Below, in pieces: positions 1 to 64,000 of a stretch of 64,000 nucleotides of DNA. The notes under the pieces are model-generated. The model was not told the DNA's origin. It ran no database searches and was given only the letters and a program-made list of their open reading frames with translations. Both the position numbers and the translations under genes were made by a program. Source of the DNA: Bacteroidia bacterium (GTDB lineage: Bacteria > Bacteroidota > Bacteroidia > NS11-12g > UBA9320); the NCBI GenBank assembly GCA_018402155.1, contig JAGYJG010000001.1:1531001-1595000 (forward strand), read 5' to 3'. How positions within the stretch are numbered: the stretch's first letter is position 1; each line of letters begins with the position of its first letter.

Positions 1-2
1 TC

Positions 3-344
3 TTTTTGTACGGAATGAATTTGTTTTTCGTGCTTTTTGCACGCGAAATATACAAGGATATTATTTCACACAAAGGAGACATATTGCTAGGATATGATAG
101 TATAGCAACGCAAGCTGGCTTAAATCCAAGTAAGCGTATTTTTCAGGTAATTTTAATATCTAGCATCATTGTAGATGCTTTGTTTTTATGGGTTCATACC
201 AAGCCAGAATTGTTTTATGTACTGGGCGCTATAGCTCTAATTAAAACACTAATGCTCGTTTTTATAGAACATAAACTGGAATCTGTTCACCGTCTTCTAC
301 AGTTGGCTATTTTGCTTTTTATTTTGGGTATTGTGTGGCTATAG
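3..344 (+). CDS. UbiA-family prenyltransferase, C-terminal fragment (5' end outside window)
   Basis: Open frame from the window edge; REIYKDIISHKGDILLGYDSIATQAG resembles the second conserved motif of UbiA prenyltransferases; hydrophobic helices follow. Confidence 0.7.
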   Translation, partial: FLYGMNLFFVLFAREIYKDIISHKGDILLGYDSIATQAGLNPSKRIFQVILISSIIVDALFLWVHTKPELFYVLGAIALIKTLMLVFIEHKLESVHRLLQLAILLFILGIVWL

Positions 345-1235
345 TTGAGCCATCAAAATGCCTATTCCCTGTTCAAAAGAATGGGGATTATAACCCAAAA
401 CAGCTCTACTTTTTTTCAAATCAAAGCCTGTTATAGGGGGTCGCTTAGCTGGCTGGTTTAGGGTTTCGCTGGTTACTTTATTTATTATGGACTTGTCTAA
501 GTCAAAATAATCCGCTACACGTTCTACAATTTCAACTATACTCATTTGGTCTCTTCCACTAATATTAAATATACCTTCCGCCTCATTTTGCTCTATCAAT
601 TGACACCCTTTTGCCAAATCTTCAGCTAAAGTAGGGCTACGCACCTGATCATTTACGACATTTATGGATTTCCCTTTTTCTAAAGCACCTTTGGCCCAAA
701 GTATAATATTACTTCTGCTCATATCGTGAACCACCCCATATACCAACACGGTGCGTGCTATACTCCACTTTTGGGACTGATTTTTTATCATATTCTCCGC
801 CGCCAACTTAGTCTCACCATAATAACTTATTGGGTTTGGCTCATCGTCTTCGGTATAAGGACCGTTTTGGCCATCAAAGATAAAATCTGTACTTAAATGA
901 ATTAAATGTGCACCTACCTCGTTGGCTGCCTCTACCACGTATTCTACTGCATCTACATTTAGTCGCTCTGCGCCCTCTCGGTCTTTTTCACACTCGTCTA
1001 CATTAGTCATTGCGGCAGTGTGAATTACAGTATGTGGTTGATATTTTGTTATTACATCCATCACATTTCGCACGTCTGATACATCCATTGTTGCATAGAT
1101 ATAGCCTTTTTTTGTGGGATATCTGTTATTTCCTCTTGAAGTGGCTATAAGTTCTACCCCTTCAGTTTGCACGTATAGATCTATCAGTTTTTGTCCAAGC
1201 AGTCCGTTACTTCCGGTTATTAGTATTTTTTTCAT
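339..1235 (-). CDS. dTDP-4-dehydrorhamnose reductase-like SDR family sugar oxidoreductase
   Basis: N-terminal ITGSNGLLGQKLID Rossmann motif, HTAAMTNVDECE, STDFIFDG, YGETKLAAE (YxxxK): RmlD-like. Confidence 0.85.
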   Translation of the reverse strand: MKKILITGSNGLLGQKLIDLYVQTEGVELIATSRGNNRYPTKKGYIYATMDVSDVRNVMDVITKYQPHTVIHTAAMTNVDECEKDREGAERLNVDAVEYVVEAANEVGAHLIHLSTDFIFDGQNGPYTEDDEPNPISYYGETKLAAENMIKNQSQKWSIARTVLVYGVVHDMSRSNIILWAKGALEKGKSINVVNDQVRSPTLAEDLAKGCQLIEQNEAEGIFNISGRDQMSIVEIVERVADYFDLDKSIINKVTSETLNQPAKRPPITGFDLKKSRAVLGYNPHSFEQGIGILMAQL

Positions 1236-2188
1236 ATCAAATTCAAAAAAGGATATTTGCTCATTAAGTTCTTTCGTAAGTCTTCGACTTTTTGCTCGTG
1301 CAGCAGAGGATCTACCTTAGGCCTATGCGCTACTAATTTATTGTATTTTTGAATTTTGGTGAGCGTAGTCAATGTTTCTTCAGAAAAATAAGTTTCACAA
1401 AACTGTTGCCAAATATAGATTTCTGCTTGTTCCGTAGGGTGCATCATATCTTCCTTTGCAAAACGGTAATCACGCAATTCGTCCATAAAAATCTCGTATG
1501 CAGGAAAATACAATTGCTTCGGATTGTTTATCAATATGTGGTGTATGGCAGCAAGTAAGGTTGACTTACTTCTACTGCTCTGTATTACTCCGCTGCGTAA
1601 ATGGCGTATAGGACTTAGCGTCCAGATGAGTTGAGTTTTATTATTTATTTTGGAAATACTATCTGTTATACGTTGCAAACTTTCCGTTATTTCTGCAAAA
1701 CTAAGTTGTCTTTGTTCAAAATAGTGACTAGATAACTTATGGCAGTTGGCTACTACTTGCTGCTCGCAGGTAAAAACCAATGAAGTCCCCAAAGTAATTA
1801 TAACCACATCCGCTTGTTCCAAATCAGTTCGGGTTTTAGAAAGTAGCTGATTGCTGTATGTTACGGCATCATCGTCGTTTTTATATTTAAAATCTCCGTG
1901 ATGCTCCCAAGAGAAGTATTTTTTATGCTTCTGGAAGTCAATATTTTGATAGCCTATACTAAGTGCACAACGTTCTAAAATACGTGCTATACTGATAGGA
2001 TTATAAAGAATTCCGAAAGGGTTGGAAGATACTAATAATCCATGTGCAGACATTCGCATAGCTTGATTAGCTGCAAAACAAGAGCCCATCGTAAAAAAAG
2101 ATGGCCAAACTTTTGGCAGTGTTTGTTTGGGTATATTGAAGTCTATTTTTAGTTTCAATGTGGGGTCAAATTTAATACGTATTTTCAC
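1232..2188 (-). CDS. GSCFA domain-containing protein
   Basis: Contains FFTMGSCFAANQA, the signature of the GSCFA family; 4-nt overlap with the downstream RmlD-like gene. Confidence 0.85.
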   Translation of the reverse strand: MKIRIKFDPTLKLKIDFNIPKQTLPKVWPSFFTMGSCFAANQAMRMSAHGLLVSSNPFGILYNPISIARILERCALSIGYQNIDFQKHKKYFSWEHHGDFKYKNDDDAVTYSNQLLSKTRTDLEQADVVIITLGTSLVFTCEQQVVANCHKLSSHYFEQRQLSFAEITESLQRITDSISKINNKTQLIWTLSPIRHLRSGVIQSSRSKSTLLAAIHHILINNPKQLYFPAYEIFMDELRDYRFAKEDMMHPTEQAEIYIWQQFCETYFSEETLTTLTKIQKYNKLVAHRPKVDPLLHEQKVEDLRKNLMSKYPFLNLI

Positions 2189-2553
2189 ATCTCACTTTGG
2201 ACCTTCCATTCTACTCGTGTTTAGCAATGACTTCACCATAAAAAATGCCACATCGCAAAGAAAAATGGTTAATAGCGGGCTAGTTAAACATGTTTTAAGA
2301 TAAATAGACTCTGTAAACAATGGAAAAAACAAATTAAGTATCCTAAAACCAAACAGAGTTTTTTATAAAAAAACCACTTTAAATTATGGATCAAAAATTT
2401 TACAGACAGTTTCGATGGTATGTCATAAATGGGGTATCCTAGATAGACCAAAAAATGTTATCGTAAATTGCTACGATGTAATATAAATAAGCTCAAAATG
2501 ACAAGAGATAATCTATGGTTCGGCACAAAAAGTGACTAGGAAAACCTAGCAAG

Positions 2554-2592
2554 AAAAATCCTCTAGGGTATTAAAACCTTAGAGGATTTTTT
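2554..2592 (-). terminator. Rho-independent terminator-like hairpin downstream of the lipoprotein gene
   Basis: AAAAATCCTCTA...TAGAGGATTTTTT inverted repeat with flanking A/T runs, just 3' of the minus-strand gene ending at 2614; may be bidirectional. Confidence 0.7.
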
Positions 2593-2613
2593 ATGTTACC
2601 GTTTTATACCTAC

Positions 2614-3426
2614 CTACTTGCAGTTATACTCAAAAGTGTAATCCGTTTTCATACCAAAGACTGTTTCCTGACTAGTCAATGGATATTCATTATCATTGTA
2701 CGCATAAACCGTGGTATAAGGCAATTTTATTTCTTGTCCATTAAAATTTGCTACGACATTAGCAGAAACTATATTTTGCTTTATAACTGCTGTGGGATTA
2801 AATTCATCCTCAAATGCAAAGGCCACACTGCTATTGTAAGGATTTTTCTTTCCGTCAAAAACAAAATCAGTAACTTCTAAATCAGTAGAAAACGACTCGT
2901 TTTCAGCGTTATAATTGTCTGTAACCACGGAGCTAAGCACTCCATTAGTATATACTAAAGTAGTTATGTCTCTCAAAACGGCATTACCCATATCATCATA
3001 AAAGCTATTTTCAACTTTGGTCACATTTCCGTTAGCAGACGTTATGACGGTAAAGTAAACGGGCTCTCCGTCATCGACAATATTGATGCGTGTAGGATAA
3101 TCGCTTGCATTTTCATACAAAAAGGTAGAAACTACACCATCTGAAGTTGCCGAGGTCAATTTACCATCGGTATATTCATATGTAGTCACATAGCTGTCTC
3201 CATCTTCTACTGCAGTAGCCTTTATAAGTTGTTTTTCGGCATTATACTCGTAGGTTGTTGAAACTGAGCCATCGTCAGATACCTCTGTTATTTTGGTTGG
3301 ATAGCATTGCACTACTACTATATCTGCAGGTTTAGTGACTTCGTCTTCATCTTCTGTACAACTAGAAAACGTGCCTAAACCTGCACCTAGTACAAGTATG
3401 AGCATAGTTTTGAATGAATAGTTCAT
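2614..3426 (-). CDS. Putative lipoprotein with YD-like repeats, unknown function
   Basis: Signal sequence plus lipobox-like FSSC; repeated STTYEYNAEKQL / VTTYEYTDGKLTSATSDG pattern. Confidence 0.6.
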   Translation of the reverse strand: MNYSFKTMLILVLGAGLGTFSSCTEDEDEVTKPADIVVVQCYPTKITEVSDDGSVSTTYEYNAEKQLIKATAVEDGDSYVTTYEYTDGKLTSATSDGVVSTFLYENASDYPTRINIVDDGEPVYFTVITSANGNVTKVENSFYDDMGNAVLRDITTLVYTNGVLSSVVTDNYNAENESFSTDLEVTDFVFDGKKNPYNSSVAFAFEDEFNPTAVIKQNIVSANVVANFNGQEIKLPYTTVYAYNDNEYPLTSQETVFGMKTDYTFEYNCK

Positions 3427-3508
3427 TGATTAAAATAAATTTTTATTGAGCGAAGGTCGTATTTTAAATGATATAAAATATCATGTAGATGTAATTTGAA
3501 TCGATGCT

Positions 3509-3516
3509 TACCTTTG
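3509..3516 (+). promoter_or_regulatory. Bacteroidota -7 box TACCTTTG upstream of miaB
   Basis: Matches TAnnTTTG; ends 7 nt before the TTG start at 3524. Confidence 0.5.
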
Positions 3517-3523
3517 CACAGCT

Positions 3524-4912
3524 TTGGTAGAGATACAACAACAAACGAAACGAAAATTATACATCGAAAGTTATGGCTGCGCCATGAATTTTGCAGATAG
3601 CGAAGTAGTAGCGTCTATAATGGCAGAAGTGGGTATAGAAACAACCAATGATGAAATGGAGGCTGACATCATATTTATCAACACCTGCTCTATACGCGAC
3701 AATGCGGAGCAAAAAATAAGACACCGTTTGAAACACCTGCGGCACAATAAAAAGCACAAAAAAGAGCTCACTATAGGCGTACTTGGCTGTATGGCAGAGC
3801 GCCTTAAAAAACAACTGCTAGAAGAGGAAAAGCTTGTAGATATAGTAGCAGGACCAGACGCCTACAAAGAACTGCCAATACTCCTCAGAGAGGTAGAAAG
3901 TGGACATAAAGCTATCAATGTTATGTTAAGTCTTGAGGAAACCTATGCCGAGATACAACCTACCCGACTAAATAGCAACGGGGTAACAGCATTTATCTCT
4001 ATCACTCGTGGATGTGATAACATGTGTAGCTTTTGCGTGGTACCATTTACCCGTGGACGCGAACGCAGCAGAAACCCTGAAAGCATTGTTGCAGAGGCTA
4101 AAGATCTAGTAAGCAAGGGGTACAAAGAAGTCACTCTTTTGGGGCAAAATGTGGACTCATACTTATGGTACGGAGGAGGAGCTAGAAAAGATTTTGATAA
4201 ATTAACCATAGAAGAAAAAGAGAATAGCATCTCTTTTGCCAACTTACTTGAAATGGTGGCTAAGGTAGACCCATTGCTCAGGGTAAGATTTTCTACTTCG
4301 CATCCAAAAGATATTCACGACGAAGTACTTTATGTAATGAAAAAATATGACAATGTTGCCAAACATATCCATTTTCCAGCACAGAGCGGCAGTACCAGAA
4401 TACTCGAAAAAATGAACCGGACATACACCCGCGAATGGTATAATATGAAATATGCGCGCATAAAGGAAGTACTCCCCCAATGTGGTGTAAGTTGCGATAT
4501 CATAACTGGGTTTTGCTCAGAAACAGAAGAAGACCATAAAGACACATTAGACCTAATGCGCAAATGTGAATTTGAATTTAGTTATATGTATTTTTATAGT
4601 GAACGCCCAGGTACACTTGCAGCTAGAAAGTTTGAAGACGACATACCAGAAGAAATTAAAAAAAGACGACTAACCGAGGTTATAGAAGTGCAACACGAAG
4701 TTTCGCGCAGGCTAAATGCTGCACAAGTCGGAAAAATACATCGTGTGCTGATAGAGATGCAAAGCAAAAAAAACACCGATGAATGGATGGGGCGAAATGA
4801 GCAAAATATCAAAGTGATTTTCCCTAAAGATCACTATACTATGGGTGACTACGTAGACGTACGCATAGAAAGAAGCACCACCACTAGCTTGATAGGCGTG
4901 GGCATTTCGTAA
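3524..4912 (+). CDS. miaB: tRNA-2-methylthio-N6-dimethylallyladenosine synthase MiaB
   Basis: [15 protein letters not shown], radical-SAM motif [21 protein letters not shown]-terminal TRAM-like region; TTG start. Confidence 0.95.
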
Positions 4913-5103
4913 TGAAGATTCAGCGATATTCCGCTATTCTATTTTCCTGATAAAATCCGTGGTACTATCTCTTATCTTGTACCAAAGAAAATATCTACTC
5001 GATATCAAAAATATAGTGCTAACACATAGGATATTGAATAGAGAATAATCAAATAGTGTACACTAATTGGCAAAAAAAACAATTGTGAAACTTTGAGTTT
5101 AAC

Positions 5104-5129
5104 TCTGCTAATTAGCGAAATTTAGCAGA
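5104..5129. repeat. Inverted repeat TCTGCTAA-(10 nt)-TTAGCAGA in intergenic region
   Basis: 8-bp perfect arms read directly from the sequence. Confidence 0.5.
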
Positions 5130-5247
5130 ATTAAATTAAAAAGGAAACTAGCGCTAAAATGCTTTAATTCTGAGGATCCAAAAACAGCTTAGAGAAAGCC
5201 TTTATAAAATTATGTCCCAATCCTCTATTTCATTTTGCGTAAAAAGA

Positions 5248-7656
5248 TTAACCGTAGTATCCGTATCTAGGATACAAAAATTCTGAGCCAGTTATTTTTC
5301 CCAGACCTTCGGCATAATGTCTCATTGCCTCTACTAGACCCGGAATGAGTACATAGTTTTCATTTGAATCTATGGGAAAAAGGGCCTTCCAGCCATTGTA
5401 TGTTCCCAAACTAAGGTCAAAGTCTTGGAGCTGTTCATATAACCCTGTAATACGACCGCAGTAGGCTAATAGACCACTTGTATTGTAGTGGTAATTTTCT
5501 TCCACATTACGAGCATTTTTTAGTTTGAGTGTATTTATCGCTTTTCTAAAGCTAGGCTCATCGCTATACACATTTAGACTATCAGTTAGCCCTCCGGCAT
5601 AGGTCTTGGCAGTATTGAGCACGGCGTTTGGACGCAGGTCTACAAACCCATTATTGCACACTAACCAATTGATAAATTCTTCCCGATCAAGGCGATGTTC
5701 TAAACAAAGATTGTCTATCGCTTCAATCAAAGTATAGTTAGCTGTGAGCACAAGATCTAAAGGAGCAAAATAAGGACCAGCTAAAATCTGATCTTTACCT
5801 TCTGATGTTTTATAAATAATAGGAGTACCCAACGAGGTTATTGCTCTAACTGTTTGAGAAACAGCAGAGTGAAGTCCATTATAAAATATTTTTAAAAAGC
5901 CTTTCAACTCACCTTTAAATCCAGTGTAAGCGGCCATTTCTTCCACAGTATTTATAGCTAAAAGTGAAGTGAAATTCTCTGCCAAACCTACAATATCTTT
6001 GCTATATACCACAATATCTTCAAGAAGTAGCTTCGGAGTATTGGCGTCTACAAATTCCTTTACTTCCTTCTCTTTGTACTTGCTAGTAACTTTCTGGCTC
6101 ACGTACTTTGGGTTCAAGTTTTTGAGCTTGTGCATGAGCATCATAAGACCGTGTGTATGCAACTCAGCCTGGTGCTTACTACTACCAAGTTCCTGAAAAG
6201 CCTTTGTAGAGAATGCACTTGTTTGATATCTTCTAAACTCTTTACGATTATTGAGTAATGCAAATACCAAACTACTATTATCAGTTTGGGTATAGTAGCA
6301 TATTCCGTGTTTATCAAACCATGGTTTTTGCGGATCATCACCTAATAGTGCATTGCTTACCAGCACATGAGCAAGCTCCTCTTGTGAGGCAATTTTCATG
6401 TTCAGATATAGTGCATATGCATTGTCCAAAGAAAAAAGACCATTTTCACCACTTCTAAGTGCATAATTTACATTCAGACTAGGAATATTCTCTTTGGTGT
6501 TTCCAAAATTCATTTTAGATTTTTCTGCAGACCATCCATTGTTGCCAACCACTGGATGGCTAGCTGCAACGGGCAGTGCAGGAAAAATCTTATTGAGCAA
6601 GCGATCACCTTTTTTATCCTTTATCAAAGTGAGATCAAATGGGAGCTCATCATTTTCGTCTGCAAGTCTAAATTTACGACTCACCCCACTGCTGAGTGGC
6701 AGAGTACTGCTTTGGTAGATATAGTCTATACCAATAGCACTTGCAGTAACTAGACTTTTTAGTCCAAAATTGGAATATTGAATAGTAAGTTGATTAGCAT
6801 AAAACTGTTTTTCTTTGAGCAACGCACCCAAAGAAGAGTGCGCGTACCCCAACTTTATGACAGGTTCTCCATTGATAATTTGATACATACCCCCAACTGA
6901 GGTTGTGTGTGCCATAAGCACCTCTTCGGCATGGTTTTTCTTAATATCTCCAAAATCTTCGGCCAAGCCTTTAAGTATTTCTTTTTTAATGCTGCGTTCT
7001 ATACTTTTTTCGGTATCTCCTGCGCTTAGTCCGTGCTCGTCTAGCAATCTGTCTATATTTTCGAAATGATACGTTGCAACACTAGGAACTGGTATACCAC
7101 TAAAAACGGCCCTTATTTTTTCGTTGGATGCCATTCCTAAGTTTTGTTTTACCTGTTTTACAAAGGCCTCAAACGGGGAAGTTGTTTTACTTGCTTCACT
7201 TACCAAATATGCAATTTTCTCTTCCTTAGACCCTAAATTCTTTAACGCGGCATTTAAATCTGCTTGAAATTTGGGAACAGCCAGAAGCGTTTTAAAATGC
7301 AATTCCATAAAGCCGTCAAATAGCCAGATAGACTCATCACCAATTTCTGAGGTTTTCTCAAATCGTTGCTTACCAAATATTTGAAAAAGTTTACCACAAA
7401 ACTGTTCAATTTGTGCTTTATTTATGCCTGTTATTATCAGTTTGGGATGATAATGAGGAGCTTTTAAGCTAGCGTTCTTTATGTACACAAAACTTTCTAA
7501 AACTTCTATAACGGCTTGCCCACCGACAGCACCAGTGCCGCCAAAAAATATCATTTTATAGTCGAAGGGATTTACATCTTTTGCTACGGCCAGTTCCTTA
7601 AGTTTTAAAAAGAAAGATTGGTGTTTGTATTGTGTAAAATCGTCTTTACTCAGCAT
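5248..7656 (-). CDS. Conserved-looking hypothetical protein, 802 aa, N-terminal Rossmann-like motif
   Basis: Single long ORF, typical codon use; MIFFGGTGAVGGQAVIEVLES glycine-rich nucleotide-binding motif; no family recognised. Confidence 0.8.
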   Translation of the reverse strand: MLSKDDFTQYKHQSFFLKLKELAVAKDVNPFDYKMIFFGGTGAVGGQAVIEVLESFVYIKNASLKAPHYHPKLIITGINKAQIEQFCGKLFQIFGKQRFEKTSEIGDESIWLFDGFMELHFKTLLAVPKFQADLNAALKNLGSKEEKIAYLVSEASKTTSPFEAFVKQVKQNLGMASNEKIRAVFSGIPVPSVATYHFENIDRLLDEHGLSAGDTEKSIERSIKKEILKGLAEDFGDIKKNHAEEVLMAHTTSVGGMYQIINGEPVIKLGYAHSSLGALLKEKQFYANQLTIQYSNFGLKSLVTASAIGIDYIYQSSTLPLSSGVSRKFRLADENDELPFDLTLIKDKKGDRLLNKIFPALPVAASHPVVGNNGWSAEKSKMNFGNTKENIPSLNVNYALRSGENGLFSLDNAYALYLNMKIASQEELAHVLVSNALLGDDPQKPWFDKHGICYYTQTDNSSLVFALLNNRKEFRRYQTSAFSTKAFQELGSSKHQAELHTHGLMMLMHKLKNLNPKYVSQKVTSKYKEKEVKEFVDANTPKLLLEDIVVYSKDIVGLAENFTSLLAINTVEEMAAYTGFKGELKGFLKIFYNGLHSAVSQTVRAITSLGTPIIYKTSEGKDQILAGPYFAPLDLVLTANYTLIEAIDNLCLEHRLDREEFINWLVCNNGFVDLRPNAVLNTAKTYAGGLTDSLNVYSDEPSFRKAINTLKLKNARNVEENYHYNTSGLLAYCGRITGLYEQLQDFDLSLGTYNGWKALFPIDSNENYVLIPGLVEAMRHYAEGLGKITGSEFLYPRYGYYG

Positions 7657-7682
7657 TTGGTATTTTGTATTCTTAGGTAACG

Positions 7683-7690
7683 CAAAGGTA
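7683..7690 (-). promoter_or_regulatory. -7 box (TACCTTTG on minus strand) upstream of the 802-aa ORF
   Basis: caaaggta on plus strand, 26 nt upstream of the ATG at 7656. Confidence 0.35.
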
Positions 7691-7848
7691 ACAAAAAGAA
7701 GCTCATTAATGCATAGTAAGCAACTGCAAATAAGCGCCTGAAAACCAATAGTCGGGAGTACTCAAAAAAGTAATGCTATCTGAAGACAGTTATATCGTGA
7801 GATTTTGTAGCAATAGCTTTAGATTGTTACAATGAATTTTAAAAAAAA

Positions 7849-9225
7849 TCAATCAACATTATCATGCAGAAAAGAATTATTAGTACGTAATTCTGGCTTT
7901 TGCTCAGGCTCTTCAATAAGACTAGTTCGACTTATTTCAGTTTCCGAAGAGTGTGTTACCTCGTTTAAGTTAATTCCTTTTCTTTTGTATGCTGGAACAT
8001 TTTCTAATTCTTCGATTCCGTGCTCTTTTTTAGCAGTATCATTGAGCTCCTTGAGGTATTTCATGCGTTTCTTCATCTCTTCTACCTTCCTATTCGCTGA
8101 CTCCACTTCGTTCAACTCCTCTTCTGCCATTTGGTCAAAAATAGTCTTTTGCTTTAGCGCATCACGTTCATCTTTAGACATCTCATCTTCATTTACCTGC
8201 AAGGCACCCAAATCAAATTCTACATCATTAACTCCTTTAGAGGTTGTTTTATATCTATTTTCAGCCCTATTAAATCCAGTAGCTATGACAGTAACAGTGA
8301 GACCTCTGCCAAGTTTTTCATCAAAACATAACCCACACTTCAATGTAGCGTCTCTGCCAGCTTCATTTTGCAAAAACTCGTTAATTTGTGCATACTCATC
8401 CATGGTAGCTTCCTCCTCTCCGTAAGAAATATTAACCAATAAATCACTTGCACCTTGTATTCTATTGTCATCGAGCAACGGAGAATTTAGTGCTTGATTT
8501 ACCGCACGCATTGCACGGTCATCACCTTCGCTTAAACCCATACCCATAATAGATACGCCACTATCACTCATGGCAGTTTTTACATCTTCAAAATCTACAT
8601 TGATGCTTCCCGCTATAGTAATAATTTCTGCTATACCCTTTGCGGCTGTAGTGAGTACATTATCTGCGTGGCCAAAAGCTTTGCTGATGGGCAAATTACC
8701 ATATATCTCTTTAATACGATCGTTAGAAATAACCAAAAGGGAATCCACACTTTCGCGTATTTCTTCTATTCCGTGAAAAGCTGCGTCACACCGTCTACCG
8801 CCCTCAAAATTAAAAGGAGTGGTAACAATACCTACAGTAAGTATACCCATATCTTTTGCAGCTTTTGCAATTACAGGAGCTGCACCAGTACCCGTGCCAC
8901 CACCCATACCAGCAGTTACAAAAACCATTTGAGTATTTACACCAAGAGAATCAATAATATCCTTTATATTCTCTTCAGCAGCTTTTCTACCCACCTCAGG
9001 ATTGGAACCTGCACCTCTACCCTCGGTTAGCGCACTACCAATTTGTATTTTATTTGGAATCGGGCTATTTTCTAGCGCCTGCGAATCTGTATTGCAGATA
9101 AAAAAATCTACTCCTTCTATACCCTCTCTGTACATGTGGTTTACTGCGTTTCCGCCTCCACCTCCTACGCCTATTACTTTAATTATAGAGGATTTGTCTT
9201 TTGGTAATTCTACTGTAAAACTCAT
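7849..9225 (-). CDS. ftsZ: Cell division protein FtsZ
   Basis: [17 protein letters not shown], tubulin signature [26 protein letters not shown]; last gene of dcw cluster. Confidence 0.98.
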
Positions 9226-9237
9226 AATTGCCTTTTT

Positions 9238-10539
9238 TTATTTGTAATCTGCTACATCTACTTCATCTTTCAACCAGTCTTTTATTCGGTCAAATAATGC
9301 TGTTTTTTTTCTATCATGACCCAGTTGGTCTGCATTCACGTTTAGCGAAGCTCCGCTGCTTCGTTCCTCTGCCAATCCTCTCAGCACAAGTCCCACACTG
9401 GTAGCATATATGGGACTTTTTACCTCATCGACCATACCTTTAGCTAGGTGTTCATTAGGATACCCAATACGCGCATCAAGACCTGTAACGAACTCTGCCA
9501 GCTGAGCAATATGCTTTAATTGAGCGCCACCTCCAGTCAATACAATGCCACCAGCTAATTTTTTCTCCATATTGCTTGCTTTAATTTCGTAATACACTAG
9601 CTCCATTATCTCCTCTATGCGTGCTTGGATAATTTTACTTAAGTTTTTAATCGAAATTTCTCGTGCCTCTCTACCGCGTATGCCGGGTATGCTAACTATT
9701 TCATTTTCACTCAGCTCATTAGCAAGTGCGCTGCCAAATTTCACTTTGAGCAACTCTGCATGAGCCTTCATTACATTACACCCTTCTTTAATGTCTTCAG
9801 TAATAATGTTACCACCGTATGGAATAATCGCTGTGTGGCGTATAATATTTTCATGAAAGATAGCAACATCTGTAGTTCCGCCACCAATATCCACAAGTAC
9901 AACACCAGCTTCTAGCTCTTCTTTACTCAATACTGCCTCAGAAGATGCCAACGGCTCTAGGGCAAGCTCAGACACTTTTAATCCAGCTTTTTCAACGCAT
10001 TTGTAAATATTTTTTGCTGCAGCTATCTGACCAGTTATTATATGGAAATTTCCTTCCAACTTTACTCCTGCCATACCTACAGGATCAACTATACCAGGCT
10101 CATCATCTACAGTATAGTCTTGTGGGAGTACATGTATTATTCTATCTCCCGGTTTCACCGCAAGTTTAAACATATCATTCTCCAACTTTTTAAGGTCTTC
10201 TTTATCGATTTCAGCCTCCCCATCATTGCGTATAATCATGCCACGATGTTGCAAGCTATTGATGTGAGCTCCGGCTATACCAACCTGCACACGTTTAATG
10301 TCTACGTTGCTTTTTTCTGATGCTTCTTTTACAGCAGCCTGTATAGCTGCCACGGTTTTATCAATATTAGAAACTACCCCACGTGTCACGCCACCGTGCG
10401 ATGCCACCTTACCCATACCCAATATGTCTACTTTCCCATATTGGTTTGCACGCCCTACAATTACGCAAACTTTGGTAGTCCCTATATCTAGACCTACGAT
10501 GATTTTTTCTTGTGCTTCTTCCATTTTATTTACAGACAA
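9238..10539 (-). CDS. ftsA: Cell division protein FtsA
   Basis: IIVGLDIGTTKVCVIVGR, VVLVDIGGGTTDVAIF actin-fold motifs; adjacent to ftsZ. Confidence 0.96.
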   Translation of the reverse strand: MSVNKMEEAQEKIIVGLDIGTTKVCVIVGRANQYGKVDILGMGKVASHGGVTRGVVSNIDKTVAAIQAAVKEASEKSNVDIKRVQVGIAGAHINSLQHRGMIIRNDGEAEIDKEDLKKLENDMFKLAVKPGDRIIHVLPQDYTVDDEPGIVDPVGMAGVKLEGNFHIITGQIAAAKNIYKCVEKAGLKVSELALEPLASSEAVLSKEELEAGVVLVDIGGGTTDVAIFHENIIRHTAIIPYGGNIITEDIKEGCNVMKAHAELLKVKFGSALANELSENEIVSIPGIRGREAREISIKNLSKIIQARIEEIMELVYYEIKASNMEKKLAGGIVLTGGGAQLKHIAQLAEFVTGLDARIGYPNEHLAKGMVDEVKSPIYATSVGLVLRGLAEERSSGASLNVNADQLGHDRKKTALFDRIKDWLKDEVDVADYK

Positions 10540-11260
10540 TTTGATCTTTATATTTCAGGTTTATTATAGTGTACTTGTCCCAGCCTAAATAATTGAGCCC
10601 GTCACTATAAAATTGCATAAGCTTAGAAAACTTCTCTTCTACGTGCTCATTATCGCCAATTATAATGCGTTGGTTCTTGATTTTTGGTATAATTACAAGA
10701 TCACCATTACTTTCCACAAATATCTGCTCTGTAAGCGCTTCCATAAATGCATTTTCTTGCACATAGGTACTTAGTGTGTACACTTTCTTAATCATAGCTT
10801 TTGTTAAACGTCCATTAGCTATGGGTACTCTTGCTACATCTGTACCTAAAGCAGGTATAATTGTGAAGTCTTTCGCAATGTAATAGTCACCTTCATCATT
10901 GCCCATGATGCGCACTACAGGTACACGTTGCTCTATCTGAATCTTCAGCTCACCCCGAAGGTCAAAAGATACCTCAGCCTCTAGCACAGCAGGCATACCC
11001 TCGAGTTGTTTCTCTATAGTAGGTAACGATAGATTTTCCTGCGTTGTACCCAAAAGTCCACCACTAAACCACTCGCTTATTTTGTCGTTTATAAGCCTTT
11101 GCGTTATCAGCTGTTTTTCTACTGGAGCCTCTATTTCTATAGTTAGCTTCTCGCAAACTTGTTGAGTTTGTTTATTTTTTAGAACGACAAACAACGCTCC
11201 CAATACAGTAAGTGTCAATATATATATAGACTTGCGCAAATACGGCTTAAACTTGACCAT
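10526..11260 (-). CDS. ftsQ: Cell division protein FtsQ-like
   Basis: Single N-terminal TM helix, POTRA-like region, position between murC and ftsA. Confidence 0.8.
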   Translation of the reverse strand: MVKFKPYLRKSIYILTLTVLGALFVVLKNKQTQQVCEKLTIEIEAPVEKQLITQRLINDKISEWFSGGLLGTTQENLSLPTIEKQLEGMPAVLEAEVSFDLRGELKIQIEQRVPVVRIMGNDEGDYYIAKDFTIIPALGTDVARVPIANGRLTKAMIKKVYTLSTYVQENAFMEALTEQIFVESNGDLVIIPKIKNQRIIIGDNEHVEEKFSKLMQFYSDGLNYLGWDKYTIINLKYKDQIVCK

Positions 11261-12623
11261 AAAAATACTCTTTTAGGGGTTGTACAAGTCTATCTATATC
11301 ACCAGCACCTAATGTCAGTAGAATTTCTATTTTACAATTTTTCACTATATTCAGTGCATCTTCTTTTCTTATGCATCTTGCATTTTCTGAGGAGATTAAT
11401 TCTAGTAATGCTTCACTCGTTACCCCTTCTAGAGGCAATTCTCTTGCCGCATAAATAGGTAAAATAAAAAGTTCATCTACCTGCTCTAATTCTTTCGCAA
11501 AATCCACCATAAAATGCTGTGTCCGGCTAAATAGATGAGGTTGAAAAATTACCGAAATTTTTTTGTCTGGATAAAGCCTTTTCACCGAAGAAATAATGGC
11601 ATTCAACTCACTAGGATGGTGGGCGTAGTCGTCGATATAGATCACGTTTTCGCCAGTGAACACATACTCAAACCGCCTTTTAATGCCCTTAAAATTCGCT
11701 AACCCATCTTTCACGGATTCAAAGCTAACGCCTGATTTAAGAGTCATAAGTGCTGCCCCAACGGCATTTTCTAGGTTATGAGAACCAGGAATATTAAGAT
11801 ACAGATTCTTTAAAAATGGTTCTCCCAAGTTATTATGTATATTGAAGTGGGTCCCTGCTCCACTTTTTTTCAATGTCACTGCATAGTAGTCTGCCGTGCA
11901 ATCGTGTGCGGAGTAGCTCACACCCTCTATATGATGTGCGTTTCCTTTTGCATAAAACCTATTTTTCGATTCTTTAACCAAATTGGAAAATTGAGTATAA
12001 GAGGCCTCCAACTCTTCTTTGTTGCCATAGATATCGAGATGGTCAGCATCTGTACTAGTGACTATGGCAAAGTCTGGATTTAGATGCAGAAAAGAGCGAT
12101 CAAACTCATCTGCCTCAGTAACACTTATATGTCTTTTCCCGTTGCCTTCCTGGTAGTAGTAGTTACTTTTTAAATTGGCACTGATCCCCCCTAAAAATGC
12201 AGTAAATTGCACGTTAGAATGTTGCAATATAGCTGCCACAATACTACTTGTAGTGGTTTTTCCATGCGTACCAGCAACGCTTAGGTTAATAGTTTGTTTA
12301 GTGACTAGACCAAGTATCTCAGCGCGTTTTGCAAGAGTATATCCTTCATTTTTAAAATAGTTGAACAATATATTGTCTGTTGGTATAGCGGGCGTATAAA
12401 CCACCAAAACCTTATCTTTTTGGTCTATATAAACAGATGGTAAATTAACTACATCATCTTCAAAAGACACTATTATTCCTTCATCATTTAATTTGTAGGT
12501 GAGTGGGCTTGGTGTTTTATCATACCCTGAAACTATATAGTCTTGTGTGTGAAAATAGCGAGCCAAGGCGCTCATTCCTATGCCGCCTATCCCCACAAAG
12601 TATATGTACTTTTTATCTTTCAA
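11247..12623 (-). CDS. murC: UDP-N-acetylmuramate--L-alanine ligase MurC
   Basis: YFVGIGGIGMSALARYF, SVAGTHGKTTTSS P-loop; 14-nt overlap with ftsQ. Confidence 0.96.
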   Translation of the reverse strand: MKDKKYIYFVGIGGIGMSALARYFHTQDYIVSGYDKTPSPLTYKLNDEGIIVSFEDDVVNLPSVYIDQKDKVLVVYTPAIPTDNILFNYFKNEGYTLAKRAEILGLVTKQTINLSVAGTHGKTTTSSIVAAILQHSNVQFTAFLGGISANLKSNYYYQEGNGKRHISVTEADEFDRSFLHLNPDFAIVTSTDADHLDIYGNKEELEASYTQFSNLVKESKNRFYAKGNAHHIEGVSYSAHDCTADYYAVTLKKSGAGTHFNIHNNLGEPFLKNLYLNIPGSHNLENAVGAALMTLKSGVSFESVKDGLANFKGIKRRFEYVFTGENVIYIDDYAHHPSELNAIISSVKRLYPDKKISVIFQPHLFSRTQHFMVDFAKELEQVDELFILPIYAARELPLEGVTSEALLELISSENARCIRKEDALNIVKNCKIEILLTLGAGDIDRLVQPLKEYFYGQV

Positions 12624-13701
12624 GGTTGTTCACTATCTCGTTTACTATACTTTGAGCTGCTAGAGGTAGTCCTAGCTTTAATATTTCGCGGCTTAAATCT
12701 TTTGTCAATTTTTCATCGTTTACAACCGATATAATTAGGTTTCCAAGCGCAGATTTAGCTTCTCCATCCTTACATAAAAGTGCAGCTTTTCTATTCACCA
12801 AACTCATTGCATTTTTTGTTTGGTGATCTTCGCTTACAAAAGGAGAAGGAACAAAAACAGTAGCTTTCCCTAATGCAGAAATCTCAGAAACAGACATGGC
12901 ACCTGCGCGACTTACAACGACATCTGCTGCAGCATAAGCTAGGTCCATCCGTTGTATAAAAGCGGTACGTACACCCCAACTAAATACACCAAAATCTCCC
13001 GAAAAGTTTTTCCCAGTTTGCCAAAGTAACTGTACACCTGCAGCTTCTAGCTGAGATATATTTTCATCAATTGCATCGTTTATAGTGCGTGCACCAAGGC
13101 TTCCACCAACTACGAGTACTGTTTTTTTCAATGGATTAAGCGAGAAATACTCTAAGGATTCTTTTCTAGTTGCACTACTTTCAAGAATATCTTGGCGAAT
13201 AGGATTACCCGTCATTACGATTTTTTCCTTTGGAAAAAATCGGTCCATCCCTTCGTAGGCTACACAAATTACTTTGGCAGTATTCTTCAAAAGTTTATTA
13301 GTAATACCGGGGTACGAATTTTGCTCTTGCAAAAAAACAGGTACACCCATTTTACTTGCCATAAAGTTAAGCGGTCCACTAGCATAGCCCCCTACGCCTA
13401 TAGTAAAATCAGGCTTAAAGTTCTTAATTATTTTGTAAGAATGCCACAAACTTGAAATCACTTTAATAGGTAGTAAAATATTTTTAGATGTAAATCGACG
13501 CTGCAATCCTGAAATCCAAAGACCGTGTATCTTGTATCCGGCTGCGGGAACTTTCTCCATCTCCATTTTACCTTTAGCGCCTACAAATTCTATACTACTC
13601 TTTGGGTATTGAATCATTATTTCATTTGCAATAGCTATAGCTGGGAAAATATGACCGCCTGTACCCCCACCTGATATAAGCACTTTGAAATTACGCTTCA
13701 T
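12613..13701 (-). CDS. murG: Undecaprenyldiphospho-muramoylpentapeptide beta-N-acetylglucosaminyltransferase MurG
   Basis: VLISGGGTGGHIFPAIAIANE; start set to MKRNFKVL rather than the longer track ORF (13755). Confidence 0.95.
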   Translation of the reverse strand: MKRNFKVLISGGGTGGHIFPAIAIANEIMIQYPKSSIEFVGAKGKMEMEKVPAAGYKIHGLWISGLQRRFTSKNILLPIKVISSLWHSYKIIKNFKPDFTIGVGGYASGPLNFMASKMGVPVFLQEQNSYPGITNKLLKNTAKVICVAYEGMDRFFPKEKIVMTGNPIRQDILESSATRKESLEYFSLNPLKKTVLVVGGSLGARTINDAIDENISQLEAAGVQLLWQTGKNFSGDFGVFSWGVRTAFIQRMDLAYAAADVVVSRAGAMSVSEISALGKATVFVPSPFVSEDHQTKNAMSLVNRKAALLCKDGEAKSALGNLIISVVNDEKLTKDLSREILKLGLPLAAQSIVNEIVNNLER

Positions 13702-14842
13702 GTTCTCTCTCTTGATAAATGGTTCTACTAGCACTAAGTATAATTCCAAAAGCAATACTCACAAATAAAATAGACGTACCGCCTCTACTGACAATTGGTA
13801 GTGCCAAACCGGTGACTGGTAAAAGATTGACAGCTACACCCATATTGATGAGTGCTTGCACTACCAAACTAAATGCAAGCCCTATTGACAATAATGCAGC
13901 AAGCGAGTTATCTGATTTTAGAACAATGCGGAAAGCCCTATAAAGAAGTAGCAGATAAAGCACCATAAGCGCTAAACCGCCAAACACACTTCCATACTCC
14001 TCAATAACAATAGCGTAAATAAAATCGGCAAAAGGTGAGGGTAAAAAATTCTTTTGGCGGCTCCTTCCCGGACCTGTACCAGTGAATCCTCCACGAGCTA
14101 CAGCTATTTTTGCTTGTCTACTTTGGTAGGTTCCTCCATCTTCACTACCATCTGTAAATGCAGTAATTCGACTTTTCATAGTAGCAATACGGCCAAATTC
14201 TACATCAGTATTCATAACATAGGCAAAAGCGCTACCTAGTACTAAAGCACCAATACCCATCAGTAAAACAACTTGTTTAAGGGGTATTCTACCTAAAAAC
14301 AACACCAACATACTCGTAAGAAAAAGAACAGCCGAAGTGCTAAAGTCTTCAGGAAATATAAGTAGACAGATAAAAAGGATAACACCTAAAATAGGTAATA
14401 ATGTTTTTTTAAAGTCATGCACCTCCCCTTGCCTTTTGGCCATAAACCGCGCTACGTAAGCCACTAAGGCAAGCTTCGCAAAGTCCGAAGTTTGCACAGT
14501 AAGACCAATGCCCGGGAGCATCACCCAACGTCGAGCATCATTTATTTCTACACCAAACAAAAGAGTATAAATAAGTAGCGGTACTGATAAAATGAGCATT
14601 ATTTGGGCAATTCTAGAAAAATACTGAATGTTGACCATATGTGTGAGCCACATTGTAAACAAGCCAAAAACCAACAACGCAGAGTGTTTCAAAAGATAAT
14701 ATTCCGTATCACCTCCCCTTTTTTGCCACGCCATAGTACCGGTACTACTATACACAGCCAATACACCATAAATAGATAGTGCAAATACTACAAACCAAAT
14801 GTATGGATCGCCCTTCAGATATTTTCCTAAAAGTTCTTTCAC
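13691..14842 (-). CDS. ftsW: Lipid II polymerase / division protein FtsW (SEDS family)
   Basis: Multi-TM protein with GIGLTVQTSDFAKLALV, FADFIYAIVIEEYGS, VTGLALPIVSRGGTS SEDS motifs; dcw position. Confidence 0.94.
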   Translation of the reverse strand: MKELLGKYLKGDPYIWFVVFALSIYGVLAVYSSTGTMAWQKRGGDTEYYLLKHSALLVFGLFTMWLTHMVNIQYFSRIAQIMLILSVPLLIYTLLFGVEINDARRWVMLPGIGLTVQTSDFAKLALVAYVARFMAKRQGEVHDFKKTLLPILGVILFICLLIFPEDFSTSAVLFLTSMLVLFLGRIPLKQVVLLMGIGALVLGSAFAYVMNTDVEFGRIATMKSRITAFTDGSEDGGTYQSRQAKIAVARGGFTGTGPGRSRQKNFLPSPFADFIYAIVIEEYGSVFGGLALMVLYLLLLYRAFRIVLKSDNSLAALLSIGLAFSLVVQALINMGVAVNLLPVTGLALPIVSRGGTSILFVSIAFGIILSASRTIYQEREHEA

Positions 14843-16182
14843 AGTCCTCTTACTGCTCTTTTAAATTGATTGCCCCTATCTTGGTAGTTTTCAAATAAAT
14901 CAAAAGATGCACAGGCCGGCGATAAAAGAACAGTCTCTCCAGTTTCTCCTAGGCCATAAGCCAAATCTACCGCCTCTTGTGCAGAGCCAGCATTTATCAT
15001 CATATCTACATCCTTTCGAAAGGCCTGATGTAGCTTCATATTGTTTTTTCCAAGGCATACTATAACTCGTACTTTAGCCTTCACTAGTGGACTCAAGGCT
15101 TCATAGTCATTTCCTTTATCTACACCGCCTGCAATCCAAATGATAGATTCTGGTACCGACTCTAGCGCATACCACGCAGCATTTACGTTAGTTGCCTTAC
15201 TGTCATTTATAAAACTAATGCCCTTTACCTTCCCTACATACTCTAGCCTATGCTCTACATTTTTGAAATCAGACAGACTTGCTCTAATACTTTCTTTTCT
15301 AATGAGCAATGAGCTGGCTATAATAGATGCCGCCATACTATTGTACGTATTGTGTTTACCTGCAATTGTTAATTGATTTATTGACATATTAAATTCTGTT
15401 TTTGGTTTATTTAATTTTATATTGATCATTTTATCTTCAACCCATGCACCCTCTTCCAAAGGTCCACCGTCATGGGTAAACGGAATTAATTTTGCACTAG
15501 ACGTGCTATTTTTTAAATAAGACACCACATCGGCATCATCAGCACAATAGATAAATTTTTGATCTACTGATTGATTTTGATTTATTCTAAACTTAGAGGC
15601 TATATATGCTTGATAAGTATCATATCTGTCTAAATGGTCTGGGCTAATATTAAGAAGTACCGCATAATCTAGCGCCACAGTGAACATTCCATCTAGCTGA
15701 AAACTACTGATTTCTAAAACGTAGTAGTCCTTATCATTTAGCGCTACTTGCTTTGCAAAACTTAGACCCACATTTCCGGCCATGCCTACATTTAGTCCGG
15801 CCCCTTGCAAAAGGTGGTAGGTAAGCAAAGTAGTAGTAGTTTTACCATTAGTGCCAGTGATGCCTATAAGAGTTGCTTGTGTGTATGCTGCCGCAAATTC
15901 TATTTCGCCTACCACCGGTATATCTTTTGCACGCGCTTTATTCACAATATCTACATCTTCCGCTATTCCTGGACTTTTTACTATTTTCTCAGCACTCAAT
16001 ATTTTAGCTTCATCATGGCCTCCTTCTTCATAGGCTATAGCATAGGAGTCTAGTTCATCTTTAAAGCTTGATTTTATAATACCATTGTCGCTTACCCAAA
16101 CTTCAAAGCCTTGTTTTTGAGCAAGTATGGCTGTACCCACCCCACTTTCTCCTGCACCAAGTATAGCTACGAGTTTACTCAT
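14839..16182 (-). CDS. murD: UDP-N-acetylmuramoylalanine--D-glutamate ligase MurD
   Basis: GITGTNGKTTTTLLTYHLL, GLSFAKQVA, INDSKATNVNA. Confidence 0.96.
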   Translation of the reverse strand: MSKLVAILGAGESGVGTAILAQKQGFEVWVSDNGIIKSSFKDELDSYAIAYEEGGHDEAKILSAEKIVKSPGIAEDVDIVNKARAKDIPVVGEIEFAAAYTQATLIGITGTNGKTTTTLLTYHLLQGAGLNVGMAGNVGLSFAKQVALNDKDYYVLEISSFQLDGMFTVALDYAVLLNISPDHLDRYDTYQAYIASKFRINQNQSVDQKFIYCADDADVVSYLKNSTSSAKLIPFTHDGGPLEEGAWVEDKMINIKLNKPKTEFNMSINQLTIAGKHNTYNSMAASIIASSLLIRKESIRASLSDFKNVEHRLEYVGKVKGISFINDSKATNVNAAWYALESVPESIIWIAGGVDKGNDYEALSPLVKAKVRVIVCLGKNNMKLHQAFRKDVDMMINAGSAQEAVDLAYGLGETGETVLLSPACASFDLFENYQDRGNQFKRAVRGL

Positions 16183-16186
16183 TTCA

Positions 16187-17437
16187 TTATCTTAGCTTAA
16201 AGGTTATAATGGTGAAAATGGCAAGCATAATACCGACTATCCAAAAGCGAGTAACAATTTTGGGTTCTGCATATCCTAGTTTTTGATAATGGTGATGAAG
16301 CGGTGACATTTTAAAAATACGTCTTCCTTCTCCATACTTCTTTTTAGTGTATTTAAAATAGCTGACTTGCAGCATAACACTAAGATTTTCCACTAAAAAA
16401 ACTCCGCACAGTATAGGTAGCACCAATTCTTTGCGTATCATCAAAGCCAATACAGCTATCACTCCTCCCAAAGCTAAACTTCCAGTATCTCCCATGAAGA
16501 CCTGTGCCGGAAAACTATTATACCATAAAAAACCTATACAAGCGCCGGCCAAAGATGCCGCATATATTACAAGCTCTCCTTGATTTGGTATAAACATTAT
16601 ATTTAGATAATCAGAGAAAATAAGGTTTCCACTCACGAAAGCGAGCACCGCCAGAGTAACACTAATAATTGCAGAACTACCTGCCGCTAATCCGTCAATA
16701 CCGTCAGTAAGATTTGCCCCATTAGAAACAGCAGTGATAACCAGCACTACTACCAGCATAAAAACAATCCATGACCATTTCTTTGCTGAAGAATCACTCA
16801 TCCAAAACAATACTTTAGAATAATCTAGTTCATGAGTTTTTACAAAAGGCAGCGTAGTTGTAGTACTTTTTATATCCTTGAAATACTTTAACTGTCCATT
16901 TATATTTATAACCTTTGCATTTAGTGGCGCTTCTTGTATCGTAGCCACAGTATATTGTTCACGTACTACCACATCGTCGTCAAAATGCAGTACTAAGGCT
17001 ACAATGACACCAAGGCCTACTTGCCCCACAACTTTAAATCTACCTGCAAGGCCTGCTTTATTTTTTTTATAAATTTTTATGTAGTCATCTATAAAACCGA
17101 TAGCTCCGAGCCAAACTGTACTAAATATCATCAACTGAATATAAATATTATCGAGCTTAGCAAAAAGCAGCGTTGGCACCAATATCGCAGCAAGTATGAT
17201 AAGTCCGCCCATTGTAGGCGTGCCGCGTTTAGCCTCTTCACCATCTAAACCAAGCGTGCGGATGGTTTCTGAAGCTTGTAAACTGCGTAATCGTTCGATA
17301 AGACTTTTACCAAATAAAAGGGATATAATTAATGATACAATAACGGCTAATGAAGCTCTAAATGAAATATACTGAAACACCCCTGCACCGGTCAGGTTGT
17401 ACGTACTTTGAAGATAGTCGAACAAATGATATAACAT
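16187..17437 (-). CDS. mraY: Phospho-N-acetylmuramoyl-pentapeptide-transferase MraY
   Basis: [44 protein letters not shown]. Confidence 0.97.
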
Positions 17438-18894
17438 TACTCTTTGATTTGTTTAAGGTTCTTAATTAGTATTATTTTATCGTCAAATGGATATCTTACA
17501 CCCATAACTTCCTGGTAAGTTTCGTGTCCTTTTCCCGCTACCAGTATTATATCTCCTTCTTTACTTAGACTTATAGCAGTTTTAATTGCTTCTTCTCTAT
17601 TGGTTATTTTTAGCACTTTTTTGAAGTGCTGCGGACTTACGCCATTCATCATTTGCTCAATTATCTCATCAGGGTTCTCAGTACGGGGATTATCACTAGT
17701 GAGTATAACACGATTGCTACTTTCACAAGCTACACGTGCCATTATGGGTCTTTTCTCTTGATCTCTGTCTCCGCCACAACCTATTACAGTGATAAGTTCC
17801 TCATTGGTTGTCCGCAGCGCATTGATTGTATCTACTACATTTTGTAGTGCATCTGGCGTGTGAGCATAATCCACGATGGCAGTTATTCCTGCTACTTTTA
17901 CGTGCTGAAAACGTCCGTCTACACTGTTTAAGGTACTCAGTGCTTTTACTATATCTGTATGTTCTTTGCCAAGCAAAAAAGCAGCTCCGTACACTGCCAA
18001 AATATTATACGCATTAAATTTCCCTACCAATCTGAGCCATACCTCAGTCTGGCGGATATCTAAAAGCATTCCATTAAAATCACTTTCTATTATACGTGTT
18101 TTAAAATCACTCACAGATTTTAAACTGTACGTATAGATGGTAGCTTTTGTATTTTGCACCATAATCTTACCGTTTTTATCGTCATTGTTAGTTAGTACAA
18201 AGGCGTCATTACTGAGGTTATCAAAAAGTAACTTTTTAGTATATAGGTATTCTTTAAATGTCGTATGGTAATCAAGATGGTCATGGGTAATATTTGAAAA
18301 GATAGCCCCATTGAAATCTAAGCCTACAGTTCTATGCTGATGAAGTGCATGAGAACTTACCTCCATAAAAGCGTATTCGCAATTGGCGTTCACCATATCG
18401 GCGAGCAACTCATTGATGCGTACACTATTGGGCGTAGTGTGTGTGCTGGTGCTATCTACTCCATTGATACTATATTTGATGGTAGAGAGCAAACCACAAG
18501 TATGTCCCAAAGCCATAAAACATTGATAAAGCATTGTGGCAATAGATGTCTTGCCATTGGTACCGGTAACCCCTACAAGCCTTAACTTTTTACTGGGATT
18601 ATCATAATATTCCGCTGCCAAATACCCGAGGGCTTGTGAAGCGTTATCTACCAAAACATAGGTAGCTTGTCCTATTTTAGCTGGAAGTTCTTCACACACT
18701 ATTACACCTGCACCATTCGCTAAAGCTTGCTCTACATATAAGTGCCCATTGGTAGAAGCCCCACGTGTAGCCGCAAACAAAAATCCACTTCTCACTGCTC
18801 TAGAATCTAAGGATAAGCCTGTAACTTGCACTGCTGTATTCCCTATAACTTTTATAGGTGTTATGGACGTCATTATGTTGCTTAGTATTTTCAA
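17437..18894 (-). CDS. murE: UDP-N-acetylmuramoyl-tripeptide synthetase MurE (probably meso-DAP adding)
   Basis: [35 protein letters not shown] (DNPR motif). Confidence 0.95.
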
Positions 18895-20960
18895 TTCAAT
18901 CGCACATAAACAGTTCTGTTTTCATATATAGGTACTCCAGGCTCTGGACTTTGTTCCACAACCCTACCATACCCTGATATTTTAGCTTTCAACCCATTTA
19001 TCTCTAAGACATACACGGCATCCTTTGCACCTAAACCTTTCACATTAGGCATTTTACCGTCGCTTTTCGAGATACCTGTAACCGTACCCTCTGCAGCATT
19101 TATTTGTACTAGTTCTGTATTTACTTCTTTATCTAGTTTAACACCCAACACACGGTTAAGCTGTTTAAAATCGGAATAGTATCCGAGGGTATATAAAGGT
19201 GCTTTCTTGGCCACTTTTTCCACCTCCTGTTTTACACTGATGGTGAATATTTGTACTGCAACTTCACTAAAAACTGGAGCTGCTACTTGCGAAGCATAAA
19301 ACTGTCCGTTGCTAGGTTCAGTAATACACACATACATGCTATACACTGGATTATCAGCAGGAAAATGACCCACAAAACTGGCATTATACTTTTTTGATTT
19401 TTGGTAAGCTCCTCGGGTGGCGATTTGTGCAGTTCCAGTTTTACCACCCATAGACACTAGACTACTGACCACACCACTAGCTGTACCTTCGCTAAATACT
19501 GCTGCGGTCAGTTCTTTTATTTTGTCTGAGGTCTCTTTACTACAAACCCTAATTTTCCTAACATTTTTGTCATTATCTTTAGTTACTATACCCGCATCAG
19601 TTACACTATTTACAATACGTGGCTTGATCATAATGCCACCATTGATTATCCCATTATAAGCCGTAAGTAGCTGCAGTGGAGTGTGCTGATTTTCATACCC
19701 TACAGCAAGCCAAGGTAGAGTAAGCTGTGACCATGTACTATTTTCCGGATGATTAAGAAATGGCTCAGGTTCTCCTAAAATCTCAGTACCAGTGATTTTG
19801 TCTAAATCTAGCTTACGCAAGTGTGCAATATATTTGCTAGGATTATCACCATAATTATCAAAAATAATGGACGAGAACGCTACGTTGCTAGATAAAGCAA
19901 AAGCCTGCTTAAAACTCATCTTGCTGAATCGCCCTTTGTCTGAGTCTAACATTGATTTGCCAAAATAATCTCGCTCGCCGTTGCCTATATCCAATGTATC
20001 ATTTACTCCTATCAACCCATCTTCAAAGGCTGCCATTGCAGAAAAAACTTTCCAAACAGAGCCTGGCTCATAACTATTACCTACAGCATAGTTGTATAAC
20101 TCACCGTATGTACCATCTTCTTTCCTTTTCAGGTTAGCCATGGCCTTTATTTTACCCGTTGAGACTTCCATTACTACCATACAGCCACTTTTAGCATTGT
20201 GTTTCTGCAATGTTTTTCCCAATGCTCTCTGCGTTATTTCTTGAAAATCAATATTAATCGACGTATGCACATCTCTGCCATTTTGAGGCTCAATAAGATT
20301 TTCATCATTCATAGGTCGATAACCCCCAGAAATACGTTGTACCAATCGCTGGCCCTTAGTCCCCCCCAAATCTTCATCATATGCCCGCTCTAAACCCACA
20401 CCAGGATTATCCACCGTACTATAGCCAATAGTTCTGTCGGCTAAAACTCCAGCGGGTTTCACTCGCTTAGTATTTAGCTCAAATAAAATGCCCCCTTTAT
20501 ATCGTCCTTTTTTAAAAATAGCAAAATCTTGTAAAGCTTTTTGCTCATGATAATTAACCTTTCGCCTTATGAGCTTGTACCTATTTTTATCAGCATACGC
20601 CTTTTTTAACATAGCTAAAAAATATGACGCTGTATGGTCTGGAAATAATCTAGATAACTCAATAGCCAACTCATTTACTTGCATCTTAAAGGTATCAGCA
20701 TTCACCACTGTAGCATCCCAATGTATATCATAAATAGGCATAGAAGTAGAAAGCAAACTCCCATCGTCTGAGTAGATATTGCCTCTTGCAGGACTAATAT
20801 CTTGATGTCGTATAGTTGCACTATCAGAAAGACTTAGCCACTTATCTCTCTCTACAAGCTGTACTTTAAACATCTCTAAAGTAATCCAAAGTGCAAAAAG
20901 ACCCACGACGCTCATGCCAAAAACTACTCGCCATAATATGCTCTTTTTTACATTAATCAT
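18891..20960 (-). CDS. ftsI: Penicillin-binding protein (FtsI/PBP3-type transpeptidase) with C-terminal PASTA-like domain
   Basis: ALSSNVAFSSI, GKTGTAQ KTG motif; C-terminal MPNVKGLGAKDAVYVLEINGLKAKISGYGRVVEQSPEPG matches PASTA. Confidence 0.93.
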   Translation of the reverse strand: MINVKKSILWRVVFGMSVVGLFALWITLEMFKVQLVERDKWLSLSDSATIRHQDISPARGNIYSDDGSLLSTSMPIYDIHWDATVVNADTFKMQVNELAIELSRLFPDHTASYFLAMLKKAYADKNRYKLIRRKVNYHEQKALQDFAIFKKGRYKGGILFELNTKRVKPAGVLADRTIGYSTVDNPGVGLERAYDEDLGGTKGQRLVQRISGGYRPMNDENLIEPQNGRDVHTSINIDFQEITQRALGKTLQKHNAKSGCMVVMEVSTGKIKAMANLKRKEDGTYGELYNYAVGNSYEPGSVWKVFSAMAAFEDGLIGVNDTLDIGNGERDYFGKSMLDSDKGRFSKMSFKQAFALSSNVAFSSIIFDNYGDNPSKYIAHLRKLDLDKITGTEILGEPEPFLNHPENSTWSQLTLPWLAVGYENQHTPLQLLTAYNGIINGGIMIKPRIVNSVTDAGIVTKDNDKNVRKIRVCSKETSDKIKELTAAVFSEGTASGVVSSLVSMGGKTGTAQIATRGAYQKSKKYNASFVGHFPADNPVYSMYVCITEPSNGQFYASQVAAPVFSEVAVQIFTISVKQEVEKVAKKAPLYTLGYYSDFKQLNRVLGVKLDKEVNTELVQINAAEGTVTGISKSDGKMPNVKGLGAKDAVYVLEINGLKAKISGYGRVVEQSPEPGVPIYENRTVYVRLN

Positions 20961-21261
20961 ATTTTTCTTTTCTGATTACCGTAATAGCTCTATTTGGCTC
21001 TTTTACCCCACGCTCTGCAAGCCTCTCTTCTAAATTTGCACGCGATCTGTTCCTCATAATTTCTGATTTTAGCGTCACATTTTCAGCACGCTTTTCTACC
21101 AGATTTTTTTTTGTAGCCTCAATGTCTCTGACTATATTATCTGTTCGATGTGTGAGATAAATATATAGTAGCGCTATTCCAAACAAGAAGATTAGATAGT
21201 TAATCCATTCGGTTGTTAGCTTTAAATCTGGCGTCGATATGGATTTTTTTTGCTTGGCCAT
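20953..21261 (-). CDS. FtsL-like cell division protein
   Basis: Short protein with one TM helix and coiled coil, located between rsmH and the PBP gene. Confidence 0.75.
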   Translation of the reverse strand: MAKQKKSISTPDLKLTTEWINYLIFLFGIALLYIYLTHRTDNIVRDIEATKKNLVEKRAENVTLKSEIMRNRSRANLEERLAERGVKEPNRAITVIRKEKYD

Positions 21262-22172
21262 TAAATACGTTCTGCTACTCTCAACTTTGCACTACGAGAC
21301 CTATTATTAGCTATTATTTCATTGGCTTTAGCCAATATTGGCTTGCGACTAACTGCACTGTACACCTGAGGTAAATTCCCAAATGTATCTGCACACTTGT
21401 CACCAGCTACATTACCAGTCTGTATAAGATTTTTAACTATTCGGTCTTCTAACGAATGATAGGATATAACCACTAGCCTTCCACCGGGCTTCAGCATCTT
21501 AGTTGCCTGTGTTAGCATTTCTTCTAACGTCACTATTTCTGCGTTCACCTCTATGCGAATAGCCTGATAAACTTTCGCTAGCATTTTATTTCTGGTTTTA
21601 TCGTTTAGAAATCGCTCCAACGAAAGATCTAAATCAAGCACAGTATCTATGGGTTTCACTTTACGATAATCCAATATAGCGTTTGCCATTGCCGAGGCCC
21701 TGTCCAACTCTCCATAGCTCCGAAGCACTTTAGCAAGTCTCGGCTGATCATACGTATTTAAGACATTTTTAGCTGACAATTCAGCTCCAGTATTCATACG
21801 CATATCAAGCTCAGAATCATCAAAACGAAAGGAAAAACCCCTATTTTTAGCATCTAAATGATGCGAACTCACCCCCAAGTCAGCCAACACTCCATCCAGC
21901 TTATCTTCGCCGTAATAGGAACAAAAATTTTCTAAATACCTAAAATTAGCATGACAAAAGTATAGCCGAGAATCATCTATTCTATTGCGTAAAGAATCAT
22001 CATCCTGATCAAAAACAATCAACTTACCCTCATCGTCAAGCATATCTAAAATAGCCTGCGAATGACCCCCGCCGCCATAGGTGACATCTACATATGTACC
22101 TTTAGGATTAATTTGCAAACCATCCAAACACTCTTTCAGCATTACAGGCACGTGATACTTACTCATCTCCAC
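21261..22172 (-). CDS. rsmH: 16S rRNA (cytosine(1402)-N(4))-methyltransferase RsmH
   Basis: YHVPVMLKECLDGL, VDVTYGGGGHS, DGVLADLGVSSHHLD, SYHSLEDRIVK. Confidence 0.96.
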   Translation of the reverse strand: MEMSKYHVPVMLKECLDGLQINPKGTYVDVTYGGGGHSQAILDMLDDEGKLIVFDQDDDSLRNRIDDSRLYFCHANFRYLENFCSYYGEDKLDGVLADLGVSSHHLDAKNRGFSFRFDDSELDMRMNTGAELSAKNVLNTYDQPRLAKVLRSYGELDRASAMANAILDYRKVKPIDTVLDLDLSLERFLNDKTRNKMLAKVYQAIRIEVNAEIVTLEEMLTQATKMLKPGGRLVVISYHSLEDRIVKNLIQTGNVAGDKCADTFGNLPQVYSAVSRKPILAKANEIIANNRSRSAKLRVAERI

Positions 22173-22632
22173 CTCCTAAACTTAAATTACCCATTACATC
22201 CTCTGCCAAATCTGCAAAATCATCTGCGTCGACCTGCATCATATCATCATAGAGATGCTTACTCCAAATTTCTATTTTATTACCATAGGCATAAAATACA
22301 GCTTCATTCTTGATCTCGGCATACTCGCACAACTTTTTGGACACCAACAGCCTAGATGAATTATCTAGTTGTACTTCTGTAGCCCCATTACTAAATTGAC
22401 GAATAAACATTCGATGTTTTTTATTAAAATGATTCAGCTTTTCAAGATTACCTAATTCCTCATCCCAGTCCTTTCTGGTGTACAAGGTGAGACACTTCTC
22501 AAATCCTCTATTCAATACCAACTTACCTACCGTATCTTTTGGAAGCTGTTTTTTGAGACCCGCGGGCAAAACTACACGACCCTTTTCGTCTAGTTTGACT
22601 TCGAATTCCCCTATATAAAGTGGCTTTGGCAC
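22159..22632 (-). CDS. mraZ: Transcriptional regulator / division protein MraZ
   Basis: GEFEVKLDEKGRVVLPAGLKKQLP SpoVT/AbrB-like MraZ motif; first gene of dcw cluster. Confidence 0.94.
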   Translation of the reverse strand: MPKPLYIGEFEVKLDEKGRVVLPAGLKKQLPKDTVGKLVLNRGFEKCLTLYTRKDWDEELGNLEKLNHFNKKHRMFIRQFSNGATEVQLDNSSRLLVSKKLCEYAEIKNEAVFYAYGNKIEIWSKHLYDDMMQVDADDFADLAEDVMGNLSLGGGDE

Positions 22633-22654
22633 GTTTTAGCTTGTTACTTGAGTT

Positions 22655-22662
22655 CAAAAGTA
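22655..22662 (-). promoter_or_regulatory. -7 box TACTTTTG of the mraZ/dcw promoter
   Basis: caaaagta on plus strand = TACTTTTG on minus, 22 nt upstream of the mraZ start. Confidence 0.55.
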
Positions 22663-22672
22663 AAACCATTTT

Positions 22673-22697
22673 TCCCACTTTTTCCCACTATCTCCCA
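22673..22697 (-). promoter_or_regulatory. Putative MraZ box: three TGGGA direct repeats at 10-bp spacing
   Basis: Minus strand TGGGA-GATAG-TGGGA-AAAAG-TGGGA at 22693-22697, 22683-22687, 22673-22677; lies where the -33 region should be. Confidence 0.8.
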
Positions 22698-23102
22698 CAT
22701 TTTGAAAAAAGTATTCCACATTAAATGTTATTTCATTGATAACCAATTTATTAAGTAGTAGTTGAAATTGAATAAAAATATCAATATTAGCGTTTAACAA
22801 CGCTTTCGACCTTCAAAATTCCATGTCTATTCGTAAAATTTGCAGATTTGAATTAGCTTCTTTGGAGCAGATTAGCACTATATTTTTAAGGATAAATATT
22901 TATACCAATTCAATAGAAACTACATGACAAAATGAACAATTTTGAGTAAGCTAATTATAAAATATCCAGCTACTATAAAATCCCACATATTCATTGCTAA
23001 GTGATAAGAATGACCCACGGAAAACAGGACCAAACTAACACAATTCAAACACGCTTTGCATAAATGCAACTGCCTTAAGCATCACACAACAAGCTCTTGA
23101 CC

Positions 23103-23110
23103 TATCTTTG
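23103..23110 (+). promoter_or_regulatory. -7 box TATCTTTG upstream of rlmF
   Basis: Matches TAnnTTTG; ends 9 nt before ATG at 23120. Confidence 0.5.
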
Positions 23111-23119
23111 CAACACACC

Positions 23120-24100
23120 ATGTCCGAAGACCAAAATCAAAAACAAAATCCTACTGCTGTCAAAATCAAATTGCACCCCAGAAATCGGCATAAACATCGG
23201 TACAATTTCAAACTCCTGATGTTAGAAAATCCTGCGCTCAAAAAATACATTGCTTTGAATAAATATGGTCTAGAAACTCTTGACTTCTTCAATTCAGAAG
23301 CTGTGAAGGTTCTCAACCAATCTCTACTCAAAAAAGACTACGGCATAGACCATTGGGACATTCCTAAAGACTATCTATGCCCTCCCATACCGGGTAGAGC
23401 AGACTATATACACCACATAGCCGACTTACTCGGTAGTGACGACAACGATAAAATACCTCGTGGACCAGCAGTAAAAGCACTAGATATAGGCACAGGCGCC
23501 AATTGTATCTATCCTATTATAGGTACCATAGAATACGACTGGAGTTTTGTGGCTGTTGATATAAATCCAAAAAGTATACAAATAGCTACTGCTATTGCCA
23601 AGGCCAATAAACTAGATATTGAGGTAAGGCTTCAAAACAACCGCTCTAATATTTTCAAAGGCATTATTGATAAAAATGATTTTTTTGACATTTCTGTTTG
23701 CAATCCACCCTTTCATGCTAGCGAGGAGGAGGCCGTACGTGCCAATATGCGCAAAGTAAAAAACCTAACCAAAGGTAAAGCGACCGATCGTGATGGAAAC
23801 AAACCCGCACAAGCAGTTAGTTTTGGAGGCCAACACACCGAGCTTTGGTGCGTAGGTGGTGAACTCAGATTTATAAAAGACATCATTAAAGAAAGTGCTT
23901 TATATAAGGATAATGTGTTGTGGTACAGTACATTAGTAAGTAAGCAAAGCAACTTAAAAGAAATCTATGAAGCACTTAGAGGTGTCAATGCCCAACAAGT
24001 AAAAACCATTGACATGGGGCAGGGCAATAAGACTAGTAGGGTGGTAGCATGGACATACCACACTGTAAAAGAGCGCAAAATAATTAGGCAAAGATTTTAA
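23120..24100 (+). CDS. rlmF: 23S rRNA (adenine(1618)-N(6))-methyltransferase RlmF
   Basis: LHPRNRHKHRYNF, ALDIGTGANCIYPIIG, CNPPFHAS (NPPF), FGGQHTELWCVGGE; start moved to ATG because the track's TTG lies in the promoter box. Confidence 0.92.
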   Translation: MSEDQNQKQNPTAVKIKLHPRNRHKHRYNFKLLMLENPALKKYIALNKYGLETLDFFNSEAVKVLNQSLLKKDYGIDHWDIPKDYLCPPIPGRADYIHHIADLLGSDDNDKIPRGPAVKALDIGTGANCIYPIIGTIEYDWSFVAVDINPKSIQIATAIAKANKLDIEVRLQNNRSNIFKGIIDKNDFFDISVCNPPFHASEEEAVRANMRKVKNLTKGKATDRDGNKPAQAVSFGGQHTELWCVGGELRFIKDIIKESALYKDNVLWYSTLVSKQSNLKEIYEALRGVNAQQVKTIDMGQGNKTSRVVAWTYHTVKERKIIRQRF

Positions 24101-24247
24101 TTTTTGATTATTCTCTTTCTAGTTCAGATTTTCAAATAATATGCTAATCAAGCACAGTTTTGTCTAGATAAATTAATCTAAACCAATCAAAGCACATACA
24201 GTAGTTTGCGTGATAAGAGCTAGTAATTTTTTCTTTTATTGTCTCCC

Positions 24248-24272
24248 TTGTTCAATTGTATGTATTGAACAA
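24248..24272. repeat. Perfect inverted repeat TTGTTCAAT-TGTATGT-ATTGAACAA
   Basis: 9-bp arms, 7-nt loop, between convergent rlmF and pnp. Confidence 0.6.
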
Positions 24273-24370
24273 CTCTTTGTGAGAGTATTTACATATTTCA
24301 GAGAAAGATTATTTGGATTTTGGGAGTTTAACGATCTAGATTAATGAACAAGAGAATCTAAAAACAAATC

Positions 24371-24405
24371 CAAAAAAAAGTGGCGAACCAATTGGTTCGC
24401 CACTT
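24371..24405 (-). terminator. Strong intrinsic terminator of pnp
   Basis: Perfect 28-bp palindrome AAGTGGCGAACCAATTGGTTCGCCACTT followed on the minus strand by a T8 run. Confidence 0.88.
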
Positions 24406-24406
24406 A

Positions 24407-24462
24407 ACTAGCACGCTAGTGCAGTATATCTACAGTCTATTCAGACTAAGATATTTAGACTG
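24407..24462. repeat. Additional nested inverted repeats 3' of pnp
   Basis: ACTAGC-AC-GCTAGT (24407-24420) and CAGTCTA...TAGACTG (24433-24462). Confidence 0.5.
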
Positions 24463-24467
24463 TTTGC

Positions 24468-26708
24468 CTAATTATCTCCACGTCTGTCGTCTCTGTTTCT
24501 GCCACCGGTTCGATTATCTCTACCGCCGCCGCGTCTATCGTTACCCCCTTTACGGTCGCCTTCTCTACGTTCTCTTGGTGGACGTTCTACATAGCCTTCG
24601 GGCTTCTCAGTAAGCACTTTCAAAGAAAGTTTCATTTTACCAGAACGCTCATCTATTTCTAACAATTTTACAGTAACCTCCTGTCCCTCGCTGAGTGGGG
24701 CTTTATCCATAGTTTCTATGCGCTCCCAAGATATTTCAGAAATATGAAGCAAGCCTTCTTTCCCAGGAAGTATTTCTACAAATGCTCCAAAATCCATTAT
24801 TTTGGTAATTTTTCCTGTATATACTGTTCCTGGTTCTGGATCTGTAATTATTCCTAAAATCATTTCTTTAGCAGCCTGTATAGGTCCACTTCCTACGCCA
24901 GATATTTCTACAATTCCAAAGTTACCTTCTTCCTCTATAGTTACCACAGCATCTGTTTTTGCCTGTATGTCTTGTATTACTTTACCACCTGAGCCAATTA
25001 CCGCACCAATTTTATCTTTAGGTATAGTCATTGTTTCTATTTGTGGTGCATGGTCTTTTAGTTGTGCGTTAGGATGAGCAATGGTTTTTTCCATTTCTCG
25101 TAAAATGTGCATTCTTCCTTCTTTAGCTTGAAGTAGAGCTTCTTCCAGGACATCATACGATAATCCATCAACTTTCATGTCCATTTGGCAAGCATAGATA
25201 CCGTCTTGGTTTCCTACTACTTTAAAGTCCATATCCCCAAGATGATCCTCATCTCCCAAAATATCAGAAAGTATTGCATACCTCCCTTTATCATCAGCTA
25301 CCATTCCCATAGCGATACCAGAAACACCACTTTTCACCTGAATACCAGCATCCATCATCGCCATACTTGCTGCACATACTGTGGCCATAGAGCTACTCCC
25401 GTTACTTTCAAGTATGTCTGAAACTATACGTAAAGTATATGGAAAATCGTCTGGAAGCATACGTTTCATACCTCTTTCTGCCAAGTTTCCGTGACCAATC
25501 TCACGACGACCGGGACCCCTATTTGGTCTAGCTTCACCTACAGAGAATGAAGGAAAATTGTAGTGCAGCATCAATTTACTGAATGACTTAGCCTGATAAT
25601 TATCTATCATCTGTTGGTCTAGTTTAGAACCCAACGTAACCGAAGTAAGTGATTGAGTTTCACCTCTAGTAAACAAAGCCGAACCATGAACAGAAGGAAG
25701 ATAATCAATTTCAGACCAGATTTGTCTTACTTCATTCAGTGCTCTACCGTCCAAACGTTGTTTTAGGTCAAGCATCATATTTCTCACTGCTTCTTTTTTT
25801 GATTTAGCCAGGTATCTTTTAACCATGGTCATAGTTTCACCATCTACCTCCGTACCCAACGATTCTATATAATCTAAATCTATCGCTTTAAACTTTTCCG
25901 AACGTTCATCTTTTGATGAAGGCTCTTTAGCTGCGTCATAGTATTTTTGGTAGGTTGCTTCTTTCACAGTATTTGCAAGTTCCACAGAGTTTGTTTCGTG
26001 ATTATATTCACGTGGAGCGGGTCTTCCACCCATTTTGTCACAAAGTGCAAGTTGTGCGGCACAGTCATTTTTGATATGCATATGCGCGAACTTTAGAGCA
26101 TCTACCATTTCTTTTTCAGAAATACCGTTCATCTCTCCTTCAACCATATTTATGTCAGCAGCAGTCCCAGCAACTATCAAGTCTACATCAGAATGTTCCA
26201 TTTCTGCTACTGATGGGTTTATCACCCACTGGCCATTTATTCTACCCACTCTTGGCGAAGAAACTGGGCCTTCAAAAGGGATATCAGAAATAGTGATTGC
26301 AGCAGAGGCCGCTAAAGCAACTAGGGCATCCGGCATTACATCGTCATCAGCAGAGATCAACTGAATCATAACCTGCGTTTCGGAGTGATAATCATTTGGG
26401 AAAAGTGGACGAAGTGTTCGGTCCACAATTCTACAAATCAGAATCTCTGAATTAGATAGTCGACCCTCTCGGCGGAGAAATCCACCTGGAATGCGGCCAC
26501 CCGCTGCAAATTTTTCTTGATAATCTACCGACATGGGCAAAAAATCAACGCCATCTCGTGCGTCTTTGTTTGATACTACTGTGGCAAGAAGTTTTAATTT
26601 GCCTTGAGATACAACGACAGCACCGTGTGCTTGCCTTGCGAGTTTTCCTGTTTCGATAGAGACCTCTTTGCCTTCTCCGTAGGATAATGTTTGTGTAAAT
26701 ACGTTCAT
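24468..26708 (-). CDS. pnp: Polyribonucleotide nucleotidyltransferase (PNPase) with RG/RD-rich C-terminal tail
   Basis: GGRIPGGFLRREGR, RGPGRREIGHGNLAERG, KH (IGAVIGSGGKVIQDIQ) and S1 (GTVYTGKITKIMDFGAFVEILPGKEGLLHISEI) domains. Confidence 0.97.
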   Translation of the reverse strand: MNVFTQTLSYGEGKEVSIETGKLARQAHGAVVVSQGKLKLLATVVSNKDARDGVDFLPMSVDYQEKFAAGGRIPGGFLRREGRLSNSEILICRIVDRTLRPLFPNDYHSETQVMIQLISADDDVMPDALVALAASAAITISDIPFEGPVSSPRVGRINGQWVINPSVAEMEHSDVDLIVAGTAADINMVEGEMNGISEKEMVDALKFAHMHIKNDCAAQLALCDKMGGRPAPREYNHETNSVELANTVKEATYQKYYDAAKEPSSKDERSEKFKAIDLDYIESLGTEVDGETMTMVKRYLAKSKKEAVRNMMLDLKQRLDGRALNEVRQIWSEIDYLPSVHGSALFTRGETQSLTSVTLGSKLDQQMIDNYQAKSFSKLMLHYNFPSFSVGEARPNRGPGRREIGHGNLAERGMKRMLPDDFPYTLRIVSDILESNGSSSMATVCAASMAMMDAGIQVKSGVSGIAMGMVADDKGRYAILSDILGDEDHLGDMDFKVVGNQDGIYACQMDMKVDGLSYDVLEEALLQAKEGRMHILREMEKTIAHPNAQLKDHAPQIETMTIPKDKIGAVIGSGGKVIQDIQAKTDAVVTIEEEGNFGIVEISGVGSGPIQAAKEMILGIITDPEPGTVYTGKITKIMDFGAFVEILPGKEGLLHISEISWERIETMDKAPLSEGQEVTVKLLEIDERSGKMKLSLKVLTEKPEGYVERPPRERREGDRKGGNDRRGGGRDNRTGGRNRDDRRGDN

Positions 26709-27000
26709 AAATGTTGCGGTTTCTCCGCCAATGTTTAATTAAAAAATGTTCTTTAATTCCGCTCTAGACATACTAGTGCTAGCGACGAAATGATGGTCAC
26801 TTTTTGTCTTACATTGTTGAAATCAAAGACTGTAATCAGTTAAGAAACTGGGCACGTCAATAATTATTCGACTGAAAAACAAAAAATCTTACGAAACAAG
26901 TACCGAACAAAAAGGTACTAAAAAACGCAAGTTTCTCACTTTTACGGTTGGGACTTTTTTTTTAGAAAGAATTTTCTCGCTCCAAGGACGAGTAGGCTGG

Positions 27001-27270
27001 TTACTTTCTAATGCCTAGTTGCTTGATAAGCTCACGGTAATGAACGATATCTTTTTTAGCAATATAGTTAAGCAAAGATCTTCTTTTACCTACTAATTTT
27101 ACTAAAGTAAGTTCTGTAGAGAAGTCTTTTTTATTTCTTTTGAGGTGCTCTGTGAGATGCGATATTCTGTGAGTAAATATTGCAACCTGTGCTTCCGCGT
27201 GCCCAGTATTCTTAGCGTCTCCGCTATACTGTGCTATGATTTCTGATTTCTTTTCTGCTGTTAATCGCAT
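27001..27270 (-). CDS. rpsO: 30S ribosomal protein S15
   Basis: GHAEAQVAIFTHRISHLTEHLKRNKKDF, LVGKRRSLLNYIAKKD. Confidence 0.97.
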   Translation of the reverse strand: MRLTAEKKSEIIAQYSGDAKNTGHAEAQVAIFTHRISHLTEHLKRNKKDFSTELTLVKLVGKRRSLLNYIAKKDIVHYRELIKQLGIRK

Positions 27271-27301
27271 CTGTTTGATTAAAATATCCTTAATGAGTCC
27301 G

Positions 27302-27309
27302 CAAAAATA
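27302..27309 (-). promoter_or_regulatory. -7 box TATTTTTG upstream of rpsO with possible -33 TTG at 27332-27334
   Basis: caaaaata on plus strand; TTG on minus strand separated by 22 nt. Confidence 0.45.
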
Positions 27310-27645
27310 CGGTTTCTTCTTTATTCTTGAACAATAATTTTCAATTTTCTACGTAAGACTTTCTGAAAACTTGACTTTTTTCTATTATATGTATGCCTAA
27401 TTATGCTTTTAAATACTCGTCATAAGAACTAAGTTGAACTTAATCAGAAACTATTTTAAACCCAGACAATTGTAAAATAGGTAAATAACCGCGGATAATC
27501 GGAAATAACTAAAAGACCGTAGTCAATGGCAACGACCTATTACATTTACCAACCTATTCAAAATTTATTTTTAGTTACAAACTATTTTGTCTCGCAGTAT
27601 CTACTCTCTATGAACTATAGATTTTTGAGAAAATACCGAATAAAG

Positions 27646-27972
27646 CTACACCGAAAAGCTTTCTCCACATCCACAGGTACGGTTAGCATTGGGATTATTA
27701 AACTGAAAACCCTTTCCATTTAGTCCATCGGTGAAATCCAACTCCGTGCCACACAAGTACAAAAAGCTCTTCATATCACACACTATTTTATACCCGTTAC
27801 TTTCAAAAATTTGATCGTTTTCTTGCGGCTCGTTGTCAAAATCCATTTTGTAGCTAAGACCAGAGCACCCCCCACCTACTACAGAAACTCGGATAAAATA
27901 ATCTTTTTCCAACCCTTCGGTTTGCATGAGTGTTTCCACTTGATTTGCTGCTCTTTCAGATACTGTTATCAT
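27646..27972 (-). CDS. iscA: Iron-sulfur cluster assembly accessory protein (IscA/HesB family)
   Basis: VVGGGCSGLSYKMDFD and C-terminal CGCGESF cysteines. Confidence 0.9.
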   Translation of the reverse strand: MITVSERAANQVETLMQTEGLEKDYFIRVSVVGGGCSGLSYKMDFDNEPQENDQIFESNGYKIVCDMKSFLYLCGTELDFTDGLNGKGFQFNNPNANRTCGCGESFSV

Positions 27973-28039
27973 CGTTTACTCTTTATTCGTTTAAGATTAT
28001 GTATACTCCATTTGTATGATTATCGTATAACACTTACAA

Positions 28040-28456
28040 TTAGTAATGTTTTTTGGTCGCTTCTATAGGCTCCAAACCTTGTTTTACACGGTAGTCATTT
28101 ATGGCCATTTTTATAGCATCTTCTGCTAGTACCGAACAGTGAATTTTAACCGGAGGAAGCGCAAGTTCTTCTACTATTTCCATATTATCTATCTCCATAG
28201 CAGCTTCCACACTCTTACCTTTCAGCCACTCAGTAGCCAAAGAAGATGAGGCGATTGCTGAACCACATCCAAATGTCTTAAATTTCGCATCTTTAATAAT
28301 GCCAGTAGCATCATCTACTTCTATTTGAAGGCGCATGACGTCTCCACACTCTGGAGCTCCAACAAGGCCTGTACCCACTGTCTTAGATTCTTTATCTAGT
28401 GTACCTATATTTCTGGGATTTTGGTAGTGATCGATTACTTTTTCTGAATATGCCAT
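28040..28456 (-). CDS. iscU: Fe-S cluster assembly scaffold IscU
   Basis: MAYSEKVIDHYQNPRNIG, GAPECGDVM, FGCGSAIASSS, LPPVKIHCS. Confidence 0.95.
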   Translation of the reverse strand: MAYSEKVIDHYQNPRNIGTLDKESKTVGTGLVGAPECGDVMRLQIEVDDATGIIKDAKFKTFGCGSAIASSSLATEWLKGKSVEAAMEIDNMEIVEELALPPVKIHCSVLAEDAIKMAINDYRVKQGLEPIEATKKHY

Positions 28457-28571
28457 AATTTTTATTGTATTTTAATTTGAGGTATCCTTCCTTAGGTGTT
28501 TAGTTGCTAGATTTGGTTACCACTTTTGATTAACGTTTTATTTTTCTCTCTATTGTTATTGATTTTAATTC

Positions 28572-29783
28572 TTAGTGCTCTGCCCACTCTATAGTTTTTA
28601 AGTCTATGCCATCCTTAAACATTTCCCATAAGGGGCTCATTTCTCTTAGCTTGTGTACGGCCTCTTTCACGTGATTTATTGCGTAATCTATTTCATCTTC
28701 GGTAGTAAATCGGCCCAACCCAAAGCGTAAGGATGAGTGAGCCAGTTCATCGTCTAACCCAAGACTTTTTAACACATAGCTAGGTTCTAACGAAGCGCTT
28801 GTGCAAGCACTACCGCTACTTACAGCTATATCTTTTGTACCCATCATAAGTCCCTCACCCTCCACAAATTTAAAAGAAATATTAGCAACGTGTGGTAAAC
28901 GAAATTCCCTATTCCCATTTACATATGCCTCTTCAATGGTTAGGAGTTCAGTTTCTAAACGATTTCGCATAGCGCTAAGCCTGGACGCTTCATCCGCCAT
29001 TTCATTTTGACAAATTTCACAAGCCTTACCAAAGCCAACTATACCGGGCACATTAAGCGTTCCACTGCGCATACCTCTTTCATGGCCGCCGCCGTCCATT
29101 TGGCTAGTCACTTTCACTCGTGGATTTTTTCGTCGCACATACAGCGCACCTACACCCTTTGGACCATACATTTTGTGCGCAGTAAAACTCATCAAATCTA
29201 TACCATCTGCTTGTACATCTACCGGTATTTTCCCTACCGCTTGAGTGGCATCAGTGTGAAACAATATTCCATTTTTTTTTGCCAAGGCAGATATTGCCCT
29301 CATATCTTGCAACACCCCTATTTCATTATTACCATACATTATCGTAATAAGTATTGTTTTATCAGTAATAGCGGCTTCTAAGTCAGTCATATTGATTCGT
29401 CCATCTTCATTTGGAGAGAGATAAGTTACCTCTCCACCCATTTTTTCTACTTTCTTACAAGCATCCAATGTTGCCTTGTGTTCTGTAGATACTGTAATGA
29501 TGTGATTTCCTCTTGAGTTATACATTTCATAGACTCCTTTTATGGCCAAGTTATTTGCTTCTGTAGCACCAGAGGTGAAAATAATTTCTTTGCTTGTACA
29601 GCCCACCAATCGAGCTACTTGTTCGCGTGCATAGTCTACAGCCTCTTCTGCTGACCAACCAAAACTATGATTTCTACTCGCTGCATTGCCAAATTTATCA
29701 TTAAAGAAAGGCAGCATGGCGTCAAGCACGCGGGGATCCATTGGGGTGGTGCTGTTATTATCTAGGTATATTGGAAATTTCAT
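28572..29783 (-). CDS. iscS: Cysteine desulfurase IscS
   Basis: [35 protein letters not shown] lysine motif, [17 protein letters not shown]. Confidence 0.95.
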
Positions 29784-29820
29784 GTTGTATTGTTATCTTT
29801 ATTTAGACTTAATCTAACTG

Positions 29821-29828
29821 CAAATATA
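29821..29828 (-). promoter_or_regulatory. -7 box TATATTTG upstream of iscS
   Basis: caaatata on plus strand, 37 nt upstream of the ATG at 29783. Confidence 0.35.
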
Positions 29829-30004
29829 ACGGCTCAGCTCCAATAATGTTTGACATACGTATTGGTTTTTTTGATAGTACAATAAAGAGGTGCAAAAATA
29901 CTATTGCTAGGCAAGTTTGTTGAAATACGTGATTATGAAATGCCGTTTTGATATACTGTTCAATTTATATTTTTCATATTAGACTTTTAAAAACATAATT
30001 ATGT

Positions 30005-30279
30005 AGGCTTAAAATTATTTACAAATACTCTAAATCAAAAATAGACCATGCTAGAGAGACAAAAGCTGCACTAATACCGCTTGATAATAGCGACACTCAA
30101 ATGCTCGACATTAATATGATTATAACCAACAGCTTTAAGGAATTTACTGACGGCTACGATATTGTAGTAACCGAAAGCGGAAAGAGAAAGACATTAAAAC
30201 CAATGCTTTCTTTAGCCCAAGTAAACTATCCTATGCCTACATAAAAAACGCCAAGGTTTACATAGGCTGTATACACTAG
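30005..30279 (+). pseudogene. Frameshifted remnant of an unidentified coding sequence
   Basis: Frame A reads RLKIIYKYSKSKIDHARETKAALIPLDNSDTQMLDINMIITNSFKEFTDGYDIVVTESGKRKTLKP..., then stops; another frame continues SKLSYAYIKNAKVYIGCIH*. Confidence 0.4.
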
Positions 30280-30359
30280 AATAGCTGACCACCATTAAGT
30301 ATAACGGATAATTCTACATGTAAACTCCGATTATCTGATGCAGTACCCCAAACAAAACA

Positions 30360-30367
30360 TACCTTTG
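30360..30367 (+). promoter_or_regulatory. -7 box TACCTTTG immediately upstream of the PLP-enzyme ATG
   Basis: Matches TAnnTTTG; 3 nt before ATG 30371; lies inside the longer track ORF. Confidence 0.45.
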
Positions 30368-30370
30368 TTT

Positions 30371-31570
30371 ATGGAATTTAAACCAGCTAACAAAATACAA
30401 GATTTACAATACTTTGGCGAATTCGGAGGTGTAAACCCTTCTATATCCGATTCTTCTACATATACCTTCTTGTCAGCTAAAACGATGTTTGACACATTTG
30501 AGGGCAATGCAGACGGGTGCTACCTCTACTCTAGGCACTCATCTCCATCAAACCTATACTTGGGGGAAGCTCTAGCAGCTATGGAGGGCACAGAAACGGC
30601 CAATGTAACCGCAAGCGGTATGGGTGCTATTACCGGTGTATTGCTAGAACTCTGCAAAGCAAATGACCACATCGTGTGTAGCAGAACTATCTACGGTGGC
30701 ACCTATGCTTTTCTCAAAAATTTCGCTCCCGGTTTTGGTGTCCAAACCTCGTTTGTAGACATTACTGACCTAAAAGCCGTGGAGGCAGCCATAACAGACC
30801 GTACCAAAGTACTGTACTGTGAGAGCCTAAGCAATCCACTGCTAGAAGTAGCTGATATAAAAGCTCTTGCTGTGATTGCGAAAAAATATAACCTCAAACT
30901 TGTAGTAGATAATACTTTTTCGCCGCTTTCTATCAGTCCAAAACTATTGGGGGCAGACATTATTATACACAGCCTCACCAAATTTATAAATGGCTCTAGC
31001 GATATGGTGGGTGGCGTGGTATGTGGTACACATAAGTTTATCAATTCACTGCGCGATGTAAATAGCGGTGCGTGTATGCTACTTGGTTCTACCTTAGACA
31101 GTCTTCGCGCTGCCTCTATCCTAAAGAACCTACGTACATTGCACATCCGCATACAGCAACACAGCAAAAATGCACTTTACTTAGCCGAAAAATTTGAAGC
31201 CGCAGGTCTAAAAACAGTCTATCCTGGTCTAGTATCTCACCCGTCTCACCTTACGTGCAAAAAAATGCTCAACACCGCATACGGCTTTGGCGGGATGCTG
31301 ACGATAGATGTAGGAAGCCTAGCCAAAGCTAATGAACTAATGGAACTGATGCAAAACAAAAATCTAGGGTACTTGGCCGTCAGCCTTGGTTTTTACAAAA
31401 CATTATTTAGCTCACCAGGTAGCAGTACCTCTTCCGAAATTCCTGAAAATGAGCAAAAAGCCATGGGTCTAAGCGACGGTCTTATTCGCTTTTCAGTGGG
31501 TCTTGATGCTGACATAGAGCGCACCTATTTGCTGATGATAGAATGCATGACCGCTGTGGAGTTGCTATGA
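30371..31570 (+). CDS. Cys/Met metabolism PLP-dependent lyase (methionine gamma-lyase-like)
   Basis: ANVTASGMGAITGVLLEL, VDNTFSPLSISPKLLGADIIIHSLTKFINGSSDMVGG PLP-lysine motif; RFSVGLD C-terminus. Confidence 0.88.
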   Translation: MEFKPANKIQDLQYFGEFGGVNPSISDSSTYTFLSAKTMFDTFEGNADGCYLYSRHSSPSNLYLGEALAAMEGTETANVTASGMGAITGVLLELCKANDHIVCSRTIYGGTYAFLKNFAPGFGVQTSFVDITDLKAVEAAITDRTKVLYCESLSNPLLEVADIKALAVIAKKYNLKLVVDNTFSPLSISPKLLGADIIIHSLTKFINGSSDMVGGVVCGTHKFINSLRDVNSGACMLLGSTLDSLRAASILKNLRTLHIRIQQHSKNALYLAEKFEAAGLKTVYPGLVSHPSHLTCKKMLNTAYGFGGMLTIDVGSLAKANELMELMQNKNLGYLAVSLGFYKTLFSSPGSSTSSEIPENEQKAMGLSDGLIRFSVGLDADIERTYLLMIECMTAVELL

Positions 31571-31617
31571 TCAAAAGAATGCATAACTTCAAATGAACAT
31601 ACTCATTATGTATTTAC

Positions 31618-31625
31618 TACATTTG
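31618..31625 (+). promoter_or_regulatory. -7 box TACATTTG upstream of mce
   Basis: Matches TAnnTTTG; 5 nt before ATG at 31631. Confidence 0.45.
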
Positions 31626-31630
31626 TACCC

Positions 31631-32041
31631 ATGCAGAAAATAGAGCATATAGGCATCGCTGTAAGAAATATCACAGAAAGCAATAAACTCTTTGCAAAGT
31701 TGCTCAACACCGAGCACTATAAAATGGAGGAAGTAGAAAGCGAAGGAGTTGTCACTTCTTTTTTTCAAATAGGTGATGTAAAAATAGAGCTTCTACAAGC
31801 CACTAAAGAGAGCAGCGCCATACATTCTTTTATAGAAAAAAAAGGTGAAGGTATGCATCACATAGCTTTTGCTGTGGAAGACGTAAACATTGAATTAGCT
31901 CGATTAAAAGCAGCGGGTTTTGACGCTATACATCACGAGGCCAAAGACGGTGCAGATGGCAAAGTGATTGCTTTTTTACACCCAAAATCTACCCATAGCG
32001 TGCTCACCGAAATTTGTTCAGATAAAGATGTTTCAAAATAA
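31631..32041 (+). CDS. mce: Methylmalonyl-CoA epimerase
   Basis: IEHIGIAVRNITESNKLFAKLL, GEGMHHIAFAVEDV; VOC-fold, 136 aa. Confidence 0.92.
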   Translation: MQKIEHIGIAVRNITESNKLFAKLLNTEHYKMEEVESEGVVTSFFQIGDVKIELLQATKESSAIHSFIEKKGEGMHHIAFAVEDVNIELARLKAAGFDAIHHEAKDGADGKVIAFLHPKSTHSVLTEICSDKDVSK

Positions 32042-33122
32042 GACAACACGTATAATTCTAGGTCTACTGGGTTTAGTTCTATTGGTATATTTACTGTGGA
32101 ACGTGCGCACAATTATTTACTATTTTTTCACCTCGGCTATCATTGCATTCATTGCAAGACCACTCGTCATAGTTTTGGGCAAAATCAAGGTTAAAGGCAG
32201 AGTCATGCCTGAATGGCTGAAATCTACTGTAGTACTATTACTATTGTTTAGCTTTTTAATAGGTGCTTTTAGCTATATTGTACCTACCGTGCTCCATCAG
32301 GCTAACTTAATATCTAAAATAGATACGGATACCATAATTGAACAGGTACAGCCACAAATAAAAAGTGGAGAAGAATGGCTAAAAAAAGCGAATATAGAAC
32401 CAGGCCAATTCACTGAAATCATCAAATCTGAGGTAACTAATATTTTTAAAATAGGTGATATCCGTGGCTACATATCAAGCCTTATTGGTGGTCTTTCTGA
32501 TGCTTTAATTGGCCTTTTTTCAATTGTATTTATTAGTTTTTTTCTACTCAAAGATGGCCGTATAGTAGATAATATCGTGGCCAGTCTCACTCCCGACATT
32601 TATTTAGATAAAATCAGAACCATTTTTAATGAAGCAAAAGACCTTCTTTCTCGCTATTTTGTAGGAGTCGTCATTCAGATTTCAATTGTTATGTTGGTTA
32701 TTACCGTAGGGCTAACTATTATAGGGGTGAAAAATGCTTTACTAATAGGTTTATTAGCTGGTATTTTCAACATTATCCCTTACTTGGGCCCAATTTTAGG
32801 TGGCTTGGTTGGTCTCAGTTTAGCAGTTACCACACAGCTCGAGTTCAATCCACTAATGGACATAACAGGTTTTTTATTGTTGGCTATCGTACCATTTATT
32901 ATTGCCCAGTTACTAGATAATTTTATACTCCAACCGTTTATTTTCTCTAAAAGTGTGAAGGCTCACCCTTTGGAAATATTCCTAGTGATATTAGCGGCAG
33001 GGTCACTCGGTGGGGCTGCTGGTATGATAGTAGCTGTGCCTGTGTACTCATTCATTCGTATTGTGGCCAAAGAATTTTTCAACGGTTATAAAGTAGTACA
33101 AGGCTTAACTAAAGATTTGTAG
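32028..33122 (+). CDS. AI-2E family transporter (multi-TM membrane protein)
   Basis: Hydrophobic protein with GIFNIIPYLGPILGGLVGLSLA and PLEIFLVILAAGSLGGAAGMIVAVP typical of the family; start set to MFQNKTTR. Confidence 0.88.
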   Translation: MFQNKTTRIILGLLGLVLLVYLLWNVRTIIYYFFTSAIIAFIARPLVIVLGKIKVKGRVMPEWLKSTVVLLLLFSFLIGAFSYIVPTVLHQANLISKIDTDTIIEQVQPQIKSGEEWLKKANIEPGQFTEIIKSEVTNIFKIGDIRGYISSLIGGLSDALIGLFSIVFISFFLLKDGRIVDNIVASLTPDIYLDKIRTIFNEAKDLLSRYFVGVVIQISIVMLVITVGLTIIGVKNALLIGLLAGIFNIIPYLGPILGGLVGLSLAVTTQLEFNPLMDITGFLLLAIVPFIIAQLLDNFILQPFIFSKSVKAHPLEIFLVILAAGSLGGAAGMIVAVPVYSFIRIVAKEFFNGYKVVQGLTKDL

Positions 33123-33296
33123 ATAGAGATTTGAATAAATAGCTCGCCATAGTTTTAAAATAAGCGTGATTATTTTACTCTTGCAGTAATTTAATTGTAG
33201 TTTTCAAAAATCCTTGTCATTACACTCAGTTGCGAAGCTAAGGCCACATCATTTTAAAAAAAATACACGTACCTACGGGATACACTAAAAAATAAT

Positions 33297-34514
33297 TTAA
33301 TTTCTAACCAACTTATGCGTAACGAAGATACCGTCAATTTCCAATTGTAAAAAATAAATACCTAAAGGTAACTTTCTAGTATCTAAGACATTGGTTCCAT
33401 CAAAAAGCGGTGCTTCTAATACAACCAAGCCGTATGTGTTACATATTTTTAGTGTGCCAACTTCTGCTATATGTATATCTATAGTCAGTCTATTCTCAAA
33501 CGGGTTTGGGCTAATAGCCAGCACTTCTGATAAGTCAAACTCAACTAAATTTGCCGTCTCGCTGCATATCATGTTGTACATAAATAGGGCACTTTCATCT
33601 ATTATTTCTTTTGTCTTTTGGGCATCAAAAAAATACCCCACGTGGGTATTTGCATTAATAGTATTCAAAACACTATATACACCCAAATTTCTTGCGGCAC
33701 TATCCATACTATAACTTCCGCTCAGAGCAATAATATTTTGCCCAAAAATTTGAGCTGCGCCACTTTTGTAAGGTACTGTAGCGTCACCGTTCTCGTGATA
33801 GCTTATAAAAGGTGGATCATTTGCGTCAATCCAACCAACGTCGTGGAGGCCTCCACTAAAGTTTAAGACACCTTTTATATCTACTAGGTGGGTACCATCT
33901 GAAATCCCATCTATCGGCGCATGCCTATCAATAACAGCTTGTATTTCGGTACTAAAAATATCTGTACTGTCTAGCATAGCCGTATGACAAGCTGTAATAC
34001 TCCCAGACGAAATGCCACCTACATACACCCATGACATATCTAGACCGTATGAGTTATCTCCCTTTGCTTCTGTATCTAAAAAATTTAGTGCTGTCTTCAT
34101 ATCCTTGACAGCGCGCAGCACTACATCTTGCATTTCTGACGCACTAGGCAATGGAATTAAAGGTAAGTCGTACAGTCTATAATCTATGGCTACAGCCACA
34201 AAACCTTTGCGAGCAAACCCCTCGCACAACTGCCGCACATCTGCTTTGCTGCCCGTAATAAAACTCCCACCAAAAGCAAGCACTACTAACGGTCTTTTAT
34301 TCTCCAAATCTCCTAAGGGTTCATATATATCCATATATAAATCTACGTCATTTCCTGCTATTGTTTCTCCTTCGCCGTATTTCACATTTTCAATAACCGA
34401 TACATCAGAGAATACATCAACACGATAGCGTTGAGTATTACAAGTAGAGTGATCTTGTGCAAAAAGAAAAACACTTAGAAGTAATGTCACAAGGCCAAAA
34501 TAAACTCTTATCAT
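33297..34514 (-). CDS. Secreted alpha/beta-hydrolase (carboxylesterase-like) with T9SS type A sorting domain
   Basis: Signal peptide, LAFGGSFITGSK oxyanion-type motif, GGISSGS nucleophile elbow, C-terminal LAISPNPFENRLTIDI...GIYFLQLEIDGIFVTHKLVRN. Confidence 0.85.
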   Translation of the reverse strand: MIRVYFGLVTLLLSVFLFAQDHSTCNTQRYRVDVFSDVSVIENVKYGEGETIAGNDVDLYMDIYEPLGDLENKRPLVVLAFGGSFITGSKADVRQLCEGFARKGFVAVAIDYRLYDLPLIPLPSASEMQDVVLRAVKDMKTALNFLDTEAKGDNSYGLDMSWVYVGGISSGSITACHTAMLDSTDIFSTEIQAVIDRHAPIDGISDGTHLVDIKGVLNFSGGLHDVGWIDANDPPFISYHENGDATVPYKSGAAQIFGQNIIALSGSYSMDSAARNLGVYSVLNTINANTHVGYFFDAQKTKEIIDESALFMYNMICSETANLVEFDLSEVLAISPNPFENRLTIDIHIAEVGTLKICNTYGLVVLEAPLFDGTNVLDTRKLPLGIYFLQLEIDGIFVTHKLVRN

Positions 34515-34518
34515 TTCA

Positions 34519-34526
34519 CAAATATA
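34519..34526 (-). promoter_or_regulatory. -7 box TATATTTG upstream of the secreted hydrolase
   Basis: caaatata on plus strand; 4 nt upstream of the ATG at 34514. Confidence 0.45.
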
Positions 34527-34609
34527 GAATAAAATGCTCCTATTAAACTTCGGAGCAAAAATTTAATTAGGTATCGCTCACAGTTGTATATTGCAGTCCA
34601 TTTAGAATT

Positions 34610-35512
34610 ATGAGAAAGATAATAAATACCATCATTCTTTTTTTGAGCACTCTCAGTTTGCCAGCCCAAACCTATAAAAGCCTCAATTGGTCTGGCAATA
34701 TCTATTTGGGAACTAGCAATATGATGGGCGATTTGGGTGGTAGTAATTTTGTAGGTAGCAGAGGTATTTTCGACTATGATTTTAGGTCAAATAGGTTAGC
34801 TGGAGGCCTGGGACTAAATTTGCACACGTCGGGTAGTTTTAGTTTAGGGTTTAATTTTTTGGCTACACGCCTATCTGGAAACGATGCATATTCCAAACAA
34901 GATTTTCAAGCAAAACGTAATCTCTCTGTGCGTACCGACCTTTTAGAAGTAGACCTAGTAATAGAATACCGCCCATTCAGTAGGAGTAAAGGTTTTAATC
35001 GATTTTATGTATACAGCGGCGTGGGCGGCATGTATTACCAACCAAAAGCAAAGCTCAATGACGAATGGTTTAAACTCAGAGAAATGGGAACCGAAGGACA
35101 ATATCTATCTGATGGTAACGGCCCTTATGGAGAACTTCAGGTGGTAGTACCTTACGGATTAGGTTATAAATTTAGGGTAGCCAAAAGCCTATCTTTGATA
35201 GCAGATCTTGGGTTTAGAAAAACATTTACCGACTATTTAGACGACGTAAGCACCACGTATCCAGATCCGGAAGCACTAGCAGCTTCAGGCAATACCGTAC
35301 CTCAAACCACCCTCTTAGCAGATAGAAGCAATGTAGGTATGCCTGTTGGCTCACCACGAGGTAATCCTGAAAAAGACGATAGTTTTCATGTATTATCACT
35401 AAAGTTAGAATATATTTTTGGAGGTAAAAGTGGTGACGGATGCTACTATAATAGCAATCCCCCAAAAACACGCAGTACTAAAATAAACCAACGTAGAATG
35501 TTTATGAAGTAG
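34610..35512 (+). CDS. Outer-membrane beta-barrel protein (DUF6089-like)
   Basis: Signal peptide, alternating beta-strand pattern, GNIYLGTSNMMGDLGGSNFVG, KLEYIFGG ending. Confidence 0.65.
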   Translation: MRKIINTIILFLSTLSLPAQTYKSLNWSGNIYLGTSNMMGDLGGSNFVGSRGIFDYDFRSNRLAGGLGLNLHTSGSFSLGFNFLATRLSGNDAYSKQDFQAKRNLSVRTDLLEVDLVIEYRPFSRSKGFNRFYVYSGVGGMYYQPKAKLNDEWFKLREMGTEGQYLSDGNGPYGELQVVVPYGLGYKFRVAKSLSLIADLGFRKTFTDYLDDVSTTYPDPEALAASGNTVPQTTLLADRSNVGMPVGSPRGNPEKDDSFHVLSLKLEYIFGGKSGDGCYYNSNPPKTRSTKINQRRMFMK

Positions 35513-35597
35513 GTCAGAACCTGCTATACAAAAACCTTAAAATTGTAGGCTACACCATTTCAAAAACTTCTTGAAACTATTTTTCTTGCATTAACAG

Positions 35598-36158
35598 CTA
35601 ACTGCTATACTCGTTCATAGCTCCGTTCAGTCCTTTAATTATCCAAGATTCTATGGCCTTGCAAGCTCGATCTTTTTGCAATGCTACTTCTGTAGCCTCT
35701 TTCTCGTTCCATTGGCCCAGCACAAAATCTACTTGTTTACCTGGAGAAAAATCTCCTCCAGCACCAAAACGTATTCTATCGTATTTATCTGTCCCTAATT
35801 GCGATTCTATATCCTTCAATCCGTTGTGTCCACCGGGACTTCCCTTTCCCCTAATCCTAAGTTTTCCCAGATCTATAGCTATATCATCGGTTATTACTAG
35901 CAGATTATTGAGCTGTATTCGTTCGGTATTCATCCAATGTTTCACAGCCTTTCCACTGAGATTCATGTAGGTAGTGGGTTTTATGCACACTATTTGCTTA
36001 CCTCTAAATTTAAATTTAGCCACAGAGGCCAATCTTCCTATGTCCCAAGTTACGTCCTGCTCTTTTACCCATTGGTCTAGCACTTCAAAACCTATATTGT
36101 GCCTCGTGTTGTCATATTCTGAGCCTATGTTTCCTAATCCTACTATTAAAAATTTCAT
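35598..36158 (-). CDS. pth: Peptidyl-tRNA hydrolase
   Basis: MKFLIVGLGNIGSEYDNTRHNIGF, KPTTYMNLSGKAV, GKGSPGGHNGLKDIE; start set to MKFL. Confidence 0.95.
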   Translation of the reverse strand: MKFLIVGLGNIGSEYDNTRHNIGFEVLDQWVKEQDVTWDIGRLASVAKFKFRGKQIVCIKPTTYMNLSGKAVKHWMNTERIQLNNLLVITDDIAIDLGKLRIRGKGSPGGHNGLKDIESQLGTDKYDRIRFGAGGDFSPGKQVDFVLGQWNEKEATEVALQKDRACKAIESWIIKGLNGAMNEYSS

Positions 36159-36207
36159 CGGATCTGTTATTCTTTGGTTTAAAAATTGTTTTATCCAGGT
36201 ATACATC

Positions 36208-37422
36208 TCAATTCATGTTTGAAATAGGCGTTTTACCTGCCTTAAATGAGGGGAAAAGCGAAATAAGATAGCCTAAAATACTCACTGTAGCCAAGGTAAG
36301 CACTACATCTCTGAGTAGCAATTTTATAGGGTAAGCTTCTACGATAGCGTTTTCTATGCGAAGCCAACCAAAGTATTGCTGAGAGAGTACCACAACTACT
36401 GCTATCAAAATACCCATTGCTCCACCTAACATAGCAATATAGCTACCTTGCCAAATAAATACTTTGCGAATATCCGCCTCCTGAGCGCCCATGCTTTTCA
36501 GTATACCAATGTCCTTTTTTTTATCGAGCACCAGCATTATCAATGAGCCAAAAATATTGAATGAAGAGATTATAAGCACCAATACTAGAACGGCAAACGT
36601 AAACCACTTTTCGCTGCTAAAAATTTTATATATAAGCTCGTTTAATTCCCTTCGTGTTTTTATCTCCCAACCACTTCCTAGACTATTTTTTAGTGCATCT
36701 CTAACTGTATTTGGATCTGTACCTTTGCGCAAGGCAATATCTAGTGAGCTTATAGCATTGGGATATGAGAGAAGTTCCTGAGCAAAATCTAGCGAGGTTA
36801 TAAAAACTTCATTATCTACCTCTTCGTGCACCAAAAAAATTCCGCTAATTCTGAGGTATTTTGTACTTAACGCTGCCATTGGATTCAGTGAGCTAAATTC
36901 CACGTCTCGGCGTGGCACAAAAACGGTAACCAACTCTGGACTTCCTGGAAATAGATTTAGCTTATGGCTCAAGCCTCCACCAAATACACCAAAATACCGC
37001 GAAGAATCTCCCAAACTAAAACTGCCTAAGACAACAAGAGAGTCAAATTTTTGCTTGTCTATAGCACGGTCTACGCCTCTTATTTTTGCTATTTCTTGGT
37101 GGTTATCGTATTTAATCACCACTTTTTCTTCCAAAGATTGAGACACATTAGTTACGCCTTCTAGAGCTAGTATCTTCCCTTTAAGGTCGTCGGTGTACTC
37201 AAATGTCTTTTTGCCTGTTGCTGTTATCTTTATTTCGGGGTCATAGTTATTGAGCATACCCTCTACCAGTTGTTCAAAGCCATTGAACGTGGAAAGTACG
37301 ACAATCATAGCAAAGGCCCCCACGCCAAAACCAAGCATAGCAATGCCGGTTATGATGTTGATAGCGTTAATTTTCTTTTTAGAAAATAAGTACCGGTATG
37401 CTATAAAGAGTGGTAGTCTCAC
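36208..37422 (-). CDS. FtsX-like/LolC-LolE-type ABC transporter permease
   Basis: FIAYRYLFSKKKINAINIITGIAMLG, GSLIMLVLDKKKDIGILKSMGA, four TM segments. Confidence 0.9.
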   Translation of the reverse strand: MRLPLFIAYRYLFSKKKINAINIITGIAMLGFGVGAFAMIVVLSTFNGFEQLVEGMLNNYDPEIKITATGKKTFEYTDDLKGKILALEGVTNVSQSLEEKVVIKYDNHQEIAKIRGVDRAIDKQKFDSLVVLGSFSLGDSSRYFGVFGGGLSHKLNLFPGSPELVTVFVPRRDVEFSSLNPMAALSTKYLRISGIFLVHEEVDNEVFITSLDFAQELLSYPNAISSLDIALRKGTDPNTVRDALKNSLGSGWEIKTRRELNELIYKIFSSEKWFTFAVLVLVLIISSFNIFGSLIMLVLDKKKDIGILKSMGAQEADIRKVFIWQGSYIAMLGGAMGILIAVVVVLSQQYFGWLRIENAIVEAYPIKLLLRDVVLTLATVSILGYLISLFPSFKAGKTPISNMN

Positions 37423-37429
37423 CCTTGAT

Positions 37430-37768
37430 TTACAAATTATCCAATAACCTATTAATTCGGGCTGCGTGATCCATAGTCTCGTCTAGGTAAAAATTAAGCT
37501 CAGGTATTTTACGTATCCTTTTTCCTATAGCTTGCGCTAGTTCTTGGCGTATTTCCTTATTATGAAACTCAATTGTTTGCAGACTTTTTTGTTTGTCCTT
37601 ACTGCTAAGTATACTTACATAAACTTTGGCTAGACCTAGGTCAGCAGTGGCTTTTACCTCTATTACAGTAACAAATTCTCCTGGTAAAATACGGTAGCAA
37701 AATCGTGAAAGAATTGGCGCTATGTCACGTTGTATAGCTCTCGATATTTTCTCTGTGCGGAGACTCAT
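37430..37768 (-). CDS. rbfA: Ribosome-binding factor A
   Basis: REIRQELAQAIGKRIRKIPELNFYLDETMDHAARIN. Confidence 0.92.
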   Translation of the reverse strand: MSLRTEKISRAIQRDIAPILSRFCYRILPGEFVTVIEVKATADLGLAKVYVSILSSKDKQKSLQTIEFHNKEIRQELAQAIGKRIRKIPELNFYLDETMDHAARINRLLDNL

Positions 37769-38691
37769 TATCGAAGGCTAAACTCAGCCGATCCCATTTT
37801 GTGATCTCGACTAAAAACATTGATAATATACTCACCTGCTGTCATGCCATCTGTTTTAGGAATAGAAAAACTTCCTTGTTCGTTAGAATTTTTGAAATTG
37901 ACTACTTTCTTTACCGAGTATTGTTTCTTCCCCCCGTCAAAATTACCTAACCCAGATCCAGCGTCTTTGCTTACAAGCACAGCTCCTCCAGGTTTTACTA
38001 CTTGAAAAAATAGCTCTTTTTCTCCTTTTTCAGCTAAATCATTATTGGCAAGGGTGTAGGCGATATCAATCTTATCTAGTTTACTCAATTTATCTGTTGT
38101 TTTGTACTCACCAAAAATGGCATCTCTGAGCGGTTTAACATCTAAGGCTTTAAGAAAAATGCGCGAGCCTACCTCGACTTGCTTAGTGAGCTCTGTATTT
38201 ACTACTACCATTTCAGCAACCTTCTCTTTTTCTAATTCTACCTGTTTTTGTATACTGTAGTTCTCATCTTTTAGGTATTGATTTTCTTTACTCAATTCCT
38301 CTATTTCTGCCTCTAATGCTGCCACCCTAGATTTTAGACTAGTCAGCTCTTCTTTAGCTTTCGCCAGCTCTGCACTAGTCAGTTTACCACTACTCAGATT
38401 TCTTCTCAGCTGGGCTACTTTAAGCTGTATCTCAGCATCTCTAACCTCAATTATACTATCCAACTCAGCATTTTGTCCAGTTTTCGTAGCCAGATTTAAT
38501 CGCAACTCTTCCTCCACCTTTTTTAGCTCTTCTAACTCTGAAGTAGTATCTACGAGCTCTATTTCAGTAGTCTTCAATACCTCATTTTTAGTCACCAATT
38601 GATAGATTAAACCTATGTTTATTAGTAATAAAGCGAAGATCATTATGAATAATAATCGCTTACTTTTTTTGTCTTTTACGTTTTCGCTCAT
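37768..38691 (-). CDS. Hypothetical membrane-anchored coiled-coil protein with C-terminal beta domain
   Basis: N-terminal TM helix (LLFIMIFALLLINIGLIYQL), long Glu/Lys/Leu coiled coil, then FFQVVKPGGAVLVSKDAG... globular tail. Confidence 0.75.
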   Translation of the reverse strand: MSENVKDKKSKRLLFIMIFALLLINIGLIYQLVTKNEVLKTTEIELVDTTSELEELKKVEEELRLNLATKTGQNAELDSIIEVRDAEIQLKVAQLRRNLSSGKLTSAELAKAKEELTSLKSRVAALEAEIEELSKENQYLKDENYSIQKQVELEKEKVAEMVVVNTELTKQVEVGSRIFLKALDVKPLRDAIFGEYKTTDKLSKLDKIDIAYTLANNDLAEKGEKELFFQVVKPGGAVLVSKDAGSGLGNFDGGKKQYSVKKVVNFKNSNEQGSFSIPKTDGMTAGEYIINVFSRDHKMGSAEFSLR

Positions 38692-38785
38692 GATTTTTTT
38701 TATTTTTTTTAATAGTACCTTAAAAGCCCCATACTAGGAAGCTCTGAACGGTACACAAATGTAATATAATTTAGTAAACGCTGCA

Positions 38786-41062
38786 TTAGACGTTTTGTTG
38801 TTTTATAAGATTTAGTGCACTTCCTGCTTTGTACCAATCTATTTGAGCTTGATTGTAGGTATGGTTTGCATCAAAGATATCTGAACTACCGTCTGCATGA
38901 TTTAGTTTAATCTGCAATGGTACCCCAGGCGTAAAGTTGTCTAATCCCAAAATATCAATGATATCGTGCTCTTGAATTTTTTCATAATCAGCAGGATCTG
39001 AAAAAGTAAGTCCAAGCATCCCTTGTTTTTTTAGGTTAGTCTCATGTATACGTGCAAAAGATTTTACAATAACGGCCATTACACCAAGATGTCGAGGCTC
39101 CATAGCAGCGTGCTCTCTACTGCTACCTTCACCGTAGTTTTCTTCTCCAAAAACCACAGATCTATCACCGCTAGCTTTTATAGCTCTTGCTACTTTAGGT
39201 ACTCCTTCATATTGCTCAGTGTAAGGATTTCGCACGGTATCTGTTTTGTCATTGAATGCATTTACCGCACCTATTAGACAGTTATTTGAAATATTGTCTA
39301 AGTGACCTCTATAAGCCAACCACGGACCAGCCATACTGATGTGGTCGGTAGTACATTTTCCTTTAGTCTTGATAAGCAGCTTGAGGCCCATTAAATCTCC
39401 ACCTGTATTTGGAGTAAACGGAGTTAGCAGTTGCAGGCGTTTAGAATCTGGGGCTACAGCTACTTGCACAGCACTTCCATCTTCTAGTGGTTCAAGGTAA
39501 CCATTATCTTCTACACCAAAACCTTGCGGTGGTAATTCAAAGCCTGTGGGCTCGTCAAGCATTACTTCTTCTCCCTTATCATTAATAAGCGTATCGGTAG
39601 CTGGATTGAAATCTAGCCTACCTGCTAGCGAAATGGCTGCTACAATCTCTGGTGAGGCTACAAACGCGTGAGTGTTTGGATTACCATCGGCTCGCTTACT
39701 AAAGTTTCTATTAAACGAATGAATAATACTATTTTTTGGTGCATTTTTGGGGTCACTATACCTAGCCCATTGGCCTATACATGGACCACATGCATTGGTA
39801 AAAATAGTAGCATCAAGGTCTTCAAAAATACCCAACAAGCCATCGCGCTCTGCAGTAAAGCGCACGGTTTCTGAACCCGGGTTGATACCCAGTTGAGATT
39901 TCATTTTTATACCCTTATCCAAGGCTTGTTTGGCTATAGATGCCGCTCTGCTCAGATCTTCGTAAGAGGAGTTGGTGCACGAGCCTATAAGCCCCCATTC
40001 TACGTCAAGTGGCCACCCATTAGCTTCTGCCTTTTCTTTCATTTCTCCTACCTTGGTATCTAGGTCGGGGGTAAATGGACCATTCATCAATGGTGCCAAT
40101 TCAGATAAATTTATTTCTATTACTTGATCAAAGTACAACTCAGGGTTGGCATACACTTCATCGTCTCCAGTAAGGTGTGCTTTCACCCCATTGGCGAGCG
40201 CTGCCACTTCTGCTCTACCTGTAGCTTGTAGGTAGCGTTCCATACTTTCATCGTACCCAAAAGTAGAGGTAGTAGCACCTATTTCTGCACCCATATTGCA
40301 AATAGTCCCTTTACCCGTGCAGCTCATCGATTTTGCTCCTTCGCCAAAATATTCTACTATAGCGCCTGTACCACCTTTTACGGTCAGTATTCCAGCTACT
40401 TTGAGTATCACATCCTTAGGTGCAGACCATCCGCTGAGCTTACCAGTAAGCTTTACACCTATTAGTTTGGGAAATTTTAGCTCCCAAGGCATACCTGCCA
40501 TCACATCTACAGCATCGGCACCACCCACTCCTATTGCTACCATGCCAAGTCCGCCAGCATTTACGGTATGTGAGTCTGTTCCTATCATCATGCCACCCGG
40601 GAAAGCGTAATTTTCTAATACTACTTGGTGTATTATACCCGCTCCAGGTTTCCAAAAACCTATACCGTATTTGTTGGATACTGATTCTAGAAAGTTAAAC
40701 ACTTCATTGGATGTATTGAGTGCGTGCTGCAAATCTTCGTCTGCTCCCATTTTAGCTTGTATGAGGTGGTCGCAGTGCACAGTAGTAGGCACGGCTACTT
40801 TAGATTTTCCAGCTTGCATAAATTGTAGCAGCGCCATTTGGGCAGTAGCATCTTGGCAGGCAATTCTGTCTGGTGCAAAGTCTACGTAGTCTTTTCCACG
40901 TTGGTATACTGTGGTAGCATTACCATCCCACAGATGGCTATACAATATTTTTTCGGCAAGAGTTAGCGGTTTTCCCACTACTTCTCTTGCTGCATTCACC
41001 TTGCTTTCAAGGTTTTGGTATGTTTTTTTGATTAAATCTAAGTCAAATACTTTGTGTTCCAT
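38786..41062 (-). CDS. acn: Aconitate hydratase
   Basis: [63 protein letters not shown]; start set to MEHKVFD. Confidence 0.96.
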
Positions 41063-41070
41063 AAGGTGCG

Positions 41071-41078
41071 CAAAAATA
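41071..41078 (-). promoter_or_regulatory. -7 box TATTTTTG upstream of acn
   Basis: caaaaata on plus strand; 8 nt upstream of the ATG at 41062. Confidence 0.45.
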
Positions 41079-41354
41079 AGCCGACTAAGCATATTTGCCT
41101 AATTATTGAGGGTAATTTATAGATATTCAAAACGGTGCTTGTTTTCGGTAGGGGTGCGTAAATAGTACATCAAAACACTAAAAAAACCTTCTTATCACCA
41201 GTAAGATTTATATTACAAAAAAAGTTTCACTATGAATATGGTGCTTCTCAGGCCATACAAAGCCATCCTTTGCCGCCCATTACTTTTTTTTATAGAGATC
41301 ACACTTTCTTAAAATGAAGTTAGTTAATTTCACGATCTAACTAATTAAAAAATT

Positions 41355-41438
41355 ATGAAACACAACACTATTCTTAAAACTACAGACGGTCGGAATTTTA
41401 CAATAAAAAATACCTTTTTAACATCTACGGGAGGATGA
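41355..41438 (+). CDS. Short upstream ORF (27 aa) overlapping the T9SS gene start (ATGA)
   Basis: ATG...MKHNTILKTTDGRNFTIKNTFLTSTGG-TGA; stop overlaps the ATG at 41435; GGGAGG precedes the downstream ATG. Confidence 0.4.
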   Translation: MKHNTILKTTDGRNFTIKNTFLTSTGG

Positions 41439-42298
41439 ACTACATAAGCACCCTATCGTTTTTCGCTATCAGCGCACAAGTCGCTGCACAGTCTTTTCCA
41501 AATCTCGACTTTGAGCTTGGCACAGATAGTATAGCAGATCACTGGGAGGTAACTGGCAATGGTAAAGCCTACAGGCTATCGGAAGATAGCCTGTTAGGAT
41601 ATCGCGTCTCCTCCCCTGACAACTATTTCATGAAAATAGCTTTAGACGACACGAACACTCTTGAAGTGGTTTCGCTCACTACTCGAGCAGTTTTTGACAA
41701 TCAGATGTTCACTCGTATGTGGATGAGGATCTATTCCTATTGTGCAGATACGACAAGAAATGTAATGGCTCAGGTGATTTTTAAGGGTTACAATTGGGAT
41801 GAAACTACCCAAAGCAGAGTATATTTATTCGAGTTTGAAAATTTCCCCATAAGGAGCTATACACGCTCATTTGGCTTGCCAAAAAAGGATATTCTTCTGG
41901 GCTATAGCGGCATACCTGGATACCATAGCAATCTAAAACCAGATAGTATAGAATTTCAGACTATTGTTAGGGATTTGTTTCCTACCGAAAAAGAAACCTA
42001 TTTGTATGTAGACGATATCCAATTTGAGTCCTATACCGCATCTATTTCCAAACTAGAGTCTAACTTGGGAGTAACGGTTTACCCAAATCCTGCATCCACC
42101 TCTTTTTCTGTACACTTTGATGATCATAGAGCGCATACTGTAGAACTGCACTCCCTCTCTGGGCAATTGCTCCAAAAACTCCATAGCGTGTCTGACGGCG
42201 GAGAAATAGACTTAAGTGGATATGATTCTGGGATTTACATTGTTCATATACTAGACTCAAAACTCGTACGCAAAGCAATAAAACTGGTAAAGTATTGA
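41435..42298 (+). CDS. Hypothetical secreted protein with T9SS type A C-terminal sorting domain
   Basis: Signal-like N-terminus; C-terminal VTVYPNPASTSFSVHF...GIYIVHILDSKLVRKAIKLVKY. Confidence 0.8.
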   Translation: MNYISTLSFFAISAQVAAQSFPNLDFELGTDSIADHWEVTGNGKAYRLSEDSLLGYRVSSPDNYFMKIALDDTNTLEVVSLTTRAVFDNQMFTRMWMRIYSYCADTTRNVMAQVIFKGYNWDETTQSRVYLFEFENFPIRSYTRSFGLPKKDILLGYSGIPGYHSNLKPDSIEFQTIVRDLFPTEKETYLYVDDIQFESYTASISKLESNLGVTVYPNPASTSFSVHFDDHRAHTVELHSLSGQLLQKLHSVSDGGEIDLSGYDSGIYIVHILDSKLVRKAIKLVKY

Positions 42299-42574
42299 CC
42301 TAGGATAGTGAGAACATACTCAAAATACAAACACTGACTATGTAGGCAATAGCAATCAAGATAGAGAAATATGGTCATCTGTACTGTACGATATACACCA
42401 AACTCTGGGCGAAGAGGTATCCAATACACTGATTTTTGAGCACTTGTTTTACTTGACTTTGAGGAGCAGCATCAAAACAAGCAGCAAAATTATCCTATAT
42501 ACCTATAAGTAAGAATACAGTAAATTTATACCGTACAAGCTCACGCTAATATGCTAGCAAAAACATCTTTTCTA

Positions 42575-43882
42575 CTACCACCCCATCATAAGTTTGCCAG
42601 TGAGCAACACATCGTTTCTAGTTTTTATTTGGTAGATGTAGCTACCGCGAAATTCTTGCAAATCTGCAAGTTCTTGACGTTCTACGGCCGCAATATTTTT
42701 TTGGTACACTACTTGCCCTAGCAGGTTATAAAGTGCAAAAGTGTAAGTTTCTTCGCTGCTCACCTCACTCATATATATCATTACTCTACCATCTACTGTT
42801 GGGTTTGGGTATACCGCTGTTTGGGTGACTACTTCCTTCACTAACTCAATGGAATCTACTGATATTTGTTCTTCATAAATTCGGTTTCTAAATAGCCGTA
42901 AGTTTGTTCTCATCTGCGCGACTTGGTCATTGGTAAATGTATTTTGACAGTCTTGGCTAGAATAATCCATATAGTTTTCTATCATGTCAGGCAAATCTTC
43001 ACCTCCAGGTTCTATACATGTATTTGTGCCCTTATTGCAGCCGCTGTTTGCTCTACGTGCTATTGGAGTATCATCCATATAGTCATCTACAGCGCAGCCT
43101 CCATCTCCCCAAATGTGGCGCAGACCAAGATAGTGACCTACCTCGTGGACCATGGTTTTATTACCCGTACTAGATTGACTAAAAGTATTTTCTCCAACTA
43201 CTTCATAATGGCATACTACACCTTGCAAACCCTCCGCAACTGCATTATACGCCCCATTCCAATTTGCTGCACCTACAGGCGGATACGCAAAACCAAGTAA
43301 CGCTACGCTCCCATTTGCCGAAAGGTCACAAATCCAAATATTTAGATATTCCCTAGTATTCCAAGCCTCGCTACCCACATTTCGTCCTTTTACCAAATCT
43401 GCGAAACCCAAGTTGACAGGACTAGAACCAAAGAAAGGACGTATGGACTGCTGCCGCACTATACCGGTAGTAGGGTTTCCGTTGGGGTCTATTTTTGCCA
43501 GCACAAATTCTATGCGAGCGTCTGCCGCCACAGGTTTAAAAATATCTCGGGTTTCACTAGTATCTGAATTAGTACGTCTAAAAGCCTCATTCATTACTTT
43601 TAGTTGTTTAAAAATGAGAGAATCGTCTATGTTTTGCGTTTGGTTATTGTATACTATGTGAAAAACGACCTTAATTTCGAGCACAGTGTCTCCCTCATTT
43701 TTTGTTTTAATTTTACTTTGCCCAAGGGCAGCAAAGAAAGCACTGTCTAACTGCTTCTGCACACCTGGCTGTATACTCTCTAAATACTTTAGGTACGCCT
43801 CTTGTCCGCAGGTTGCTTGTGCTGATACTCTATTGAATAAGCCTAAAAAGGCTAGAGAAACAAGGAATAAAAACTTAGACAT
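42575..43882 (-). CDS. M43-family (pappalysin-like) zinc metalloprotease with T9SS sorting domain
   Basis: MVHEVGHYLGLRHIWGDGGC (HExxHxxGxxH), MDDTP, DMIENYMDYS Met-turn; C-terminal TAVYPNPTVDGRVMIYM; start set to MSKFLFL. Confidence 0.9.
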   Translation of the reverse strand: MSKFLFLVSLAFLGLFNRVSAQATCGQEAYLKYLESIQPGVQKQLDSAFFAALGQSKIKTKNEGDTVLEIKVVFHIVYNNQTQNIDDSLIFKQLKVMNEAFRRTNSDTSETRDIFKPVAADARIEFVLAKIDPNGNPTTGIVRQQSIRPFFGSSPVNLGFADLVKGRNVGSEAWNTREYLNIWICDLSANGSVALLGFAYPPVGAANWNGAYNAVAEGLQGVVCHYEVVGENTFSQSSTGNKTMVHEVGHYLGLRHIWGDGGCAVDDYMDDTPIARRANSGCNKGTNTCIEPGGEDLPDMIENYMDYSSQDCQNTFTNDQVAQMRTNLRLFRNRIYEEQISVDSIELVKEVVTQTAVYPNPTVDGRVMIYMSEVSSEETYTFALYNLLGQVVYQKNIAAVERQELADLQEFRGSYIYQIKTRNDVLLTGKLMMGW

Positions 43883-43897
43883 AAAAAATAAAGTATT

Positions 43898-43905
43898 CAA
43901 AAATA
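43898..43905 (-). promoter_or_regulatory. -7 box TATTTTTG upstream of the M43 protease
   Basis: caaaaata on plus strand; 15 nt upstream of the ATG at 43882; overlaps the TTG used by the longer track ORF. Confidence 0.4.
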
Positions 43906-43966
43906 CTCAAAATATTTCTAATCATGCATCATCAGCTTGTAAAACAAATCCCTATTTACCTAAAAA

Positions 43967-44746
43967 CTATTCCCCTTTGAACTGGGGCTTTCGTTTTTCG
44001 ATGAAAGCAGCTACCCCTTCTTTGTAGTCATTTGAGCTACCTGCTATCTGTTGATAAAGTGCCTCGTACTCCAGCACTTGGTCTAGAGACGATGTGAGAG
44101 AGTCATTGAGCATTTTTTTCATACAAGCTACTGCTAGGGTAGGTGCAGAGGCATAGTAAGTGGCCACCTCTAGCACCTCGCTATCTAGCCGTTCAGTATT
44201 TACGGCCCTATTTATCATACCCCACTCAAGGGCTTTGGAAGCGCTTACTTTGCTACCCATTGTAGCCAGCTCAAATGCCCTATTACTGCCAACCAAACGG
44301 GGCAGAAAGTAGGATGAGCCGGAGTCTAATACAAGACCAATACCTACAAACACCTCTACAAAACTTGCTCTATCATCTGCTATGATAAAATCGCAAGCCA
44401 AAGCAAGCGAGCAACCAGCACCTGCTGCTACACCATTTACTCTTGCAATTATTGGTTTTGGCATAGCTCGCATAGTTCTTATCAGCGGGTTATATCCGTT
44501 CTTCAAAAAATCGGAAAAATCGATTTCCTGACCTTCTATGTCTTTCAAATCTTGGCCTGAGCAAAAAGCTTTGCCCCTACCAGTCAGCACTATCGCTCTG
44601 CACTTTTCGTCCTTCTCGGCAGTTTGCATGGCATGCAGCAGGTCTTCCCGCATTTGTTCATTAAAAGCATTATATCGCTCTGGCCTATTGAGAGCTATAG
44701 TAACTACTCCCTCTTGGGCAATGTATTCTATGGTATCGAACTTCAT
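43967..44746 (-). CDS. Enoyl-CoA hydratase/isomerase family protein (PaaG-like)
   Basis: IALNRPERYNAFNEQM, LTGRGKAFCSGQDLKDI, NGVAAGAGCSLALACDFIIA. Confidence 0.9.
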   Translation of the reverse strand: MKFDTIEYIAQEGVVTIALNRPERYNAFNEQMREDLLHAMQTAEKDEKCRAIVLTGRGKAFCSGQDLKDIEGQEIDFSDFLKNGYNPLIRTMRAMPKPIIARVNGVAAGAGCSLALACDFIIADDRASFVEVFVGIGLVLDSGSSYFLPRLVGSNRAFELATMGSKVSASKALEWGMINRAVNTERLDSEVLEVATYYASAPTLAVACMKKMLNDSLTSSLDQVLEYEALYQQIAGSSNDYKEGVAAFIEKRKPQFKGE

Positions 44747-44760
44747 GGGTAACTTTTAAT

Positions 44761-45342
44761 TTAGAAAAACAACACAGGGAGGGCTGCAAAGGCTCCTGCG
44801 GCAGCACCCATACCCAATTCAAACCAAGTATGCGCTTTTGCTGCACGACGAATAAAAATCACTGCAACCAAAATAGCAAGTGGAATGAAAATCAATTTTT
44901 CTTGGCCCGTAAAACTGTAATTATACATTACCATTAAACCTACTACAGTAAGAAATGTCCAAGCGGCGGTGTGCCAACTTGCCTTCATTTCTACAAAGGC
45001 CAAAATCAGCATAATGGTATGCAAAAAGGCAGCAGCTATAAAAAAGCTAATGTACTCTGTCATAATAAATACACTAACCAAAGCAAAACCGGCATTGACC
45101 AGGGAATAAGCTCTAAAAATCGATCTCCGTTCATCCAAATTTGGATTAGCCAAGTTAGTTTTGCGTATAACCTTGAAATAAAGCAACGGCAAAATTAGAT
45201 AGACAAAACCTATCCAAATGAGGCTAAGCATCATAGCGTTTTCTCCGTATTTGGCAACTATTGGCGCATATATTAGTAAGCTAAACAAGGGCAAGAATAT
45301 CGGGTGGGTAAGCACGGCAAGCACTTTTAGTATATTTTTCAT
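44761..45342 (-). CDS. Multi-pass membrane protein, PAP2-like, unknown function
   Basis: Five to six hydrophobic segments; HPIFLPLFSLLIYAP N-terminus; canonical PAP2 catalytic motifs not evident. Confidence 0.6.
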   Translation of the reverse strand: MKNILKVLAVLTHPIFLPLFSLLIYAPIVAKYGENAMMLSLIWIGFVYLILPLLYFKVIRKTNLANPNLDERRSIFRAYSLVNAGFALVSVFIMTEYISFFIAAAFLHTIMLILAFVEMKASWHTAAWTFLTVVGLMVMYNYSFTGQEKLIFIPLAILVAVIFIRRAAKAHTWFELGMGAAAGAFAALPVLFF

Positions 45343-46791
45343 TTATAATTCTTTTCGAAGCCGAGCTACTGGCAGATTTAATTGTTCGCGGTATTTGGCC
45401 ACGGTGCGTCGTGCTATTTTATAACCCTTGTCTTGTAAAATTAGTTTTAGGGCTTCGTCGGTTAACGGCCTTATTTTGTCCTCAGTATTTATAGCGTCAT
45501 TCAGTATTTTCTTTACTTCACGGTTACTTACCTCTTCGCCACTATCTGTAGTTATACCTTCGGTGAAAAAATCTTTTAACAGAAAAATGCCAAAATCGGT
45601 TTCCACATACTTACTACTGGCTACGCGGCTAATGGTACTTATATCCATGTGGATAGCCTCCGCAATATCTTTTAGTATCATAGGTCGAAGGTCTGCGAGA
45701 TCGCCGCTCATAAAAAACGCATGTTGTATTTCTACAATTTTGCGCATGGTGGTGAGCAGCGTGTTTTGACGTTGTTTTACTGAGTCTATGAACCACTTGG
45801 CACCATCTAATTTTTGTTTGATATACTGTACTGCATCTTTTTGCGACTTTGTTTTTTCTTTACTCACTTCATAGCTTTGCAGAGTATCGTTGTAGGCTTT
45901 GCTTACTTTTAGTTCTGGTGCATTTTTCTGATTGAGAGATACCTCTAGCTGTCCGTAGGCTTCTTTTACTATGAAATCTGGGATGATAAAGTCTTTAGTA
46001 CCTCCTCCCTCAGAGCCACTTTGTGCCGGTTTGGGATTGAGTTTGGCAATAAATTCTAGGGTTTCACGCAGATATTCTTCCGATACATCAAACTTTTTGA
46101 GAATACGCTGGTAGTGTTTCTTAGAAAAATCTTCCATCATTTCATCAATGATTTTGTAGGCAAGTTTATAAACGGGCGTATTACCTATTTCTTGTTTTCG
46201 TTTTATTTGCAATAGAAGGCACTCCTTGAGGTCTCTGGCTCCTACTCCAGCAGGATCTAGCTCCTGTATTAAATTTAGTATGCGCTGCAAGTCTTGCTCT
46301 GTAGTTCGCATATTTTGGGTAAACAGCAAATCATTTTTAATGGCAGATAATGACCTACGGAGATACCCATCGTCATCTAATGTACCAATAATTTGATCGG
46401 CCAAAAGCTCATCTTCGGCGGTTTTGAGTGCCCCAGTCACCTGCTCCATGAGTCGCTCTCGAAATGATGCATAATGTACCACAGGCATAAACTCTTTTTC
46501 CTCGTCAGCACCATTATAATCGCCACTAAGCTGGACTCCCCCATCGTCATCATTCATATAGTCAGTCACGTCAAATTCTTCTTCCTTAGACTCAAAGTCC
46601 AAGTCATCTGACTCCTCATAGATTTGTTCTTCCTCCTCGTCTTTTCCACTTTCTAGAGCCGGATTTTCAAGTAATTCTTCCTCCACACGCTCCTCAAAAT
46701 TGAGGGTATTGAGCTGTAGCAGTTTAATAAACTGTATCTGCTGTGGGCTTAGCTTTTGGAGCAACTTTTGACTCAAATGTTGTTTTAACAT
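45343..46791 (-). CDS. rpoN: RNA polymerase sigma-54 factor RpoN
   Basis: LQLNTLNFEERVEEELLENPALE, DLRPMILKDIAEAIHMDISTISRVASSKYVET, RRTVAKYREQLNLPVARLRKEL RpoN box. Confidence 0.96.
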   Translation of the reverse strand: MLKQHLSQKLLQKLSPQQIQFIKLLQLNTLNFEERVEEELLENPALESGKDEEEEQIYEESDDLDFESKEEEFDVTDYMNDDDGGVQLSGDYNGADEEKEFMPVVHYASFRERLMEQVTGALKTAEDELLADQIIGTLDDDGYLRRSLSAIKNDLLFTQNMRTTEQDLQRILNLIQELDPAGVGARDLKECLLLQIKRKQEIGNTPVYKLAYKIIDEMMEDFSKKHYQRILKKFDVSEEYLRETLEFIAKLNPKPAQSGSEGGGTKDFIIPDFIVKEAYGQLEVSLNQKNAPELKVSKAYNDTLQSYEVSKEKTKSQKDAVQYIKQKLDGAKWFIDSVKQRQNTLLTTMRKIVEIQHAFFMSGDLADLRPMILKDIAEAIHMDISTISRVASSKYVETDFGIFLLKDFFTEGITTDSGEEVSNREVKKILNDAINTEDKIRPLTDEALKLILQDKGYKIARRTVAKYREQLNLPVARLRKEL

Positions 46792-46820
46792 ATCGGTATA
46801 GATAAGAATGTTTTAGGTCT

Positions 46821-46828
46821 TACTTTTG
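46821..46828 (+). promoter_or_regulatory. -7 box TACTTTTG for asnS
   Basis: Matches TAnnTTTG; 35 nt upstream of the ATG at 46864. Confidence 0.45.
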
Positions 46829-46833
46829 TAGGT

Positions 46834-46841
46834 CAAAATTA
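46834..46841 (-). promoter_or_regulatory. -7 box TAATTTTG for rpoN
   Basis: caaaatta on plus strand = TAATTTTG on minus; upstream of the ATG at 46791. Confidence 0.4.
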
Positions 46842-46863
46842 AGAAATTTCAAGCAGCTGCAAA

Positions 46864-48378
46864 ATGCATACCAAACAATTAGAAAAATATGTAGGCCAAG
46901 AGGTAACTCTGAAAGGATGGGTGGCCAATAAACGGGAAAGTAAAACCGTAGTATTCATTAATTTGCGTGATGGCCGTGGACTCTGTCAGTGCATTATTGG
47001 GGCAGAGGAAATAGGTGAAGAATTATTTGCCACAGCAAAATCATTGGGGCAAGAAAGCTCCATAGCGGTAACCGGCAAAGTAGTAGCCGATGAGCGACAG
47101 ATTGGCGGATATGAGCTACACGTCACAGGACTTCACGTATATCAAAATGCCAGAGATTATCCTATATCCAATAAAGAGCATGGCATCGAATTTTTAGCAG
47201 ATAACCGTCACCTGTGGTTGCGTAGCCGGAGACAGTGGGCCATTATGCGTGTGCGAAATAGCATCAGTTATGCCATTCATAATTTCTTTCAAAATGAAGG
47301 TTTTGTACAAATGGACGCACCTATATTTACCGGTAATGCCGCAGAAGGAACTACTGATCTTTTTGAAACAGACTACTATGGAAAACCTGCATACCTTACT
47401 CAAAGCGGACAGCTATATGGTGAAGCTATGGCTATGGCCATGGGCAAGATATATACCTTTGGCCCTACCTTTAGGGCTGAAAAATCAAAAACAAGAAGAC
47501 ATTTATCTGAATTTTGGATGATAGAACCCGAAATGGCTTTTTGCGATATTTTTGAAAATATGGATACCATAGAGTCCTTTCTTCGAGCTGTGGTACTAGA
47601 AGTAGTTCAAAACTGCAAAGAGGAACTAGAGGTCTTGGGTAGGGACGTAAACAAACTAACAACCGTAGCAAAACCTTTTCCTAGGCTGAGCTACGATGAG
47701 GCAGTAGAAATACTAAAAGGCAAGAAAGAAGTGAATGGGCAAAATTCCCTAGCGGTGATACAAGCAGACTTAGATAAAGCCATAGAACGCCAAAAAACAT
47801 GCGAAGCAGAAATAGCTGAACGAGAAACTATAATAGCTGCTGGAGGCATAAAAAAAGGTGTTATCAATTTCAACCAAAACAAAATAGACAGTCTTAAAAA
47901 TGAAATAAAACAACTAGAAGAAGACCAACGAAATATGCCACAATGGCTAGCTTCTGCTCGCGATTTTACGTATGGTAATGATTTTGGAGGAAGTGATGAA
48001 ACGGTACTAACACGCTTATTTGACAACCCAATAATGGTATACGACTGGCCTCACGAAATAAAAGCATTTTATATGAAAAGGAATCCAGACGACCCTCGTT
48101 TTGCACGTGGCGTAGACGTGTTGGCCCCCGAAGGCTATGGGGAAATAGTAGGTGGCGGCGAGCGCGAAACAAGCGAAGAGTGGCTGGTAGAAAAAATAAA
48201 CGAACACCAACTCCCAATCGATGTTTTTCAATGGTATCTAGACCTGCGCCGCTATGGAAGTGTGCCGCATTCTGGTTTTGGATTGGGATTGGAGAGACTA
48301 GTAGCTTGGATTTGCAAGCTAGACCACGTGCGCGAAACAATACCTTTTCCTAGGTACTACGGTAGACTAGAGCCCTAA
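46864..48378 (+). CDS. asnS: Asparaginyl-tRNA synthetase with internal insertion
   Basis: VTLKGWVANKRESKTVVFINLRDG OB domain, FGPTFRAEKSKTRRHLSEFWMIEPEMAF, GFGLGLERLVAWICKLDHVRETIPFPR. Confidence 0.95.
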   Translation: MHTKQLEKYVGQEVTLKGWVANKRESKTVVFINLRDGRGLCQCIIGAEEIGEELFATAKSLGQESSIAVTGKVVADERQIGGYELHVTGLHVYQNARDYPISNKEHGIEFLADNRHLWLRSRRQWAIMRVRNSISYAIHNFFQNEGFVQMDAPIFTGNAAEGTTDLFETDYYGKPAYLTQSGQLYGEAMAMAMGKIYTFGPTFRAEKSKTRRHLSEFWMIEPEMAFCDIFENMDTIESFLRAVVLEVVQNCKEELEVLGRDVNKLTTVAKPFPRLSYDEAVEILKGKKEVNGQNSLAVIQADLDKAIERQKTCEAEIAERETIIAAGGIKKGVINFNQNKIDSLKNEIKQLEEDQRNMPQWLASARDFTYGNDFGGSDETVLTRLFDNPIMVYDWPHEIKAFYMKRNPDDPRFARGVDVLAPEGYGEIVGGGERETSEEWLVEKINEHQLPIDVFQWYLDLRRYGSVPHSGFGLGLERLVAWICKLDHVRETIPFPRYYGRLEP

Positions 48379-48664
48379 TGTGTGAGATAGTATTTTAGAA
48401 AAACCTTACTGACGCTTTTTTACACGCTGTTTGACTTGGTTCACCCTCTTTCTCACCTATGCTTACAAAAAAGAGCTCAGAATTAATTTTTTTATTGCTG
48501 CTTTCACTCTCTGACAAACTTATGCAAATGAACGTTAGTTAACTGATTCTATCTATTTAGAAAAAACCACCAGATTTTAGGACGACTAGAGGCTCTATAA
48601 ACACTAGTTTCTTATATTTTTAGGGATTACAAGTGGTAGTAGAATATTGTTCTTTGTCGTTACA

Positions 48665-49168
48665 TTAGTACCTCTTGTCCCACACGCAAAATTCGAAAGC
48701 AAACTCATTGGCCTCACTCTGCTCGTAGCTTTGGCAATTTACTTTTTGCCACGTGTCAAAATTTGGCTCAGGAAAATAAGCATCGGCATCAGGGAATCTA
48801 GCCTCTACCTCGCTGACATACATACGATCTACCACGTCCATCGCTTGGCGATATATTTCTGCTCCGCCCAGTATAAAAATTTCTCCACATTTTTCTAATT
48901 TTTCGCCTAATTCCAATGCCTCATTAAGTGAGTGAGTCACAAAGGCTCCAGCGGCCGTATAGTTCTTATTTCGGGTGATCACAATGTTGGTCCTATTGGG
49001 CAGTGGGAACCCTATACTTTCGAAACTCTTTCGTCCGTGTATCACCACATGCTGCGCGGTAGTTTGTTTGAAAAGACGTAAATCATCTTTGATTTTCCAA
49101 AGTAAGTCATTATTTTTTCCTATGGCACTGTCTTGAGCCCGTGCTACTATGAGCGAAATTTTATTCAC
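48665..49168 (-). CDS. folA: Dihydrofolate reductase
   Basis: ISLIVARAQDSAIGKNNDLLWKIKDDLRLFKQTT, IHGRKSFESIGFPLPNR, FILGGAEIYRQAM. Confidence 0.94.
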   Translation of the reverse strand: MNKISLIVARAQDSAIGKNNDLLWKIKDDLRLFKQTTAQHVVIHGRKSFESIGFPLPNRTNIVITRNKNYTAAGAFVTHSLNEALELGEKLEKCGEIFILGGAEIYRQAMDVVDRMYVSEVEARFPDADAYFPEPNFDTWQKVNCQSYEQSEANEFAFEFCVWDKRY

Positions 49169-49582
49169 GGCTACAAAGTAACAATCAAAAAATGAAAGTC
49201 TAACAACATAATCGTCCTTGCAATCTAGATTTACACTTTCTGAAAATCACCATGAGCGACATACAAAAAAACAGTATTGATAGAGCCAGAGTATCTTAAA
49301 ACATACCAAAATTTAATATTCCTTTGAGAAACTCACCTACCGATTTTGTTCGAAACCTATTTATTCAAAAAATAATACCTGACCCCATACGAATACAACT
49401 AGTAAAGACGAAATACTGTACGCTCATAGACATATATTTCTATGGATTTGTTTCAAAAGTCTACATCCTTTAAATTTTTAAAAAAAGTCCAATCTTTTAA
49501 AACCATTTAAAAAAAATCTCACCCAAGCTATTTAAGAGCGGGTATTGATAATAGAAATATTACCCATATTCCTAAAAATATC

Positions 49583-50230
49583 TTGATACAATTACCTTCG
49601 CAGGACATTTTGGAGCATCAACTAACTATACCACAACAAGCCTTTTACTATAGACACGGATCAGGCAAGAAACTGCTTTACGTCTTGCACGGCTATGGGC
49701 AACGTGCCAAATTTTTTATTCGGAAATTTTATGAGATGGAAAACAAAGGTTACACGATAGTGGCACCCGAAGGGTTGCATCGCTTCTATTTGGAGGGTAC
49801 TAGTGGCCGCGTGGGTGCTAGCTGGATGACAAAGGATCATAGGGAAAGCGACATTGAAAATTACCTGACATTTTTAAATACCCTACACCACGATTTGAGC
49901 TCTGAGCAAGATTGGCAAGAAATAGCAGTACTCGGATTTAGCCAAGGTGTGGCTACGGCGTTTCGTTGGCTAGCCACTAGTGATATCAAACCTACAAAAT
50001 TTTTAATATGTAGTGGAAAAGTGCCTCCAGATGTAGATCTTATTACCAAGAAAAAAATCTTTGACTCTATTGAAATGACATATTTTAGTGGGGTAAACGA
50101 CCCCTATAGGACTGAGGCCTCTGTGCAAGAATTTTATGAAGCAGTAGCCAGCAGCAAGCTTAGCATGGAGTTGGTTAATTTTGAGGGAGCACACGAAGTT
50201 TTTTTGGAGGGGGTATTTAATCGGTTGTAA
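49583..50230 (+). CDS. Alpha/beta hydrolase (phospholipase/carboxylesterase-like)
   Basis: LLYVLHGYGQ, AVLGFSQGVATAFRW nucleophile elbow, terminal FEGAHEV histidine; TTG start uncertain. Confidence 0.78.
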   Translation: MIQLPSQDILEHQLTIPQQAFYYRHGSGKKLLYVLHGYGQRAKFFIRKFYEMENKGYTIVAPEGLHRFYLEGTSGRVGASWMTKDHRESDIENYLTFLNTLHHDLSSEQDWQEIAVLGFSQGVATAFRWLATSDIKPTKFLICSGKVPPDVDLITKKKIFDSIEMTYFSGVNDPYRTEASVQEFYEAVASSKLSMELVNFEGAHEVFLEGVFNRL

Positions 50231-50445
50231 CATTTTTTTGCGCATTTCACGCAAAAATTTGAGTAGGAAACTCAACTTGTAGAGCAAGACTTAGTGTATT
50301 TGTTTTAAGAAATGCCCCAACTTATTGTTCTACTTTATAAAAAAAAATGAGCCACTGCTTTTGTTCTAAGTGCTAAGCTTATTTGACTAAGAGTAACAAA
50401 TATATACAGGAATTAGGCAGGGTTAGCTTTACTTAGGTATACTAT

Positions 50446-51294
50446 CTAAAATTCCTTTAGACTGAGATCCAAACTTTTTACTGAATGAGTGAGCGCACCC
50501 ACAGATATGTAATCGACACCCGTTTCGGCATAGCTACGAATGGTATCACCATTTATGCCTCCACTTGCCTCTGTTTCGGTTTTACCATTTACAAGCTGCA
50601 CAGCTTTTTTCATAAGCTCTGGTGTAAAATTGTCAAACATTATTCGGTCTACCAAACCAGTATCTAAGGCCTGTTGTACCTCCTCTAAATTTCGGGTTTC
50701 TACCTCAATTTTTAAATCCTTATTTTTAGAGTTTAGGTATTCTTTGGTGCGTCTTACCGCAGGTACTATCCCTCCAGCATAGTCATTGTGATTGTCTTTT
50801 AGCATAACCATATCCCATAAAGCAAAACGATGATTGAATCCTCCACCAACCGTAACGGCATATTTTTCAAAAGTTCGCAAACCTGGAGTTGTTTTACGAG
50901 TATCGAGCAACTTGGCATTGGTACCTTCTATTTTTTTTACTAGCTGACGGGTTACTGTAGCGATACCGCTCAAGCGCTGCATAAAATTGAGCATCAAACG
51001 CTCGGCCTGTAATATACTGTGAACATTCCCTTTTAGGATGAAAGCAATATCGCCATAGCTCACCTGTGCACCTTCATCTATCAATTGGTCAAAAACCACA
51101 GTATCATCAATGCGGTGCATAATATGTCGAGCCAAAGTCACTCCACACAAAATACCTTTGTCTTTCACAAGCAGCTTAGCTTGGCCAGGAGTTGAGGCAG
51201 GTATGGCACCTATGCTACTATGGTCTCCATCGCCTATGTCTTCTGCTATTGCTAGGTCTATGAGCTGCTCTACAAACGGGTTTTTAAAATCCAT
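50446..51294 (-). CDS. nadC: Nicotinate-nucleotide diphosphorylase (carboxylating) NadC
   Basis: EDIGDGDHSS, ERLMLNFMQRLSGIAT, LLDTRKTTPGLRTFEKYAVTVGGGFNHR, EASGGINGDTIRSYAETGVDYISVGALTHS. Confidence 0.96.
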   Translation of the reverse strand: MDFKNPFVEQLIDLAIAEDIGDGDHSSIGAIPASTPGQAKLLVKDKGILCGVTLARHIMHRIDDTVVFDQLIDEGAQVSYGDIAFILKGNVHSILQAERLMLNFMQRLSGIATVTRQLVKKIEGTNAKLLDTRKTTPGLRTFEKYAVTVGGGFNHRFALWDMVMLKDNHNDYAGGIVPAVRRTKEYLNSKNKDLKIEVETRNLEEVQQALDTGLVDRIMFDNFTPELMKKAVQLVNGKTETEASGGINGDTIRSYAETGVDYISVGALTHSVKSLDLSLKEF

Positions 51295-51298
51295 TGGT

Positions 51299-51306
51299 CA
51301 AAGGTA
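51299..51306 (-). promoter_or_regulatory. -7 box TACCTTTG upstream of nadC
   Basis: caaaggta on plus strand; 4 nt upstream of the ATG at 51294. Confidence 0.45.
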
Positions 51307-51661
51307 ATAATTGAACAAATGTTTAAGAGAAGAATATGGCAGTTTATTTTCGAGTGGGAATAGATACTATCAAAACAATATGGTCGGTAATCCAAAATTT
51401 TGTTTCGCAAGGTTAATAATAAGTAAATCTATTTAGTGTTTACAACCCAACCCACTTATTTATATAAGTCTTAAAAGGTGGGCTACCAAGTTACTGAGTT
51501 TATTAGTAGACTAGGAAAAAATGTAGAAAATGAATGTGGTTTGAGCCTTAGCGCCTAGGTTCTAATAAAATTTATCAGAATCTTATTGAGTCAACTTAAA
51601 AAACAGCGAAAAATGAGCGTTGATTGCAAAGTCTTGAGATATTTGCAAAGAAAATAGCAAG

Positions 51662-52351
51662 ATGCCAAAAAATATATTCTTCGATTTAGACCACACCTTA
51701 TGGGATTTTGATGCCAATGCAGAAGAAACCTTGCGTGAGCTATACCACACCTATTCCGTGCGGTACTTATCGCACAGAAGTGAGCAAGATTTTCTAACCA
51801 TCTATGTCAAAAAAAATGAGGAAATGTGGGGGCTATATCGTCAAAATAAGATAACCAAAGAGGTTTTGCGAAGTAAGCGATTTATAGACACATTTAGAGA
51901 GATGGAGGTAGACGAGGCAGATATTCCGCATAATATTTGGGAAAAATACCTTGAAATATGCCCTACCAAAACCATTCTCATACCTGGAGCTAGAGAGCTA
52001 TTAGACTATCTTGCTGGTTCCTACGATTTACACCTTATCACCAATGGATTTGCCGAAGTTCAACGGCGAAAACTTGCCCATTCTGACCTTGCCAAATACT
52101 TCAAGTCTCTCACTATAAGCGAAGAGGTTGGCGAACAAAAACCTCACCCTTTGGTGTTTGAAACTGCCCTAAAAAATGCAAAAAGTAAAGCTAAAACAAG
52201 TCACTATGTAGGCGACAATCTAGAAGCTGACATAAAAGGTGCAATTGCAAGCGGTTGGTATGCCTATTGGTATGCTGCAGACCATACTGATTTTTCGCAC
52301 CAGAAATGCACTGCAATAAAACACTTGAGTGAGTTGAAAGCTATTTTTTAA
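51662..52351 (+). CDS. YjjG-family noncanonical pyrimidine nucleotidase (HAD superfamily)
   Basis: IFFDLDHTLWDFDANAEETL, LITNGFAEVQRRKL, HYVGDNLEADIKGA. Confidence 0.88.
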   Translation: MPKNIFFDLDHTLWDFDANAEETLRELYHTYSVRYLSHRSEQDFLTIYVKKNEEMWGLYRQNKITKEVLRSKRFIDTFREMEVDEADIPHNIWEKYLEICPTKTILIPGARELLDYLAGSYDLHLITNGFAEVQRRKLAHSDLAKYFKSLTISEEVGEQKPHPLVFETALKNAKSKAKTSHYVGDNLEADIKGAIASGWYAYWYAADHTDFSHQKCTAIKHLSELKAIF

Positions 52352-53628
52352 ATTGAAAAGAGGCTAGCATACTCTTTCCAGTCCCAAAGGCCGTCACCAT
52401 ACCAACAGCCGTCAAAATTCCACTGTAAAATAAATAGATATACAAAAAAAATACTGCCCAAAATAGCTGCCACTAGCACTGCCTTCGGACTCCATTGTTT
52501 TATAGCAAAAGCTACCGGAATACTAAAAAATAATAGAAACTCGGTGTAGCCTCTGTTGCCAAAACCGCACCCTAGCTGGGGAGTCCACCAGGCAGCGTAA
52601 ATTAGGCTAATGGATATAAACAGAACTGGAAAATACAGCAGTTTTTTTTCTTTTGGGGCGTACCATATCGCAGCCAAAACAGCAAGTAGTAAAGTAGGAG
52701 CATACAATAAAGCCCCGTTACCCGGAGCAAACCACAGTTCAAAGAGTTTGATATTATTCCAATTTGAAAATGATTCGCTTTCGTATCCGCTCACACCAAA
52801 AGAACCATATGCATACGTATTATACATTAATTGCAACACGAGCGGGATACTACCAACAACGATACCTACTCCACATCCTTTTATCCACGTAGCAATTGGT
52901 ATATTTTTCCAGTGATAAAAATAACTATGTAGCAAATAGATCAATACAACAGCCAAAAAAAGCGCATTGATGTGGCGTGCACTGATAGCCACTAGAAGTG
53001 TAGCAACAGCCTTTGCAACGGTCTGCCAACGAGTATCTCCGTACACCAGTTTATGTACAAAATACAAGAATAGTGAAAAACAAAAAAAGGAATACCCATG
53101 AGACATTGCTCCATCTCGGGTGGTATAATACAGTAAATTAGTGCATCCGTACACAAGTAATAATAGGAGATAAGCTCTCGGCCTATTGAGTTTCCAGTAT
53201 CGGGTTGCTAAGATAAATAAAAGCAACAAACCCAAAATTATATAAACAGCAGAAGACCAATTAGTAGCCAAAAATTGATTTTCGGTGTAGCCCAAATACT
53301 CGGTTTTACCTTGTAGAGCGTCTAATGCAGCAGCTGCAACAAAAAAAGGAGCGTGTAGCATTGCCACACCTATGGGATATTTGGTTATTATTTTTTTTCC
53401 TTCTACTCTAAACCCTTGCCCTGTTTTGAAACCTATGCTATCTGGCATCTGCTCTCCATTCATAGCGTAATAAAAGAATGCAGGCAAGTATACGTGGTAT
53501 CCGGCTTTATCAGCAAACAGTTGAGAATGATATTCGAAACGAGGGTGACGACTGTGTCTATTGAGCGAGACGAAGAGCGTAAACCCGAATAAAAGTAAGA
53601 AGATAATTTTGTCTGCCTGTTTCATCAA
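52348..53628 (-). CDS. Multi-pass membrane protein (GT-C glycosyltransferase-like), function unknown
   Basis: About ten hydrophobic segments; periplasmic loop after first TM (SLNRHSRHPRFEYHSQLFADKAGYHVYLPAFFYYAMNG). Confidence 0.65.
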   Translation of the reverse strand: MMKQADKIIFLLLFGFTLFVSLNRHSRHPRFEYHSQLFADKAGYHVYLPAFFYYAMNGEQMPDSIGFKTGQGFRVEGKKIITKYPIGVAMLHAPFFVAAAALDALQGKTEYLGYTENQFLATNWSSAVYIILGLLLLFILATRYWKLNRPRAYLLLLLVYGCTNLLYYTTRDGAMSHGYSFFCFSLFLYFVHKLVYGDTRWQTVAKAVATLLVAISARHINALFLAVVLIYLLHSYFYHWKNIPIATWIKGCGVGIVVGSIPLVLQLMYNTYAYGSFGVSGYESESFSNWNNIKLFELWFAPGNGALLYAPTLLLAVLAAIWYAPKEKKLLYFPVLFISISLIYAAWWTPQLGCGFGNRGYTEFLLFFSIPVAFAIKQWSPKAVLVAAILGSIFFVYLFILQWNFDGCWYGDGLWDWKEYASLFSI

Positions 53629-53641
53629 CTCACAAAAAAAA

Positions 53642-54634
53642 TTAGTCTTGCATCATTGCCCACAGTTTGTCTTTTAGCATTGCTATTCCTTTGCCAGTCA
53701 CGGCAGATATGAACACCACATCGCAATCTACGTCAATATCTTTGCGTAGAGCTTCTTCGAGCTCGGCATCTAGCATATCGGTTTTGGTAATAGCTAGTAT
53801 ACGCTGTTTATACATTAATTCTTCGTTAAACTTTTTTAACTCATTGAGCAGGGTTTTGTATTCACCGTTGATATCGCTACTATCTGCGGGTATCATAAAA
53901 AGCAGGGCTGCATTGCGTTCTATGTGCCTGAGAAAGCGGTGACCTAGGCCTTTACCTTCACTAGCTCCTTCTATAATTCCGGGAATATCTGCCATTACAA
54001 AGGATTTATATTCGCGATATTTTACTATGCCCAAATTTGGAGTAAGAGTTGTAAAAGCATAATCAGCTATTTCGGGTTTTGCAGCAGTAACTACGCTGAG
54101 TAAGGTAGATTTTCCGGCATTGGGGAGCCCCACAAGACCGACGTCAGCTAGTACTTTCAGTTCTAGTACAAACCATTGCTCTCGACCAGGCTGTCCGGGT
54201 TGGGCATAGCGAGGAGTCTGGTTGGTTGCACTTTTAAAATTAGCATTTCCTAGACCACCCTTACCTCCTTTTAGTAGTACAAGTTCTTGTCCATCTTCGG
54301 TTATTTCACCGAGAACTTCCAATGTTTCGGGGTCTTTGGCTACGGTACCTAGCGGCACTTCTACTATTTGGTTTTTACCGCTTTTGCCCGTTTGATGTTT
54401 TTTCTTACCAGGCGCTCCGTGTTCACAGTATACGTGCCTTTTAAATTTAAGATGCATTAGGGTCCATAGTTGGGCATTTCCTCTTAGAATGATGGATCCT
54501 CCACTCCCACCGTCTCCACCATCTGGTCCTCCTTTAGCATTCAGATTGTCACGAAAATAGCTATGGCTACCTGCGCCACCGTTACCACTTTTTCCGCAAA
54601 TTTTTACGTAGTCTATAAAATTTTGATTACTCAT
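53642..54634 (-). CDS. obgE: GTPase Obg/CgtA
   Basis: [15 protein letters not shown] glycine-rich domain, [63 protein letters not shown]. Confidence 0.96.
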
Positions 54635-54679
54635 TTTTGTTCGTTTTGTGGTGCGGTTTCGGGCAGTGAATCGGCCAAA

Positions 54680-55261
54680 TTATGCTGGCAATTTAGCCTC
54701 TATAGCAAGGCAGATTCGTTCAAAAATATCATCAATAGTTCCCATACCATGAACGCCCATGTACTTATTTTGGTCTGAGTAAAAATGAGCTAGCGGTGAA
54801 GTTTCTTGTTGATATACTTTAAATCTATTTCGGATCGTGTCTTCGTTTTGGTCATCTACTCTACCGCTGGTTTTTCCGCGTTCTAAGAGTCTTTTCACGA
54901 GTTCATTTTCGTCTACCTCTAGGGCAATCATAGTAGTTACAGTGGCTTTCATTTTTTGTAGTACAGCATCTAGATTTTGGCCTTGAGCTATAGTACGTGG
55001 GTATCCGTCAAAGATAAACCCTTTATCATTGGCACTGCGTGAGATAAAATCTGCGACCATATTGTTAGTTACTTCATCTGGCACAAGCTCCCCTTTATCA
55101 ATATAAGCCTTGGCAAGAATCCCGAGGTCGGTTTCATTTTTTATATTATATCTAAACACATCACCCGTAGAGAGGTGGGTGAGTCCATATTTTTCAATTA
55201 TTTTAGCACTTTGGGTGCCTTTTCCAGCCCCTGGAGGGCCAAAGAGAATGATATTGAGCAT
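54680..55261 (-). CDS. adk: Adenylate kinase
   Basis: MLNIILFGPPGAGKGTQSAKI, HLSTGDVFRYNIKN, FIFDGYPRTIAQ; start set to ATG 55261, not the GTG at 55282 that overlaps the promoter box. Confidence 0.95.
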   Translation of the reverse strand: MLNIILFGPPGAGKGTQSAKIIEKYGLTHLSTGDVFRYNIKNETDLGILAKAYIDKGELVPDEVTNNMVADFISRSANDKGFIFDGYPRTIAQGQNLDAVLQKMKATVTTMIALEVDENELVKRLLERGKTSGRVDDQNEDTIRNRFKVYQQETSPLAHFYSDQNKYMGVHGMGTIDDIFERICLAIEAKLPA

Positions 55262-55281
55262 TGTAGGTTTAAAATAAGACA

Positions 55282-55289
55282 CAAAAGTA
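55282..55289 (-). promoter_or_regulatory. -7 box TACTTTTG upstream of adk
   Basis: caaaagta on plus strand; 20 nt upstream of the ATG at 55261. Confidence 0.4.
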
Positions 55290-55315
55290 ACTGAATATGA
55301 CGTTTAAAGGGTGTA

Positions 55316-56791
55316 TTACTTGCGAAAAATAGTAAGCACCCAGTTTCTAGTTTTCGACCAAAGGTCAGTAGCTTCCGGAGAGATATTAAATTTCAAGGTT
55401 ATAAAAGTAAACAAAGTGAACAACAAAAAAGACCTAGCAATGATACTCAAAAATGGATTGTCAATTACCGGCATATATAACCCAATCGTATAGACAATTA
55501 TTGAAAGTATAGCAATATATAATTGTTGAATATTGAATGGATGAACCCTAAATTTGAGGTAAATAAAAACAGTTTTAAATATATTATAAAAAACTATTGA
55601 CATAAACGTAGCCATTGCAGCACCCGTAATATCATAATGCGGTATGAGTATTAAATTAGCTAAAATATTAAATAAGGCAAGTGCAAATAATGAATAAAGG
55701 TTGAATCTAAAATACCTAGAATATGAAATAATCAGTTCATTTATGCTAGTTAGCATGTCAAATAACTTCGCCAAACCTAAAATTAATACTACTATTTTCC
55801 CACTTTTATATTTTGTTCCATTTGGTATAAGCTCAAAAATGGAGTCTATACTACCCCAAAGTAATACCATAATTAAGCTCCCAAATAAAAATAGATTAAG
55901 CCCTGCTTTTTTGTAAATACCCTCGACCCTCTTTAGGTCATTTTCCCTTATAGCTTTGACTATTATAGGGCCAGAGACCGCAAGGACTCCTGCAACAGGG
56001 ATCATTAGCAGATTGGAGGCGTTTAACGCAATGGTATAAACACCTGTTCTTGAAAAATTTAGAATATCTGAAATCATGAAGATATCAATCTTATTAGCAA
56101 GGCCACTACCTAGAGTCCCTAACAAGCCAAAACCTGAATACACAAAAATACGGCGAAGTCTTTTCCTTTTAAAAAAAGAGAAATCATATGAAATTTTAAA
56201 ATTTCCAGTACGATATAGATAGATAATAATGAATATAGAACTACTTAAATATGCTAAAAACAGAAATCTTAGTAGCGCATTAAAATCAAAAAAATCAAAA
56301 AAATAAGCTACTCCAAGAATAGCAATAAAGATTTTAATATATAGATTTTTGAAGAGTGACGGTATCGAAACTAGACCAAAGTTTGAGGAATAGCTATAAC
56401 CCAGAGACCCAAAAACAATAGCTGAAGTTATACCGAAAATGAGATAGATATTACTTGATATATTAATTGATAAATACTGCTTGAGGCAAAATAAACTTAT
56501 TGCCAAAATAGACAAACCGATTAACAGCACTAAAATTGCAAACGTAAGTATCCCATTATTTTTGTTGTCTGCAGTTTTAAACTCAGGGAAAAACCTAATT
56601 AAAACATTAAAGAACCCAAGACTAGCAAAACTAGCCAGCAGAATCGCAATTTCCTGAATATATCTTAGTTGACCGATCTCACTTTCGGAAAAAAATAGGG
56701 TAAAAAGAAAAAACGTATTTATTATTCCAATAAATGCGCCGACATAATTAACTAAGCCCGCTTTTAGAGATTGTCTTTGAATTAGACCCAC
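55316..56791 (-). CDS. Polysaccharide flippase / oligosaccharide translocase (Wzx-like, MOP superfamily)
   Basis: Twelve or more TM segments, GLLGTLGSGLANKIDIFMISDIL and ITGAAMATFMSIVFYN typical of Wzx/MATE-like flippases. Confidence 0.85.
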   Translation of the reverse strand: MGLIQRQSLKAGLVNYVGAFIGIINTFFLFTLFFSESEIGQLRYIQEIAILLASFASLGFFNVLIRFFPEFKTADNKNNGILTFAILVLLIGLSILAISLFCLKQYLSINISSNIYLIFGITSAIVFGSLGYSYSSNFGLVSIPSLFKNLYIKIFIAILGVAYFFDFFDFNALLRFLFLAYLSSSIFIIIYLYRTGNFKISYDFSFFKRKRLRRIFVYSGFGLLGTLGSGLANKIDIFMISDILNFSRTGVYTIALNASNLLMIPVAGVLAVSGPIIVKAIRENDLKRVEGIYKKAGLNLFLFGSLIMVLLWGSIDSIFELIPNGTKYKSGKIVVLILGLAKLFDMLTSINELIISYSRYFRFNLYSLFALALFNILANLILIPHYDITGAAMATFMSIVFYNIFKTVFIYLKFRVHPFNIQQLYIAILSIIVYTIGLYMPVIDNPFLSIIARSFLLFTLFTFITLKFNISPEATDLWSKTRNWVLTIFRK

Positions 56792-56880
56792 TTTTTTAAA
56801 TATTCGTTGAGAAACGTTTTACTTTTCATACTACCAAGGCCCAAAATCGATGCATTATATCTATTTCCTAAATTCCTCAT

Positions 56881-57942
56881 TTACAAAACACTTACCTTAT
56901 CTAGAACTTCATTAGGATATGCCAATAATATAATCTCAGAATGACAATTATTATCTCTAGTATCTGATGTCATTTTACGAATACAAAAGGAGTATTGATC
57001 TAACTCTTTTTCCAAAAATGGCTTAATCTCAAAAAATTCAATCGGATTATGATATATCGCAATAGACATTATTGGTCTAAACTCTTTTATAGCATTTAAC
57101 CCACCTTTAATAAAATGCATTGCATAACCTTCAATATCTACTTTAATAAATTTTGGACGAATTTCATAATCGCGTACAACCTGATCAAATGTACTTTGTC
57201 GTATCATTATCTCATCGTACTTACCTCTTTCACGCATCAATGAGAATCCAGCTGAGCCAGTGTCCGGTAATTTAATATCTGGGAGATTTTCTTTGTCGCT
57301 AATTGCCACATTTATCAACTCATACTTACTTTCTGATAATCTTTCTGCTGCTATATTTTTCTGATAGTCAGCAATACTCTTCTTAGAAATTTCAATGGAA
57401 TAGATTTTTTTGTAATTGTATTTTTGTAATGCAATTGCAGAATCTCCTACATACGCTCCAATATCCACAAAATCTGTATCTTTAATATACTTTTTCGCAG
57501 CTGCACCCATTAGTAAAAGACCGTGGTAAAAGTAGAACACCGACTGAGTAATGTACTTTTTATCCAATTTATACATCTTTTCTTGGCCATTCAAAAAACG
57601 CTGCATTCTGATTTTATTGACTTCTTCCTCTACCTCCAAAAGACCCCCAACAATCTCAAGATTCGAATCTATAGGCTTTTTGCAACTTTCATCAGGATAG
57701 AATAGCATCCTATTGGTTACCACACTTACAACCCTCTCAGATTCCTCATCCAGGCCTTTTACCAAAGATGTTTTAAGTTCTTCTAAATTCCTGTCATTTA
57801 TGTAAGATTTAAAACTATCCCCTAAACTATCAGTAATGTATATGTAAAAGGGCCTATAATTTTTCAAAAATATATTTTGAATCCCTGTCAGAAAAAAATA
57901 TACTGAAGGTATTTTGTATCTTAAATATTTACCAATTAACAC
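56881..57942 (-). CDS. FkbM-family methyltransferase
   Basis: DTDFVDIGAYVGDSAIALQKY, PKFIKVDIEGYAMHFIKGGLNAI. Confidence 0.85.
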   Translation of the reverse strand: MLIGKYLRYKIPSVYFFLTGIQNIFLKNYRPFYIYITDSLGDSFKSYINDRNLEELKTSLVKGLDEESERVVSVVTNRMLFYPDESCKKPIDSNLEIVGGLLEVEEEVNKIRMQRFLNGQEKMYKLDKKYITQSVFYFYHGLLLMGAAAKKYIKDTDFVDIGAYVGDSAIALQKYNYKKIYSIEISKKSIADYQKNIAAERLSESKYELINVAISDKENLPDIKLPDTGSAGFSLMRERGKYDEIMIRQSTFDQVVRDYEIRPKFIKVDIEGYAMHFIKGGLNAIKEFRPIMSIAIYHNPIEFFEIKPFLEKELDQYSFCIRKMTSDTRDNNCHSEIILLAYPNEVLDKVSVL

Positions 57943-57944
57943 GA

Positions 57945-58856
57945 TTATATTTTTTTTGTAAAGAGTTTAACAACAAAGGACTTAAAATATCTTTTCCAGA
58001 CTACATAATTTCTGTATTTTATGATCTCTGTAAGATCGCTTTTAGATGTTTCTAGTGATAGTCCAAAATCTTTCAGATACAGTTTTTTGATTATCGGAAA
58101 TCCTCGATAAAAAGAGTTGCTGACATTTGTTTTGTGAATGATTTGAAGCCATAATGGTCGAGATAATATAAACCGAACCTTTCTACTCTTTGGGGCAAAC
58201 CAATCAAGCCAAATTTCTTTTAAAATCCAGAGTCTCAAACCAGGCCATTCAGTATGACCTTTTTCAAAAATACCTTTTGCATCTTTTTTTTTCTCAATTA
58301 TCGTAAGAAAAGGTGCCATAGGATAGAAATAATGAGAAAGTTTTGCACTGCGCTCTTCAAATGTATATCCTGATGATAACGATATCATAAACCGGTGTTT
58401 AAAAACAATTGCATTTTGTAACACCCGAACCATATCTCTGTGCACTGCATCATCGTTATCAATTCGAGAAGTAATTACCCAATCTATATCTTCGTTTAGC
58501 CTTTGCATGATTGGTTGCATATACGTTTTATTAAATCCTTCACTCCCATCACAAAAGTACACCACTAAGTTTGGATAGGTCTGCAATTCATCTAAAAACA
58601 AGCTAAACTCATCTGGTGTAGCTTTATCAAAATAAAGTATCCAAGTAAAATTATTTTCGGACTGATCAAGAACACTTTGAAGACAATATTTTTTAAATAA
58701 AGCAATTCGTTCTTTAGTCCAACTAACCCAATTTGCGTATTCACTATTATTCGACTTAGGGAAATTTCTAAGATTAAATTGAGTAAGAATAAAATGTTGA
58801 AATTTAGTTGTAATTCCTATATCTGTGTTTGAAAAAGTGCACTCTTGGATACTCAT
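57945..58856 (-). CDS. Glycosyltransferase, putative rhamnosyltransferase-like
   Basis: FILTQFNLRNFP...FTWILYFDKATPDEF...WVITSRIDNDDAVHRDMV resembles putative rhamnosyl transferase family. Confidence 0.75.
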   Translation of the reverse strand: MSIQECTFSNTDIGITTKFQHFILTQFNLRNFPKSNNSEYANWVSWTKERIALFKKYCLQSVLDQSENNFTWILYFDKATPDEFSLFLDELQTYPNLVVYFCDGSEGFNKTYMQPIMQRLNEDIDWVITSRIDNDDAVHRDMVRVLQNAIVFKHRFMISLSSGYTFEERSAKLSHYFYPMAPFLTIIEKKKDAKGIFEKGHTEWPGLRLWILKEIWLDWFAPKSRKVRFILSRPLWLQIIHKTNVSNSFYRGFPIIKKLYLKDFGLSLETSKSDLTEIIKYRNYVVWKRYFKSFVVKLFTKKI

Positions 58857-59183
58857 TTCTGACTGCTTATTCTGCTTTTATATTCTGCATAAATGTTAAT
58901 TTTTTGCACCTAAATGTCCTGAAGTAATCTGCAAATTTAAGAATATTCCGCACACTCTTTTAAAATAGAATGTAGGCACTATTCAAGTAAAATCTTACAA
59001 TCTCAAAATAAATAGTCAACCTATGGAAAAATAGGTAATCCTATTATCAGCCATGAGATGTCATCATTACTAAGGATAGACAAATAAAAAGTATACCAAG
59101 TGTGAAATAATAAAAATCTTTTTTTAAACAAAAGAGCTTACATCTATAAAAAATACTGCAATCTTTTACGAAAATTTTTATTC

Positions 59184-60323
59184 TTAATTAGTGTTTTCCC
59201 CAACACACTTTTTATACATAACTTCGTATTCCCGAATAATTTTATACCATGTTAGACTTCCAGCTTTTATTTTTGCCATTTCCCCGATTTTAGCAGTGAT
59301 TTTCGGATTATCTATTAAATAATGAATATTTGATTGAAACGAAGTATAGTCTGAAACAAATACGCATTCTTCTTTACTAAAAACACCATTAATTGAATAC
59401 TCATTAAACGCTATTAATGCATTACTCGTCGCTGCAGCTTCTAAATACACCAAACCAAAAGTCTCTTTACATGATGGCAAAGCAAAAATATGACTAGCTG
59501 ACATTTGTTTTAACACTTCAGTGTGATCAAGTTGCCCTAAAAACTGAATTTGTTTACAGTCTTTAGCTTGTCTTTTAAGCTCAATTTCTAAATCCCCTCC
59601 TCCAATTATCTTTAAGGTCACAGCTTGACTACCCTTGTAGTTTTTGATTGACCGAATAACCCAATCAATATTTTTCTCAGCTATAAATCCCGCAACACAC
59701 GTTATTACTACTTGACTTTCACTTTTATTCATAGTCAAATTCAAAACCGATTCGTCTACTCCGTGTGGGATTATCCAACTTGAAACACCAAATTCTTTGT
59801 CTAATAAGTCTGCCATAAATCCATTATGAACATGAATCCCATGTGCAGCATTTAGACACTTTTGTGCGGCCCTGTAGGTATGAGATCTTACATTAACTTT
59901 CTTCAATAATAGCCAATCAGACTTTCTGACACTCACAATAAAAGGCAAGTTTAAATACCTACTAAGTTTCATTGCAATTAAACCATCTGGGAAAATAAAA
60001 TGCCCGTGGAAAAGGTCTATTTCCTTTTCTCTCAAACTTTTAGTGTTAAACCAATTCAGAAAAATAAAAGCAATGCTTTTAATAGGTAATCGTATGTATC
60101 TCAAAACATTGATTTCAAAACCTTTTAAAGTATAATTCTTAAGGTTGTACAAATGCTTATACTTTGTAATGAATTGAAATCCTAGCGGTATAGCTTCCCG
60201 TGGAAAGTTAATTTTTAGACTATTCCGTTCACTCAAGAAATTAGCAATTTTAATAATCACATCATTGTTATGTTTATTAGGCGAAGGAATATTTCTTGCT
60301 ATAAAGTGAATTTTTAATTTCAT
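59184..60323 (-). CDS. Glycosyltransferase family 4/group 1
   Basis: CVAGFIAEKNIDWVIRSI, LKIIGGGDLEIELKRQA, ALPSCKETFGLVYLEAAATS. Confidence 0.88.
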   Translation of the reverse strand: MKLKIHFIARNIPSPNKHNNDVIIKIANFLSERNSLKINFPREAIPLGFQFITKYKHLYNLKNYTLKGFEINVLRYIRLPIKSIAFIFLNWFNTKSLREKEIDLFHGHFIFPDGLIAMKLSRYLNLPFIVSVRKSDWLLLKKVNVRSHTYRAAQKCLNAAHGIHVHNGFMADLLDKEFGVSSWIIPHGVDESVLNLTMNKSESQVVITCVAGFIAEKNIDWVIRSIKNYKGSQAVTLKIIGGGDLEIELKRQAKDCKQIQFLGQLDHTEVLKQMSASHIFALPSCKETFGLVYLEAAATSNALIAFNEYSINGVFSKEECVFVSDYTSFQSNIHYLIDNPKITAKIGEMAKIKAGSLTWYKIIREYEVMYKKCVGENTN

Positions 60324-61219
60324 TGTTTACAAAAAAAAACAATTTACCGCTCCTTACGCTATAAAATTTACTAATGTCTATAAATCATCCGCTCAATTAA
60401 TGATAATATTGTACTCTAGCTAATGAAGATGGCACGAAATCCTGCAGTATGCACAATACAACCTCGGGCCATACAACTTTTTTGCCCCCTTTTTTTACTC
60501 CGAATAAAATCATAGAAAATGTGTAACCAAATAACCCAATCTCCCAGGTACAAACCATCTGCAATTTTGAAAACACAGATAAGTAAATCTTAACTCGCTA
60601 ATTATCAGAATGCTAGGTGGAACGATTTTTAGAAGGCAATAAGACCAATTGTGATATTAAATAAAAGCGTTAATTGACAGAAAATATTTGGTAAAATCAG
60701 CACTTTACCACTCGTACACTGCACACATTAACCTAGTAGCACTGTTAGTCGTAAAAATACCCTAATACAATCCGTTCTGCCCTTACTAAATACAATTATA
60801 AACTTGCCTATTACAGGCAATATTTGTATTTTAGCATATAAATTACTCGATATGAATCGAGGCATAAATAATTATTAATACGTATATTTTAGCCGTTAAA
60901 CCCTTTAACCACTTCCGTAACACCAGCAGAATCAAACCTTCAGTACTATTTTAATTTCGCCCACTATAATGCCAACGGTGGCTGAACTGATACTACACAA
61001 ACACTAGCAACTATAAACAGAGTAACCATCATAATTCGTATTATCAGTAGTTAGAAAAAGTTAAAACACGTCCCCTCCTTACAATTTTAGGCCTCGAAAT
61101 TCTCTTTGAATCTCTCGTTAAGTAAAAAAGTTAGAAATCCATTAGAGCACATAAATTACGTCTAATGTAAAAAATTTCATCGTGTTTTCTCTGGCTATAT
61201 TTTAAAAACCAAAAACACC

Positions 61220-61227
61220 TATCTTTG
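61220..61227 (+). promoter_or_regulatory. Candidate -7 box TATCTTTG upstream of the glycosyltransferase at 61346
   Basis: Matches TAnnTTTG; 118 nt upstream of ATG, so weaker support. Confidence 0.25.
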
Positions 61228-61345
61228 ATTTGTAATTTTATGCTATAGGACTATTTAGTTTTTTATAGTAGTGCAGAAGTGTTTCAATTGAAATTACCTC
61301 TGAAAAGTATAATTCTTCTATTATTGCCAAAGGAAATCACCAAAA

Positions 61346-62620
61346 ATGAAAAGAATACTACTACTAACTTATTACTGGCCACCTGACAATAGTTCTGGAG
61401 TGCAGCGGTGGGCGTATTTCTCTCATTTCTTACAAAAAGAGGGCTTTCACCTAGATGTAGTCACCGTAGACCCAAAAAAAGCGAGTTACAAAAATACGGA
61501 CGACAGCTTTATGACATTGGTTTCAGCTATACCTACTCATACTACTTCCACTTTTGAGCTGCTAAAAGTCTATTCACTTCTCACCACGGGCGATACAAAA
61601 AAAGGGATCCCTAGAGGCAGTCTAGACAATAAAAAGGGTATATTTAAAAAAATTGCTACTTGGATGAAAGCAAATTTTTTTGTTCCCGATGCACGCGTAG
61701 GGTGGAATAAATATGCCTATAGTACCGCCAAAGAACATATAACCAATCATACTATAGTGATTACTACTGGGCCACCGCAATCTACCCATCTTATTGGTTT
61801 AAAACTAAAAGAACGTTTCCCTGATATCACTTGGCTAGCAGATTTTAGAGACCCTTGGCTAGAACTTTATAGCAACCAAAACCAGCCTCAAAGTAAATGG
61901 GCCGCACGAAGGAACATGAAGCTAGAAAATACGGTTTTAAATAAAGCCGACATAGTAACCACAATAGGCCCCTCACTGGCTAAATTATTGCAAAATAAGG
62001 TGAAAGATAAAAGTAAGATACACTATTTTTATAATGGCTATGACGCTCAAAAAATGGATAGTATTACTCCCTTAAAATCTACTAAATTTACCATTACATT
62101 CATAGGTCTTTTAGCTCCAGAATATGAAACAGATGGTTACATAAAGGCCCTCAGCACTCTGCTCGCTACAAAATCACAAGGAGATATAACCCTACAACTC
62201 GCTGGCAATATTGCACCGTCATTTTTAGAACAAGTCAAATCCATACCAAATCTAGAGGTTGATTACCTTGGATTTATTTCTCATATTCACAGTCTCCAGC
62301 TGATGAAATCAGCTTCAGTACTCTTTACTATTTTGCCGACACAACCACAAGATGAAATAATCATATCTGGCAAATTGATGGAATACCTTGCGGCAAATAA
62401 ACCAATACTCTGTATGGGTAACAAAAAAGGAGATGCTGCTGCACTAATAAAAAAATGTAACGCTGGTCTGGTGGTCAGTCATAACGAGTCTGATGCAATG
62501 GTGAAGTTTATTAATCAGTGCTATTCAAATGAATTTGTTTTGAAAAAAGATGTAAATATCTCAGCCTATAGTAGAGAGCAAGTATCAATTCAACTCGCTA
62601 CTTTACTAAAAGGTATGTAG
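61346..62620 (+). CDS. Glycosyltransferase family 4-like protein
   Basis: LLTYYWPPDNSSGVQRWAYFSHFLQKEGF, WLADFRDPW, SGKLMEYLAANKPIL. Confidence 0.87.
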   Translation: MKRILLLTYYWPPDNSSGVQRWAYFSHFLQKEGFHLDVVTVDPKKASYKNTDDSFMTLVSAIPTHTTSTFELLKVYSLLTTGDTKKGIPRGSLDNKKGIFKKIATWMKANFFVPDARVGWNKYAYSTAKEHITNHTIVITTGPPQSTHLIGLKLKERFPDITWLADFRDPWLELYSNQNQPQSKWAARRNMKLENTVLNKADIVTTIGPSLAKLLQNKVKDKSKIHYFYNGYDAQKMDSITPLKSTKFTITFIGLLAPEYETDGYIKALSTLLATKSQGDITLQLAGNIAPSFLEQVKSIPNLEVDYLGFISHIHSLQLMKSASVLFTILPTQPQDEIIISGKLMEYLAANKPILCMGNKKGDAAALIKKCNAGLVVSHNESDAMVKFINQCYSNEFVLKKDVNISAYSREQVSIQLATLLKGM

Positions 62621-62760
62621 ATGTCAATTCTTTCCTTGTCATTTTCCAAATTAAAACTTTGTGACCTACTTTGCACTCGTGTTTTTTCATTTAGTAATCT
62701 GACTATTTAAATAAATGAAATATTAAAAATTCAAGTGCTTGCTAAGATTAAAACAAATTC

Positions 62761-62768
62761 TATTTTTG
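62761..62768 (+). promoter_or_regulatory. -7 box TATTTTTG upstream of the membrane protein at 62781
   Basis: Matches TAnnTTTG; 12 nt before ATG. Confidence 0.4.
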
Positions 62769-62780
62769 AGGCTACGCTTT

Positions 62781-64000
62781 ATGAACCAATTTAAGAAACT
62801 ACTTGCAAAGTATAAAACAGTACTTTCAGCGCTCATTATCATCACTATACTTACTGCTTTATTTGTACCATCCAATTTTAAAGGTAAAGCTCCACGCCAA
62901 AGTGATATTGAACAATATAGAGGTGCTGCCTCAGAGATTATTAAATATCGCAAAGATGAAGGTCAAACTATACTTTGGACCAATTCAATTTTTGGAGGAA
63001 TGCCTGGTTATACTATAAGTAACCCAACTGAACCTGTCATCATAAAGCATCTACGCAAGCCCAACACTCCATATATTTGGTCTATTATTTTTCTGTATGT
63101 TTTGTGTGCTTTTATTATGCTAAAGTCTTTCGAGGTGCGCACTTGGCTGGCTTTGATTGGTGCTATTGGCTTGGGTTTTGCCACCGAAAACTTCACTATA
63201 CTCGCTGTAGGTCATAATACTAAGGCTGCTGCCATTGGCTACCTCCCGCTAGTGATTGCTGGGTGTCAGTATCTTTTCAGAAAAAAATACCTCTACGGTT
63301 TTACATTACTCACCGCAGGATTTGCACTCCAAATCTTTGTAAACCATGTGCAAATAACCTATTACGGTGGATTTATGGTGATCTTATTTTTTCTTTTTCA
63401 GTTGGTAAACCACCTGCGCAAAAAAAGACTAAAAGACTTTGCTCTAGTAGCTATTTTGTCGGTCGTGGGTGCGGGTATTGGCTTGGGTGCAAATAGCCTA
63501 AATCTCCTTCTGCTACAAGAATATGCTACGCAAACCATTCGTGGAGAAAGTGAACTCACTATGGCTAAACCCGGCTCAGATCCAAACAGTGTTAATGCTA
63601 CCAATGGACTTACCAAAGACTACGTATTTTCATACAGCACCGGGTGGACAGATATAGCCGCCGCTGTTATTCCAAACTACAGTGGCGGAGACTCAGACAA
63701 ATTGGGTCTGTACTACGGGGAGATAGGCAGTACATCGGGCCCCAAATACGTTGGAGCTACTATGTTTATCCTTATGCTACTCGGATTGGTGCTGGTAAAA
63801 GGAGCCAAAAAATGGTGGCTAGTCTCTACCATGCTTGTTACCATTATTCTTTCTATGGGAGGCAATCATTTTGTAGGTATAAACAATTTTATGTACGACC
63901 ACTTTCCGCTTTACAACAAATTTAGAGCACCTAGCATGATGCTAGTTTTAATGCAATTGAGTGTAGGGCTTCTCGCTATACTAGGTCTAGAGCAACTATT
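62781..64000 (+). CDS. Large multi-pass membrane protein, YfhO-like (3' end outside window)
   Basis: Hand-translated frame stays open from ATG 62781 to the window edge: MNQFKKLLAKYKTVLSALIIITILTALFVPSNFKGKAPRQSDIEQYRGAASEIIKYRKDEGQTILWTNSIFGGMPGY...FRAPSMMLVLMQLSVGLLAILGLEQL; absent from the ORF track because no stop is reached. Confidence 0.82.
   Translation, partial: MNQFKKLLAKYKTVLSALIIITILTALFVPSNFKGKAPRQSDIEQYRGAASEIIKYRKDEGQTILWTNSIFGGMPGYTISNPTEPVIIKHLRKPNTPYIWSIIFLYVLCAFIMLKSFEVRTWLALIGAIGLGFATENFTILAVGHNTKAAAIGYLPLVIAGCQYLFRKKYLYGFTLLTAGFALQIFVNHVQITYYGGFMVILFFLFQLVNHLRKKRLKDFALVAILSVVGAGIGLGANSLNLLLLQEYATQTIRGESELTMAKPGSDPNSVNATNGLTKDYVFSYSTGWTDIAAAVIPNYSGGDSDKLGLYYGEIGSTSGPKYVGATMFILMLLGLVLVKGAKKWWLVSTMLVTIILSMGGNHFVGINNFMYDHFPLYNKFRAPSMMLVLMQLSVGLLAILGLEQL

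Follow-up and report, generated by a model that had tools for sequence, protein, structure and literature searches.

Predicted MraZ operator at the dcw promoter of a Bacteroidia genome and a DnaA-box-like element next to it

Described MraZ operators and the present locus

Eraso et al. are said to have described the MraZ box of E. coli in 2014 as TGGGN direct repeats. As summarized in PMC8475190, E. coli MraZ is a repressor that binds MraZ boxes, the MraZ site of Mollicutes consists of serial direct repeats with the sequence AAAGTG[T/G] (Fisunov et al. 2016, via PMC8475190), its sole genomic copy in M. genitalium lies at mraZ, and an mraZ mutant of M. genitalium de-represses the cluster.

The window, i.e., the whole stretch of 64,000 nucleotides analysed here, carries a dcw cluster headed by mraZ (Table 1); the names of the genes following rsmH are a reading of the ORF sequences. 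PF02381 matches the mraZ product in two stretches, corresponding to the two half-domains of a cognate MraZ, and both DxxxR motifs were read directly from the sequence; solved homologues are 1n0e and 9qlg. Like the E. coli MraZ box, the locus presents direct TGGG-type repeats with 5-nt spacers in an mraZ promoter, with MraZ encoded directly downstream. Unlike in E. coli, the window has its repeats immediately upstream of a predicted -7 box of the Bacteroidota type (TAnnTTTG), and in class Bacteroidia they are adjoined by a DnaA-box-like site. The Mollicutes operator is resembled in that the class consensus, AAAGTGGGA at a 10-bp period, contains AAAGTG, and in that the site occupies a single genomic locus, at mraZ; here, however, a full dcw set rather than four genes is concerned, and the promoter type differs. 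The MraZ box at the Bacteroidota promoter is a further case of an already known operator type and extends this autoregulatory operator to Bacteroidota with their own type of promoter. The new part is the composite with the DnaA-box-like site, which has moderate support across the class and its weakest support in this window.

Table 1. Positions of the features discussed, in window coordinates
Feature	Position	Strand	Basis
Remaining dcw cluster: ftsL-like, ftsI, murE, mraY, murD, ftsW, murG, murC, ftsQ, ftsA, ftsZ	7849..21261	-	ORF reading
rsmH/mraW, second dcw gene	21261..22172	-	PF01795
mraZ, GTG start at 22632, 157 aa, two MraZ half-domains, DEKGR and DNSSR (DxxxR) motifs	22159..22632	-	PF02381, 96.7 bits
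Predicted Bacteroidota -7 box of the dcw promoter, TACTTTTG	22655..22662	-	Sequence; TAnnTTT(G/A) conserved in relatives
MraZ-box repeat 3, TGGGA	22673..22677	-	Sequence; third-GTGG-to-TA distance of 16 bp, the class mode
MraZ-box repeat 2, TGGGA, over the expected -33 promoter position	22683..22687	-	Sequence and geometry
MraZ-box repeat 1, TGGGA (GTGGGAG in context)	22693..22697	-	Sequence; GTGG kept in 19/19 genus upstreams
Companion DnaA-box-like 9-mer, TATTCCACA (TGTGGAATA on the minus strand)	22712..22720	+	One mismatch from TTWTNCACA

The start codon of mraZ appears to be GTG or TTG in nearly all species of the genus and only rarely ATG (window positions 22630 to 22632 and congeners); possibly, low translation is under selection.

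Repeats and predicted promoter upstream of mraZ

The minus strand reads TGGGA GATAG TGGGA AAAAG TGGGA from 22697 to 22673, and its context through repeats and promoter up to the start codon is ...TGTGGGAGATAGTGGGAAAAAGTGGGAAAAATGGTTTTACTTTTGAACTCAAGTAACAAGCTAAAAC-GTG. The three identical pentamers at a 10-bp period and the -7 box 22 nt before the mraZ start, both noted in the initial annotation, proved exact on direct reading of the strand: the period is precisely 10 bp throughout, and a spacer from 22654 to 22633 separates the -7 box from the start codon. The repeats are thus positioned 41 to 65 bp 5′ of the mraZ start in the mraZ/dcw promoter, with the -7 box in between. The full three-repeat pattern has one match at zero mismatches within the window, and in the 2.49-Mb genome the mraZ copy is the sole exact match; the exact looser pattern GTGG-N6-GTGG-N6-GTGG is likewise unique. 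Three matches with two mismatches occur elsewhere in the genome, which is the chance level, and an MraZ regulon beyond dcw was therefore rejected.

Upstream regions of mraZ were collected at 23 loci on genome contigs, in 58 relatives, and in 258 genomes sampled from the phylum; below, f-numbers denote families, L-numbers loci, and G-numbers genomes. The three GTGG motifs at 10-bp distance are kept in all 19 distinct upstreams of the studied genus. Of the 114 distinct class upstreams (a later hold-out included), 107 had a best three-repeat score beyond the 99.9th percentile of shuffled sequences, as did 85% of 172 mraZ upstreams across the phylum. The 10-bp repeats beside mraZ persist at genus, family, order, class, and phylum level; in some families, such as f4, the second and third repeats are degenerate. 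This conservation also bears on the notion that the repeats serve no regulator and are G-rich by chance or for structural reasons. Matches with at most two mismatches did appear in 7 of 100 window shuffles (mean, 0.07), but recurrence across the phylum at one position beside mraZ refutes such an origin, whose probability we regard as negligible. The MraZ protein itself was not detected in nine f26 genomes and two f12 genomes, and whole lineages may be devoid of mraZ through loss.

Among the class upstreams with repeats, 63 of 84 contained a TAnnTTT(G/A) box within 45 bp, compared to a rate of approximately 10% in shuffles, and in 46 of these 63 the TA follows the start of the third GTGG at exactly 16 bp. 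This near-fixed distance places the -33 position inside the repeats, in the window at repeat 2. Other classes have a promoter like TTGAC-N17-TAC, and there, as read by eye, the first repeat overlaps the -10 region. Overlap with the core promoter is hence kept across promoter types, as predicted by promoter occlusion. Three further points of the initial annotation can be judged from these comparisons: the relatives do keep the 10-bp repeats upstream of mraZ, from genus to phylum; the repeats do recur next to TAnnTTT(G/A), at exactly 16 bp in the 46 upstreams mentioned; and their assignment to the -33 position is borne out by the class geometry. Its reading as an MraZ box acting by promoter occlusion is well supported in silico by conservation and promoter overlap.

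Based on sequence conservation, the repeats represent a well-supported candidate MraZ site throughout the phylum. Very probably, they constitute the MraZ operator of the dcw cluster, at which MraZ would bind, cover the -33 region, and block the polymerase in a negative autoregulatory loop. MraZ, which is an oligomer in the solved homologues, is envisaged to bind the three GTGGGA repeats on one face of the DNA and to cover the -33 region immediately preceding the -7 box; its occupancy would exclude RNA polymerase, resulting in negative feedback on mraZ-rsmH and on the division and wall genes that follow. Binding, repression, and occlusion at the dcw promoter are inferred, and negative autoregulation is proposed here because of the homology with the MraZ proteins of E. 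coli and M. genitalium, which repress their own cluster. The opposite sign of control has to be weighed, since no recognisable -33 element underlies the repeats in the window sequence, so that another factor could be needed at the promoter and activation by MraZ is conceivable in principle. Such an MraZ would stand in for the missing -33 contact; counted from the inferred start, the repeats span approximately -48 to -25, a location compatible with a class II activator. Activation is nevertheless improbable, given that the E. coli and M. genitalium proteins repress their own cluster (PMC8475190) and that the overlap of the repeats with the -10 region in other classes fits repression only.

A DnaA-box-like 9-mer beside the repeats

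In class Bacteroidia, a second conserved element, the 9-mer TTWTYMACA, is found in either orientation just 5′ of the repeats. In a first set of 76 distinct class upstreams, a perfect TTWTNCACA was present within 48 bp in 41%, compared to 3% both in dinucleotide shuffles and in control windows located further upstream; the reversed consensus, serving as control, was found in 2 of the 76, and the enrichment is centred on these 48 bp 5′ of the repeats. None of 72 mraZ upstreams of other classes had a perfect TTWTNCACA. In the enlarged class set, TTWTNCACA at the companion position remained enriched (36/114 upstreams versus 15/680 controls), and TTWTYMACA or TTWTNCACA together reached 72/114 versus 22/680 control windows (3%). 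In a hold-out set comprising 30 additional genomes, 25 of 29 upstreams had the element with no more than one mismatch, compared to 15 of 145 control windows. The companion occurs in f2, f3, f4, f5, f6, f8, and f9, with the canonical TTWTNCACA at this position in many relatives, and is mostly absent in f7, f10, and f11. The f1 count (25/32) is descriptive only, because TAWTCCACA was allowed for the studied genus after the data had been seen. All 19 genus upstreams carry TGTGGAWTA, equivalent to TAWTCCACA and one mismatch from the consensus. The window copy likewise fails an exact match to TTWTNCACA, deviating at position 2.

Spacing and orientation of the companion determine whether it could simply be a fourth or fifth MraZ half-site of a longer operator bound by an MraZ ring. 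In the studied genus and part of f2, the GTGG of the TGTGGA element precedes repeat 1 by 21 bp, i.e., two turns, a weak TG marking the 10-bp step in between, and some f2 members (L072, L073) resemble five successive repeats. The same-strand spacing of 21 to 23 bp in f1 and part of f2 changes to 36 bp in f4, which is out of phase, and the element of f6 and others is inverted, abutting the repeats and reading TTATCAACA or TTATTAACA with GTGG on neither strand. The variants TTATCAACA, TTATTAACA, and TTATGCACA all lose the GTGG core, the companion of L104 is TGTGCATAA, and L267 and L274 hold the canonical TTATCCACA and TTTTCCACA at the same place; moreover, paired copies of this 9-mer are found at the promoters of dnaB, HU, and dprA. 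Since families differ in how the companion is oriented and how far it lies from the repeats, and since variants lose GTGG, it is probably not a further MraZ half-site, and we rate the longer MraZ operator as unlikely. For the window itself the identity of the element is weakest, because TGTGGAWTA is one mismatch off and the 21-bp spacing is compatible with a half-site.

DnaA is a transcription factor at DnaA-box promoters such as those of nrd and dnaA in E. coli. The present system resembles these in having TTWTNCACA-like 9-mers upstream of dnaB, nrdJ, and dcw, and differs from them in the one mismatch of the window 9-mer and in the prevalence of TTAT[CT]AACA in f6. With moderate confidence, the comparisons point to DnaA or a DnaA-like cell-cycle regulator as co-controlling the dcw promoter. 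Bound at the companion site, DnaA would act on the same promoter as MraZ and link dcw transcription to the replication cycle; the chances are about even that the companion provides this input, by DnaA itself or a regulator of the same specificity, and thereby ties dcw transcription to replication. The site would offer a concrete, testable route coupling chromosome replication to transcription of division genes in Bacteroidota, where replication-division coupling appears little studied. Among the papers searched, which comprised few subscription ones, none tied DnaA boxes to mraZ/dcw in Bacteroidetes.

Related boxes at replication genes and candidate origins

A search for pairs (TTATYMACA-N0-22-TTATYMACA) in 22 genomes yielded 29 matches, the neighboring genes of which were named by NCBIfam and Pfam. 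Eight f6 genomes account for eight pairs, located upstream of an HU gene (verified as HU in every case) that neighbors fmt/recQ. Five pairs precede dnaB, in four genomes of f6 and one of f3, and three are situated between dprA and an HU-CCDC81/SPOR gene; the element is shared with promoters of replication genes, including dnaB, nrdJ, and dinB of the studied genome. One pair each was found near xerD and in the mraZ upstream of G090, several fall within dense clusters of f5 and f3 genomes, and the remainder are in coding sequence or without a named gene. At L281, L285, L288, L291, and L293 to L296 (each at 1501 to 1530), TTAT[CT]AACA pairs approximately 20 bp apart are located approximately 100 to 115 bp upstream of HU.

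The studied genome contains 74 TWWTCCACA sites, a number below that of the reversed-pattern control, and 13 of them are intergenic by a crude gene call. The intergenic ones include sites upstream of mraZ, dnaB (TTTTCCACA), dinB (TTATCCACA), and the class II ribonucleotide reductase gene, but the set is not clean, as others precede metabolic genes (pckA, carB). The xerD and dprA upstreams of this genome have no box. TTTTCCACA is situated approximately 180 bp upstream of dnaB (L305, 1286 to 1294; C1 459785), and TTTTCCACA, TTATCAACA, and TTTTCAACA are found within approximately 110 bp in the divergent region 5′ of nrdJ (L327, 1341 to 1457; C1 at about 2058.8 kb). At the dnaA promoter, used as a positive control in a weak check, only the studied species had a box: TTTTGCACA occurs 43 bp 5′ of its dnaA and was not seen among correctly oriented congeners. 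The oriC of Bacteroidetes is commonly far from dnaA (PMC4755523). Assigning the origin of this genome by box clusters was tried and rejected: among the best groups, that at 2153 kb is inside a coding gene reading as a photolyase/cryptochrome, and near the GC-skew minimum, at about 2.108 Mb, no clear box cluster was observed. Dense TTATCCACA-type clusters, with 5 to 10 boxes in approximately 1 kb, are present at L244/L248, L243/L247, and L245 in f5 and f3 genomes and are candidate replication origins. Box pairs were found in f3, f4, f5, and f6 genomes; in G053, G064, and G160, TTATCCACA occurs as unclustered single sites.

These distributions cut both ways for a cell-cycle regulator other than DnaA with a TTWTYMACA-like site. 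The f6 boxes are mostly TTAT[CT]AACA, with A where the E. coli DnaA box has C, and their paired copies approximately 20 bp apart resemble the site of a dimeric regulator; in addition, no box pairs were found in the studied genome or in f2, and the probable origin region of the former is without a box cluster. Against this, canonical TTATCCACA/TTTTCCACA predominates in f2, f3, and f4, the dense TTATCCACA clusters occur in f5 and f3, and the targets dnaB, nrdJ, and dcw fit DnaA. The DnaA recognition helix features DHST/DHTT in f1 to f4 and DHATV in f6 and f8, the families whose box is mostly TTAT[CT]AACA, so DHATV may go with an altered box; yet TTATCAACA is present as well in some f2 genomes whose helix has DHST, and due to these exceptions and the non-independence of the families the pairing is only suggestive. 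Overall, we consider a regulator other than DnaA doubtful, if conceivable. The DnaA-box-like site is kept over at least seven families, with changing spacing and orientation, and is common to dnaB, HU, dprA, and nrdJ. In its widest form, put forward tentatively and falling slightly short of an even chance, the DnaA reading assumes a composite promoter in class Bacteroidia at which MraZ and DnaA bind side by side; dcw would belong to a conserved DnaA regulon with dnaB, HU, dprA, and ribonucleotide reductase, and the initiation of replication would act directly on the expression of division genes in the phylum.

Another stretch conserved in the studied genus, with ATCAA...TAACA as its minus-strand sequence, is located 5′ of the DnaA-box-like element, at window positions 22725 to 22745.
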